DNA of 45,365 nt from Chryseobacterium gleum (GTDB taxonomy: Bacteria > Bacteroidota > Bacteroidia > Flavobacteriales_D > Sanyastnellaceae), in assembly GCA_945874695.1 (NCBI GenBank), contig CAMCHP010000017.1:1-45365 (forward strand), in the 5' to 3' direction. The position numbers and the translations under genes are program-made. Shown here piece by piece: positions 1-45,365 of the stretch. The notes beneath the pieces were generated by a model. The model worked only from the letters and a program-made list of their open reading frames with translations. It was not told the origin of the DNA and made no database searches. Positions within the stretch are counted from its first letter, which is position 1. Each line of letters starts with the position of its first letter.

Positions 1-1290
1 GTTGACCTGCTCTTTTTTAAGAAACTGACCGCTTGCTTGTCAAGGGAAGAATGTGTTCAACTGGTTTCGGTTGAGCCAACCGGACAATACTCTAGGCGTA
101 TCTGGTTTCTTATCGAGTGGCTTCTTGGTGAGCGCCTCGCCATCGATGACTTGACCAAGAAGAGCTATGTAGAGGTCATCGATACCCGCTTGCAGTATGC
201 TGTTGCTGGAGTTCGTTCGCTGCGTCATAAAGTCATCAATAACCTGCCGGGATGTGTCGGTTTTTGTCCGCTGATACGAAAAACAGCCAAGCTAGATGCG
301 TATGTGTCTGCTGATTTTGCCGATAAGGCTTCGCGTTTGCTGCATGGTTTTCGGAAAGACGTTCTTCAACGTGCTGCAGCGTTTTTAATGCTTAAAGATT
401 CAAAAGCTTCGTTCACGATTGAAGGCGAAAGTGCAAAAGGCAAACGCGCGGCCCTTTGGGGACAAGCCATCGCTCAAGCTGGCAAGAATGATTTGTCGGT
501 AGATGAGCTTTGTCGATTGCAAAATATGGTCATTGAAAACGCACGATTTATTCAAATGGGGATCCGCAAACAAGGCGGTTTCGTGGGGGAGCACGATCGC
601 GTGACTGGTGAACCCATACCTGACCACATATCGGCCAAGCACGAAGATCTTGAAGCGCTGCTGCAAGCGTTCACTGAAGCAAGTCAACTCTTAGTTTCAG
701 ATTCAATCGATGCAGGTGTTGCGGCTGCGAAGTTGGCTTTTGGATTTGTGTTCATTCACCCGTTTGTTGATGGTAACGGGCGAATTCACAGGTACTTGAT
801 TCATCACGTGCTTGCGGCCAAGGGATTTGCGTCGAAAGGTGTTGTTTTTCCGGTTTCAGCTGCAATTCTCGATGCTATAGACGAATACCGTCAAGTGTTG
901 GAGGCATACTCCAAGCCGCTATTGGTATTCATTGACTGGATGGAGACAAGTGATCACAATGTCGCTGTCAACAATGAAACGATTGACTTCTACAGGTACA
1001 TTGACCTCACCCTCCAGGCAGAGTTTCTTTACGGGTGCATTGAGAAAACATTGAACGACATTATCCCGAAGGAAGTCAATTATCTTCTTGCGTATGATGA
1101 ATTCAAAGGGTTCGTTGATGGTTCATTTGAGATGCCTGATTCAACGGTCGCGCTAATGGTCCGTTTTCTTGAGCAGAATAACGGAAGGTTTTCAAAAAGA
1201 GCACTTACCAATGAGTTTGCTGCTTTGACCTCGGATGAAATCACGAAGGTAGAGGCAGAGTATAAACGGGTGTTTGGTTCAGCGGATTAA
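1..1290 (+). CDS. Fic family protein AMPylator, 5' end cut by window
   Basis: Fic-domain enzyme, expected to transfer AMP (or another nucleotide moiety) from a nucleotide cofactor to a hydroxyl side chain of a target protein. The core motif HPFVDGNGRIHR is complete (about nt 757-792), with the catalytic His and the phosphate-binding DGNGR. About 115 residues upstream is SFTIEG (about nt 409-426), which fits the (S/T)xxxE(G/N) inhibitory helix. This is therefore a class II, self-inhibited Fic protein rather than a free toxin. The frame is open to base 1 with no stop. The first possible start inside the window is a TTG at 37, but the open frame before it reads like the normal N-terminal region of the roughly 450-500-residue Fic proteins, so the true start lies outside. 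The last 100 residues are probably a winged-helix-like tail, which I could not confirm. No antitoxin-like small gene adjoins it on the visible side. Confidence 0.9.
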   Translation, partial: VDLLFFKKLTACLSREECVQLVSVEPTGQYSRRIWFLIEWLLGERLAIDDLTKKSYVEVIDTRLQYAVAGVRSLRHKVINNLPGCVGFCPLIRKTAKLDAYVSADFADKASRLLHGFRKDVLQRAAAFLMLKDSKASFTIEGESAKGKRAALWGQAIAQAGKNDLSVDELCRLQNMVIENARFIQMGIRKQGGFVGEHDRVTGEPIPDHISAKHEDLEALLQAFTEASQLLVSDSIDAGVAAAKLAFGFVFIHPFVDGNGRIHRYLIHHVLAAKGFASKGVVFPVSAAILDAIDEYRQVLEAYSKPLLVFIDWMETSDHNVAVNNETIDFYRYIDLTLQAEFLYGCIEKTLNDIIPKEVNYLLAYDEFKGFVDGSFEMPDSTVALMVRFLEQNNGRFSKRALTNEFAALTSDEITKVEAEYKRVFGSAD

Positions 1291-1703
1291 CACGCCTGAT
1301 TTGCGCCTATTTTTGTGTAATAATGATAGAATGTGCTTAAAAATATTGATTAGCGCCCATTTATTTTCCACCGCAAGCCCTTGCCACATCCGCACCCCAG
1401 CACACCCATTTTACGGCATCTGAAGTATGGCATGATCTGCACGTGCGCGTGAAATTTGTAACGCAAATCAACCTAAACATAAAAAACACGCGCTCAATTC
1501 TCGGCCCTCTTGCTCGTGGCTCATCCACGCAGTGGGAACCCAAACCCCTTACACACAAAAAGTTATCGTACACTGAGTCGGGTAGGCAAACCCCAAAGGG
1601 AGCAGTGATTTAACATGAGCGTGATCTGCGTTTGACGCGTACAGCGGCGCGCGATTCGTTACCTTTGTCGAGCGAATCAGTACGCGTCAATGCAGACCCA
1701 TCC
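1291..1703. other. 413-bp spacer, no gene
   Basis: The spacer lies between the Fic gene and the hydrolase. I see no tRNA, no convincing intrinsic terminator and no gene. A 70-codon minus-strand open frame at 1361-1573 has no family resemblance and cysteine/arginine-rich composition, so it is left out. The only readable signal is the -7 promoter box at 1660-1667, listed separately. Confidence 0.5.
1660..1667 (+). promoter_or_regulatory. Bacteroidetes -7 box for the alpha/beta hydrolase
   Basis: TACCTTTG fits the Bacteroidetes sigma-ABfr -7 consensus TAnnTTTG. A TTTG lies at 1631-1634, but the 25-nt gap is longer than usual, so the -33 element is uncertain. The box sits 36 nt before the ATG at 1704 and argues against the upstream TTG at 1632 as the start. 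Confidence 0.55.
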
Positions 1704-2363
1704 ATGAACATTTACTTGCTGCCCGGAATGGCCGCTGACCGGTGGCTGTTTGACCCAATTACCCTTGAATTGGGAGAGAAACACTTTATTTCGTGGACCT
1801 ACATCGACGGCGTTCGAACCTTGCGCGAGTATGCCGAGGTGCTCTGCAGCCGAATTACCACCGAGAATAATGTGTACATCGGCAGCAGCATGGGAGGGAT
1901 GGTGGCGACTGAAATGGCGCATATTCTGCCACCGAAAAAACTCATTTTGCTATCAGCTCCGGCCTCGCGCGCTGAGTTTCCGCGGTCGTTGAATGTTGCT
2001 GCAAAAACGAAAATTGGCCAACTCTTTTCACCCGAAGCGATGGCGCGGGTGAAGCGAATTGCTGACAGTTTTATGGGGTTCAAGAACACGGCCGATCGCT
2101 TGCTCTTTTATGAAACCCTTGAGCAGCAAGGGCCGCGCTTTCTCCATTTCGCCGTGAATGCGATCTTAGCATGGGATCGCAAAGATCGGTACGCGAATTA
2201 CATCCAAATCGTGGGGGCACAAGACCGGCTGTTCAAAGCGCGTAAAATGGTCAATCCGACGGTGATTCAAGGCGCCGGCCACTTCATGACCCGTGAACAA
2301 CCGCACGTGCTCTCTGATCTAATCAATCAAGAGCTTCGTCGAATTCAAGAAACTATTGCATAG
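1704..2363 (+). CDS. alpha/beta hydrolase, small cytoplasmic
   Basis: A 219-residue alpha/beta-hydrolase-fold protein. The nucleophile elbow GSSMGG puts the catalytic serine at residue 62. The acid is probably Asp174 in GAQDRLF and the base His193 in GAGHF, so the triad is complete and in the right order. The start is taken at ATG 1704 because the N-terminus MNIYLLPGM begins directly with the first fold strand and a TAnnTTTG promoter box lies 36 nt upstream; the longer open frame from TTG 1632 would begin before that box. There is no signal peptide. The substrate cannot be told from sequence; esterase or thioesterase-like activity is likely. The next gene starts about 31 nt downstream and may be cotranscribed. 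Confidence 0.8.
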   Translation: MNIYLLPGMAADRWLFDPITLELGEKHFISWTYIDGVRTLREYAEVLCSRITTENNVYIGSSMGGMVATEMAHILPPKKLILLSAPASRAEFPRSLNVAAKTKIGQLFSPEAMARVKRIADSFMGFKNTADRLLFYETLEQQGPRFLHFAVNAILAWDRKDRYANYIQIVGAQDRLFKARKMVNPTVIQGAGHFMTREQPHVLSDLINQELRRIQETIA

Positions 2364-2394
2364 CAAGCGCGTAAGGGAGTAAAAGCCCTTGCAT

Positions 2395-3096
2395 ATGTTC
2401 ATGCGTTGTATAACACTGTGGTTCGCGCTCAGCGCAGCAAGCCTAGTGACTGCTCAACAGGCATCGCGAAGCTACATTGTTACTTTTTTTGGTGACACCC
2501 TGTCGGGTGGATGTCTGGCTTACCGCACACCCATCTCCAAAACACCCTATTTTGAGTTAGATACTGCACGATTCTTTGCAGCTGAAGTGCGCACTTTTAA
2601 AAATCAGCACGGTGTGTTTTTCAACACGTCAAGCATCCATCAAAAGGATGGTTTTGCCCTGCGCATTGTGAATGCCCCCGTTAGCGTGCTTGAAACCATC
2701 GATCTCAAGGTTTACGGTAAGGATGCATTGCCAGCGAACTTATCGCGAGCCGCCGAACGTCGCCGATTGGCCTCTGGCGATATGGATTATCTCGCTGATC
2801 ATGCAGGTCAGGTTGTGCAAGCCAATGGCAAAGGTATTCGCTCCATGGTTCACAGCTGTCCGGAGGCCATGTTACACGTGCGCCGGCCCCGCGGGTACAA
2901 TTGGTTGCGTGCAGCGCTGATCGCCTCGGGTACAAGCGTTGCAACGATCGGAGTTACGCAGCGCACACCGGGAACGGGCGTGTCGCCGCTGCTTATTTTG
3001 GGTGTGCTTGGTGTTGCTTCCAATTTTGCCCTCGTTCCAGCGATCGACGATGCCCGATGGATGGCCGTTGAGGCCTACAACCGCGCGAATCGCTAA
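2395..3096 (+). CDS. secreted or membrane protein of unknown function
   Basis: I do not recognise a family. The predicted protein has about 233 residues. A signal peptide follows the second of two possible starts (ATG 2395 or ATG 2401): MRCITLWFALSAASLVTA, then a glutamine-rich mature start. The middle (about residues 20-160) is a mixed hydrophilic domain. A second hydrophobic stretch near the C-terminus (ISPLL-like, roughly residues 190-215) could be a membrane segment followed by a short tail. The gene lies about 31 nt after the hydrolase on the same strand. Its stop codon (3094-3096) directly abuts the stop of the convergent crotonase gene with no base between them. Confidence 0.6.
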   Translation: MFMRCITLWFALSAASLVTAQQASRSYIVTFFGDTLSGGCLAYRTPISKTPYFELDTARFFAAEVRTFKNQHGVFFNTSSIHQKDGFALRIVNAPVSVLETIDLKVYGKDALPANLSRAAERRRLASGDMDYLADHAGQVVQANGKGIRSMVHSCPEAMLHVRRPRGYNWLRAALIASGTSVATIGVTQRTPGTGVSPLLILGVLGVASNFALVPAIDDARWMAVEAYNRANR

Positions 3097-3855
3097 CTAC
3101 TTCGCTTTGAATGAAGCGATGGCATTGCGGGTGAAATCAGACAATACCAACTTGCCGCTCATTGCCGCCCGTTCTGAAAGGAGTTGATCCCAATGCGCGG
3201 TTCCTTGCCAAAATACTGACTTTAACATTGACATTGCTTCAGGATTGCTCTTTGCAAGGCGTTCAGCCAAGGCAGCAATTGCCTCATCCATCGTAACAAC
3301 ATCGGTAAATACGCCACAATAGAGGCCTTTTTGGGCGGCCCATTCGGCAGAGCGCCAAGAGCTGGCATCAATGGCCAACTCACTCATCGCAGAGGTTCCA
3401 ATTTTTCGCTCAACGGCTGGTCCCACCACGAACGGACCAATACCAACCGCCAATTCGCTGAGTTTTACAGCTGCAGCCTCAGTCGCGAAGCAGTAATCAA
3501 CCGCACTGGCCATGCCAACACCACCGCCTACGGCTTTACCTTGCACGCGACCGATAATGAACTTCGGACATGTACGCGCAGCATTTATCACTTTTGCAAA
3601 ACCAGAGAAGAAACGCAGACCTTCTTCTTCATTGTTGATGGCCATCAACTCATCAAAGCTGGCACCTGCGCAAAACGCTTTCTCACCCGCAGAGCGAAGA
3701 ATGATCACACGCACAGCGTCATTCGTTCCAGCCGTTGCAATGGCTTCAGCGAGGCTATTGAGTAGGTGCGCAGGGAGGGAGTTGCTTTGTGGATGATAAA
3801 ATTCGATGGTAGCGATGTGATTGGCCACCGCGGTGTTCACGTATCCTTCTTGCAT
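3097..3855 (-). CDS. enoyl-CoA hydratase/isomerase family protein (crotonase)
   Basis: A 252-residue crotonase-fold enzyme acting on acyl-CoA. The oxyanion-hole segments are visible: CAGASF near residue 62 and GKAVGGGVG at 107-114. Of the two glutamates used by hydratases (rat Glu144 and Glu164), only the second is kept: Glu134 in KLSELAVGIG. The position of Glu144 is Gly114 in GGGVG. Loss of that residue is common in crotonases that are isomerases or other specialised family members, so a plain hydratase name should be read with caution. The gene is single, lies on the minus strand after the citrate synthase terminator, and ends back to back with the preceding plus-strand gene. Confidence 0.85.
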   Translation of the reverse strand: MQEGYVNTAVANHIATIEFYHPQSNSLPAHLLNSLAEAIATAGTNDAVRVIILRSAGEKAFCAGASFDELMAINNEEEGLRFFSGFAKVINAARTCPKFIIGRVQGKAVGGGVGMASAVDYCFATEAAAVKLSELAVGIGPFVVGPAVERKIGTSAMSELAIDASSWRSAEWAAQKGLYCGVFTDVVTMDEAIAALAERLAKSNPEAMSMLKSVFWQGTAHWDQLLSERAAMSGKLVLSDFTRNAIASFKAK

Positions 3856-3876
3856 GGTGTGGAGATGTTATTGAAT

Positions 3877-3903
3877 AAAAAAGCCCTCCCCGAAGGGAGG
3901 GCT
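3877..3903 (-). terminator. intrinsic terminator of citrate synthase
   Basis: Read on the minus strand: a perfect 9-bp stem AGCCCTCCC/GGGAGGGCT closed by a TTCG tetraloop and followed by a run of six T. It lies 18 nt behind the citrate synthase stop, a strong Rho-independent terminator. Confidence 0.93.
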
Positions 3904-3920
3904 GCACGGCGTATAATTCG

Positions 3921-5210
3921 TTATGGACGTTGTGTGATGTCTACATAATTGCGCTCAGTAGCACCTGTGTAGATTTGGCGTGGACGGCCGATTGGCTCCC
4001 CAGCTTCGATCATTTCTTTCCATTGGGCGATCCAACCAGGGAGTCGTCCGATGGCGAACATCACTGTGAACATGTCGGTAGGAATACCAAGTGCACGATA
4101 GATGATGCCGCTGTAGAAGTCAACGTTTGGGTACAAGCCACGAGAAACGAAGTACTCATCTTTCAAAGCAACTTCTTCAAGTTTCTTCGCGATGTCGAGT
4201 ACAGGGTCGCTCACGCCCATTTTAGCGAGTACGTCATCAGCCGCTTTCTTGATGATTTTCGCACGCGGGTCGAAGTTTTTGTAAACTCGGTGACCGAAGC
4301 CCATCAAACGGAATGAGTCTGTTTTGTCTTTTGCTTTTTCAATCCACTTGTCGAGGTTGCCACCGTCGTTCTTGATTTGCTCGAGCATTTCAATCACTTC
4401 TTGGTTTGCACCACCGTGTAGCGGACCCCAAAGCGCTGCGATACCTGCAGAAACGCTTGAGTAAAGGTTTGCTTGAGACGAACCTACAATACGCACGGTT
4501 GATGCTGAGCAGTTTTGCTCGTGGTCAGCATGCAAAATGAGCAATTTGTTCAATGCGTCATCTACCACAGGATCTACTTCATACTCTTCGGTAGGAAGTG
4601 CGAACATCATGTGAAGGAAGTTCTGCGTGTATGTGTATTTATTTTTCGGGTAGTTGAGCGGGTGACCCGTCGAGTTTTTGTAGGCATGCGCCGCAAGTGT
4701 CGGCATTTTGGCAATGAGGCGGTGAATGGTTCGCTCAATGTCTTTATACGGACGATTTGGATTTTGAGACTCAGGGTAGAAGGTTGACAGGCTCGAGATC
4801 ATCGAAGAGAGAATTCCCATAGGGTGCGCGCCAGTTGGGAAAGCTTCGAAGAAACGACGCATGTCTTCATGCACGAGGGTGTGCATGGTGATGCTGTTTG
4901 TGAACCATTCAAGTTGCTCTTTATTCGGCAACTCTGAATAGATGAGCAGGTAAGCTACTTCAAGAAAAGAAGCTTTTTCTGCGAGTTGTTCAATGGGGTA
5001 ACCACGGTAACGAAGAATACCTAGTTCGCCATCGAGGAAGGTAATGGCGCTTTTTGTTGCTCCGGTGTTTTTGTAGCCAGAATCAAGGGTGATGTAGCCT
5101 GTTTTCGCACGAAGTGCTGAAATGTCAATGGCTTTTTCACCTTCACTACCTTCAAAAACAGGTAATTCGTACTCTTTTCCTTCGAGAATAATCCGCGCGG
5201 TTTCGCTCAT
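3921..5210 (-). CDS. gltA: citrate synthase
   Basis: Condenses acetyl-CoA with oxaloacetate to citrate, the entry step of the TCA cycle, in the cytoplasm. The length of 429 residues matches the long bacterial hexameric type (E. coli GltA, 427). Catalytic residues are in register: His265 in PLHGGAN, His307 in GFGHRVY and Asp364 in PNVDFYSG (E. coli 264, 305, 362). The N-terminal region before residue 60 is the extra domain of this type. The start is ATG 5210 (MSETARIILEGKEYELP); an open frame continues 18 codons upstream but is not conserved-looking and contains the -7 promoter box. The gene appears monocistronic with its own terminator. Confidence 0.97.
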   Translation of the reverse strand: MSETARIILEGKEYELPVFEGSEGEKAIDISALRAKTGYITLDSGYKNTGATKSAITFLDGELGILRYRGYPIEQLAEKASFLEVAYLLIYSELPNKEQLEWFTNSITMHTLVHEDMRRFFEAFPTGAHPMGILSSMISSLSTFYPESQNPNRPYKDIERTIHRLIAKMPTLAAHAYKNSTGHPLNYPKNKYTYTQNFLHMMFALPTEEYEVDPVVDDALNKLLILHADHEQNCSASTVRIVGSSQANLYSSVSAGIAALWGPLHGGANQEVIEMLEQIKNDGGNLDKWIEKAKDKTDSFRLMGFGHRVYKNFDPRAKIIKKAADDVLAKMGVSDPVLDIAKKLEEVALKDEYFVSRGLYPNVDFYSGIIYRALGIPTDMFTVMFAIGRLPGWIAQWKEMIEAGEPIGRPRQIYTGATERNYVDITQRP

Positions 5211-5245
5211 GTCAATAGTCTTTTTAACGGGTGTATTTCCGGTCG

Positions 5246-5253
5246 CAAATATA
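5246..5253 (-). promoter_or_regulatory. -7 promoter box of gltA
   Basis: TATATTTG on the minus strand, 36 nt upstream of the gltA ATG. It matches TAnnTTTG exactly. I do not see a TTG at the expected -33 distance. Confidence 0.5.
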
Positions 5254-5332
5254 CGAACAAACAAAGGAAACGTTACATTCGAAACGGCCTGACCCGGTTG
5301 ATTTTTGTTCTAATTAACAACCGAGTAACAAA

Positions 5333-5878
5333 TTACTTGAAGCTGGGTTCAAAGTTTTTTTGCCAGGCTTCCCAATCTTCTTGACTTGTAACAGTTTTGT
5401 ACGTGTTTGAGCTGAAGAATTTGAGGTAGAGCTCAATTTGCTGTGGGCTTTGGTAGCCTTTGATGGGAGCGATCATTTCGAGGTTCTCGTCGAGGTAAAC
5501 GATCGTCGGGTAAGCACTAACGCGTAACGCACGCGAAAACTCATGCACACCATTTCGCCCACGGGCATTGGGGTCGTAGTTAGGGTTCTTATAGGTAGTT
5601 CCCTTGAACTGGACATCAGCACCTGATTCAGCGTTAAACTTCACCGCATAGAAATTCTTATTGATGAAGCTCACCACGTCTTGGTTGGTGAAGGTGTTCG
5701 AGTCCATCATTTTACACGGACCACACCATGTTGTGTAAACGTCGATCAAGATTTTACGCGGTTCTTTTTTCTGGGCGGCTACCGCTTCTTCAATGGTCAT
5801 CCAATTCACCTTTGAAGTTTGAGCGATAAACGAAGAGCTGAGCACAAGCGCCGCAGCAGCGAGCAAAAGATGTTTCAT
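5333..5878 (-). CDS. secreted thioredoxin-family protein
   Basis: A 181-residue thioredoxin-fold protein exported by a signal peptide (residues 1-20, ending SSSFIAQ). The redox-active site WCGPC is at residues 51-55. Then come the KMMDSNTF and NFYAVKFNAE segments typical of the Bacteroidetes thioredoxin/DUF255-like group, and the cis-proline region AYPTIVYLD. It probably acts in the periplasm as a thiol reductase or disulfide chaperone. The protein end is close to the usual length. It lies between gltA and the peptide transporter on the same strand. No clear terminator follows it. Confidence 0.88.
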   Translation of the reverse strand: MKHLLLAAAALVLSSSFIAQTSKVNWMTIEEAVAAQKKEPRKILIDVYTTWCGPCKMMDSNTFTNQDVVSFINKNFYAVKFNAESGADVQFKGTTYKNPNYDPNARGRNGVHEFSRALRVSAYPTIVYLDENLEMIAPIKGYQSPQQIELYLKFFSSNTYKTVTSQEDWEAWQKNFEPSFK

Positions 5879-5932
5879 AATTTAAGATTTGAGCAGTTGG
5901 GTACAAATGGCGTACCATTTTTCAAATATCGC

Positions 5933-5960
5933 AAAAAAAGGCGCCCACAAGGAGCGCCTT
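5933..5960 (-). terminator. intrinsic terminator of the peptide transporter
   Basis: Minus strand: stem AAGGCGC/GCGCCTT with a 9-nt loop, then seven T. It lies 22 nt after the POT transporter stop. Confidence 0.85.
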
Positions 5961-5982
5961 CCGTTGAAAGATGTTAATCTCA

Positions 5983-7446
5983 TTAGCGCACCCCGTGCAT
6001 GAGTTTGTTCAAAGGCTTGGCCAAGAGCGCAATCAAGATTGCAAAGCCAATGAGTACAAAGCCAAGGGTAGAGAATGTACTTATGTATTTATCAAGGCCT
6101 TCGGCCATCCCAAGTGCTTCCGCACCTTCTTCCGCACCCGTCAAAGAAGCGATTGCTCCTGCGAGGTAATTTGCCATCGCAAACGACAGAAACCATCCGC
6201 CCATGGCGGTACCCGAAATATTCTGAGGCGCAAGCTTGGTAACCATTGACAAGCCAATTGGAGACAAGAACAACTCACCGGTTGTGTGGAGCAAGTAAAG
6301 GAAGACCAAGGTCAACAAAGGAACTTTGAAATCTGATTCGAACTGCAGACCTATGATTGTTACCAAGAAACCCAGTCCAAGCTGCAAAATACCCAAAGAG
6401 AACTTCATCGGAATCGATGGGTTTTTTCCAATGTTTGAAAGCTTCACCCACATCACCGAGAAGATGGAACCGAAAATAATGATGAATGCGGGGTTGAAGA
6501 ACTGAGTCATTGACGCCGGCATCATCCACCCGAAAATTTCACGATTCACGTTGCGATCAGCAAAGAGGGTTAAAGAGGTGCCTGCTTGTTCGAAACACGC
6601 CCAAAACACCACATTGATGACCATCATGATCACCAGGGCGATCATACGGTCTTTCCACACCGTGCCCGCTTTTGCCCCAGCAGTAATAAGCTGGACGGCC
6701 ACACCTGCGAAGATGGCCAAAAGCAAGTACATCATGATTTCACTTTTCGAAATCAAAAAGTACAAACCTGGGATTGTAAGCACCGAGATAATCGTGATCA
6801 ATTGCACAGCATTTAAGCCTGCAAAAACCTTCTTCTTTCCGGCTTCGGTAATTTCGAGTCCTTTCGCGGCTGCATAGCTTTTTCGTCCGCCCCAGAAAAT
6901 AAACAGACCCAATAACATACCAATCCCTGCAAGGCCAAAGCCTTTATCAAAGCCGTATGTTTCACCAACATAGGCTACAATGGTTGTCGCCATAAGGGCT
7001 CCAACGTTGATACCAATGTAGAATATCGTGAAGCCAGAGTCTCTTCGGGGATCGTTCTCTTCGTAAAGTTTACCGACAATCGTTGAAATATTGGCTTTGA
7101 AGTAGCCGTTTCCAACAATGATTGCCCCCATGCCGTAGAGTAGCCAGTCTTCGGTGCCTCCCAAGATCAAGAACTCTCCAATGGCCATTAGAACGGCACC
7201 AAGCATAATGGCATACCGATACCCAAGGAACTTGTCTGCCATGCGTCCTCCCAAAACAGGCGCTGCATAAACCAATGCAGTATACGCACCATAAATCATA
7301 GTTGCCTCTGCATCTCCTTTCATGAGCTGCTTTACCAAGTAAAGCGTCAACAAAGTACGCATGCCGTAATAACAGAAGCGTTCCCACATTTCCGAGAAGA
7401 ACAAGGTCATTAGACCTGCTGGGTGTCCTTTTACAAGTGTTGCCAT
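5983..7446 (-). CDS. POT/PTR2 family proton-coupled di/tripeptide transporter
   Basis: A 487-residue inner-membrane symporter of the proton-dependent oligopeptide family (DtpT type), importing di- and tripeptides with protons. The family signature ExxERFxYYG is intact at residues 19-28 (EMWERFCYYG). A second typical block, FTIFYIGINVGALM, lies in transmembrane helix 5. About 14 hydrophobic segments are visible. The start at 7446 (MATLVKGHPAGLMTLFF) matches the family N-terminus. With the secreted DPP-IV-like peptidase next door (8033-10231) it makes a plausible pair: dipeptides released outside the inner membrane can be taken up here. That coupling is inferred from neighbourhood. Confidence 0.93.
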   Translation of the reverse strand: MATLVKGHPAGLMTLFFSEMWERFCYYGMRTLLTLYLVKQLMKGDAEATMIYGAYTALVYAAPVLGGRMADKFLGYRYAIMLGAVLMAIGEFLILGGTEDWLLYGMGAIIVGNGYFKANISTIVGKLYEENDPRRDSGFTIFYIGINVGALMATTIVAYVGETYGFDKGFGLAGIGMLLGLFIFWGGRKSYAAAKGLEITEAGKKKVFAGLNAVQLITIISVLTIPGLYFLISKSEIMMYLLLAIFAGVAVQLITAGAKAGTVWKDRMIALVIMMVINVVFWACFEQAGTSLTLFADRNVNREIFGWMMPASMTQFFNPAFIIIFGSIFSVMWVKLSNIGKNPSIPMKFSLGILQLGLGFLVTIIGLQFESDFKVPLLTLVFLYLLHTTGELFLSPIGLSMVTKLAPQNISGTAMGGWFLSFAMANYLAGAIASLTGAEEGAEALGMAEGLDKYISTFSTLGFVLIGFAILIALLAKPLNKLMHGVR

Positions 7447-7590
7447 AAGACGGGGTTAGATGTTTTTTTTGGTTCTAGTGTCGGTAAAGCTATAAAAAAT
7501 ATCGTCGGTTTGCTGCTGTTTGGCATTTGCAAAACGCTACGAGCTTTGATGTGATTGATTTCCAGAAGGCACGGTGCTGCTTCATATGTC
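7447..7590. other. spacer upstream of the POT transporter
   Basis: 144 bp between the transporter start and the repeat array. It should hold the transporter promoter on the minus strand, but I find no exact TAnnTTTG. The whole intergenic gap is 7447-8032 and the rest is the repeat array. Confidence 0.4.
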
Positions 7591-8020
7591 AAACCACGGA
7601 TTGAACAGATTCACACAGATTTTTGGGTTGTAGCGTTGAACATTCGTGTAAATCCCTCCAATCTGCGGTCAGCTCAAACCACGGATTGAACAGATTGAAC
7701 AGATTGAACAGATTTTGAGCGTTACAGAGTTGAGCCTCCGTGTAAATCCTTCCAATCTGCGGTCAGCTCAAACCACGGATTGAACAGATTCACACAGATT
7801 TTTAGGTTGTAGCGTTGAACATTCGTGTAAATCCCTCCAATCTACGGTCAGCTCAAACCGCGGATTGAACAGATTGAACAGATTTTGAGCGTTACAGAGT
7901 TGAGCCTCCGTGTAAATCCTTCCAATCTGCGGTCAGCTCAAACCACGGATTGAACAGATTCGCACAGATTTTGAGCGGTGCAAGGTTGAGCCTCCGTGTA
8001 AATCTTTAAAACCTGTGGTT
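7591..8020. repeat. five-unit tandem array of 81-94-bp imperfect palindromes
   Basis: Five head-to-tail units: 7591-7675 (85 bp), 7676-7769 (94), 7770-7854 (85), 7855-7939 (85), 7940-8020 (81). Each begins AAACC(A/G)CGGATTGAACAGATT and ends GTAAATC...CAATCTGCGGT; the two ends are imperfect reverse complements, so each unit can fold into one long hairpin. Units 1 and 3 share one centre (GGTTGTAGCGTTGAACATTC) and units 2 and 4 another (GAGCGTTACAGAGTTGAGCC), giving an A-B-A-B-A' order. Unit 5 has a B-like centre and a decayed right end. The length differences come from 9-bp GAACAGATT micro-repeats (three in unit 2). The array ends 12 nt from the stop of the DPP-IV-like gene, so it probably forms that transcript's 3' end. 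Confidence 0.95.
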
Positions 8021-8032
8021 CAAAGAAACCAA

Positions 8033-10231
8033 TTAGAGGTTCGCAAGAATGTAGTCATTGATCATCGTGAATAGGTGCAATCGTGTATTGCCTCCGTAAA
8101 TTCCGTGATTGCGATCAGGATAGATGAAGAGATCAAATTGCTTGTTGGCTTTCACAATGGCATTGATCATTTCCATGGTATTCTGGTAATGGACATTATC
8201 ATCGGCACTGCCATGGATGAGCAAATATTTGCCCTTCAGCTTTTCAACATGATTGATTGGTGAATTATCGTCGTACCCTGCTGGGTTCTCAGCCGGTGTG
8301 CGCATAAACCGTTCGGTGTAGATGCTGTCGTAATAACGCCAGTTCGTAACGGGGGCAACAGCAATGCCCATTTTATAATAATCGGCTCCTTTGGTCATGC
8401 AGAGGGATGACATGTAGCCTCCATAACTCCACCCCATAATTCCCAAACGGTCAGGGTCGACATAGCTTTGGCTCTGTAAATATTTAGCGAGGTCAATGAA
8501 ATCTTCGGTTTCCAACTTGCCCAATTGCAAGTAGGTGGCGTGTTTGAAGTCGCGACCGCGGTTCATCGTTCCACGCGGATCACAGCTCACAACGATATAG
8601 CCCTGTTGCGCTAGCATTTGGTGGAAGAGGAAGTTTGCGCTTCCATAAGCGTCTTTAACCATATTGCTACCGGGGCCCCCATAAATATTAACGAAAACAG
8701 GATACTTCTTCGATGGATCGAAATTGGCGGGCTTAATCATCCAGCAATTCAATGCGGTACCGCCGCTGTTGGTGAAAGTGAAAAATGTCTTTTCGCTTAA
8801 ATTATAGCTTGCCAAAGTTGATTTCAGTTTGGCATTATCTTTCAATACCCGTACTTCTTTGCCTTTCTGGTCATGCAAGCTGATGTAATAGGGGGTGTTG
8901 GCATCAGAGTGATAATTGATGAAGTAATTGTAACTACTGCTGAATGCGGCTGAGTTGCTTCCTTTCTTTGAAGTGAGCTTGAGCGGCTTGCCCTTTTTCA
9001 AGCCTACCGCGTAAACATGCTCTTCAAGCGCACTTTCTTGGGCAGAACTGTAGTAAAGGGTCGACTTAGACTCATCAAATCCATAAAACTCGATTACGTC
9101 CCACATTCCTTGGGTCACCTGGCGGATGAGCTTACCAAACATGTTGTAATGATAGATGTGGTTATAACCGTCGCGCTCTGAATTCCACAAGAAACCGCTG
9201 CCGTCTTTCAAGAAGATCAAATTGTCGTTGACATCGATGTACGTAGCCGCTTTTTCTTGATAAATTGAGCGTGTAGCAACCTGGAATGGATCAGTGGCTG
9301 CCATGTCTGCAAGTAAAAATTCGAGTTCATTTTGATGGCGATTCATGCGCATGATGCACAACTGGTCATTCGAGCTTGTCCACTTGATCCGCGGGAAATA
9401 GATATCATTGTTTTCGCCTGTATTCACGGTCAAAACGCGTTCACTTTCAGAATCATAAATGTGAATGCTCACCTTGCTATTGTCTTCGCCCGCTTTCGGG
9501 TATTTGAATGTATATTGATCAGGGTAAAGTTCACCGTACATGGCCATTTGAAATTGTTTCACACGCGACTCATCGAAGCGGTAGTATGCCAGGCGGTCGC
9601 CTTTTGGTGACCAATATAAACCGTTGTCAAAACCGAATTCTTCTTCGTACACCCAGTCTGTGGCACCATTGATAATTTGATTGGCGCTCCCGTCACTCGT
9701 AACCTGAACCTCAGCGCGGCTGGTTAAGTTTACAATGAAAATGTTGTTTGACCGGACGAAAGCCACTTGATCTGCGGCAGGAGAAAATTGCGCCAAGCGT
9801 TGCTTGCCTTTCGAAAAGTCTGTCAGCGGAAATGCACGCGTTTTGTTGATGTCGTACACATAATAGTTCGCTTGGGTACTGTGGCGGTAAATTGATTCCC
9901 CGTCGGTTTCAATGAGCAGTTTGAGCTCGTCATCGCTGAAAGTGTATCCGTCAATGCCTCGTTTGGCATCACCGAAAATGCTCAGCGATGAGGCAATAAC
10001 TGCAACGCGTTCACCGCTCGCATAGTTGAACTTGACAATTTCAGATCCGTTCTCTTCTGAGTACTCCATGCTGGTGTAATGCAACCCGTCGTTCATTGAT
10101 CGCACGTCACTCACATAATCCATGCGAAATTCACCCGAGTACCATATCTTCTCGTTGGTAAGTGTTTGGCTGAATAACGCGCTGCTTGCGGTAGTCATTA
10201 AAAGAAGGGAGGCCACTAAAAAACGGTTCAT
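8033..10231 (-). CDS. secreted S9B dipeptidyl-peptidase-IV-like protease
   Basis: Serine peptidase expected to cut dipeptides, often X-Pro, from peptide N-termini in the periplasm or outside the cell. The 732 residues include a signal peptide (MNRFLVASLLLMTTASSALFSQ), an N-terminal eight-bladed beta-propeller (DPPIV_N, about 80-440) containing the substrate-clamping pair in DWVYEEEFG, and a C-terminal alpha/beta hydrolase domain. The triad is Ser602 in GWSYGG, Asp677/678 in GSADDNV and His709 in DRNHGI. The start is ATG 10231; a GTG two codons upstream is less likely. It is paralogous to the peptidase at 26727-28880. The 3' end meets a hairpin repeat array instead of a standard terminator. 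Confidence 0.94.
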   Translation of the reverse strand: MNRFLVASLLLMTTASSALFSQTLTNEKIWYSGEFRMDYVSDVRSMNDGLHYTSMEYSEENGSEIVKFNYASGERVAVIASSLSIFGDAKRGIDGYTFSDDELKLLIETDGESIYRHSTQANYYVYDINKTRAFPLTDFSKGKQRLAQFSPAADQVAFVRSNNIFIVNLTSRAEVQVTSDGSANQIINGATDWVYEEEFGFDNGLYWSPKGDRLAYYRFDESRVKQFQMAMYGELYPDQYTFKYPKAGEDNSKVSIHIYDSESERVLTVNTGENNDIYFPRIKWTSSNDQLCIMRMNRHQNELEFLLADMAATDPFQVATRSIYQEKAATYIDVNDNLIFLKDGSGFLWNSERDGYNHIYHYNMFGKLIRQVTQGMWDVIEFYGFDESKSTLYYSSAQESALEEHVYAVGLKKGKPLKLTSKKGSNSAAFSSSYNYFINYHSDANTPYYISLHDQKGKEVRVLKDNAKLKSTLASYNLSEKTFFTFTNSGGTALNCWMIKPANFDPSKKYPVFVNIYGGPGSNMVKDAYGSANFLFHQMLAQQGYIVVSCDPRGTMNRGRDFKHATYLQLGKLETEDFIDLAKYLQSQSYVDPDRLGIMGWSYGGYMSSLCMTKGADYYKMGIAVAPVTNWRYYDSIYTERFMRTPAENPAGYDDNSPINHVEKLKGKYLLIHGSADDNVHYQNTMEMINAIVKANKQFDLFIYPDRNHGIYGGNTRLHLFTMINDYILANL

Positions 10232-10304
10232 GTGCACGTGATTTTATCGTTACTTTCGAGCCTCGAAGATAGCAATCCTCTTATGATAATTCGATTTTAA
10301 GGGC

Positions 10305-11720
10305 ATGTACACCACAATTCGTAATGAAGACATCCAACATTTTGTTGGCATCGTTGGGGCAGCGTACTGTTCGCAAGACCAAGAGCGCAAAGAGCGATTC
10401 AGCCATGATGAAACAGAAGACCTCCGTTTTTTACCCGAGGTTGTTCTTGCGCCTCAGTCGGCGGATGAAGTTGCCCAGATTTTGAAATACTGCTCGAATC
10501 ATAAGATTCCAGTTACACCAATCGGTGCCCGAACAGGATTGAGTGGTGGTGCACTGTGCGTGTATGGAGGGGTAGCCCTGAGCCTCGAGCGTTTGAATCG
10601 CATTCGATATATCGATGAAGATAACTTGCAAGTGATTACGCAGCCAGCTGTTATAGTGCAAGAACTGCAAGAGGCGGTTGCAGCAAAAGGCTTGTACTAT
10701 GCGCCTGATCCTGCGAGCCGAGGCACTTGCTTTATTGGTGGAAATCTGGCCGAAAATTCCGGCGGACCACGTGCAGTTAAGTACGGTGTTACCAAAGATT
10801 GGGTGCTCAACTTGGAGGTAGTACTGCCTACTGGACAAATAATTCGTACGGGTGCGAACACACTCAAGAACAGTACTGGGTACAACCTTACCCAGTTATT
10901 CGTCGGTAGCGAAGGCACCTTGGGCGTGATCACAGAAGCCACACTTAAGTTGATACCGAAGCCTACACGCGACTTGTTAATGCTTGTGCCCTTTGCATCT
11001 GCAACCGACGCTTGCGCAGCGGTGGCGGCCATTTTCAAAGCAGGTGTTACGCCCTCTGCCATGGAATTTATGGAGCGCGATGCGATCGAAATAGCGATGA
11101 ATTACACGGGCAAGTCTCCTTTTGTAATCGCCCCCGAAACCGCAGCTCATTTGCTCATTGAGGTCGACGGCCACCACGAGGGACAACTCATGGAAGACTG
11201 TGAGAAGATTCTGGCGGTTGTTGAAGCACACGGCGCAGGAGAGGTTTTGTTCGCCGATGATCAGGCCCGAAAAGATGCGTTGTGGTTTTTACGCCGACGA
11301 GTTGGCGAGGCTGTAAAAGCCTTCAGTGTCTATAAAGAAGAAGATACCGTTGTGCCTCGCTTCAAATTGCCCGACTTACTGACAGGTGTTAAAGCAATTG
11401 GTGATCGGTACGGATTTCAATCGGTGTGCTACGGGCATGCAGGCGATGGTAACCTGCATGTCAATATCCTAAAAGGCAACCTCGATGATCACATTTGGGA
11501 TCAACGACTGCCTGAAGCAATCAATGAGCTCTTTGAACTCGTAGTTGCTTTAGGTGGTACCCTGAGCGGAGAACACGGCATTGGTCTTGTGCAAAAAAAC
11601 TACATGCCGATCGCCTTCTCGGGTTTCCAACTCGATCAAATGTGGGAATTGAAGAAAGTGTTTGATCCACACTTAGTTATGAACCCAGGTAAAGTTTTCC
11701 CCGACAAATATTGGAGATAG
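10305..11720 (+). CDS. FAD-linked oxidase, GlcD/D-lactate dehydrogenase type
   Basis: A 471-residue flavoenzyme of the FAD_binding_4 / FAD-oxidase C-terminal family (GlcD, D-lactate or D-2-hydroxyacid dehydrogenases). The PCMH FAD-binding domain occupies about residues 40-220, with PIGARTGLSGGA binding the pyrophosphate and PDPASRGTCFIGGN following. The C-terminal cap has the metal/substrate signatures CYGHAGDGNLHVNI and LSGEHGIG. It oxidises a 2-hydroxyacid such as glycolate or D-lactate and passes electrons onward. No glcE or glcF partner is adjacent, which favours a stand-alone D-2-hydroxyacid or D-lactate dehydrogenase. It is divergent from the DPP-IV-like gene with a 73-bp shared promoter region. 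Exact substrate is unknown. Confidence 0.9.
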   Translation: MYTTIRNEDIQHFVGIVGAAYCSQDQERKERFSHDETEDLRFLPEVVLAPQSADEVAQILKYCSNHKIPVTPIGARTGLSGGALCVYGGVALSLERLNRIRYIDEDNLQVITQPAVIVQELQEAVAAKGLYYAPDPASRGTCFIGGNLAENSGGPRAVKYGVTKDWVLNLEVVLPTGQIIRTGANTLKNSTGYNLTQLFVGSEGTLGVITEATLKLIPKPTRDLLMLVPFASATDACAAVAAIFKAGVTPSAMEFMERDAIEIAMNYTGKSPFVIAPETAAHLLIEVDGHHEGQLMEDCEKILAVVEAHGAGEVLFADDQARKDALWFLRRRVGEAVKAFSVYKEEDTVVPRFKLPDLLTGVKAIGDRYGFQSVCYGHAGDGNLHVNILKGNLDDHIWDQRLPEAINELFELVVALGGTLSGEHGIGLVQKNYMPIAFSGFQLDQMWELKKVFDPHLVMNPGKVFPDKYWR

Positions 11721-11747
11721 AATTCCATGAAATTTAATCTTTCAGAC

Positions 11748-11777
11748 TTGTTTTAGGTAAAAAGGTTTCTATATTTG
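11748..11777 (+). promoter_or_regulatory. complete Bacteroidetes promoter before the small RNA candidate
   Basis: TTG at 11748-11750, 19-nt spacer, TATATTTG at 11770-11777. Both elements and the spacing fit the Bacteroidetes housekeeping promoter. No open reading frame follows before the terminator at 11884-11910. Confidence 0.7.
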
Positions 11778-11782
11778 AGCCG

Positions 11783-11910
11783 CTCGGCAAAGAGAGAGGC
11801 CGAGCGAGTTAGTTGAGATAGGCAGGCCGCTTGGCCTCCGCATGAGTAATTTATAGTTTTTAGTTTTTCAGTTTAAGCCACTGAGTCCTGCTAACGAGCA
11901 GGACTTTTTG
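11783..11910 (+). ncRNA. candidate structured small RNA or fabI leader
   Basis: About 125 nt between a full promoter and an intrinsic terminator, with no coding frame. Three hairpins are visible: CGCTCGGC/GCCGAGCG (11781-11788 with 11799-11806), AGGCC/GGCCT around GCTT (11824-11837), and the terminator stem AGTCCTGCT/AGCAGGACT (11884-11905). A U-rich single-stranded linker (about 11848-11875) separates the second and third. I could not match it to a known family from memory; 6S-like and attenuator roles are both possible. fabI starts 94 nt after the terminator and has its own -7 box. Confidence 0.55.
11884..11910 (+). terminator. intrinsic terminator upstream of fabI
   Basis: A perfect 9-bp stem AGTCCTGCT/AGCAGGACT with loop AACG, then TTTTTGGTTTTT. 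It ends the candidate small RNA and also shields fabI from read-through out of the oxidase gene. Confidence 0.9.
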
Positions 11911-11971
11911 GTTTTTACGCGTCACCTGATCTCACATTGAATTCCTAAACGCATTACTTCATCTGATTTCG

Positions 11972-11979
11972 TAGTTTTG
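11972..11979 (+). promoter_or_regulatory. -7 promoter box of fabI
   Basis: TAGTTTTG, an exact TAnnTTTG match 24 nt before the fabI ATG. No TTG lies at the canonical -33 spacing. Confidence 0.5.
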
Positions 11980-12003
11980 CCCTAACACTCTAATGACCAT
12001 TTT

Positions 12004-12822
12004 ATGTCACTCCAGCTTTTAAAAGGAAAAAAAGGAATCATCTTCGGTGCACTGAACGAAATGTCAATCGCATGGAAGGTTGCCGAACGCGCTCATGAAG
12101 AAGGTGCAACCTTTGTGCTCACCAATGCACCAATTGCTATGCGAATGGGAGAAATTAATGCCCTGGCTGCGAAATGTGGAAATGCACTGGTTATTCCTTG
12201 CGATGCTACAAAAAGTGATGAACTTGAGAACCTCTTCACTCAAGCCATGGCGCACCTTGGTGGCAAAGTTGACTTTGTGCTGCATTCGATTGGAATGTCA
12301 CCCAACGTGCGAAAAGGGAAACATTATACCGACCTCAATTACGATTGGTACCATCAAACTTTGGATGTGAGCGGTATGTCGCTGCACCGTACGTTAGCCG
12401 CTGCAATGAAGCACGATGCCATTAATGAGTGGGGATCTGTAGTTGCTTTAACCTACATCGCTGCACAACGTGTGTTTCCTGACTACAATGACATGGCTGA
12501 TGCAAAATCTTTGCTCGAGAGCATTACACGCAGCTTCGGTTACCACTACGGAGAAAAGCGCAAGGTTCGCGTGAATACCATTTCGCAATCGCCTACTGTG
12601 ACAACGGCCGGGAGCGGCGTGAAAGGGTTTAATGAGTTCATTAATTTCTCTGAACAAATGAGCCCGCTTGGCAATGCCGATGCATTATCATGCGCCAATT
12701 ACTGCTTGGCAATGTTCTCTGATTTAACCCGGTATGTAACCATGCAAAACCTCTTCCACGACGGAGGATTTAGCAACACAGGTGTTACTCAAAATGTGAT
12801 TTCGAAGTTTGGAGCTGAGTAA
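12004..12822 (+). CDS. fabI: enoyl-[acyl-carrier-protein] reductase (NADH)
   Basis: Last reduction of the fatty-acid elongation cycle, enoyl-ACP to acyl-ACP, in the cytoplasm. The 272-residue short-chain dehydrogenase has the FabI cofactor motif GALNEMSIA at 15-23. The catalytic spacing Tyr151-x9-Tyr161-x6-Lys168 is exactly that of FabI (E. coli Tyr146, Tyr156, Lys163), and SQSPTVTTAGSG forms the substrate loop. Start ATG 12004 follows a -7 box. It is monocistronic; its terminator lies inside the 3' end of the convergent gene (see 12854-12884). Confidence 0.96.
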   Translation: MSLQLLKGKKGIIFGALNEMSIAWKVAERAHEEGATFVLTNAPIAMRMGEINALAAKCGNALVIPCDATKSDELENLFTQAMAHLGGKVDFVLHSIGMSPNVRKGKHYTDLNYDWYHQTLDVSGMSLHRTLAAAMKHDAINEWGSVVALTYIAAQRVFPDYNDMADAKSLLESITRSFGYHYGEKRKVRVNTISQSPTVTTAGSGVKGFNEFINFSEQMSPLGNADALSCANYCLAMFSDLTRYVTMQNLFHDGGFSNTGVTQNVISKFGAE

Positions 12823-12829
12823 GCCCAAA

Positions 12830-13717
12830 TTATCCGAATACAGCTTTTTCGAAGGTCATTGCCAATGCGGCAATGGCCTTTTTTCGCGCTTGGGGGGCAA
12901 GCTTTGCTGGTGGTCCGTAGGGTGTGGTGTTCACGTCGATGATGTAAATTTTGCCATCTGTGCGGTCGCGAATGACATCAAACTCGCAAAAATCGACTTG
13001 CATGCGCTGGGCAAAGGACCGGATTAAAGCCTGTTCGTCTTGTGAAAAAACGGCATCTGTTTCTACCAGTTCAGAAAGTTCCACTTCATTGGTAAAGCGT
13101 ACCGACCAATCTTTGAATTTGAGGTAAACCAGCGGAATGCTGCCTGAGATATACGGCACACGATAATCCAAGGCTTGACCATCGTCGGTTTGGTTATTTA
13201 GTACACGCTGGTAAATACAGCCCGACTCGGGTTTATTGATCGGACAGGTGACATACCGTCCATCATGCATGGCGTTGTCGTCGCTCTTTTGGACAGCAAT
13301 GCCTGCATATTGGGTAGGATCAATGAACGTTCCATAACCAAACACTTCGTCATGGGTGCGTTCAACTTTTTGTTTACTGATATCGATGCAATGTGCGTTC
13401 CAAACGCGGGAAGCCAGATTCGCAATTTCAGGAGCCAATGATTCTTTATGCGTTTGATCATCAAAGAAGATGACCAAATCGCCTGAAACAGTTGGCTTGT
13501 TGGTTAAGCGGTAACCGAGTTGCTTGCTGATGGCTTGAATTGTGGTTCGTTTACTTGGGTAATCGGGGTAAGTTATGATTACAGGTAGTTTTCCGTTTTT
13601 AAGCCGGTTTCCTATATCACGGAAAGCGGTGCGCAAATCCTTAATCATCCATTCTGCTGCTGGCATGCCTGTGCGGTAATGGTTACGCCATCCTACTTTG
13701 CTCATTTGCTTGCTCAT
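12830..13717 (-). CDS. ATP-grasp-like protein, function unknown
   Basis: A 295-residue cytoplasmic protein. The C-terminal third looks like an ATP-grasp fold: DFCEFDVIRD is followed by IYIIDVNTTPYGPP, where Asp and Asn are in the position of the ATP-grasp metal ligands (DxN). The N-terminal half has an alpha/beta pre-ATP-grasp look (PVIITYPDYP, DLVIFFDDQTH). I cannot assign a substrate; carboxylate-amine ligase chemistry is the generic expectation. The start at 13717 overlaps the nth stop by 4 nt (ATGA), so translation is coupled and it is the third gene of a DUF6702-nth-ATP-grasp operon. Its last 18 or so codons carry the fabI terminator in antisense. Confidence 0.65.
   Translation of the reverse strand: MSKQMSKVGWRNHYRTGMPAAEWMIKDLRTAFRDIGNRLKNGKLPVIITYPDYPSKRTTIQAISKQLGYRLTNKPTVSGDLVIFFDDQTHKESLAPEIANLASRVWNAHCIDISKQKVERTHDEVFGYGTFIDPTQYAGIAVQKSDDNAMHDGRYVTCPINKPESGCIYQRVLNNQTDDGQALDYRVPYISGSIPLVYLKFKDWSVRFTNEVELSELVETDAVFSQDEQALIRSFAQRMQVDFCEFDVIRDRTDGKIYIIDVNTTPYGPPAKLAPQARKKAIAALAMTFEKAVFG
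12854..12884 (+). terminator. fabI terminator inside the antisense ATP-grasp gene
   Basis: Plus strand: a 10-bp stem GGTCATTGCC/GGCAATGGCC (one G-T pair), loop AATGC, then six T. It begins 31 nt after the fabI stop but lies wholly within the coding end of the gene on the other strand. Confidence 0.88.
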
Positions 13718-14361
13718 TTACTCCACTTGCGAATTTCACTCATCCGGCCGATTGAGGCCGTGATAAAATCCTTGTTAATATCCATGCCGCGCGCGGGTGA
13801 ATACGCTCGTCCATAAAAGATAATTTGAAGGTGGAGCTTGTTCCACGATGATTCGGGAAAGAGTTTTTTCGCGTCACGTTCGGTTTGCTCAACGCTCTTT
13901 CCATTGCTCAAACCCCAGCGGTACATGAGGCGGTGAATGTGTGTGTCAACAGGAAATGCGGGCACGCCGAAAGCCTGCGCCATCACTACACTTGCTGTTT
14001 TATGGCCTACCCCCGGTAATCGCTCGAGTGCCTCAAAGCTTGCCGGTACTTCGCCGTTGTGTTCGTTGAGCAAGATGTGGGAAAGGTTGTATATGGCCTT
14101 TGATTTGGCGGGCGACAAGCCACACGGACGAATGATTGCCTGTATTTCTTCAATGTTCAGCTTGATCATGTCGTGCGGTGTGCGCGCTTGTTGAAAGAGC
14201 AAGGGAGTAATTTTATTCACCCGCTCGTCGGTACATTGCGCCGAAAGTAAAACCGCAATTAAAAGGGTATAGGCATCGGTGTGATCGAGCGGTACAGGAG
14301 TTTCAGGGTATAGTCGCTCCAGTTCACGCATCACATAAACAGCTTTCTCTTTCTTTGTCAT
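13714..14361 (-). CDS. nth: endonuclease III (DNA glycosylase/AP lyase) without Fe-S cluster
   Basis: Base-excision repair of oxidised pyrimidines, with AP-lyase activity. The 215 residues carry the helix-hairpin-helix LPGVGHKTA with catalytic Lys121 and the PVDTHIHR segment with Asp139, spaced as in E. coli (Lys120, Asp138). The C-terminal [4Fe-4S] loop, normally C-x6-C-x2-C-x5-C after GR, is replaced by GRAYSPARGMDINKDFI with no cysteine at all. Start is ATG 14361, which shares one base with the upstream stop (TGATG), so it is translationally coupled. The nine extra in-frame codons upstream overlap the DUF6702 gene and are not used. Confidence 0.92.
   Translation of the reverse strand: MTKKEKAVYVMRELERLYPETPVPLDHTDAYTLLIAVLLSAQCTDERVNKITPLLFQQARTPHDMIKLNIEEIQAIIRPCGLSPAKSKAIYNLSHILLNEHNGEVPASFEALERLPGVGHKTASVVMAQAFGVPAFPVDTHIHRLMYRWGLSNGKSVEQTERDAKKLFPESSWNKLHLQIIFYGRAYSPARGMDINKDFITASIGRMSEIRKWSK
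13741..13760 (+). repeat. possible dispersed palindrome in nth
   Basis: CATC, CGGCC, loop GATTGA, GGCCG, then TGATAAAA. The stem matches the intergenic copies, but the loop and right flank differ, so membership is uncertain. It lies in the C-terminal coding part of nth. Confidence 0.4.
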
Positions 14362-14882
14362 CAAAATTGTAAGGTGTGCACTGGCCATTGGTAATTCATG
14401 GTCAGCCTGCGTGTAGTTCGCATCATCGTGAATTCAACTTCGTTGACTTGCTCGGGGTACACATCCATCAACAAGGTGTTTTGAATCTGCACCGCAAAAA
14501 CATCGGGTGGGAGGGTCAACTCAAGAAAACAATAGGTAATGTCGTAGTCAACTTCCTTGCCCCAAAATTGGAGGTCGGTATACTGATCGTTTATGTACAC
14601 CATAAAATGTTGGCGAATATAATCTTCGATGCGAAACTTGGCATCTGAACGTTCTCGGTCGCTGCCCAATCGAAAAGGCTCTCCATCATCTGAAATGGCC
14701 AGTTCAAGGTCGTCAGTGAATAGGCGCATTTCGATTTCAAGCTTTGATCCATCTAAACTTTGGCGCATCACTGTGCGGCTGAAGTAGAACTGATGTCCCT
14801 CGCTCTCATTCGCCTCTACAGGCAAAATCGTCGCCAAAAAGGTGATCACAATTAATCCGTATACGCGCATGCAAGTGTTCAT
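14361..14882 (-). CDS. secreted DUF6702-like protein
   Basis: A 173-residue exported protein. The signal peptide is MNTCMRVYGLIVITFLATILPVEA. The mature part begins GHQFYFSRTVM and continues with LEIEMRLFTDDLELAI, a pattern I associate with DUF6702 proteins of Bacteroidetes (histidine near the mature start, then an FTDDLE motif). Function is unknown. Start is ATG 14882; longer in-frame upstream sequence would cross into the divergent nrnA promoter. It is the first gene of an operon with nth and the ATP-grasp gene, and its stop overlaps the nth start by one base. Confidence 0.7.
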   Translation of the reverse strand: MNTCMRVYGLIVITFLATILPVEANESEGHQFYFSRTVMRQSLDGSKLEIEMRLFTDDLELAISDDGEPFRLGSDRERSDAKFRIEDYIRQHFMVYINDQYTDLQFWGKEVDYDITYCFLELTLPPDVFAVQIQNTLLMDVYPEQVNEVEFTMMRTTRRLTMNYQWPVHTLQF

Positions 14883-14936
14883 CGAATGTTCGTTATGTAA
14901 AGGTACAATTCTTAACAGTTGCGAAGGTGTATGTTC

Positions 14937-14944
14937 TATCTTTG
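14937..14944 (+). promoter_or_regulatory. -7 promoter box of nrnA
   Basis: TATCTTTG, an exact TAnnTTTG match. A TTG at 14919-14921 is 15 nt away, shorter than typical. The box falls inside the longest nrnA open frame, which argues for a start downstream of it. Confidence 0.55.
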
Positions 14945-14959
14945 AGCAAATTTCATGCC

Positions 14960-15988
14960 TTGAATTCTGAAGATATTCGCCGCGCCGCTGACTTAATCGA
15001 CGCGGCATCAACGATACTCATTACTGCGCATAAATCGCCCGATGGCGATGCCGTGGGGTCGTCACTCGCACTGTGGCATTACCTGCAAGGACGTCACAAG
15101 AATGCTGTCGTTTTGCTCCCAGACCGTTTTGCTGAGTTTTTGCGCTGGATGCCCGGCACCGAAAGCATTGTTTACTTCGATCAAGATGCTAAAGTGGGCA
15201 GCAATTTAATCCAGAATGCAGATCTCATCTTTTGCCTTGACTACAATGTGCTCTCCCGAACAGGCAAAGAAATGGGTGAGGTGTTGGAGGCCCGCCGCGG
15301 GGTAGCACCCTTTATTTTGATCGACCACCACCAACACCCTGCTGACTTCCCTGAAGTCTTGCTTTCTGATACATCATCGTGTTCTACCGCGCAACTCGTG
15401 TACCGATTCATCGACGAACTCGGCGATATTCAACAGTTGACGTCAGATATGGGGGCTTGCATGTATTGCGGAATCATGACCGATTCAGGTAGTTTTCGCT
15501 TTCCTTCAGTTACAGCTGAAACCCATCGCATTGCAGCACATCTTATTGAGGTTGGCGTTGATCATGCCGATATTCACCGTCGGGTGTATGATACCAATTT
15601 GCTCGACCGTTTGCGCCTGGTAGGCTATGCCTTGAGTGAGAAATTGGTTGTACTGCCTGAATTTCATGTGGCCTATATCACCCTAAATCGCGATGAATTG
15701 CGGCGCTTTAATTACCGTCCGGGCGATACCGAAGGCCTAGTGAACCAAGCATTGTCTATCGAAGGTGTGAACATGGCTGTTTTCATCCGCGAAGGAAGCA
15801 ATGAAGTAAAGCTGTCGTTTCGGTCGCAAGGAAAATTCAAAGTGAATGAGTTGGCCAACGTCCTTTTTCAAGGAGGTGGTCATAACAATGCTGCGGGTGC
15901 AGCCGTTGACTTGCCCATCGATGAGGTGGTTCAGCGTATCGTTTCAATTTTGCCACGTTACCAAAAAGAGATTCGCGAGAGCCTATGA
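14960..15988 (+). CDS. nrnA: DHH-family nanoRNase / pAp phosphatase
   Basis: Degrades 2-5-nt RNA and, in known NrnA proteins, dephosphorylates 3'-phosphoadenosine 5'-phosphate. The 342 residues contain DHH motif I HKSPDGDAVGSS (24-35), a DxD-type metal site, DHHQHP (122-127), and the C-terminal DHHA1 block GGGHNNAAGA. The open frame extends to a GTG at 14927, but the -7 box TATCTTTG covers 14937-14944, so a transcript from it cannot include that codon. The TTG at 14960, followed by NSEDIRRAADL like other NrnA N-termini, is the better start. The stop overlaps the next ATG by 4 nt (ATGA). Confidence 0.9.
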   Translation: MNSEDIRRAADLIDAASTILITAHKSPDGDAVGSSLALWHYLQGRHKNAVVLLPDRFAEFLRWMPGTESIVYFDQDAKVGSNLIQNADLIFCLDYNVLSRTGKEMGEVLEARRGVAPFILIDHHQHPADFPEVLLSDTSSCSTAQLVYRFIDELGDIQQLTSDMGACMYCGIMTDSGSFRFPSVTAETHRIAAHLIEVGVDHADIHRRVYDTNLLDRLRLVGYALSEKLVVLPEFHVAYITLNRDELRRFNYRPGDTEGLVNQALSIEGVNMAVFIREGSNEVKLSFRSQGKFKVNELANVLFQGGGHNNAAGAAVDLPIDEVVQRIVSILPRYQKEIRESL

Positions 15989-16494
15989 AATTAGTAGCAC
16001 TGTTCGCTCTGTTTGCCGCGCTAGGCATAGCTTCTTGCGGTGAGCAAGATCCACATCGGCCAATCAATGAGGCAGAAATGCGTGAACACTTGCTCGATTA
16101 CAACCGAACAAAAGTACACGAAGAAGACAGCCTCATTGAGCGTTTTATACGCAAACACGACTTGCAGTGGACCAAATCAAGCACCGGCATGCGTTTCAGT
16201 GTGGTAGAAGAGGGGCTGGGCCTGTTCCCAAAAGCTGAAGATCAAGTTCAGGTGCGCTACACCATGCACCTGCTCGACAGTACGTTTTGCTACAGCAACG
16301 TCAATGAGGCGCCCTATGTATTCATTGTGAATGGCTCTGACGTTGCCCCTGGATTCCATGAAATGGTGCAATTGCTCAAGCCCGGCGGAAAGGCACAAGC
16401 CATTTGGCCTGCACGCCTTGGTTTCGGCTTGGCCGGTGACTTCGATAAAATTCCGCAAGACGCTGTTTTACTTGTTGATTTGGAGCTCGAATGA
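15985..16494 (+). CDS. FKBP-type peptidyl-prolyl isomerase lipoprotein, GldI-like
   Basis: A 169-residue lipoprotein. The lipobox LGIASC puts the lipid anchor on Cys18. A single FKBP domain follows from about residue 65: VQVRYTMHLLDSTFCYSN, then VAPGFHEMVQLLKPGGKAQAIWPARLGFG and the closing strand AVLLVDLELE. Cis-trans prolyl isomerase activity in the periplasm is expected. Its place directly behind nrnA with a 4-nt overlap resembles the Flavobacterium gliding gene gldI; equivalence is inferred from position and domain content only. It also overlaps the next gene by 4 nt. Confidence 0.82.
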   Translation: MKLVALFALFAALGIASCGEQDPHRPINEAEMREHLLDYNRTKVHEEDSLIERFIRKHDLQWTKSSTGMRFSVVEEGLGLFPKAEDQVQVRYTMHLLDSTFCYSNVNEAPYVFIVNGSDVAPGFHEMVQLLKPGGKAQAIWPARLGFGLAGDFDKIPQDAVLLVDLELE

Positions 16495-17378
16495 TTCGGA
16501 GTGCAGGATTCGGTTTGTGCTTGGTGTTGCTCTTTTTATCCTGCGACCGCAGGGATGCATGGGTCGAGGTCTCACCTGGCCTGCAAAAACGTCTGTTGGG
16601 TTTTGATGACCAGCAGCGCGCGATCAAGGATGGCATTTATGCCGAATTGGGTCTGCACTTAAAGTGTTTTGGTGAGGAAAGCGCATGGTGCAGCCATACA
16701 CTTGAATTGTTGCCCAATCAGAATCTGTGGATGGCTGAATCAAATTTCGGTCAAGAACTGCTGACTATGCACGCCGGTGACAGTGTGCTCTTTAAGACGC
16801 TCCTTGATGCAGTCGCGCAGCCGGTCTTCATACCATTCGTAACCCGTTGTGCCTGCACATCATCTGAGAACCCGATTCAGTTGCTTGTCGCCGTGCGCGA
16901 AGTATTCGATTCAACGCGCTATGCCGAGAGCCCGCGCAATAAGCGCATCTTGCTGCTCGAACAAGAGCGCGAGGAAATTGAACGGGTGTTGGCCCAGAAT
17001 CAACTTACAGATTTGGTCACGGCAGATTGGGGTGGCTGGCACATGATTTTGAAGGAAGGAGTGGGCCATCCGCCCGTTCAGGGCGAAGAAATTGCCCTAG
17101 CCTACAAAGGAAGTACACTTGACGGTTTGGTGTTTGACGATGCTTCAGACAGCACCCAATGGCTCTATTTCCCCTATGGAAAGCCTGATCAAGTGATTCG
17201 AGGCATCGAGATCGCTGTATCGACCATGCTGCCAGGCGAACGTCGCCGCGTATGGTTAACCTCTGATTTAGCCTTTGGAGCCCGCGGCTCACGCGGAATT
17301 GTAAAACCGTTTGCGCCGGTAGTTTTTGAGCTGGAACGCATACCGTGGGCTGTGAAAGATACCGCGGTCGTCAACTAA
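16491..17378 (+). CDS. second FKBP-type lipoprotein, larger
   Basis: A 295-residue lipoprotein with lipobox LLFLSC (Cys18). The C-terminal 110 residues form an FKBP domain: GEEIALAYKGSTLDGLVFDD, then DQVIRGIEIAVSTMLPGERR and LAFGARG. The N-terminal half (about 40-165) also contains an FKBP-like segment, LLTMHAGDSVLFKTLLDAV, so this may be two FKBP domains, the first degenerate. Start overlaps the preceding stop by 4 nt, so nrnA and both lipoproteins are one coupled operon. A copy of the dispersed palindrome (17067-17088) lies at the beginning of the C-terminal domain and reads GHPPVQGEE. Confidence 0.8.
   Translation: MIRSAGFGLCLVLLFLSCDRRDAWVEVSPGLQKRLLGFDDQQRAIKDGIYAELGLHLKCFGEESAWCSHTLELLPNQNLWMAESNFGQELLTMHAGDSVLFKTLLDAVAQPVFIPFVTRCACTSSENPIQLLVAVREVFDSTRYAESPRNKRILLLEQEREEIERVLAQNQLTDLVTADWGGWHMILKEGVGHPPVQGEEIALAYKGSTLDGLVFDDASDSTQWLYFPYGKPDQVIRGIEIAVSTMLPGERRRVWLTSDLAFGARGSRGIVKPFAPVVFELERIPWAVKDTAVVN
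17067..17088 (+). repeat. dispersed palindrome, copy in FKBP gene
   Basis: CATC, stem CGCCC, loop GTTCA, stem GGGCG, then AAGA. In frame inside the second FKBP lipoprotein. Member of the family described in the findings. Confidence 0.7.
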
Positions 17379-17398
17379 AATACCGCAATTGAGGGAGT

Positions 17399-17427
17399 TT
17401 GGTTCAAGCATCCATCCCTTACCTTTG
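17399..17427 (+). promoter_or_regulatory. complete Bacteroidetes promoter of the CxxCH protein
   Basis: TTG 17399-17401 (preceded by T), 18-nt spacer, TACCTTTG 17420-17427. The ATG at 17447 lies 19 nt after the box. The best-formed coding-gene promoter in the window. Confidence 0.75.
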
Positions 17428-17446
17428 TCAATTCGAAATCAGAACC

Positions 17447-17971
17447 ATGAAATCACCCCTCGTAATTTGGATCGCTCTTTTTCTTTTGACTGTTTTTATA
17501 GTTTTTCAAGCCTTCACCCTTGATCAGGTGCGTTCAGAGTTGCAAACCCTGCAAAGCAGCGCCGCTGCTGATGTGCCGCACGCTGAGTTAGCCGAGTACA
17601 TGGGCAGCATGCAACAATTCATGAACAAATTGTGGTTCTCAGGAAGTGCAGGCAATACAGAGCTGGCGAAGTTTTACCACCACGAGGTCGAAGAGGTACT
17701 CGAAGAGCTTATTGAAGAAAACATTGAAGATGAAGGTCATGCCGTGTCAGAGTTGGCACGTACCATGCTACTTCCAGCGGTCGAAGAACTTGACACAGCG
17801 ATTGCGTCAGCCGATAGCGCAACATTCCGCGGGGCATACGTGGGTGTAGTGAACGCTTGCAACGCATGCCACCAAGTAACTGAGCATGCCATGATCGCCA
17901 TTAAGTTGCCCACTTTGCCCTTTATCGACAACCAAGCGTTCGCTAAACTACCTGCCGGCGCAGCATTGTAA
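17447..17971 (+). CDS. membrane-anchored protein with single CxxCH haem-type motif
   Basis: A 174-residue protein. An N-terminal membrane anchor (residues 4-23, LVIWIALFLLTVFIVFQAF) is followed by an alpha-helical periplasmic domain. A single CNACH motif at 138-142, near the end of the last helix, fits covalent haem c attachment as in four-helix cytochrome c' or c556-like proteins. The downstream Met is not clearly positioned as an axial ligand. Start ATG 17447 follows a full promoter; the longer frame from 17399 includes the promoter and is rejected. It could take part in electron transfer, but no partner genes adjoin it. Confidence 0.65.
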   Translation: MKSPLVIWIALFLLTVFIVFQAFTLDQVRSELQTLQSSAAADVPHAELAEYMGSMQQFMNKLWFSGSAGNTELAKFYHHEVEEVLEELIEENIEDEGHAVSELARTMLLPAVEELDTAIASADSATFRGAYVGVVNACNACHQVTEHAMIAIKLPTLPFIDNQAFAKLPAGAAL

Positions 17972-17980
17972 GTTTTTTGG

Positions 17981-18001
17981 TTTCGGCCTAACGGCCGGAT
18001 G
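17981..18001 (-). repeat. dispersed palindrome at the PTP gene end
   Basis: Minus strand: CATC, CGGCC, loop GTTA, GGCCG, AAA. It overlaps the end of the phosphatase gene and supplies its last codons and the TAG stop. Nearly identical to the copy at 28924-28945. Confidence 0.75.
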
Positions 18002-18464
18002 CGATCATCTTGTTCACCACCCGTTCGGTTGCGGTGTTTAGCAGTTTACACACTTCGAGAAAATCGGAGTAATCGCCATAGTATGGATCGGGTACATCGC
18101 GGGGTTCGGTGATGCCTGCGAATTCAAGGTAGAGATGCACCTTGCTGCGGTGTGATTCAGTCTTTGCCAAGGCTAAAATGTCGAGGTAGTTGCTGTGATC
18201 CATGGCAAAAATGTAATCAAACTGATCGAAATCTGAAGCAAGGAATTGCCGTGCGCGCAAGTAAGCGATGTCGAAGTGGTTTGCCTTTGCCGCGCGAATC
18301 GCTCGTGGATCAGGCGATTCACCCTGATGCCAGTTGCTCGTTCCACATGAGTCGGTTTTGGCAAACAGCCCAAGTTCAGCAGATTTTTGAATGAACACGC
18401 CTTCTGCCAAGGGCGAGCGGCAAATGTTTCCTAAACAAACCATGAGAATGCGAAGCGGTTCCAT
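17988..18464 (-). CDS. low-molecular-weight protein tyrosine phosphatase
   Basis: A 158-residue cytoplasmic phosphatase of the LMW-PTP/arsenate-reductase fold. The P-loop C-x5-R is CLGNICRSP with Cys10 and Arg16 near the N-terminus. The general acid is Asp126 in DVPDPYYG. Length and motif order are standard. Substrates are unknown; in other bacteria such enzymes regulate polysaccharide export kinases, but no such kinase is in the window. The last residues SGR and the stop codon are encoded by the palindromic repeat 17981-18001, so the native C-terminus may have been trimmed or extended by it. Confidence 0.92.
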   Translation of the reverse strand: MEPLRILMVCLGNICRSPLAEGVFIQKSAELGLFAKTDSCGTSNWHQGESPDPRAIRAAKANHFDIAYLRARQFLASDFDQFDYIFAMDHSNYLDILALAKTESHRSKVHLYLEFAGITEPRDVPDPYYGDYSDFLEVCKLLNTATERVVNKMIASGR

Positions 18465-18561
18465 ACTATGAAATGTAGGTTTTTACTGTCAATGCTATCG
18501 GCCAAGAACTGACGACCATGGGCATGCACATGGCGTAAAAGTACCAAGCAATTAGGCAAGC

Positions 18562-18750
18562 ATGAAGCGGTTAAAGAACGTGTACACCTTCGCATTGATT
18601 CTGGCAATGGCAGTAATGATTGTCGGAAGTTCAGGGTGTAAGGTTCATAAGAACGATTTCCACAAGAAGAAGTGGGCGATTAAGAAAGGGCATCCGCCGA
18701 TTCAGCGGTACTACAACAAGTGGTCGCCATTGAATCCGCATCGCAAATAA
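18562..18750 (+). CDS. small basic lipoprotein-like protein
   Basis: A 62-residue protein with a signal sequence and possible lipobox (VGSSGC, Cys26), then a short lysine- and histidine-rich tail (HKKKWAIKKGHPPIQRYYNKW). Short secreted basic proteins of this kind occur in Bacteroidetes without known function. An intrinsic terminator follows 20 nt after the stop, which supports a real transcript. I found no exact promoter box. It sits between the LMW phosphatase and dnaA. Confidence 0.6.
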   Translation: MKRLKNVYTFALILAMAVMIVGSSGCKVHKNDFHKKKWAIKKGHPPIQRYYNKWSPLNPHRK

Positions 18751-18770
18751 AACGTGAATGATCGAAACAA

Positions 18771-18803
18771 AAAACCCGGTTGAACCGGGTTTTCTGTTTT
18801 TGT
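18771..18803. terminator. bidirectional terminator between the small lipoprotein and dnaA
   Basis: Stem AAAACCCGGT/ACCGGGTTTT with loop TGA. Plus strand continues TTTTCTGTTTTT; minus strand continues TTTTTTGTTT. It serves both convergent genes. Confidence 0.9.
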
Positions 18804-18804
18804 C

Positions 18805-20235
18805 TTATTGCAAGCTCAATTTTTTCTCGAGGTCATCGAGGTATTTTCTAAAGAGCTTATCGGTTTCTTGAAGATTGTTTACCGTGCGGCACGCGTGAAG
18901 TACTGTGGCGTGATCTTTACCGCCGCAGTGCAAGCCGATGTTTGCCAACGACGATTTGGTCATCTTTTTGGCAAAATACATGGCGATTTGACGTGCCTGA
19001 ACAATTTCGCGTTTCCGGGTTTTTGATTTGAGCAGTTCAATAGGCAAATCGAAATAGTCGCACACCACTTTTTGGATGTAGTCGATGCTAACTTCGCGTG
19101 CCGTATTCTTCACGAACTTATCAATCATTTGTTTCGCGAGATCGATGGTGATGGCTTTTTTATTCAATGATGCTTGAGCGATCAAAGAAATAAGCGCACC
19201 CTCGAGTTCGCGAATGTTTGATGTGATGCTGTAGGCCAGATATTCGACCACATCTTTTGACAGCTCGATACCATCAGCGTACATCTTCTTCTCAAGAATG
19301 GCAATTCGAGTTTCGAGCGATGGTACTTGAAGATCGGCACTGAGGCCCCATTTGAAGCGTGAAAGCAAGCGTTGCTCCATGCCTTGCATTTCTACGGGCG
19401 GCTTGTCGCTAGTGAGAACGATTTGCTTACCCGTTTGGTGCAGATGGTTGAAGATGTGAAAGAAAACATCTTGCGTTTTCTCTTTGCCGCTGAAGAATTG
19501 AACATCGTCAACAATAAGCACATCGATCATTTGATAGAAGTGACTGAAGTCGTTAACGCTGTTGTTCTTTACAGCGTCGATGAATTGATGCGTGAACTTC
19601 TCAGAAGATACGTACAATACAGTTTTCTCAGGGTAGAGATTCTTGATTTCAATTCCGATCGCGTGGGAGAGGTGTGTTTTACCAATACCTACGCCACCGT
19701 AAATGAGGAGGGGGTTGAACGAAGTTCCGCCTGGTTTTTTTGCCACCGCATAGCCCGCTGAACGCGCAAGGCGGTTGCAATCGCCCTCGATAAAGTTTTC
19801 AAAAGAATAGTTAGGATTCAGGTTTGAATCGATGTTCAACTTCCGCAGGCCGGGAATGATGAATGGATTCTTAATGGGTGAGTCGCTCATGTCGAGCGGC
19901 ATCGCCACCGAAGGATTCTTGATCGCCTTTTTGTTGGTCGTTGGGACCTTCACGGTGTATGGATTCGCATTATCGAAGTTGTTCTCCATGATAATGCTGT
20001 ACTCCAAACGACCATCGGCGCCGAGTTCCTTACGGATAATTTTTTTAAGCAATGGCACGTAGTGCTCTTCTAGCCACTCATAGAAGAACTGCGACGGAAC
20101 CTGAATCGTTAACACATTCTTTTCCAGTTTTACCGGCTTGATGGGCTCAAACCAAGTCTTGAACGCCTGCATACTTACATTGTCTTTGATGATGTCAATG
20201 CAGTTCTTCCAAACTTGATTGTGATCCTTAGTCAT
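18805..20235 (-). CDS. dnaA: chromosomal replication initiator protein DnaA
   Basis: Initiates chromosome replication by binding oriC boxes and opening the duplex. 476 residues with all four domains: N-terminal domain I (1-85), a short linker, the AAA+ domain with Walker A GGVGIGKTH at 180-188 and Walker B VLIVDDVQF ending near 247, and domain IV with the DNA-binding signature GGKDHATVLHACRTV close to the C-terminus. In many Bacteroidetes dnaA is not next to dnaN or oriC, and here the neighbours are a thioesterase and a small lipoprotein. The upstream 378 bp contain no TTATCCACA-like box that I can find. Confidence 0.97.
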   Translation of the reverse strand: MTKDHNQVWKNCIDIIKDNVSMQAFKTWFEPIKPVKLEKNVLTIQVPSQFFYEWLEEHYVPLLKKIIRKELGADGRLEYSIIMENNFDNANPYTVKVPTTNKKAIKNPSVAMPLDMSDSPIKNPFIIPGLRKLNIDSNLNPNYSFENFIEGDCNRLARSAGYAVAKKPGGTSFNPLLIYGGVGIGKTHLSHAIGIEIKNLYPEKTVLYVSSEKFTHQFIDAVKNNSVNDFSHFYQMIDVLIVDDVQFFSGKEKTQDVFFHIFNHLHQTGKQIVLTSDKPPVEMQGMEQRLLSRFKWGLSADLQVPSLETRIAILEKKMYADGIELSKDVVEYLAYSITSNIRELEGALISLIAQASLNKKAITIDLAKQMIDKFVKNTAREVSIDYIQKVVCDYFDLPIELLKSKTRKREIVQARQIAMYFAKKMTKSSLANIGLHCGGKDHATVLHACRTVNNLQETDKLFRKYLDDLEKKLSLQ

Positions 20236-20613
20236 GAGGTTACAAGAAATTAAGGGTGTTAACTAAATTTTAACTGACGTAAGAGAAACGAGGTAGAGGA
20301 GAGGCTTCTCAATTCAGCGAACAAATATTCTGAGAATATTCTTAAAAAAAAAACCGCAGGGGTATTGATTTTCTCAATTTTTTGTTTGCGAAATGGAAAT
20401 CAGTAAAGTTCAAAAATATCCTGATTTTTCTAATGTTTCAGCTTGTTTGCTCACTTAATTCTCCTTAGCTTACCGCCCACGGGCAAGATATGAACTCCTT
20501 GCTTATGGCTTCACTTAATACGTTGATTGTCGCCTTCAAATTACGACAAATGACAACGCTAAGTACCGATTGCCTTCACCTTTTGTTAATTTAACGGGAA
20601 TCCAATCTTTACA
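20236..20613. other. 378-bp AT-rich divergent spacer upstream of dnaA
   Basis: The spacer separates dnaA (minus) from the thioesterase (plus). It contains a perfect inverted repeat AATATTCT-G-AGAATATT at 20324-20340, followed at once by a run of ten A. No DnaA box, gene, tRNA or terminator is visible. Confidence 0.55.
20324..20340. promoter_or_regulatory. 8+8 inverted repeat, possible operator
   Basis: AATATTCT and AGAATATT with one base between them, about 90 bp upstream of dnaA. Perfect symmetry with a 1-nt centre suits a dimeric regulator. There is no T tail, so it is not a terminator for either flanking gene. Regulator unknown. Confidence 0.4.
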
Positions 20614-21030
20614 ATGTACACTACACGCATATCGCTCCGCGTTCGCTACGCCGAAACTGATCAAATGGGCTTCGCATACTACGGCTCGTACATGGCATGG
20701 CTCGAAGTCGGCCGCGTTGAGGCCCTGCGAGAATTGGGAATCGTGTACCGAGATCTGGAGTTGGAAGATATTCTCCTCCCTGTTTCTGAAGTGAACATTC
20801 GCTATTTACGTCCCGTTCGCTACGATGACGAAATCACCATCGAAACTACAATCACTGAAGCTCCGTCAGCACGCATAAAATTCGCATACAGCATTATTGT
20901 TGATAACACCGTGGTTTCTGAGGCTGAAACCACGCTGTTTTTTATGGATCGCACTTCATTTCGCCCGATGCGCTGCCCACATTCGATCCTTGATGCACTC
21001 GCTCCTTACTTCAACGAAAACACCAATTGA
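20614..21030 (+). CDS. acyl-CoA thioesterase, YbgC/4HBT family
   Basis: A 138-residue hotdog-fold thioesterase. The signature YAETDQMGFAYYGSYMAW holds the catalytic Asp of the 4-hydroxybenzoyl-CoA thioesterase class, followed by the long central helix (WLEVGRVEALRELG). It hydrolyses an acyl-CoA; the substrate is not predictable. Its YbgC relatives are often linked to the Tol-Pal envelope system, but no tol genes are here. It is convergent with the glycosyltransferase at 21047 with a 16-bp gap. Confidence 0.88.
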   Translation: MYTTRISLRVRYAETDQMGFAYYGSYMAWLEVGRVEALRELGIVYRDLELEDILLPVSEVNIRYLRPVRYDDEITIETTITEAPSARIKFAYSIIVDNTVVSEAETTLFFMDRTSFRPMRCPHSILDALAPYFNENTN

Positions 21031-21046
21031 GCGTTATACCATATTA

Positions 21047-22162
21047 TTAAACTGCGTCGATCACCTGTTTGAAGGCTGCTTGGTAAGTCAAACGCATGTT
21101 TGACCAGTCGTACCTCAGCACAGTATCTGCATACTCGAAACGTTTTGCACCATCCCAAGCCTTGATTAACTTGTGCAAGGCAGGGTAGAGCTGTTGGTCC
21201 GCATAAAAATACCGCGGGTCGTCCAAGTGCTCTTCATATGCTAATCCATAAGGAAGCAAGGGCTGAACGCCACATGACATGGCTTCAACAACTGAAATCC
21301 CAAAGAAATCTTGAACAGAGGTCACTGGCAAAATGTGTGAGCGATGCAGCCATTGCGCATATTCATGCCGTGATTCGCAGTAACCGAATTGCAAAATCCG
21401 ATCACCGAAATAGGAACGGGCTTGTTCAAATATGGGCGGGTTTTCTATGAATGTTTCTCCCGTTAATACAAGGTCGAACGGTACACCTGCAGCATCCAAT
21501 TGAAATAACACGTCGAAAAAAGCATTGGGATTCTTATCATATTCCCACCGGTGATTCCAAAGTATGATCGGGCGCGCTGCCTTAGTTGTTGACTTGCCGC
21601 CATCCGCCCGAAGGGCTAAAAGATCTAAGCCTAAATGCACAACACTTGACTTCGCGGCAATTTGGTCTACCGTGTGCAACATCGGGTAATCAGGAAAGTC
21701 GTTCAGAAATTGTGGCAGTGCCGCTATAAATTGGTCGCGATGTCGGTCACTGTTGAACCAAACTTGGTCTGCTGCCAGCGCCGAAGCGTAATGTATAAAT
21801 GCATAGTGCCGGTCGCGCTTCAACTGAACATCGGGGTCAGTAGGCGACCAGGGGTACACCAATTGGTTCTCGTGGAAATAATAAATCAGTGGTATGTTTT
21901 TCGCCTCTGGCGGATGCAGGGCCTTAAACACGCAAAGGTCAACCATGCTCGAAACCAACAGTGCATCTGGACGCGGTTTGCCGGTTCGCAAGGATGTTGT
22001 AAACTGCTCCGAAAAATGGATGGCGGCTCCATGCATGCGCCATTTCCAATGCCGACCTTCGAGGGTGTACAAATCGACCTCGCAGGAAAGGTGTTGCTTA
22101 AGGCCATCGGCCCATTGGCGGTGTGAACCTGTGTAAAATGCTTCGAACACTGCAATATGCAT
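21047..22162 (-). CDS. tRNA-queuosine alpha-mannosyltransferase-like glycosyltransferase (DUF3524)
   Basis: A 371-residue GT-B glycosyltransferase. The N-terminal region fits the DUF3524 / GTDC1 (QTMAN) type: FEAFYTGSHRQWADGL (6-20) and FHENQLVYP (96-104), the two blocks I associate with that family. The C-terminal half has a GT4 donor site with SVQDFFGISVVEAMSCG. Animal QTMAN mannosylates queuosine in tRNA-Asp; the role of bacterial relatives is not settled. Start is ATG 22162; a TTG five codons earlier is less likely. It is the last gene of a long minus-strand run, 19 nt behind the preceding stop. Two candidate palindromes lie inside it (21601, 21898). Confidence 0.75.
   Translation of the reverse strand: MHIAVFEAFYTGSHRQWADGLKQHLSCEVDLYTLEGRHWKWRMHGAAIHFSEQFTTSLRTGKPRPDALLVSSMVDLCVFKALHPPEAKNIPLIYYFHENQLVYPWSPTDPDVQLKRDRHYAFIHYASALAADQVWFNSDRHRDQFIAALPQFLNDFPDYPMLHTVDQIAAKSSVVHLGLDLLALRADGGKSTTKAARPIILWNHRWEYDKNPNAFFDVLFQLDAAGVPFDLVLTGETFIENPPIFEQARSYFGDRILQFGYCESRHEYAQWLHRSHILPVTSVQDFFGISVVEAMSCGVQPLLPYGLAYEEHLDDPRYFYADQQLYPALHKLIKAWDGAKRFEYADTVLRYDWSNMRLTYQAAFKQVIDAV
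21601..21620 (+). repeat. possible dispersed palindrome, decayed
   Basis: CATC, CGCCC, loop GAA, GGGCT (outer pair lost), then AAAA. In the mannosyltransferase-like gene, reading ALRADGG on the coding strand. Confidence 0.4.
21898..21916 (-). repeat. dispersed palindrome, short-stem copy
   Basis: Minus strand: CATC, CGCC, loop AGA, GGCG, AAAA. In frame within the mannosyltransferase-like gene, where it reads HPPEAKN. Same flanks as the other copies but a 4-bp stem. Confidence 0.5.
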
Positions 22163-22181
22163 GCGCGAAAGGTACAACGCT

Positions 22182-22724
22182 TCAATGTTCTTCGCGCGCG
22201 AGTGACACCGATGTTTTTATCGCGGCTAAAAATGCTTCAAAAGCACTGCGGCGATAGTCAGCATCAAACTGCATTCGCCCGAAGTTGTCATGGTATGCTG
22301 CATGTGCGAAGGGGGTATGTTCAAAAGCTGACTCAGCAAGCACATCGTTGGTTGTGAACAAGGTTACATCAGCGTACAAACGTACAACCTCGGTTTTAGT
22401 TTGTGCAGCGAGACCTGAGGCATCAATGGTTATAGTTCGCGTGAGGTAACCAGATTTCTTGAAGGTGACCACGTAGTTTTTGCCGGCATCCAACAAGGCC
22501 GCATACTTTCCGTTCGTTGGGCTGTATTGATCGTGGTAAACAATGCCATCGCTGGTGATCAGCACATGAACGCCTGACAAAGTTTCTAATGACGGACTGC
22601 CATCGTTGAGGAGAACATCGATTTTATTGCCAAAAACATTGCCATAGAGAAGAATCTGTGAATCAGGACTGCCCCAGGAACCGATTGAAATCAATATGCC
22701 AATAAGGAGAGCGAGAGTTTTCAT
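22182..22724 (-). CDS. secreted protein with carboxypeptidase-regulatory-like domain
   Basis: A 180-residue exported protein with signal peptide MKTLALLIGILISIGSWGS. Residues about 30-115 look like a small beta-sandwich of the carboxypeptidase-regulatory/PEGA type: VHVLITSDGIVYHDQYSPTN, then YAALLDAGKNYVVTFKKSGY, the classic GxYxxxVxxxGY pattern. The C-terminal part (VTLFTTNDVLAES onward) has no match I know. Function is unknown; such domains usually mediate folding or surface display. Start ATG 22724 is preferred over the upstream start because the signal peptide begins there. Confidence 0.65.
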   Translation of the reverse strand: MKTLALLIGILISIGSWGSPDSQILLYGNVFGNKIDVLLNDGSPSLETLSGVHVLITSDGIVYHDQYSPTNGKYAALLDAGKNYVVTFKKSGYLTRTITIDASGLAAQTKTEVVRLYADVTLFTTNDVLAESAFEHTPFAHAAYHDNFGRMQFDADYRRSAFEAFLAAIKTSVSLAREEH

Positions 22725-22798
22725 GAGGGTGTTGTAGGTGAAATCTGACATGTATACTTCACCAGCCCCTACAAGGTTACAAATCAGCTTAAAAGATG

Positions 22799-23791
22799 TC
22801 AGTTGTCATGCTCGCGCACGCCCAAATCTTTTTCAGGCTGGATCTCCAGTTCCTGCTTGATCTCGTCTTGAAAAACTTCAATATCGATGCTATCGAGGTT
22901 CTCAAGGTCGGGTTGACCGCCATCAACCCAAGCAGTGTACCAAAACGAACCAACGGTTAAAATGGTCGCTCGCATCCTACGCTCGATTTGCCCGTCGAGC
23001 ATTTGCTGATATTCACGACTGTATTCTTCACTGTACACCTGCGTCACCACCCGACCACGCTCTTCATAGGCATATTTGCGGTCGCTTTCAAAGCGGTCGT
23101 TGAGCATACGTTCGAATGACAGCACACTGTCAACGCCACTGTGACTGGCTTCAACAACGTCCCATGCTGTCGAAAGTGGGCCTTCAATGTAGTAAGCCTG
23201 TCCTACAAATAGATCATACTCCGTTGAAAACAATTCTGGAATTCGGCTCTCCCAAAAGCCATGTATACCCTTCTGATTCGTGAGTTGGCCGTTGTAATTC
23301 TCAGTGGTGTGTAAGGGCACGTGCGCGTCGCCAATGTAATGCCCGATTTCTGCTGAGAGCCGAAGTATTTTCTGAACATCCCGATCGCGGAAGGCGCCGG
23401 TGAGTCGTTTGTGCATTTGCTCAATGTGCCACGGCACAATGCCGTAACTGCGCAAGGTGTCTTCAGAATATTGGTTTACCGCGTCATTCCATAGGCGCGG
23501 AACATACAAGAAAGGATTGCAGCGCGGGTTGCCTTTGCAGTAGTGATCAATGTCGATGTAGTGCCGTTCGGCTTCACCTTTAACGCCATAGCGCCGTTTG
23601 TCGGGATCAACAGCATGCTCGCTTATAAATTCGATGTGCTTCTTGTAAAACCCGAACAACTCGGGTGGCAATGTGTAAACCGCTAACTCATTGATGCGCC
23701 GGTGCGCAAAGAACCCCCATGGTGCCGATGCAGTAGCAGGCAAACAGCCTAGAAATATTACAAAAAGAATGCCTTTAAACCACGGGTTCAT
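22799..23791 (-). CDS. secreted zinc-dependent phospholipase C / S1-P1 nuclease-like protein
   Basis: A 330-residue exported protein of the phospholipase C/P1 nuclease superfamily. After the signal peptide (ending ATASA), the mature N-terminus APWGFFAHRRIN supplies the first Trp and His metal ligands. HYIGDAHVPLHTTENYNG around residue 155 supplies the HxxxD and HxxxH zinc ligands. A trinuclear zinc hydrolase of phosphodiesters is expected; nuclease versus phospholipase cannot be told apart. Its start overlaps the end of comB by 17 nt, so the two are cotranscribed. Confidence 0.82.
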   Translation of the reverse strand: MNPWFKGILFVIFLGCLPATASAPWGFFAHRRINELAVYTLPPELFGFYKKHIEFISEHAVDPDKRRYGVKGEAERHYIDIDHYCKGNPRCNPFLYVPRLWNDAVNQYSEDTLRSYGIVPWHIEQMHKRLTGAFRDRDVQKILRLSAEIGHYIGDAHVPLHTTENYNGQLTNQKGIHGFWESRIPELFSTEYDLFVGQAYYIEGPLSTAWDVVEASHSGVDSVLSFERMLNDRFESDRKYAYEERGRVVTQVYSEEYSREYQQMLDGQIERRMRATILTVGSFWYTAWVDGGQPDLENLDSIDIEVFQDEIKQELEIQPEKDLGVREHDN

Positions 23792-24524
23792 AGTTGTATG
23801 TTAGTTTTTGAAGTACGCCTTTATGTAAAATCGGAATTGTGTTCACCGTATTGGGCTGCAAGCAATACTTCACATCTTCGTTCAGGTTCAATTTGCGCAG
23901 GCGACGGCGATGCGACGATGCACGTAAAAAGCTAAACATATTATCTCTGGCCGACCGATAAATAAATTTGGCGGCTACCGTTGAATCTTCTTCGGCCTTG
24001 AACATGCGCGACTCAATCAGCTGATCGGCAATAGCTCCAGCACATATGGTGTCTTCTAAGTTAAACTTCTCTTTCCAACCTGAACCCAATAGCAGTACGT
24101 CTTTGTGCTGCTCAATGAGCCAGTGGCACAAAATATCGAGGTTGACCAATGCACCAATTACCACTACAGGCATTTCAGAAGCCTTGCTGATCGCATAAGT
24201 GCCGTTGGTCGTGGTGAGCACAACGGTTTGACCTTTGAGTGCCGGATTCATGTACGCTAAGGGAGAATTACCCAACTCGTACCCTTCTACGATTTCGCCA
24301 TTGCGCTCTGCTGCTGCAATGTAACCTTTCGCACGATAGGCGTCGGCCTCTTCGAGTGTAGCTACAGGTATTATTTCTTTCACGCCGTACTCGAGTGCAG
24401 TGCAAATCGCAGTGGTAGCGCGAAGCACATCAATAACAACGCAAATTTCGAAATCAGATTTATACAATTCGAATTGGCGAGGTGAAAAGCACACCTCTAC
24501 ACGCTTGCGGTTTTCTAGACTCAT
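23775..24524 (-). CDS. comB: 2-phosphosulfolactate phosphatase family protein
   Basis: A 249-residue ComB-family protein. Known ComB removes phosphate from 2-phosphosulfolactate on the way to sulfolactate. Family blocks are all present: VVIDVLRATTAI (29-40), AAERNG and ELGNSPLAY, TTTNGTYAI, and CAGAIADQL. Methanogens use the enzyme for coenzyme M, which this organism cannot be making. In Bacteroidetes it may instead serve sulfonate supply, for example cysteate for capnine-type sulfonolipids, which is an inference. Start overlaps the gcvT stop by 4 nt (ATGA) and the stop overlaps the phospholipase-like start by 17 nt. Confidence 0.88.
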   Translation of the reverse strand: MSLENRKRVEVCFSPRQFELYKSDFEICVVIDVLRATTAICTALEYGVKEIIPVATLEEADAYRAKGYIAAAERNGEIVEGYELGNSPLAYMNPALKGQTVVLTTTNGTYAISKASEMPVVVIGALVNLDILCHWLIEQHKDVLLLGSGWKEKFNLEDTICAGAIADQLIESRMFKAEEDSTVAAKFIYRSARDNMFSFLRASSHRRRLRKLNLNEDVKYCLQPNTVNTIPILHKGVLQKLTYNYEPVV

Positions 24525-25633
24525 TTCGCACTGGCTTTGTAGAATGGCAGGGCAACCACTTTTGCTGCTAGATTCTTCCCACGTACGTTCAAATAGATGG
24601 TGCTGTCGAGTGCGCTGAACTCAGTTTTTACATAGCCCAAGCCAATGGCCTTGCCGGTTGAAGGAGACATGGTACCAGAGGTTACCTTTCCGATGATGTT
24701 GTCTTGCGCATCGCGCAGTTCGTAATCGTGGCGAGGTATGCCGCGGTCAATTAATTCAAAGGCAACCAATTTTCGACTAAGGCCGTTCTTCTTTTGTTCT
24801 TCGAGCACACTGCGGTCAATGAAATCTTTGGTGAATTTGGTAATCCAGCCTAAACCAGCCTCAATAGGTGAGGTGCTGTCGTCAATGTCGTTGCCGTACA
24901 AGCAAAAGCCCATTTCTAAACGCAAGGTGTCGCGTGCAGCCAAACCAGCAGGCTGAATGCCAAAGGGCTTGCCGGCTTCCATCACGGCATGCCAAACTTT
25001 TTCCGCTTGTCCAACAGGAATGTACAATTCAAATCCACCTGCACCAGTATAACCGGTCGCCGAAACAATCATGTTATCAACCCCCGCAAATGAGCCCATT
25101 TCAAAGGTGTAATAGGTCATAGCTGCCAAGTCGATCGTTGTCAATGCTTGCATCGCTTGGGCCGCAAGCGGACCTTGCACAGCGAGCAGTGAATAGCTGT
25201 CGCTTAAGTTCTCAACCTGTGCGTCAAAGCGGTTGTTCGCAGCAATCCACCCGAAATCTTTTTCAATGTTCGAGGCGTTCACCACTAAGAAGTAGCGGTC
25301 GGCTGCCATGCGGTAAACCAATAAATCGTCAACGATACCGCCTTTGCCATTGGGAAAACAAGAATACTGCACTTTACCATCAACCAATTTACTAACGTCG
25401 TTTGAGGTAATCCATTGCAGCAAATCCAATGCTTGGGGGCCAGTTACCAAGAATTCTCCCATGTGCGAAACATCAAAAACACCAAGTTTCTCACGTACAC
25501 AAACGTGCTCGTCAATTAGCCCGGTATACTGCAACGGCATTTCATACCCTGCAAAAGGAACAATCTTCGCACCAGCGGCAACATGTGTGCCATGAAGTTC
25601 TACACGTTTCAATAAGGTATCGGCGTTGGCCAT
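24521..25633 (-). CDS. gcvT: glycine cleavage system T protein (aminomethyltransferase)
   Basis: Transfers the methylene group from the aminomethyl-lipoyl H protein to tetrahydrofolate, releasing ammonia. The 370-residue length and blocks are standard: VPFAGYEMPLQY, FDVSHMGEF, YSCFPNGKGGIVDDLLVYR, VSATGYTGAGGFELY (folate-binding region) and AARDTLRLEMGFCLYGND. gcvH and gcvP are not in the window. Start ATG 25633; a TACATTTG box lies 27 nt upstream inside the end of the preceding gene, so gcvT may have its own promoter. Coupled to comB downstream by a 4-nt overlap. Confidence 0.96.
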   Translation of the reverse strand: MANADTLLKRVELHGTHVAAGAKIVPFAGYEMPLQYTGLIDEHVCVREKLGVFDVSHMGEFLVTGPQALDLLQWITSNDVSKLVDGKVQYSCFPNGKGGIVDDLLVYRMAADRYFLVVNASNIEKDFGWIAANNRFDAQVENLSDSYSLLAVQGPLAAQAMQALTTIDLAAMTYYTFEMGSFAGVDNMIVSATGYTGAGGFELYIPVGQAEKVWHAVMEAGKPFGIQPAGLAARDTLRLEMGFCLYGNDIDDSTSPIEAGLGWITKFTKDFIDRSVLEEQKKNGLSRKLVAFELIDRGIPRHDYELRDAQDNIIGKVTSGTMSPSTGKAIGLGYVKTEFSALDSTIYLNVRGKNLAAKVVALPFYKASAK

Positions 25634-25650
25634 GGTTTTGCGTTTTAAAC

Positions 25651-26727
25651 TTAATCGAGCAAATGTAGGAAATTGCGCTCTTGTGACCTGACTGAGTAAC
25701 GATCAATGATTTTTTGTCGGCACGTTGAGGCCATCTTTTTTCGCAATTCATGATCGCTTAACAACAAGGTGATGTTGCGTTGCCAATCGCTGTCTTCATG
25801 GCACAATAATCCATTTACCTGATCCTCTACGATTTGACTGTTTACACCCACTTTTGAAGCAACTGGTACAATGCCCAAGGCCATGTATTGAATGAGCTTC
25901 AGCCCGCACTTGCCCTCTGCCCAAGCTTCGTTCGGCAGTGGCATTAATCCGATGTGCATTTGCAAGAGGTCATCTTCTTCCTGCGCAGCACTCCAGCGTA
26001 TAAAATGCAAGTCGGGAAACTCAAATTGAGGCGCAATATCACTGATTACCACCAGACGAAAGGGCTGAATCGTATGCACTGCCCGCAATTGAGGAATGAT
26101 TGCTTCGAGGTAGTGCAGGGTCGAGTGTGAACCCGTCCATCCGACCGAAGGGAGCAAAACATCTTGCGCTTGTTCACGCCGATGCCCTATCGTTGTGTCT
26201 ACAACGGTTGGAAGATAATATGTGCTTTTGTTGAACTGTTGCGCAAATTGAAGCAAATAAGCATTTCCAGCTGCATTTTTGTAGCTGTAGCGCATCAGAA
26301 AAAGACTGTTCTTGTAAGGTTTTAAGAAAGAGAATAAGCGGTTGCTCTGCGAAACGTTCGGCATCCAAATGGCATCATCAAACTCAAAAATGACTTTCTT
26401 GCGCCACACGCGCAGCAAAAGCCATGCGTAGATCGGAAAACCTAGCGGTGCAGTTTCCCTGTGAATCCAAACCCGGTCGTAGCGGTGCATGGTGAACAGC
26501 AACAAGTAACGTTGTGTAAATCCACGGACAAACCCGAGGGCTTTTTGAAAGTAGTTCCCGGGCAAGTACAAAATCGACCACGTTCGATCGTCAAGAAAAG
26601 GTGCCAAAGTCACATCATGCCCTTGTGCCTTCAAGTGCGGGATGAAGTGTTCAATGCGAAAACGCTGACTCGGAGCCTTTCCCGGAGGATAGGGCAGCAA
26701 CAGCAATATCCGCATGGCGGCTTTCAT
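25651..26727 (-). CDS. glycosyltransferase, family 4-like
   Basis: A 358-residue cytoplasmic GT-B glycosyltransferase. The N-terminus begins with the Rossmann strand MRILLLLPYPPGKAPSQRFR. The C-terminal donor domain shows WTGSHSTLHYL and EAWAEGKCGLKLIQYMALG, a variant of the E-x7-E nucleotide-sugar motif, then GIVPVAS. Acceptor and sugar are unknown; envelope polysaccharide or glycolipid synthesis is likely. Its ATG shares a base with the stop of the upstream peptidase gene (TAATG), indicating translational coupling. Confidence 0.82.
   Translation of the reverse strand: MKAAMRILLLLPYPPGKAPSQRFRIEHFIPHLKAQGHDVTLAPFLDDRTWSILYLPGNYFQKALGFVRGFTQRYLLLFTMHRYDRVWIHRETAPLGFPIYAWLLLRVWRKKVIFEFDDAIWMPNVSQSNRLFSFLKPYKNSLFLMRYSYKNAAGNAYLLQFAQQFNKSTYYLPTVVDTTIGHRREQAQDVLLPSVGWTGSHSTLHYLEAIIPQLRAVHTIQPFRLVVISDIAPQFEFPDLHFIRWSAAQEEDDLLQMHIGLMPLPNEAWAEGKCGLKLIQYMALGIVPVASKVGVNSQIVEDQVNGLLCHEDSDWQRNITLLLSDHELRKKMASTCRQKIIDRYSVRSQERNFLHLLD
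25660..25667 (-). promoter_or_regulatory. -7 promoter box of gcvT
   Basis: Minus strand TACATTTG, an exact TAnnTTTG match 27 nt before the gcvT ATG and inside the 3' end of the glycosyltransferase gene. No clear -33 TTG. Confidence 0.4.
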
Positions 26728-28880
26728 TAGATGCGATCCATAATGTAACCAATCACATTCTTCATGAGGTGCACGCGATCTTTGCCACGTACATTGTGTG
26801 CATGCCGCGGATAAGCAAAGAAATCGACCTGTACACCTTTCTGAATGCAGGCTGTTAAAAATGCCATGTTGTGTTGAATCACCACGACGTCGTCATCGGT
26901 GCCATGAATCATGAGCAATTCACCTTGCAGTTGGTCAACGTAATTGGTCAATTTTGCCTTTTCAAATCCTTGCGGATTGCTCTGTGGGTCATCCATGTAG
27001 CGTTCGGTGTACATGACTTCGTAAAAGCTCCAGTCGATCACGGGGCCACCGGCGACCCCCACTTTGAACACTTCTGGGTGGCGAAGCATAAGAGAGGTCG
27101 TCATAAATCCGCCGTAGCTCCAGCCGTGCACGGCCATGCGGTTGGCGTCAACGTAGGGTAAACTTTTGAGGTACTCCACGCCGTCGAGTTGATCTTGCAT
27201 TTCAAGGTCTCCGAGTTGCCTAAAAATGGCTTGTTCGAAGTCTTTGCCGCGGTTGGCAGAACCTCTTCCATCAACCGTGAAAACAATGAAACCGTCACCA
27301 GCCAGGCTGTGCATCCACAACGGGGCGCCGCCCAGGTAGCTGTTGGTTACAAGTTGCACGTGTGGCCCATTGTACACATACACCAAAACGGGGTAACGCT
27401 TATTTTTCTCCATTTTTGGAGGTGTGATTACACGGCACCACAAGTCGGTTCCGTCTTTGGCCTTGATCGTTTTTACTTCGGTTTTGCCAATGGTACGGGC
27501 TGCAAGCGGATCGTCGCTGTTCAAAACTACCCGCTCAATTTTCCCGTTCACTTGCAGCACTTCTGCGCGATTGGGTACCGTGAGCGACGACCATTGATCA
27601 AGCAGCCGGTTACCGTCAGATGAGAGCTGAACACGGTGCGTACCCGGTTGGCGTGTGATTTGACTGCTTGTAAAGTCGTTCAAATTCACCTTGAATGCAT
27701 GGTGCTCGGTTGCATTTGGCCCTGTGCCAGTGACCACGACGTAGGTGTTCTTGGCGTCGAAACCGAGCAAAGCGTCGAGGGGGAAGGCGAAGTTCGTTTT
27801 CCCAACCAACTTGCCATCCGGATTGTAGCAATACAGGTTATTGAAACCCTCACGTTCTGAGAACCACAAAAAACGGCCGCTGCCATCGGGAATAAAATGC
27901 GGCGCTTGCTCGGGTTCAATGTACTTGTCATCGGTCTCCGTGAACAAAATGCGCTCCTGTTCACCGGTGATGGCGTTGAATCGAATCAATTGTGAGGTGC
28001 GCTGATCGCGACTTACAATGGCCGCCAAAAGCGCTGCATCATCGGGTGTCCAAGTCACATTCGTGATGTAATAACTGTCATCACGCACGCCATTGTTCAC
28101 GCGCAAATAGGTGGTTTTTCCCGACGCAATGTGGTAAACACCCAATGCAGCATGTTCGCTGGCCTGGCCGGCCATCGGGTAACGAATGGGGGTGTGGGCG
28201 GCAGGCGTTTGACTGTAATCAACAAGGGGGTAGTTGGTGACATTGCGCTCATCTTTTTCATAAAATGCGATGGAAGCGCCGCTATTTGACCAGAAAATCC
28301 CATTGCTGATTCCAAATTCGTTGCGTGCAATCGACTGGCCTGCGACAACGCCAGCGGGCAAATCAGTAATCTGGATGCTGCGGTCGCCCAAATTGACGAA
28401 TAAATTATTTGCACGCGTATACGCCACTTGATTACCTAAGGGCGCAAGCGTTGCATTGTCTTCTTGCGCGCCAGAAATTTCCCGGGCGGCTGACTTTCGT
28501 TTGAAATCATAGGTGTAGAAAAAGTCGCCACTCGCAAATCGAAATTTACCCGGTGAAAGCCATTCGATCCCAGGAAAGCGCTTCATTTCAAGTTGGCTCT
28601 GCGCGTTAAGCACCGCTAAGGGCAAGCTTAAGATTTCTTTCCCACTGCGATCGTGTGCGCGCAAGGTGTCGTTTTTCACGTGCGACCAAGCGTCGCCGCC
28701 TTCCACCCACATCCATTGGTTGACACGTTCAGGCGCAAATTGAGCGAATTGTCCTAAAACAGATTCTTCGATGTTCAGTTTTTGCCCATCCGCCCGTTCA
28801 GGGCGAGAAAAAAAGAACAGTGAAAAGGCAAGCACCAAAAACAAGGAGCCTGCAGGGCGTAAAGTTGAAGTTTGCATCAT
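26727..28880 (-). CDS. second secreted S9B dipeptidyl-peptidase-IV-like protease
   Basis: 717 residues. A signal peptide (MMQTSTLRPAGSLFLVLAFSLFFF) is followed by a DPPIV_N beta-propeller and the S9 hydrolase domain. The triad is Ser588 in GWSYGG, the Asp cluster in HGTDDDVV, and His695 or His693 in RHAHNV. The propeller clamp differs from its paralogue (8033-10231): the EExFG-type segment is AGQSIARNEFGI, with no Glu-Glu pair, so N-terminal dipeptide recognition may differ. Start ATG 28880 (or 28877) lies 17 nt after a TATATTTG box; the 42 upstream in-frame codons include that box and a palindromic repeat and are rejected. A palindrome also sits at the signal peptide end (28787-28808). Confidence 0.92.
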   Translation of the reverse strand: MMQTSTLRPAGSLFLVLAFSLFFFSRPERADGQKLNIEESVLGQFAQFAPERVNQWMWVEGGDAWSHVKNDTLRAHDRSGKEILSLPLAVLNAQSQLEMKRFPGIEWLSPGKFRFASGDFFYTYDFKRKSAAREISGAQEDNATLAPLGNQVAYTRANNLFVNLGDRSIQITDLPAGVVAGQSIARNEFGISNGIFWSNSGASIAFYEKDERNVTNYPLVDYSQTPAAHTPIRYPMAGQASEHAALGVYHIASGKTTYLRVNNGVRDDSYYITNVTWTPDDAALLAAIVSRDQRTSQLIRFNAITGEQERILFTETDDKYIEPEQAPHFIPDGSGRFLWFSEREGFNNLYCYNPDGKLVGKTNFAFPLDALLGFDAKNTYVVVTGTGPNATEHHAFKVNLNDFTSSQITRQPGTHRVQLSSDGNRLLDQWSSLTVPNRAEVLQVNGKIERVVLNSDDPLAARTIGKTEVKTIKAKDGTDLWCRVITPPKMEKNKRYPVLVYVYNGPHVQLVTNSYLGGAPLWMHSLAGDGFIVFTVDGRGSANRGKDFEQAIFRQLGDLEMQDQLDGVEYLKSLPYVDANRMAVHGWSYGGFMTTSLMLRHPEVFKVGVAGGPVIDWSFYEVMYTERYMDDPQSNPQGFEKAKLTNYVDQLQGELLMIHGTDDDVVVIQHNMAFLTACIQKGVQVDFFAYPRHAHNVRGKDRVHLMKNVIGYIMDRI
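28787..28808 (+). repeat. dispersed palindrome at signal peptide end
   Basis: CATC, CGCCC, loop GTTCA, GGGCG, AGAA. On the coding (minus) strand it reads SRPERADG, right after the signal peptide hydrophobic core of the second peptidase. Confidence 0.7.
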
Positions 28881-28896
28881 CGTATTTCGTGAGTGC

Positions 28897-28904
28897 CAAA
28901 TATA
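28897..28904 (-). promoter_or_regulatory. -7 promoter box of the second peptidase
   Basis: Minus strand TATATTTG, exact match, 17 nt before the ATG. A palindromic repeat copy occupies the region where the -33 element would be. Confidence 0.55.
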
Positions 28905-28923
28905 GTATTTCGGGGCATTATGG

Positions 28924-28945
28924 TTTCGGCCTAAACGGCCGGATG
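28924..28945 (-). repeat. dispersed palindrome in promoter spacer
   Basis: Minus strand: CATC, CGGCC, loop GTTTA, GGCCG, AAA. Intergenic, between the second peptidase and the carboxylase gene. One loop base longer than the copy at 17981-18001. Confidence 0.75.
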
Positions 28946-29035
28946 GGCACATCAGCACTTTCACGTAACAATCATTGATCGGCATGCACATCAGCTCCCT
29001 GTTCATTTCGTAACTTTCGGCACCAAAGGAAGATT

Positions 29036-30688
29036 ATGACCACGAAAGACGAAAAAGCTGAACTCGAATTCAATAAAAACGATGACCACATGCGCCTGCT
29101 GCTTTCAGATTTGCGCAGGAATTTTGCTAAAGTGGCCAAAGGGGGAGGTGATTCCAAAATCGAGAAAGAGCATAGCCGTGGGAAACTGACCGCCCGTGAG
29201 CGCATCGCGTACTTGCTAGATGCCGACGCGCCGTCGATTGAAATTGGTGCTTTTGCGGCCCATGACATGTACAAAGAACATGGCGGTTGTCCGTCTGCGG
29301 GGGTTGTTGTGGTGATTGGGTACATCCGTAAACGGCAATGCATCGTGGTTGCAAACGACGCTACTGTGAAAGCAGGTGCTTGGTTTCCGATGACTGCCAA
29401 AAAGAACTTGCGTGCGCAGGAAATCGCCATGGAGAACCGCTTGCCGATCATCTACTTGGTCGACAGTGCGGGCGTATTCTTGCCAATGCAAGATGAAATT
29501 TTCCCTGACAAAGAGCATTTCGGTCGAATCTTCAGGAACAACGCAATTATGTCGTCGCGCAACATCCCTCAAATTTCGGCCATCATGGGTTCGTGTGTCG
29601 CGGGTGGGGCATACCTGCCAATCATGAGTGATGAAGCGCTCATCGTGAACAAAACAGGAACCATATTTTTGGCAGGCTCATACCTTGTGAAGGCCGCCAT
29701 CGGCGAAGACATCGACAATGAAACACTCGGAGGTGCGACTACCCATTGCGAAATTTCGGGGGTAACCGATTACAAAGCTGAGAACGACCACGACGCGCTC
29801 GATACCATCAAAGATCTAGTCGACAAAATCGGCCGCATCAATCAAGATGCTGGTTTCAGTCGCATTGAGGCTGTTGAGCCGCTAATTGATCAGAAAAACC
29901 TCTATGGTATTTTGCCAGCTGATCGCAGCAAACCATACGATACAAAAACACTCATTCGTGGAATGGTTGACGGGGGTGATTTCACCGAATACAAGGCTGA
30001 CATTGGCAAAACAATCGTATGTGCTTATGCGCGCATTGACGGTTGGAGCGTAGGGATTGTAGCCAACCAACGCGAACTTGTGAAATCAAAGAAAGATGGC
30101 ATGCAGTTCGGAGGGGTAATCTACAGCGACAGCGCCGATAAGGCAGCTCGGTTTATTATGAACTGCAACCAAAAGAACATCCCCTTGGTTTTTGTTCAAG
30201 ATGTTACGGGCTTCATGGTTGGTAGCCGCTCTGAACACGGGGGTATTATTAAAGACGGCGCGAAAATGGTGAATGCCATGAGTAACAGTGTTGTTCCGAA
30301 ATTCACCATCATTGTAGGAAATAGCTATGGTGCAGGCAATTATGCCATGTGCGGCAAAGCATATGATCCGCGATTGATCGTGGCATGGCCAACCGCTGAA
30401 CTGGCAGTGATGGGGGGGGCTCAAGCGGCCAAAGTGCTTTTGCAAATTGAGGTTGCTTCGCTCAAGGCGAAAGGGGAAGAAATTACACCCGAGCGCGAGA
30501 AAGAGCTCTTTGATCGCATCAAAGCACGTTATGACGCTCAAGTGTCGCCCTATTATGCGGCATCGCGACTTTGGGTTGATGCGATTATTGATCCGGCTGA
30601 TACGCGCCGTTGGATTTCAATGGGCATCGAAGCGGCAAGTGGCGCGCCGGCTGAACGTCCGTACAATGTGGGCGTTTTACAAACGTGA
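29036..30688 (+). CDS. acyl-CoA carboxylase beta (carboxyltransferase) subunit
   Basis: A 550-residue carboxyltransferase of biotin-dependent acyl-CoA carboxylases. It moves the carboxyl group from carboxybiotin to an acyl-CoA. Two crotonase-like halves are visible: the N-half with KLTARERIAYLLD, VVVANDATVKAGAW-like segments and GSCVAGGAYLP, and the C-half with VFVQDVTGFMVG and GNSYGAGNYAMCG. The stretch LVDSAGVFLPMQDEIFPDKE is closest in my memory to 3-methylcrotonyl-CoA carboxylase beta (leucine breakdown), though propionyl-CoA cannot be excluded. No biotin carboxylase/carrier alpha subunit adjoins it. Start ATG 29036 follows a near-consensus TAACTTTC. Confidence 0.92.
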   Translation: MTTKDEKAELEFNKNDDHMRLLLSDLRRNFAKVAKGGGDSKIEKEHSRGKLTARERIAYLLDADAPSIEIGAFAAHDMYKEHGGCPSAGVVVVIGYIRKRQCIVVANDATVKAGAWFPMTAKKNLRAQEIAMENRLPIIYLVDSAGVFLPMQDEIFPDKEHFGRIFRNNAIMSSRNIPQISAIMGSCVAGGAYLPIMSDEALIVNKTGTIFLAGSYLVKAAIGEDIDNETLGGATTHCEISGVTDYKAENDHDALDTIKDLVDKIGRINQDAGFSRIEAVEPLIDQKNLYGILPADRSKPYDTKTLIRGMVDGGDFTEYKADIGKTIVCAYARIDGWSVGIVANQRELVKSKKDGMQFGGVIYSDSADKAARFIMNCNQKNIPLVFVQDVTGFMVGSRSEHGGIIKDGAKMVNAMSNSVVPKFTIIVGNSYGAGNYAMCGKAYDPRLIVAWPTAELAVMGGAQAAKVLLQIEVASLKAKGEEITPEREKELFDRIKARYDAQVSPYYAASRLWVDAIIDPADTRRWISMGIEAASGAPAERPYNVGVLQT

Positions 30689-30749
30689 ACCCCAGCAAAT
30701 AGCAGATTCAATTTACATTAAGCCAACATGGCATTCAATTTGCTCAGGT

Positions 30750-30757
30750 TATCTTTG
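30750..30757 (+). promoter_or_regulatory. -7 promoter box of the HEAT-like gene
   Basis: TATCTTTG, exact match, 17 nt before the ATG at 30775. It suggests that the HEAT/AlbA_2 pair is transcribed separately from the carboxylase. Confidence 0.5.
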
Positions 30758-30774
30758 GGCCATAAATTTTCGAT

Positions 30775-31305
30775 ATGGAAGGAAGTGCAGCGAAGAAGCA
30801 GCTCTTGAAAGACTTAGAAGCAAGCGAGGAGAAAACAGTGCTGAAGGCGCTAGATAAGTTGGCTCAAACGGGTGATGGTGACATGGTATTGCCCTTGCTT
30901 GTTCTTTACAGAGATACGAACTCAGAGCTCGCGAAAGCGAAAGCTTCCGAGATGCTCACGAGCTTAAAGGTTAGTGTTGCCGAAGACGTGTTGATTGAAG
31001 CTTTGGAAGGAGATGATTTTATCGCCCTTCGGGCGGATATCCTATCTTTCATCTGGAATAGCGGTTTTCAACCCAACGACGCAGTGGATACAATTACGAA
31101 AGTAGCATTGTCGGGCGATTTCATGACGGGGGTTGAAGGATTGACTGTACTGGAAAGCTTAGGTGGTCCACTTGATGAAGAGAGCTTATACCAAGCATTG
31201 ATTGAGGTACGCAAGTTTTTAGAGGCTCATAAAGAGCATGGACATGACTTGTATGAACTCGCGCTTCGTATCTTCGAAGTTTTAGCCGGGCACGAAAAAG
31301 ATTAA
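30775..31305 (+). CDS. HEAT-repeat-like helical protein
   Basis: A 176-residue, entirely helical, acidic cytoplasmic protein. Repeating pairs of amphipathic helices (for example VLKALDKLAQTGDGDMVLPLL, then SELAKAKASEMLTSL, then DDFIALRADILSFIWNSG) are typical of HEAT/armadillo arrays of about four to five units. Such proteins bind partners rather than catalyse. The next gene, with an AlbA_2/Schlafen-like domain, follows after 32 nt and is probably cotranscribed, which makes it the natural partner candidate. A weak palindrome copy lies at 31021-31040. Confidence 0.65.
   Translation: MEGSAAKKQLLKDLEASEEKTVLKALDKLAQTGDGDMVLPLLVLYRDTNSELAKAKASEMLTSLKVSVAEDVLIEALEGDDFIALRADILSFIWNSGFQPNDAVDTITKVALSGDFMTGVEGLTVLESLGGPLDEESLYQALIEVRKFLEAHKEHGHDLYELALRIFEVLAGHEKD
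31021..31040 (-). repeat. possible dispersed palindrome in HEAT-like gene
   Basis: Minus strand: TATC, CGCCC, loop GAA, GGGCG, ATAAAA. The full 5-bp stem is present, but the left flank is TATC rather than CATC. It reads ALRAD on the coding strand, as does the copy at 21601. Confidence 0.4.
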
Positions 31306-31337
31306 GAACTGCAACAGCAGGTAAAATCAACGTACGC

Positions 31338-32294
31338 ATGAAAGCAAGCATCCACATTGAGTACCCGCTGAAGGTTAAAAAGTATACCAAAGCTCACCTC
31401 GATTATTTGATTCGTTCACAAGCAGAAGAATCTGTGCATATCGAGTTTAAGTCAGGTGAAGCGCTTGGCAGTTCTGACAGCAAGAAGAAAGAAATAAGTA
31501 AAGATGTCAGCAGCATGGCAAATGCTGACGGGGGCATCATCATTTACGGATTGCGCGAACAAGAAAACAAGGCTTCAGGCTACGCATTCGTTGATGGCAA
31601 TCAGTACTCCAAAGAATGGCTTGAACAGGTCATTAATTCAAAGATCAAGCGACGCATTCCCGACCTCATGATCGATGTCGTGCGTGTACAGAACAAGATC
31701 AGCCAAAGCGTGTACATAGTCAGAATTCCGCGATCGCCAGAAGCACCGCACATGGCCACTGACGGGAGGTATTACAAGCGTTTCAACTTTGAATCGGTTC
31801 AAATGGCCGAGTATGAAGTGCGCGATCTTTTCAACCGGGTCAGCAATACGCAGTTGAAGCTTCTACCCGTGGAGTTTAGAGGTGAGGTGCTGCAAGCAGA
31901 AAATGAGCAGGTGCAGACCTATCGGCTTCACCTGGTGCTCGATGTGCAAAATGTGAGTCGCACCATTGAAACGGTGTACAAAACGATTTTACAATTTCCA
32001 TACGCGGTGTACATGAACAGCCTCGAAGGTCAAGGGATTGGCCGTTATTTCCGCAAAGAGCGCAGGGGCAAGGCAGTTTTGAATATTCCCGGGTTAACGC
32101 CATTGTTTCCCTCAGAAGTGAATACACTTGCGAATTTTTACCTCGACATCCGCAAAGAGCACCTGCATGAATTGAGCTTGAATCCTTTGAAGATCAGATT
32201 CTACTACTCCAATGGCATATACGAGTTGGAGTATTACCTCGATACGAAGATCAAGGTCAAAGGAAAGCAACTCCACGAGAAGGATTTCATGTAA
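31338..32294 (+). CDS. AlbA_2 (Schlafen-like) domain protein
   Basis: A 318-residue cytoplasmic protein. Residues about 25-150 form an AlbA_2 domain: SVHIEFKSGE, then KEISKDVSSMANADGGIIIYG, the conserved N-A-x-G-G-x-I-x-x-G block, and RIPRSPEAPHMATDGRYYKR. This domain is found in Schlafen proteins and in putative transcription regulators, and binds nucleic acid or nucleotide. The C-terminal half (150-318) is a beta-rich domain I do not recognise. It has been proposed to act in nucleic-acid sensing or cleavage in other systems; nothing in the neighbourhood shows a defence island. It follows the HEAT-like gene closely and ends before a shared terminator. Confidence 0.8.
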   Translation: MKASIHIEYPLKVKKYTKAHLDYLIRSQAEESVHIEFKSGEALGSSDSKKKEISKDVSSMANADGGIIIYGLREQENKASGYAFVDGNQYSKEWLEQVINSKIKRRIPDLMIDVVRVQNKISQSVYIVRIPRSPEAPHMATDGRYYKRFNFESVQMAEYEVRDLFNRVSNTQLKLLPVEFRGEVLQAENEQVQTYRLHLVLDVQNVSRTIETVYKTILQFPYAVYMNSLEGQGIGRYFRKERRGKAVLNIPGLTPLFPSEVNTLANFYLDIRKEHLHELSLNPLKIRFYYSNGIYELEYYLDTKIKVKGKQLHEKDFM

Positions 32295-32298
32295 CACA

Positions 32299-32336
32299 AA
32301 AACTCGCAGCACCCTGAGGCACTGCGAGTTTTATTG
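32299..32336. terminator. bidirectional terminator
   Basis: An 11-bp stem AAAACTCGCAG/CTGCGAGTTTT with a 12-nt loop. Plus strand ends TTTTATTG after the AlbA_2 gene; minus strand ends TTTTGTGTT after the T9SS cargo gene. Confidence 0.88.
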
Positions 32337-32356
32337 TTAGGTTAAGCAGAGGACGA

Positions 32357-35300
32357 TTAACGGTGCGCTTGGATCGACCATGATTTTGAAACCTCATCAT
32401 TAAAGGCTTTCAAAATGTAGGTGCCCACGGCGAATTCGCGCAAACTCAATTCAACAGGTTCGCCGTTTGTATTGGGTTCGATGCGGTCCATGATCAAGCG
32501 ACCACTTGCATCATAAATTTGCAGTGTAAGGTCTTCGGCTGAAACCGGACTCCAAATGATTACTCGATCGCCTGTCATGGCAATTTTGAATTCATCTGCG
32601 TTCTGCGAATCAATATAGGTGACCATTGAGGCATTCACATCGAAAACGAAGCTGTGCCCGCAGCTTTCAGTATAGGCATAGAGTTCAACGACGTAGTTGC
32701 CGGGCTCAGTAATGGGGTAAGCTAAGTTTCCGCCTTGTGCAATTTGCTGGCCATTTACAAACCAGATCCATCCTTCGGCGTTCACACATTGTGCTTCAGC
32801 TTCAATCATGGCCACGTTGTTTTCAATGGTGATTTGATTGTTGAAAATGGCATGTGAAATCACAGCGTTTTCATCATTCAAGTCGACATCGACTGCTTCT
32901 GAAATACATAGGTTATTCACCAAAACTTGGTACCCACCCGAAGTGAGGTTCGGGAAGATGGTTGATCCTTCAGACATGTAAAGGTTTGAAACGGTGTTCC
33001 CCAGCTCATCGAAGAGTTCAACGGAGAAATTGCCCGCACCACTCGCCAAGACTTCGATCTCTCCCGATGCAGCGTCATTGCACAATGGAGTCGACGACAG
33101 TACATTCACTAGGGGTTCTTCGGGGGCGACAATGTCAACATGAATGACCATCGCTTGGCACATCAGGTTATCAGGACTCGCAGTGATGGTATATGAGCCT
33201 GCTGCCAATCCATTGACCGTTTGGCTGCCGTTGAGCTGCCCTGCAGAAACAACATTGCCGAGTTGATTGTCGACCACTTCATAGCTGTAAGTGTCATCGT
33301 TGCCTTCAACTTGAAGAATCGCATCGTTGGTGTTGAAACACATCGGTGCCAAAGCGCTAACTTCTACAGGCGACTTAACGTGGAGCACAAAGCGGTCACC
33401 TTCAAACGGTTCTTCGAAAGTGAGCTCAATGTTTTCGCCCGCCTCCAAGGAATATACGTCACCCGTTTCGAGGTCTTCAAAGTACATGCACGTGAATTCG
33501 GGCATGTTTTGCACATCGTCAACCGTGATGTTGTAAGTACCTGCCTGCTTGATTTTAAGGTGCAAGTAGGTTTCAGTATTTGCATAGTTTGTGGGGATGC
33601 GGCTCAAAGTGAGTTTTTGGCCCGACTCCGCTTTCCACGCAATTTCAGGGGCGATGTTACTCAAGCTCCCAAAATGGATGGCGTCTGCTCCAGCATCATA
33701 TGCAAATTGCATGCCGTCTTCAAAAACCAAGAAGGCTTTTTGGCTGTGGTTGTTTCGTGCCACACCCACTGAGACGTAACGGACATCTGGATTGGCGTCA
33801 CGTTCAAACGCAGTTCCTACATTGCTTTTGTGGGTTTCGTCCCACACCAGTTCGGCGTTGGCCTGCGTGGTTTGCACCCAAAAGCTTTGTCCAGATGGAA
33901 TGTATCCGCTTGCGGTACCCAAACCCAAACCAGCCGTGTAAGTTTGGTAGCTTGCTGTTTCAGCGTTGTACACATAGTATGTGGCACTAATGCCCGATGA
34001 AGCCGCGTAGAGTTCTTCAAAGTCAACTTCAGAAGGGTAGATGTTAGCCATCAACTCCCAACCGTCGTTTTGCACCAAGCCGGTGGATGTGTGGCTCAAT
34101 GGCACATTACGTGAACCTTGTTGAATGGCTCCTGTGACCGCGACTTGCTGTGCGGGAGCCGTCATGTAAACGAAATAGCCGCGGGTATGGTCGAGGGTAT
34201 TTGAGATATTGGTGGGTTCAGTAAACCCATCGTTGAGCCCCCCGGCCACGGTTTCGTCGTATTGCAAAATGTTCACGAAATTATAGGCAGGGTAGTTTGA
34301 TCCGGGAAAACCGGTTGTAACCAAACTCGCATTCCATGCTTCGAGGGTATTCCCTGGAATTGCGTTACACAAATTCACCCAATTCTGAATACCCGGCGGG
34401 ATATAGCGCTCTATACGCGCATTACCAATGAAAGTTGACCCATTGGCAATTGCACCAATCGAAGCGGTATAATTGGCTGTAGATTTGAGCTCAAGCAAGT
34501 AGCCGTTTGTTGAGTAATCGCCTTGTTCGATCTTGAGTACTCCACGGAGTTCGAGGTCGCCGCCTTGAATCAAACCACCGCCATTGTTGCACGTGACGTT
34601 ATTCAACAAACCAAGGGCCGTAATGCTCTGCTGGCTTGCACCATTGAACACCAAGGTGCCATTCGACATGCTTACGCTTCCCGTTGTTTGTTCAAAATTT
34701 CCATATAACGTCGCTGAGGCATCATTGCTAAATGTCAAGGTTGCAGCACCTCCTGCATCTTCCACAACCAAATTATTGCAGGTCACGTTTGAGCTGATGT
34801 TGACGGTTTGGCCGTTCCGAACATGGTACGAAAGCAGCGCACTTGGCCCAGCGAGTTGCCCATTCACCGCATTCGCATCTGTGTTCCAGATTGCATCGGT
34901 GAAATCACCCGATGCTACGCTGTACAAGAAATAACTACACGAACCATCATCTTCGGTAGCTTCAGGATTGTAGTTGCCCGCATTCGCATCGGTACAACCC
35001 GGCACACTCGTCATCTGCAAGCAGAAATTGTAAGTGCCTGGGATATCGAACTGCAGACTCGATGTGAAACGGATGAGGTAGTCGGTGTTAGGCGTTAATC
35101 CGGTTATTGGTGTGTCTCCGCTGAACCCCCCAAAGCAAGCGCCGATCTGTGAATTCACTTGACAAGTGGAGAATATTTCTGCACACCAAAAATTTGCCGT
35201 TCCGAGGTTTACGGTTAACAGGAGCTCACTGTTGTTTCCGCTGTTGAATGCAAACCACTGGTCTAGGAAGCCATTGACTCCCATATCGCAAGTTGGCATC

Positions 35301-36898
35301 ACATATGAGAAGTTTCCTGAATTGAAATCACCAGCCACAGGTGATTGGGCGCACGAAGCAGGTGTTTGCACAACAATAGGCACTGCAGTTTGGCAACCCG
35401 CATTAAGTGCGCTAGGATCAGGTACGCAGAATGCGAAGGCATCGTAAATGGTAAAATTACCTCCGGTCACCAGCACGTTGTTGTTTGCATCGGTCAAGGT
35501 ATATGAACCATTGCCATATTCGCAGCAGATGCCATCTCCAAAGCTGTCGATGAGTAGTAACTGATAACAACCAATAGGTAAACAGAGCGCCACATCAATT
35601 GTAGCTCCCATGACGGCGTAGGGGCCTCCTGATGCTACGAGTGCATAATCTTCATCACGTACTTCCCACGTTGTTTCAGCGGGGTAATCGTCGAGCGTGA
35701 GTTGAAATGCAAAGGCGTAATCGTCGCATACGTTTTCAGCAAAAGGCAGACAGAAGCTTGAGGTTTCTGAAGTACCAAAAGAGCCTCCTGCGGCCAGTTG
35801 ATTGTTGTTAGAATCGGTTAGGTTGTAGGCTCCATTTCCGTAGGCACAGCAAATACCATCATTGAAGGCATCAAAAATGGTGAAGTTGTAGCAACCATCG
35901 GGTAAACAAACTGGAATGGCTGCCATTCCTCCTGCGACCGTGTAAGATCCGCCACTGGCAACGAGTACACCGGCGTCAGTGCGAATTTCCCATGAAGTTT
36001 CTGCAGGAAAGTTGTCAAACATGAGATTGACCGAGATTTCGTTATCAGTGCATGGTGCACTGATATAGGTAATTCGCACATAGCCTTGTGCGCCATCACC
36101 GCCGATGTTTCGACGTCGCCCACCGCTACCACCGCCACCGTAGATTAAACCTGGAGCGCCGTTTGCGTTCGAACTGAAGCCATTGGCGCCATTTCCACTG
36201 AATAAGCCTGCAGCCGTGCCACCTGTGGTACCACTGGCATTACCCCCGATTGCAGGGTCGCCATTAGCGTCAACGCCGCCTGCTGCACCGCCGCCGCCAC
36301 TGGCTGAATTTGTTCCATTTGCTCCGTTGCCCCCTCGCACAACAATGTCACCAATTCCATCTGTGATCGAACCTGCACCACCCGTTCCTGGATTTAGATC
36401 AGCCCTGCGGCCACGAGTTCCTCCCATCGCACGGGCGAAAATGGTTGCACCCGATGAAATTGAAGAAAAGTCACCATTGGTACCATCTTGGTTATTACCA
36501 ACTGGACCGGCTGTGGTGCCCGCAACCTTGATGGATAAGGTAGTTAATCCTGAAACATCGACTGTTGAACGGGAATATTGTCCGCCCGCACCACCGCCAC
36601 CGCCTCGGTTGTTGTTGTCTCGTCCTGAACCCGCACTGCCGCCTGCGCCCCACGCTTCGACTATAACCTCGGTTACACCTGCGGGTATGTTCCAATCGCT
36701 CGTGCCTGGGCTAGTGAACTCTACCACCTGTTCTTGGGCGTAAGTCGCCACCGCAGTTAAGAGCAAGAAGAGGACGGCTAGGATGCCTCCAATGCCTTTC
36801 GGTGAAAAGGCATGTAATTTGGACTTTCCAAATTGATTTTGGAGCCAATGCACAGTTGAAATCTGTACCAATTTGATGAAGTAGTTAGGTGTTGTCAT
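32357..36898 (-). CDS. giant secreted protein with T9SS type A sorting domain
   Basis: 1,513 residues. A long N-terminus carries a hydrophobic export segment (GGILAVLFLLLTAVATYAQ). Next comes a glycine-rich region (about 65-280), then two copies of a roughly 105-residue module. Each copy contains FPAETSWEIR or YPAETTWEVR, a Cys-Leu-Pro segment, and DGICCxYGNGxY. A GCTDANAGNYNPEATEDDGSC block follows, then a long beta-rich centre and several small beta-sandwich domains (SPVEVSALAPMC onward). The C-terminus (LQIYDASGRLIMDR through FAVGTYILKAFNDE) is the T9SS type A sorting signal, so the mature protein is exported and fixed to the surface or released. No catalytic motif is seen; an adhesin-like role is possible. 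Start ATG 36898; GTG 36913 is less likely. Confidence 0.88.
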   Translation of the reverse strand: MTTPNYFIKLVQISTVHWLQNQFGKSKLHAFSPKGIGGILAVLFLLLTAVATYAQEQVVEFTSPGTSDWNIPAGVTEVIVEAWGAGGSAGSGRDNNNRGGGGGAGGQYSRSTVDVSGLTTLSIKVAGTTAGPVGNNQDGTNGDFSSISSGATIFARAMGGTRGRRADLNPGTGGAGSITDGIGDIVVRGGNGANGTNSASGGGGAAGGVDANGDPAIGGNASGTTGGTAAGLFSGNGANGFSSNANGAPGLIYGGGGSGGRRRNIGGDGAQGYVRITYISAPCTDNEISVNLMFDNFPAETSWEIRTDAGVLVASGGSYTVAGGMAAIPVCLPDGCYNFTIFDAFNDGICCAYGNGAYNLTDSNNNQLAAGGSFGTSETSSFCLPFAENVCDDYAFAFQLTLDDYPAETTWEVRDEDYALVASGGPYAVMGATIDVALCLPIGCYQLLLIDSFGDGICCEYGNGSYTLTDANNNVLVTGGNFTIYDAFAFCVPDPSALNAGCQTAVPIVVQTPASCAQSPVAGDFNSGNFSYVMPTCDMGVNGFLDQWFAFNSGNNSELLLTVNLGTANFWCAEIFSTCQVNSQIGACFGGFSGDTPITGLTPNTDYLIRFTSSLQFDIPGTYNFCLQMTSVPGCTDANAGNYNPEATEDDGSCSYFLYSVASGDFTDAIWNTDANAVNGQLAGPSALLSYHVRNGQTVNISSNVTCNNLVVEDAGGAATLTFSNDASATLYGNFEQTTGSVSMSNGTLVFNGASQQSITALGLLNNVTCNNGGGLIQGGDLELRGVLKIEQGDYSTNGYLLELKSTANYTASIGAIANGSTFIGNARIERYIPPGIQNWVNLCNAIPGNTLEAWNASLVTTGFPGSNYPAYNFVNILQYDETVAGGLNDGFTEPTNISNTLDHTRGYFVYMTAPAQQVAVTGAIQQGSRNVPLSHTSTGLVQNDGWELMANIYPSEVDFEELYAASSGISATYYVYNAETASYQTYTAGLGLGTASGYIPSGQSFWVQTTQANAELVWDETHKSNVGTAFERDANPDVRYVSVGVARNNHSQKAFLVFEDGMQFAYDAGADAIHFGSLSNIAPEIAWKAESGQKLTLSRIPTNYANTETYLHLKIKQAGTYNITVDDVQNMPEFTCMYFEDLETGDVYSLEAGENIELTFEEPFEGDRFVLHVKSPVEVSALAPMCFNTNDAILQVEGNDDTYSYEVVDNQLGNVVSAGQLNGSQTVNGLAAGSYTITASPDNLMCQAMVIHVDIVAPEEPLVNVLSSTPLCNDAASGEIEVLASGAGNFSVELFDELGNTVSNLYMSEGSTIFPNLTSGGYQVLVNNLCISEAVDVDLNDENAVISHAIFNNQITIENNVAMIEAEAQCVNAEGWIWFVNGQQIAQGGNLAYPITEPGNYVVELYAYTESCGHSFVFDVNASMVTYIDSQNADEFKIAMTGDRVIIWSPVSAEDLTLQIYDASGRLIMDRIEPNTNGEPVELSLREFAVGTYILKAFNDEVSKSWSIQAHR

Positions 36899-37422
36899 AC
36901 ATGTCGTTTTCACGGTTTATTAGCCGTAGTCAACACCTATACTGGAGAGGAGGTATGCAGGTTTCAACGTTTCGACGGGTGATGGGTTTTTTCGACAACT
37001 GGAAAAAAAAACGAGGGACTCCGTTTGAAGTCCCTCGCTTTAAAAGAATTTGCAGCGTTTATTTCTGGATGTCCAAACGCTTAGACTTTCGTTGTGATCT
37101 GCTGTATACGAGAATGGCTCTAAATTCAATTTTTAAACCGCTTATTATTCGAATAATCAACATGAGGATATATGCCTGCCGAAAAGAATCATATTTAGCT
37201 TATTGTTATAAAGGGCATTTACATTCAAGCCGTAGTTTACGATCGACAATTCAAACACATGAAAGTGAGCTTTTTCTAATGTTGCGTATATTAGAATCAG
37301 ACAGTCGGTCGTCATTAGTTATGTGTAAAAAGCACTCAATGCTAAGCATTGAACATGGCTATACGCTCATTTTGCAATATTCAGAAGGATGTAAGAATAT
37401 TTAAAAAAGTAGGTCATTCAGA
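36899..37422. other. 524-bp gap with AT-rich segment and orphan terminator
   Basis: Part 36899-37000 should hold the T9SS gene promoter, but no exact box is seen. From 37038 to about 37410 the GC content falls to roughly one third, against about one half around it. The segment contains two perfect palindromes: ATTATTCGAATAAT (37144-37157) and TCAATGC-TAA-GCATTGA (37336-37352). No gene is supported on either strand. A minus-strand terminator (37003-37037) closes it. Confidence 0.55.
37003..37037 (-). terminator. intrinsic terminator closing the AT-rich segment
   Basis: Minus strand: stem CGAGGGACT/AGTCCCTCG with an 8-nt loop, then nine T. It lies 386 nt after the last gene of the cytochrome operon, so it ends either that operon's unusually long 3' tail or an unannotated RNA. 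Confidence 0.88.
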
Positions 37423-38445
37423 TCACCATGTGGTCATGAAAACGCGCAAATCTTCCAGCTGCTGGTGACTCATTCGGTCGAGGGTGTATAAGGGCATGTA
37501 TTGCCGATGTCCGGGTTCGGCGTGTGTTCCGTAACGCACAATATCATATAGCGCGAAGGGAGTTTGACGGGCAATGTGCTTCGCAAACAGCTTTTTGGTT
37601 TTCTTCGAGTCGTCCATCACAAACAGGGATGGACCACCATAGCGATGGCATTGCATGCAACTGCGATTGAAGATTTCAGCCCCACGCTCGGCGTCACCTG
37701 TGTATTCATTCGACATGCCGAGTCGCCGGTCAGACGGCGGGTCAACAAAGTCAGCAGGACTAGCAACCATATACTTCGATTTCAGCATACCCCGCGCAGA
37801 AGCCTTCGCATCTGCATCATCTGACGCCAAGGCCTTATTCAAACGCTGGTACTCATCTTGTTTTAAGCCCAAGTCGCGCAAATGCAGTTCTAAGCTCCAG
37901 TAATAATGGTTGATCGCTTCAGCTTCCCAAGCTTCAAGTGTTCGGCCGCTTGAGCACTCGCGTGCGCACAATTGTGTCGATTCATAGAGGCTCTCTTTCG
38001 CTGGGGCAATCCATTCTCCATATTTGATGATGTAGTCATCGTTGTACCAACTTTCGCGATTCACCATTCCCCAAAACGTGGTGGCTTGCAAGAACGGGAG
38101 GTTGTTGGCAATCGCGTAACTCATGCGTGCTTCAGGATTCGGACTCGCGGGATTCGGGTCTTCTTTGACTTGGTTGTGGCAGTCAGTACACACAAAAATA
38201 GTGCTGATGTAGCTGCCGGTTTTCCCGTCAGCCGATGTGGCCTTACCCTCATGTACAAGGGTATACCCAATAGCAACTTGTACTGGGTCAATTTGAGCGA
38301 GGTAGTGTTTTGGCGCAGGCTGTCCCAACGCCATTAGCACCTCGACCAAACGGCTATCTTCATTCACGGGCGGAGCAACGTTCATTACGAATGCGGAGAA
38401 CGCGAAGCTCAATCCCAATAATATCACAAGTGCTCGAACGCTCAT
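37423..38445 (-). CDS. di-haem c-type cytochrome, periplasmic
   Basis: A 340-residue exported protein. N-terminal hydrophobic residues 4-22 act as signal or anchor. Two haem c sites are visible: CTDCH at 86-90 and CMQCH at 263-267. The second lies in a cytochrome c domain (RGAEIFNRSCMQCHRYGGPSLF) of the class I type, and the tail MPLYTLDRMSHQQLEDLRVFM is a typical cytochrome end with a possible Met ligand. The 170 residues between hold no haem site. It is the last gene of the four-gene operon, overlapping the DUF5777 gene by 4 nt. A role in electron transfer to an outer-membrane or extracellular acceptor is an inference. Confidence 0.85.
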   Translation of the reverse strand: MSVRALVILLGLSFAFSAFVMNVAPPVNEDSRLVEVLMALGQPAPKHYLAQIDPVQVAIGYTLVHEGKATSADGKTGSYISTIFVCTDCHNQVKEDPNPASPNPEARMSYAIANNLPFLQATTFWGMVNRESWYNDDYIIKYGEWIAPAKESLYESTQLCARECSSGRTLEAWEAEAINHYYWSLELHLRDLGLKQDEYQRLNKALASDDADAKASARGMLKSKYMVASPADFVDPPSDRRLGMSNEYTGDAERGAEIFNRSCMQCHRYGGPSLFVMDDSKKTKKLFAKHIARQTPFALYDIVRYGTHAEPGHRQYMPLYTLDRMSHQQLEDLRVFMTTW

Positions 38446-39290
38446 TTTCTGCCTTTTACTTTAAAGTCACGTGTGATGTTGAATCCAATCCCTATGCCAC
38501 CTTTTTCCCAAAGCTGGGTTGTTTCGGTGATGAAGATCTTTTCAGTCATTCCAAGCGAATTACTCAAGCTCAATTGAAACTGGTGCCCTTTAGTCTCAAT
38601 ATCGACACCAATCGACAAGGGCATGGTGTAGGGCGTGCCCAACTGATCAAGCGGTAGGTAGTAGCCTTCGGCCTGAATTGCCAAATGGTGGGTAAGTCGG
38701 TAACGCAGAGCACCACCCAGTGCGTACACATCGTGCGCAACATCTGCGGTTGGCACCAAATTTCGGTGTACAACCGTTGGTATCAATTGAACTGATAAAT
38801 TATCGTTCATGCGACGCGCAAAAAGTACTTGGTGGGTGTAAAACAAGCGTGAGCTAAAGAAATTGTCACGCTCAGGTTCTGCCCATTTCAGGGTGTTAAT
38901 GGCGGTGTTTGTATATAAAGTTATCGAAACGGGCGAACCGTCTTTTTGTTGAATCAGCAAGCGATACTTTAAAAAACCGTCGTAGGTTTTTCCATTCGAT
39001 GATCGGCCTGCACCAATCGTTAAACGGTTGGTTACGCCATAATCCAATCCGATGCGAATCGTCGATTGGTCGAGCCCGAACAGCTCGTAAAAGCCACCAT
39101 TTAACCCGCCGAAGCGGTGTGAAATAATGAACTTCATGTCGCCTTTAAAACTGGTTTCAACCGATTGACCATTGATCACGCGGGTGTCATTAAAGGCGCG
39201 CATCCAATTTTCAGTCTGTGCGTTGGCTTGCGCAGCGAAGCAGAAGAGAAAGAAAGTGCCGATTATTCGGGAGAGCCTGCGGTTAGCCAT
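38442..39290 (-). CDS. DUF5777 family outer-membrane beta-barrel protein
   Basis: A 282-residue protein with signal peptide ending AAQANAQ. The mature part alternates hydrophobic and polar residues in about twelve strands, with DMKFIISHRFGGLNGGFYELFGLDQSTIRIGLDYG near the start, which I associate with DUF5777. The C-terminal aromatic/basic strand (GIGIGFNITRDFKVKGRK) completes a barrel-like pattern. It sits between haem lipoproteins and a di-haem cytochrome in one overlapping operon, which suggests that they form a functional unit across the outer membrane. Start overlaps the upstream gene by 28 nt. Confidence 0.78.
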   Translation of the reverse strand: MANRRLSRIIGTFFLFCFAAQANAQTENWMRAFNDTRVINGQSVETSFKGDMKFIISHRFGGLNGGFYELFGLDQSTIRIGLDYGVTNRLTIGAGRSSNGKTYDGFLKYRLLIQQKDGSPVSITLYTNTAINTLKWAEPERDNFFSSRLFYTHQVLFARRMNDNLSVQLIPTVVHRNLVPTADVAHDVYALGGALRYRLTHHLAIQAEGYYLPLDQLGTPYTMPLSIGVDIETKGHQFQLSLSNSLGMTEKIFITETTQLWEKGGIGIGFNITRDFKVKGRK

Positions 39291-39628
39291 GCTTCGATAA
39301 GTTGAAGGTCACACGATGATAAATTTCCAGATGGGGGCATGCTGCCTGAAATCAGCACTGTTTCTTCAAAAGTGCCGTTTTGGACTTTTTCTTGAACACC
39401 CGCGAAGGTTTCGAAGTTGCCATTTCCACCGCCACCCGTAACGTGGCAGCCAGCGATGGCGCAACTTTGGGCAATAATGGGTTGAATGTGTGCGGTATAA
39501 GTTACGCTTGCTGGCAAATCGCACAAACCGGGGTCATAAAGTTCTTCTTCTATGTCGTAATAACACGAGGAGAAAGTGAAAGCAATGCTGCCAATTAGGA
39601 GCAAGGCCTTGTAATAGTTCTTAGTCAT
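39263..39628 (-). CDS. small lipoprotein with one Cx4CH haem-like motif
   Basis: A 121-residue lipoprotein. The lipobox FSSC puts the anchor at Cys22. Residues 56-62, CAIAGCH, form a Cx4CH motif, a non-canonical haem c site with four residues between the cysteines. It is followed by a glycine stretch and SGSMPPSG, where Met could be the second axial ligand (SxMPP is common in such cytochrome-like domains). Start ATG 39628 is preferred over 39646; it overlaps the upstream stop by 8 nt. Domain layout matches one half of the upstream gene's product. Confidence 0.72.
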   Translation of the reverse strand: MTKNYYKALLLIGSIAFTFSSCYYDIEEELYDPGLCDLPASVTYTAHIQPIIAQSCAIAGCHVTGGGGNGNFETFAGVQEKVQNGTFEETVLISGSMPPSGNLSSCDLQLIEAWLTAGSPE

Positions 39629-40316
39629 TGAGTGCACCGTTTTCAATCCATAATGTTACAGCCTCTACCTCGCAATCGCTCAAGGCATTGCCTTGGTAAG
39701 GCATCGGCACATAGCTGTTCGTACCGGTAATAGAGCCCATGAACGAACCGTCGAGGGCGATGCTTGCAATTTGAGCATGCGTGACCAAAATGGTGTTACC
39801 GTTTGAGATGGAGTTGTTGTGGCATCCCCGACATTTTGCTGAAATCAGCGGCTCGATGTGTGTAGAGAAACGCACATCGGTATTGTCACAGGCCAAATCA
39901 CTGCAACTGGTGTTCTGAGCTCCTTGCTGAATCCACTGGGCAATCAAGGCGATTTGAGCGTTTGAAAGCGGCGGACTCGGTGGCGGTGGCATAATTTTAT
40001 CGGGGTCATCTTCAGTGATCACCTCATAAATGTCGCCTTCGTTTAAATTTCCGACAATGATTTCGCCCGAAGCCATGATGTTTGAATATGAAGTAAAGAC
40101 GAAACCATCTTGCGCGGTTGCTGCATCGTGGCATCCTGTTACAGCACAATTACCTTGAAACAAGGGTAATATCTGTTGTTGAAAGTACACCGTGTTGGGT
40201 GCGCATGTTTCAATGATGTCTTCGCTGATGGGCGGTTCAGGAATCGGGTGTTTGCACGACTGCAACCATCCGCCCGTTAGGGCGAAAACAAAAAAAGCGA
40301 GTTGAGTAGGTTTCAA
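39621..40316 (-). CDS. lipoprotein with two cytochrome-like haem domains
   Basis: A 231-residue lipoprotein with lipobox LQSC (Cys21). Domain 1 (about 40-135) carries CAVTGCH (Cx4CH, 57-63) and IMPPPPSPPLS with a possible Met ligand. Domain 2 (about 150-231) carries a standard CRGCH (162-166) and SYVPMPYQG. It is the first gene of a four-gene operon (lipoprotein, small lipoprotein, barrel, di-haem cytochrome) read on the minus strand. A dispersed palindrome (40267-40288) lies within the signal peptide and reads FALTGGW. Function is likely electron transfer at the outer membrane; no terminal enzyme is visible. Confidence 0.75.
   Translation of the reverse strand: MKPTQLAFFVFALTGGWLQSCKHPIPEPPISEDIIETCAPNTVYFQQQILPLFQGNCAVTGCHDAATAQDGFVFTSYSNIMASGEIIVGNLNEGDIYEVITEDDPDKIMPPPPSPPLSNAQIALIAQWIQQGAQNTSCSDLACDNTDVRFSTHIEPLISAKCRGCHNNSISNGNTILVTHAQIASIALDGSFMGSITGTNSYVPMPYQGNALSDCEVEAVTLWIENGALND
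40267..40288 (+). repeat. dispersed palindrome in signal peptide
   Basis: CATC, CGCCC, loop GTTA, GGGCG, AAAA. In frame within the haem lipoprotein signal peptide. Confidence 0.7.
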
Positions 40317-40400
40317 AATGTGCGGAATTGAATCTACTCAAAGGTCGCATTAATTTATCGCAACTTGGTCACAACTTTGTTTCGGAATTGTAAAGCAAGG

Positions 40401-40435
40401 TTTGAACGCCAACCGCTACTGATTTTATACTTTTG
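40401..40435 (+). promoter_or_regulatory. promoter of glnS
   Basis: TTTG 40401-40404, 23-nt gap, TACTTTTG 40428-40435; the ATG follows 17 nt later at 40453. The gap is at the long end for this promoter type. Confidence 0.6.
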
Positions 40436-40452
40436 CACTCTATTTTAGCCAC

Positions 40453-42138
40453 ATGAGTGAGAAAGAAACCCGTTCACTGAATTTCATTGAACAGATCGTA
40501 GAAGAAGATTTGCGCAACGGCAAGCACGATGGCCGAATTCTCACGCGTTTCCCGCCTGAGCCTAATGGCTTTTTGCACATTGGACACGCCAAAGCCATTT
40601 ATGTGAGTTTTGGCATTGCTCAAAAATATGGGGGTAAAACCAACCTCCGATTCGACGATACCAATCCGGTCAAAGAAGATACCAAATACGTCGAGTCTAT
40701 CATGCGCGACGTGCAATGGTTAGGTTATCAATGGGATGGTGAACCATTGTTCACGTCAGATTACTTTCAAACGCTGTTTGATTTTGCGGTGACGCTCATC
40801 AAAAAAGGCTTGGCTTATGTTGATGATCAGAGCGCTGAAGAAATTGCGGCCCAGAAAGGCACGCCCACGGAACCAGGGGTGAACAGTCCGTTTAGAGATC
40901 GTTCGGCCGAAGAAAACCTGAACCTGTTTGAGCGTATGCGCAAGGGTGAGTTCGCTGAAGGACAGTGCGTGCTACGTGCTAAGATCGACATGGCACACAG
41001 CAACATGCACATGCGCGACCCGCTCATGTACCGCATCAAATTCGCGCATCACCACCGTACAGGCGATGCATGGTGCATTTACCCGATGTACGATTATGCG
41101 CACGGACAATCTGATGCGATTGAAGAAATTACCCATTCATTGTGCAGCCTCGAATTTGAGGTGCATCGTCCACTCTACAATTGGTTCATCGAAAAACTGG
41201 AGATCTTTCCAAGTCGCCAAATTGAGTTTGCACGCCTAAATCTGAATTACACGGTAATGTCGAAACGCAGGTTGCTGCGGTTGGTTGAAGAAGAAGTAGT
41301 CGATGGCTGGGATGACCCACGGATGCCCACTATCAGCGGTTTGCGTCGCCGTGGATACACCCCTGAATCGGTTCGCGATTTTGCTGAACGCGTGGGTTTG
41401 GCTAAGCGAAACAACGTGATCGACTTGGGGTTGCTTGAGTTTAGCATTCGTGATCACCTGAATAAAATCGCACAACGCGTGATGGCCGTTCTTGACCCGC
41501 TCAAGGTGGTTATTTTGAACTATCCTGAAGGGAAAACCGAACTGCTCGATACCGAAAACAATCCTGAAGATGAATCGGCAGGCACGCGCCAATTGCCTTT
41601 TGGTCGAGAGTTGTACATCGAACAAGAAGATTTCATGTTGGATGCACCAAAGAAGTTCTTCCGACTTGCGCCAGGCAAAGCTGTTCGCTTGAAATCAGCT
41701 TACATCATAGAGCATGTTGATCATGTGGTCGACGCCCATGGTAAAGTGACCGAGGTGCATGTGAAGTACTTCGAAAACTCGAAAAGTGGCAGCGACACCA
41801 GCGGCATTAAAGCCAAGGGAACATTGCACTGGGTTTCAGCCGAGCATGCCCTTACGGCTGAAGTGAGGCTGTACGATCGGTTGTTTAACGATCCTTCGCC
41901 CGATGGTCAAAAAGACCGCGATTTTATGGAGTTTATCAATCCTGATTCGCTCACCATCATCGAAAAGGCGTTTATTGAACCATCGTTGATCCACGCCGAG
42001 GTTGGACAACACTTTCAATTCCAGCGGATTGGCTATTTCACCGTTGATTCAAAATACAGTGCTCCTGGCAAACCGGTGTTTAATCGCACGGTGACCTTGA
42101 AAGATGGTTGGAAGCCTCAGGCTGAGTCTGAAGCCTAA
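40453..42138 (+). CDS. glnS: glutaminyl-tRNA synthetase
   Basis: Charges tRNA-Gln directly with glutamine. The 561-residue class I synthetase has the HIGH signature HIGHAK at 42-47 within PPEPNGFLHIGHAKAIY. The KMSKS equivalent VMSKR follows LNLNYT as in E. coli GlnS, with GWDDPRMPTISGLRRRGYT after it. The C-terminal anticodon-binding beta-barrel (from about 340) is complete through FNRTVTLKDGWK. Start ATG 40453 has a promoter 17 nt upstream. It is convergent with the PorE-like gene, with only 2 bp between the stops and no clear terminator. Confidence 0.97.
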   Translation: MSEKETRSLNFIEQIVEEDLRNGKHDGRILTRFPPEPNGFLHIGHAKAIYVSFGIAQKYGGKTNLRFDDTNPVKEDTKYVESIMRDVQWLGYQWDGEPLFTSDYFQTLFDFAVTLIKKGLAYVDDQSAEEIAAQKGTPTEPGVNSPFRDRSAEENLNLFERMRKGEFAEGQCVLRAKIDMAHSNMHMRDPLMYRIKFAHHHRTGDAWCIYPMYDYAHGQSDAIEEITHSLCSLEFEVHRPLYNWFIEKLEIFPSRQIEFARLNLNYTVMSKRRLLRLVEEEVVDGWDDPRMPTISGLRRRGYTPESVRDFAERVGLAKRNNVIDLGLLEFSIRDHLNKIAQRVMAVLDPLKVVILNYPEGKTELLDTENNPEDESAGTRQLPFGRELYIEQEDFMLDAPKKFFRLAPGKAVRLKSAYIIEHVDHVVDAHGKVTEVHVKYFENSKSGSDTSGIKAKGTLHWVSAEHALTAEVRLYDRLFNDPSPDGQKDRDFMEFINPDSLTIIEKAFIEPSLIHAEVGQHFQFQRIGYFTVDSKYSAPGKPVFNRTVTLKDGWKPQAESEA

Positions 42139-42140
42139 AT

Positions 42141-44354
42141 TTAATTGGTGATTTCAGCGGCAAGGGTGAGCTCAATGGGGTCATCTTGCTCGTTGGTGTA
42201 AAGCAAAATCTTCCGTGAAACGATCCCTTTCAGCCCATTGGGATTAAACTGTACGTCCAACGTCGTGCTTTCACCAGGGGCGATGCGATAAGTTTGCAAG
42301 CGCGGCAAAGTACACCCACATGGCGCAATCAGTGAGTCAACAACCAAGGTGTCTGTACCTGTGTTGCGCAGGGTGAATTGGCTTTCGACCTGTCGGTCGG
42401 ATGGGATCAGTCCAAAATTCACAAGTCGGGTATCAAAGTTACTTTGGGCGAACAAACTATCAGGAGCTCCGCGTTGTACACTGAGGATTTCTATTTTTCG
42501 TTCAAGACGTGCCCCACGTGAATAGATGGATTCTTTTGTGTCGTCGAGGGCGTCACTTACGGCTTGGTCAGCACGGTACTCACCGAATGGCACAGCCTCA
42601 AAGCTCAATGTTGCGTGATTTGCAGCGCTGGATTCGATGTAGGGGAGCAAAGCGCCGTTCTGTGTTTCTCTCAGGTGGTTCACCAAGCTGGCAATTCGTC
42701 GTCGTGTGAGGTTCACGTTGTAATCGCTTTGCGCGCGCGGTGAGGCAAAGCCCTTGATGGTTAAGCGGATGCTGAATCCTTTTTCGAGCTCAATAAGCAG
42801 GAGGGAAGCGAACTGCTCTAAATCGCGCATGCCCTTTTCGATGAAGTAAGTGTAAAAATCTTCCACCTCTAACTCGGCATCTTCACGGGCCTCTGCAGCG
42901 AGCCCTTTGGTTACCTCTTTTTCATAGGTGCGACGCAACGCGAGGTATGATTCGTAGGCTTCGCCATAAGTCAACTGCGTGGTGGTGTCACGGGAACGCG
43001 GATTGGGTTCGTCGTTGTGAAAATAGAGCGTTACTGGCAAATAATCGTTCAGCTGCTCAAGCGATACGAAGATGTCGGGTACAGTTTCGATAACCAGTGA
43101 ATCGTTGAATTGTACTTGATAGAGGTCGTTGCAACAGTATGAGCCATCGCGTAAACTCCCTTCGCGGTTCGAGGCCAAAAGCGCTCGTTTTTGATCTGGA
43201 AAATAGCGGTAGTATAAATCGTTGAGCGAGGTATTGATCGGACGGTCGAGATTTTCAGGGAGATCAAAACTGCGCGGATACCCTTTTGAGCGAAAGATGT
43301 CGAAGCCGCCAAATCCGGGGTGCCAGTCGCTGCTGAAGTAAAGGTGTTCGCCAGAGTAATAGGGTGTGATTTCGTTACCTGGCGTATTTACATTATCACC
43401 TGCATTTACTGGAGCATCCCAGCTGCCATCCGGCAAACGCAAACTCCACCAAATGTCGAGTTGTCCGCGTGTGCCCTTGCGATCTGAGCTAAAAAAGAGG
43501 ACTTCTTGGTTGCGGTACATGCCGATGAAAGGCATGGTCGCCGTGATATCAGCTTGGTTGATGGTTGGAATCGAAACACCGTCGCTCCAAGTACCGTTGA
43601 TCAAGCGTGATTCATAAATGGCGCATAAGGCTCCTTCACAAAGGGTATAGTACGCCCGTTTTTTATCTGGAGACATCACGAAATTGCCGTTACGCAGATG
43701 TGTATTCCATGGCGTTTCGAATACTTGCGTGCTTTGGTAGCCCTCGTCGCCGTAGGTGGCCATGAAGGTCGTTAAGTTCGTGCCTGTGCTTGCGCTTCGT
43801 GTGAAAAACAGGGTTGAATCATCCAAAAAGGGAGCGAATTCGCTGCTTTCGCTGTTGGCCTCACCTTCAAGGGGAGTAATGGAAAGGTCACCCTTTGCCA
43901 TCCGCGCGTTTAGCGCGAAATCACAACCCGCAAGCTCTTGCACCAACTTGAGGTATTCGAAGGAAGTTTTGTTTTTCTTGAGTCGTTTTTCGTATTTCTT
44001 AAGGTTAATGAGCGCTGCGCTGTACTTTGCGCTTAAGATTTGCATTTGTGCAAGGTAATACTGGCCTTCGGGGTAGAGTCGGCCTTTGTCTTTGTCATAC
44101 GCCTTTTGATACAGGCGCATGGCTTCGTTGTAGTCGCGTGAAAGCCGCAAGGCATCTGCATAACGAATGGTGACATCGAAGTTTGTGCTATCGAGTTGGT
44201 ATGCCTCATGAAAGTAGGTTGCTGCGTTGAGGTACTCGCCGGTGTAGAGCGCTTCGGTGCCTAAATCAACCCATTGTTTCATAGATTGAGCTTGCGCTGT
44301 AGCAGCCCACGTACAAAGTGCAACGAAGAAAATAAACGCACGGAGGTTATTCAT
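42141..44354 (-). CDS. PorE-like TPR/PD40/OmpA protein fused to DUF1573
   Basis: A 737-residue exported protein with signal peptide MNNLRAFIFFVALCTWAATAQA. In order: TPR repeats (about 20-130, TGEYLNAATYFHEAYQLD), a PD40/WD40-like beta-propeller (about 150-420, with SEFAPFLDDSTLFFTRS and LYFSSDWHPGFGGFDIF), an OmpA-like domain (about 510-630, LTIKGFASPRAQSDYNVNLT then RRRIASL), and a final DUF1573 immunoglobulin-like domain (about 650-737, VNFGLIPSDRQVESQFTLRN, CGCTLP, SRKILLYTNE). The first three parts match PorE, a peptidoglycan-binding T9SS accessory; the fourth is an addition. Start ATG 44354; six extra codons upstream are not used. Palindrome copy at 43899-43920. Confidence 0.82.
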   Translation of the reverse strand: MNNLRAFIFFVALCTWAATAQAQSMKQWVDLGTEALYTGEYLNAATYFHEAYQLDSTNFDVTIRYADALRLSRDYNEAMRLYQKAYDKDKGRLYPEGQYYLAQMQILSAKYSAALINLKKYEKRLKKNKTSFEYLKLVQELAGCDFALNARMAKGDLSITPLEGEANSESSEFAPFLDDSTLFFTRSASTGTNLTTFMATYGDEGYQSTQVFETPWNTHLRNGNFVMSPDKKRAYYTLCEGALCAIYESRLINGTWSDGVSIPTINQADITATMPFIGMYRNQEVLFFSSDRKGTRGQLDIWWSLRLPDGSWDAPVNAGDNVNTPGNEITPYYSGEHLYFSSDWHPGFGGFDIFRSKGYPRSFDLPENLDRPINTSLNDLYYRYFPDQKRALLASNREGSLRDGSYCCNDLYQVQFNDSLVIETVPDIFVSLEQLNDYLPVTLYFHNDEPNPRSRDTTTQLTYGEAYESYLALRRTYEKEVTKGLAAEAREDAELEVEDFYTYFIEKGMRDLEQFASLLLIELEKGFSIRLTIKGFASPRAQSDYNVNLTRRRIASLVNHLRETQNGALLPYIESSAANHATLSFEAVPFGEYRADQAVSDALDDTKESIYSRGARLERKIEILSVQRGAPDSLFAQSNFDTRLVNFGLIPSDRQVESQFTLRNTGTDTLVVDSLIAPCGCTLPRLQTYRIAPGESTTLDVQFNPNGLKGIVSRKILLYTNEQDDPIELTLAAEITN
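43899..43920 (+). repeat. dispersed palindrome in PorE-like gene
   Basis: CATC, CGCGC, loop GTTTA, GCGCG, AAA. The stem differs at two paired positions from the CGCCC/GGGCG and CGGCC/GGCCG forms. On the coding strand it reads FALNARM. Confidence 0.7.
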
Positions 44355-44413
44355 GAAATGCAAGTCGGCCAAGGCCAGACGTTACGAATGTAGTAAATCG
44401 CGCGCATTCACCG

Positions 44414-44815
44414 TCATCGGGCATCGGCGTGTTTCGGGAGCATAAAGGCATAGCCCGCCCACTCCCAGCGGAGAATGGTGTCAAGGTAAGCGATGGGATG
44501 GCTTTTGTTGCCGTGCATTCCTTGAAGAATAAAGCCAACGGGGGTCATCACCACCGCGTAGTAATCTTTCACGCGTTTGAACCAGCCTTTGCGTTCGAGG
44601 GCGATGAGATCATTTTCGAAAATTCGCCGTTGTTTTTGGTCAGTGTAACCTGAATATTGATCACGATCAGTATGGGTAATCACTTCGCCGCGCCACCAAA
44701 ACATATCGCGGCTGTAGAACGCGACACCTTGTTCAATGCGGGCGTAACCGCAGATTTTTTTATCCTGCCTCAACCTTCGCAAGTGTTCGAATGACTGTTG
44801 CGTTGCGTTTTCCAT
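44414..44815 (-). CDS. conserved-looking protein of unknown function
   Basis: A 133-residue soluble protein with no signal peptide, rich in aromatic and basic residues (VAFYSRDMFWWRGEVITHTD, LERKGWFKRVKDYYAVVMTP). I recognise no family. The start is set at ATG 44815 (MENATQQSFEHLRRL); the longer frame would overlap the GNAT gene by 28 nt and its extra residues look unstructured. It lies 56 nt behind the acetyltransferase on the same strand and 59 nt before the PorE-like gene. Confidence 0.55.
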   Translation of the reverse strand: MENATQQSFEHLRRLRQDKKICGYARIEQGVAFYSRDMFWWRGEVITHTDRDQYSGYTDQKQRRIFENDLIALERKGWFKRVKDYYAVVMTPVGFILQGMHGNKSHPIAYLDTILRWEWAGYAFMLPKHADAR

Positions 44816-44871
44816 CGGTTTAATTACAAACGACGTGCTGCGATGTTCGACGCCTGGAATAACGAGGTTCG

Positions 44872-45365
44872 TTAACCCATTTTCGTTCGATACTGCCAAT
44901 CTTCTTTTTTAAGTTCGTGCCAATCTGTACACGGACCAAAATACTCGACAGATCCTTTGATTTGAAAACCGAGTTTAGCCAGTACCTTTTTTGAGTTGAC
45001 GTTGTCGGGGTGGGTGAGGGCGTAGATTGAATCAACGGGCAAGTTGGCGAAGCCGTAATCGAGAATTGCACGGGCCGCTTCGGTGGCATATCCGTTGCCC
45101 CAATGTTTGGCCTTGAAGCGGTAACCCAATTCGTAAAAGTTGATGTGATCGTTGATGGGTTCGCGAAAAAACTTTAAGCCTGACCAACCGATGCATTCGC
45201 CTGAATTACGCGCTATGACTGCCCACCGCGCGATGCCATTGTCACGATATTGCGCTTGCAGCATTTCGATTACCGCTTGAACTTCTGCGATGGTTTGAAC
45301 AGGCTGATTGAGTAAATAACGATGAACTTGTGGATCTGAATCCATCTCAAATAAGTCAGCCTCAT
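44872..45365 (-). CDS. GNAT family N-acetyltransferase, 5' end cut by window
   Basis: Acetyl-CoA-dependent N-acetyltransferase of the RimJ/RimL type (Acetyltransf_3). Motif A, the acetyl-CoA pyrophosphate loop, is seen as YRFKAKHWGNGYATEAARAIL (Q/RxxGxG/A form, here HWGNGYA). Then come the typical IYALTHPDNVNSKKVLAKLGF for motif B. The frame is open to the window edge and reads EADLFEMDSDPQVHRYL around the first ATG (45345), which resembles the interior of such proteins, so the true start is outside. These enzymes acetylate ribosomal proteins, amino acids or small amines; the target is unknown. Confidence 0.88.
   Translation of the reverse strand, partial: EADLFEMDSDPQVHRYLLNQPVQTIAEVQAVIEMLQAQYRDNGIARWAVIARNSGECIGWSGLKFFREPINDHINFYELGYRFKAKHWGNGYATEAARAILDYGFANLPVDSIYALTHPDNVNSKKVLAKLGFQIKGSVEYFGPCTDWHELKKEDWQYRTKMG

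Follow-up and report, generated by a model that had tools for sequence, protein, structure and literature searches.

Short palindromes dispersed through bacterial genomes have their closest described counterparts in the REP/REPIN-RAYT systems, in MITEs and in the 23S rRNA IVS elements with four-helix-bundle genes. REPs typically carry a GTAG/CGTC head (PMC3733652). The palindrome family to which we assign the array described below probably resembles REP/REPIN-RAYT in that its short palindromes are scattered through the genome and also flank a gene for a single-domain nuclease, and in both systems gene-less copies are presumably served in trans. The nucleases differ, that of REP/RAYT being an HUH Y1 enzyme and that of the GxxExxY family a PD-(D/E)XK protein (PF13366). 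The array units also differ from REPs: they consist of 76-94 bp of 9-10-bp microrepeats, and the GTAG/CGTC head is absent from their consensus. MITEs may provide a second likeness, the elements being short and gene-less with inverted ends as in the gene-bearing form; the arms are common to gene-less units and to gene-bearing GxxExxY cassettes in other genomes. Unlike MITEs, they have no known transposase, their arms are helical-turn microrepeats and they are placed just after stop codons. Finally, the 23S rRNA IVS and other four-helix-bundle elements (TIGR02436, PF05635) likewise hold a small gene between inverted arms and insert co-directionally, but they differ in protein family and repeat sequence. 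A PF05635 search gave no match in the genome studied here, nor in any control genome.

The window, a stretch of 45,365 nucleotides from a Chryseobacterium gleum assembly, carries the array between a peptidase gene and a peptide transporter gene (Table 1). The original prediction described alternating hairpin units with a period of 85 bp. We located five imperfect palindromes in the order A-B-A-B-A', with two centre types alternating, and TRF returned a period of 85 with a score of 487. A covariance model trained on these five units and sister units recovered all five on the plus strand in a whole-genome search (E 1e-13 to 1e-17). Same-type pairs are nearly identical (Table 1), whereas cross-type pairs share 87-90% and unit 5 shares 79-87% with the others. 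The first dimer (179 bp) and the second (170 bp) are 98.2% identical across 170 aligned bases. Since GAACAGATT occurs three times in unit 2, twice in unit 4 and once in each of units 1, 3 and 5, the two dimers differ in length only by a single 9-bp repeat. Copying by a dimer of ~170 bp, as predicted, is therefore well supported, and the predicted variation in microrepeat number was confirmed. The pentanucleotide TCAAA flanks the array on both sides and recurs in the spacers.

Table 1. Positions of the array units, spacers and neighbouring genes in the window.
Feature	Position	Strand	Basis
POT/PTR2 peptide transporter gene, co-directional with the peptidase gene, downstream of the array	5983..7446	-	
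Unit 1, type A palindrome; left arm CCACGGATT GAACAGATT CACACAGATT, right arm TTCGTGTAAATCCCTCCAATCTGCGGT	7594..7669	+	
Spacer CAGCTCAAA between units	7670..7678, again 7764-7772, 7849-7857, 7934-7942	+	
Unit 2, type B palindrome; microrepeat GAACAGATT x3	7679..7763	+	
Unit 3, type A; 98% identity with unit 1	7773..7848	+	
Unit 4, type B; microrepeat GAACAGATT x2; 99% identity with unit 2	7858..7933	+	
Unit 5, diverged; type-B-like centre (86-87% to units 2/4); adjoins the peptidase stop	7943..8019	+	
S9/DPP-IV-like peptidase gene (DPPIV_N + Peptidase_S9)	8033..10237	-	domain search

The array starts 12 nt past the peptidase stop, exactly as had been noticed at the outset. The peptidase-transporter pair is conserved in relatives that have no array: in those inspected (L009-L014, L017, L020) a similar transporter starts a short way past the peptidase. 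An nhmmer scan of 80 relative loci detected no units.

A genome-wide search for the unit, proposed together with the original prediction, showed that it is not confined to one locus. The covariance model identified ~25 units in the genome, arranged as six tandem arrays plus a lone copy, although the assembly comprises 128 contigs and its tandem copy numbers may be wrong. The exact arm pattern gave 26 matches and a reversed control pattern none. All arrays have the arms in common, while the loop differs from array to array. Most begin within ~60 nt past a stop codon, and none occupies a divergent intergenic region; those on C1, C12 and C30b and the single copy on C109 lie between convergent genes. 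The suspected recurrence elsewhere in Bacteroidota was also borne out, 31 of 392 sampled genomes being repeat-positive. Two further arm fragments were found on contig C2. The C2 half-units (L295:780-960 and L296:760-960), ~70 kb apart with common flanks GCGATCTCCGCATCGCG..CCGCGGTTAAAACCCGCGGTT..GTTTCGGAGA, are a longer duplicated stretch containing one arm.

GxxExxY genes are frequently found among CACAGATT-type repeats, and this link prompted a TIGR04256 profile search, run before the loci were inspected. To our knowledge the family has no known role, and it is not known to be associated with a repeat. Three open-access papers name GxxExxY and concern other subjects, judging by their titles, one of them mentioning the family in passing; the letters of the repeat appear in no open-access paper. 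The only GxxExxY gene of the genome (C12:18048-18398; TIGR04256/PF13366) lies next to an array, which begins ~25 bp after it. Its product is a PDDEXK_3 protein (3.6e-43) in which D79, E89 and K91, the expected PD-(D/E)XK residues, invariant in the family, are intact; the PDB holds no sequence relative. The gene adjoins the C12 array rather than being enclosed by arms, which counts against the reading that we prefer below. Of 392 sampled Bacteroidota genomes, 189 carried GxxExxY, which also occurred on plasmids of four other phyla. It was present in 29/31 repeat-positive versus 160/361 repeat-negative genomes (p=4e-8), a comparison confounded by clade; the two repeat-positive genomes in which it had no match (G005, G088) likewise count against that reading. 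The family was absent from 50,697 phage records in one query and from viral contigs in another.

Inverted repeats flank GxxExxY genes generally. At 22 of 46 loci the flanks scored above the 99th percentile of a null built from mismatched flank pairs, and exact repeats lay within 500 bp of 5 GxxExxY genes against 0.18 expected (p=1.2e-6). Although arm sequences vary from genome to genome, the arms follow a common grammar: two to four microrepeats with the consensus CRCRRAK recur at intervals of 9-10 bp, roughly one turn of the helix, in forward orientation upstream of the gene and inverted downstream of it. At 56 loci CRCRRAK occurred 7.1 times per kb upstream and 8.6 downstream, compared with 0.9 far from the gene. 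This motif was derived from the first locus set, hence it was retested on 27 fresh loci from across the phylum, where densities were 9.6 and 10.1 per kb versus 1.1-1.2 far away and 20/27 loci had at least two copies on each side. As a control, CRCRRAK arms on both sides were found at 0/29 four-helix-bundle (TIGR02436) loci, and we rejected the four-helix-bundle gene as a partner of the array repeat. The window arms (CCACGGATT/GAACAGATT/CACACAGATT with the inverted partner) fit this CRCRRAK-like grammar with its 9-10-bp spacing, except that the middle repeat, GAACAGATT, departs from the consensus. Most GxxExxY loci of the window's own family do not have the exact CCRCRGATT motif, and many belong to the RRAG class. 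At L111 and L113, from that family, GxxExxY is flanked by CGCAAAG-class palindromes (AACGCAAAGTCCGCCAAG..CTTTGCGCCCTTTGCGTT).

The same arrangement was observed on plasmids, where GxxExxY with inverted arms was detected in Bacteroides, Bernardetia and Sphingomonas, and more weakly in Treponema. The order is radA-arm-GxxExxY-arm in Bacteroides finegoldii and ade-arm-GxxExxY-arm in Bernardetia. The Sphingomonas parapaucimobilis cassette (L261:1449-1914), with GCGAAG-type arms, sits inside the fatty-acid operon as fabD-arm-GxxExxY-arm-fabG. Complete gene-less palindromes flank GxxExxY on both sides in Gemmatirosa. Clear arms were not seen in the Fusobacteria and Prevotella plasmid cases.

Placement of the window array agrees with placement at GxxExxY loci. 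The upstream neighbour was co-directional at 66/79 GxxExxY genes and the first arm began a median of 11 nt past its stop, figures that come from simple ORF calling and have no random-gene control matched to them. In the window, the array lies between co-directional genes, 12 nt after the stop.

These results point to a GxxExxY-linked origin, and the array probably belongs to the GxxExxY nuclease palindrome family as a member without a gene, MITE-like and non-autonomous, that has been amplified in tandem. The element class behind it is apparently small, mobile and undescribed. Its gene-bearing form would consist of a left arm, a gene for a GxxExxY PD-(D/E)XK nuclease and a right arm. The nuclease would recognise the helically phased arms, possibly in the form of an extruded cruciform, and cut them to mobilise or copy them, acting in cis on gene-bearing copies and in trans on gene-less ones. 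The element itself would be promoterless and expressed by read-through from the host operon. In the window, the 170-bp dimer would have multiplied by unequal recombination or slippage and the number of 9-bp microrepeats would shift by slippage; across this genome, unequal recombination is the probable cause of tandem array growth. More tentatively, and at somewhat less than even chances, GxxExxY nucleases may be the mobility proteins of widespread minimal elements, with one PD-(D/E)XK gene between helically phased CRCRRAK arms, that insert just after host stops and ride host operons, gene-less palindromes being their non-autonomous copies. Such a nuclease-repeat link would account for many unexplained intergenic palindromes, and GxxExxY palindromes would form a PD-(D/E)XK counterpart to REP/RAYT. 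Tying GxxExxY to a defined, co-inherited repeat makes its function, arm recognition or cleavage, directly testable.

Turnover of these elements was visible at one site. The gap that separates miaB from a sigma-54-type regulator gene, compared across 60 Flavobacterium genomes, held nuclease cassettes with either of two arm classes (RGAT and RAAT), gene-less palindromes of roughly 65-150 bp or another ORF, or was empty, the empty state being a short gap. These states required 29 changes on the host tree (best tree, with row L211 wrongly entered as gene-less), and the turnover could reflect allelic exchange rather than transposition. At L240 a complete gene-less palindrome directly adjoins a GxxExxY element that has the same arms. 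At eight loci of this site (L195, L198, L203, L210, L216, L218, L220, L221) an ORF for a membrane protein of 169-173 aa between GTTTCAGGTTTCAAG palindromes replaces GxxExxY. A single site seen occupied, gene-less and empty, together with a fixed placement relative to the stop codon, would suit a homing-like selfish gene, which would be a special case of the explanation above: the nuclease would cut empty post-stop sites and spread by double-strand-break repair, leaving gene-less palindromes as relics of gene loss and arrays as passive products of recombination. We regard this version as rather unlikely. A common target sequence beyond the stop-codon position was not established, and gene-less units outnumber the gene by ~25 to 1 in the genome, which suggests that gene-less copies disperse as well.

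Alternatively, the palindromes might be mobilised by other means, such as a reverse transcriptase, a transposase of the RAYT/IS200 type or mere recombination, and GxxExxY would be one of several passengers caught between arms. Inverted repeats of other sequence also surround four-helix-bundle genes and the ~170-aa membrane ORF, so the nuclease may be just one gene carried along in a palindrome phenomenon of broader scope. However, arm class (RGAT, RAAT or RRAG) tracks the nuclease tree, with 3 changes compared with 27 after shuffling, and the four-helix-bundle genes have no CRCRRAK arms. Two nuclease clades within one genome, G304, have different arms each. The one Y1_Tnp gene of the window genome speaks for this reading, but it is IS200/IS605-like (67.8 bits, cut-off 55), scored 35.7 against a cut-off of 80 as a REP-transposase and has no unit at its locus; we rejected a RAYT link. 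Mobilisation of this kind is accordingly judged improbable.

We see still less to recommend a role in RNA, in which the hairpins would stabilise or process the peptidase-transporter mRNA, as an RNase III site or exonuclease barrier, and be retained for it. The array does lie between two co-directional genes and folds strongly on the transcribed strand (z about -2 to -4), and most units of the other three arrays of clear direction in this genome likewise fold better on that strand. Yet arm folding at 54 + 27 GxxExxY loci showed no bias between sense and antisense strands (p=0.13 and 0.23, in opposite directions), and a general RNA-level constraint is not supported over these 81 loci, though an RNA role may still apply at this operon. 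The copies between convergent genes and the relatives without hairpins at the peptidase-transporter operon also argue against it, and Rfam 15 contained no matching family (highest score 19.5 bits, gathering cut-off 48.5). An intrinsic terminator was rejected: the array has no hairpin with a U-tract, and the predicted absence of an ordinary terminator held, no terminator-like site or T-tract being found inside it. The original prediction did not foresee the GxxExxY link, the CRCRRAK grammar with its 9-10-bp spacing or the post-stop placement between co-directional genes. Of the readings first offered for the array, the selfish repeat survives, probably in the form of a GxxExxY-linked mobile palindrome, while the 3'-end stabiliser, or any role for RNA structure, is disfavoured by the missing T-tract terminator and by the lack of a sense-strand pairing advantage at GxxExxY loci.

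The four-helix-bundle genes (L303-L332) proved to lie between inverted microrepeats of their own, of ~9 bp, for example AGATTCTGAGATGCTAAGATTCTGAG and GTACTATGTACTATGTACTAAGTACTAAG. Ten of 29 loci exceeded the 99th percentile of the null, and the upstream neighbour was co-directional in 26/28. With their own microrepeats, these genes possibly represent a parallel element class.
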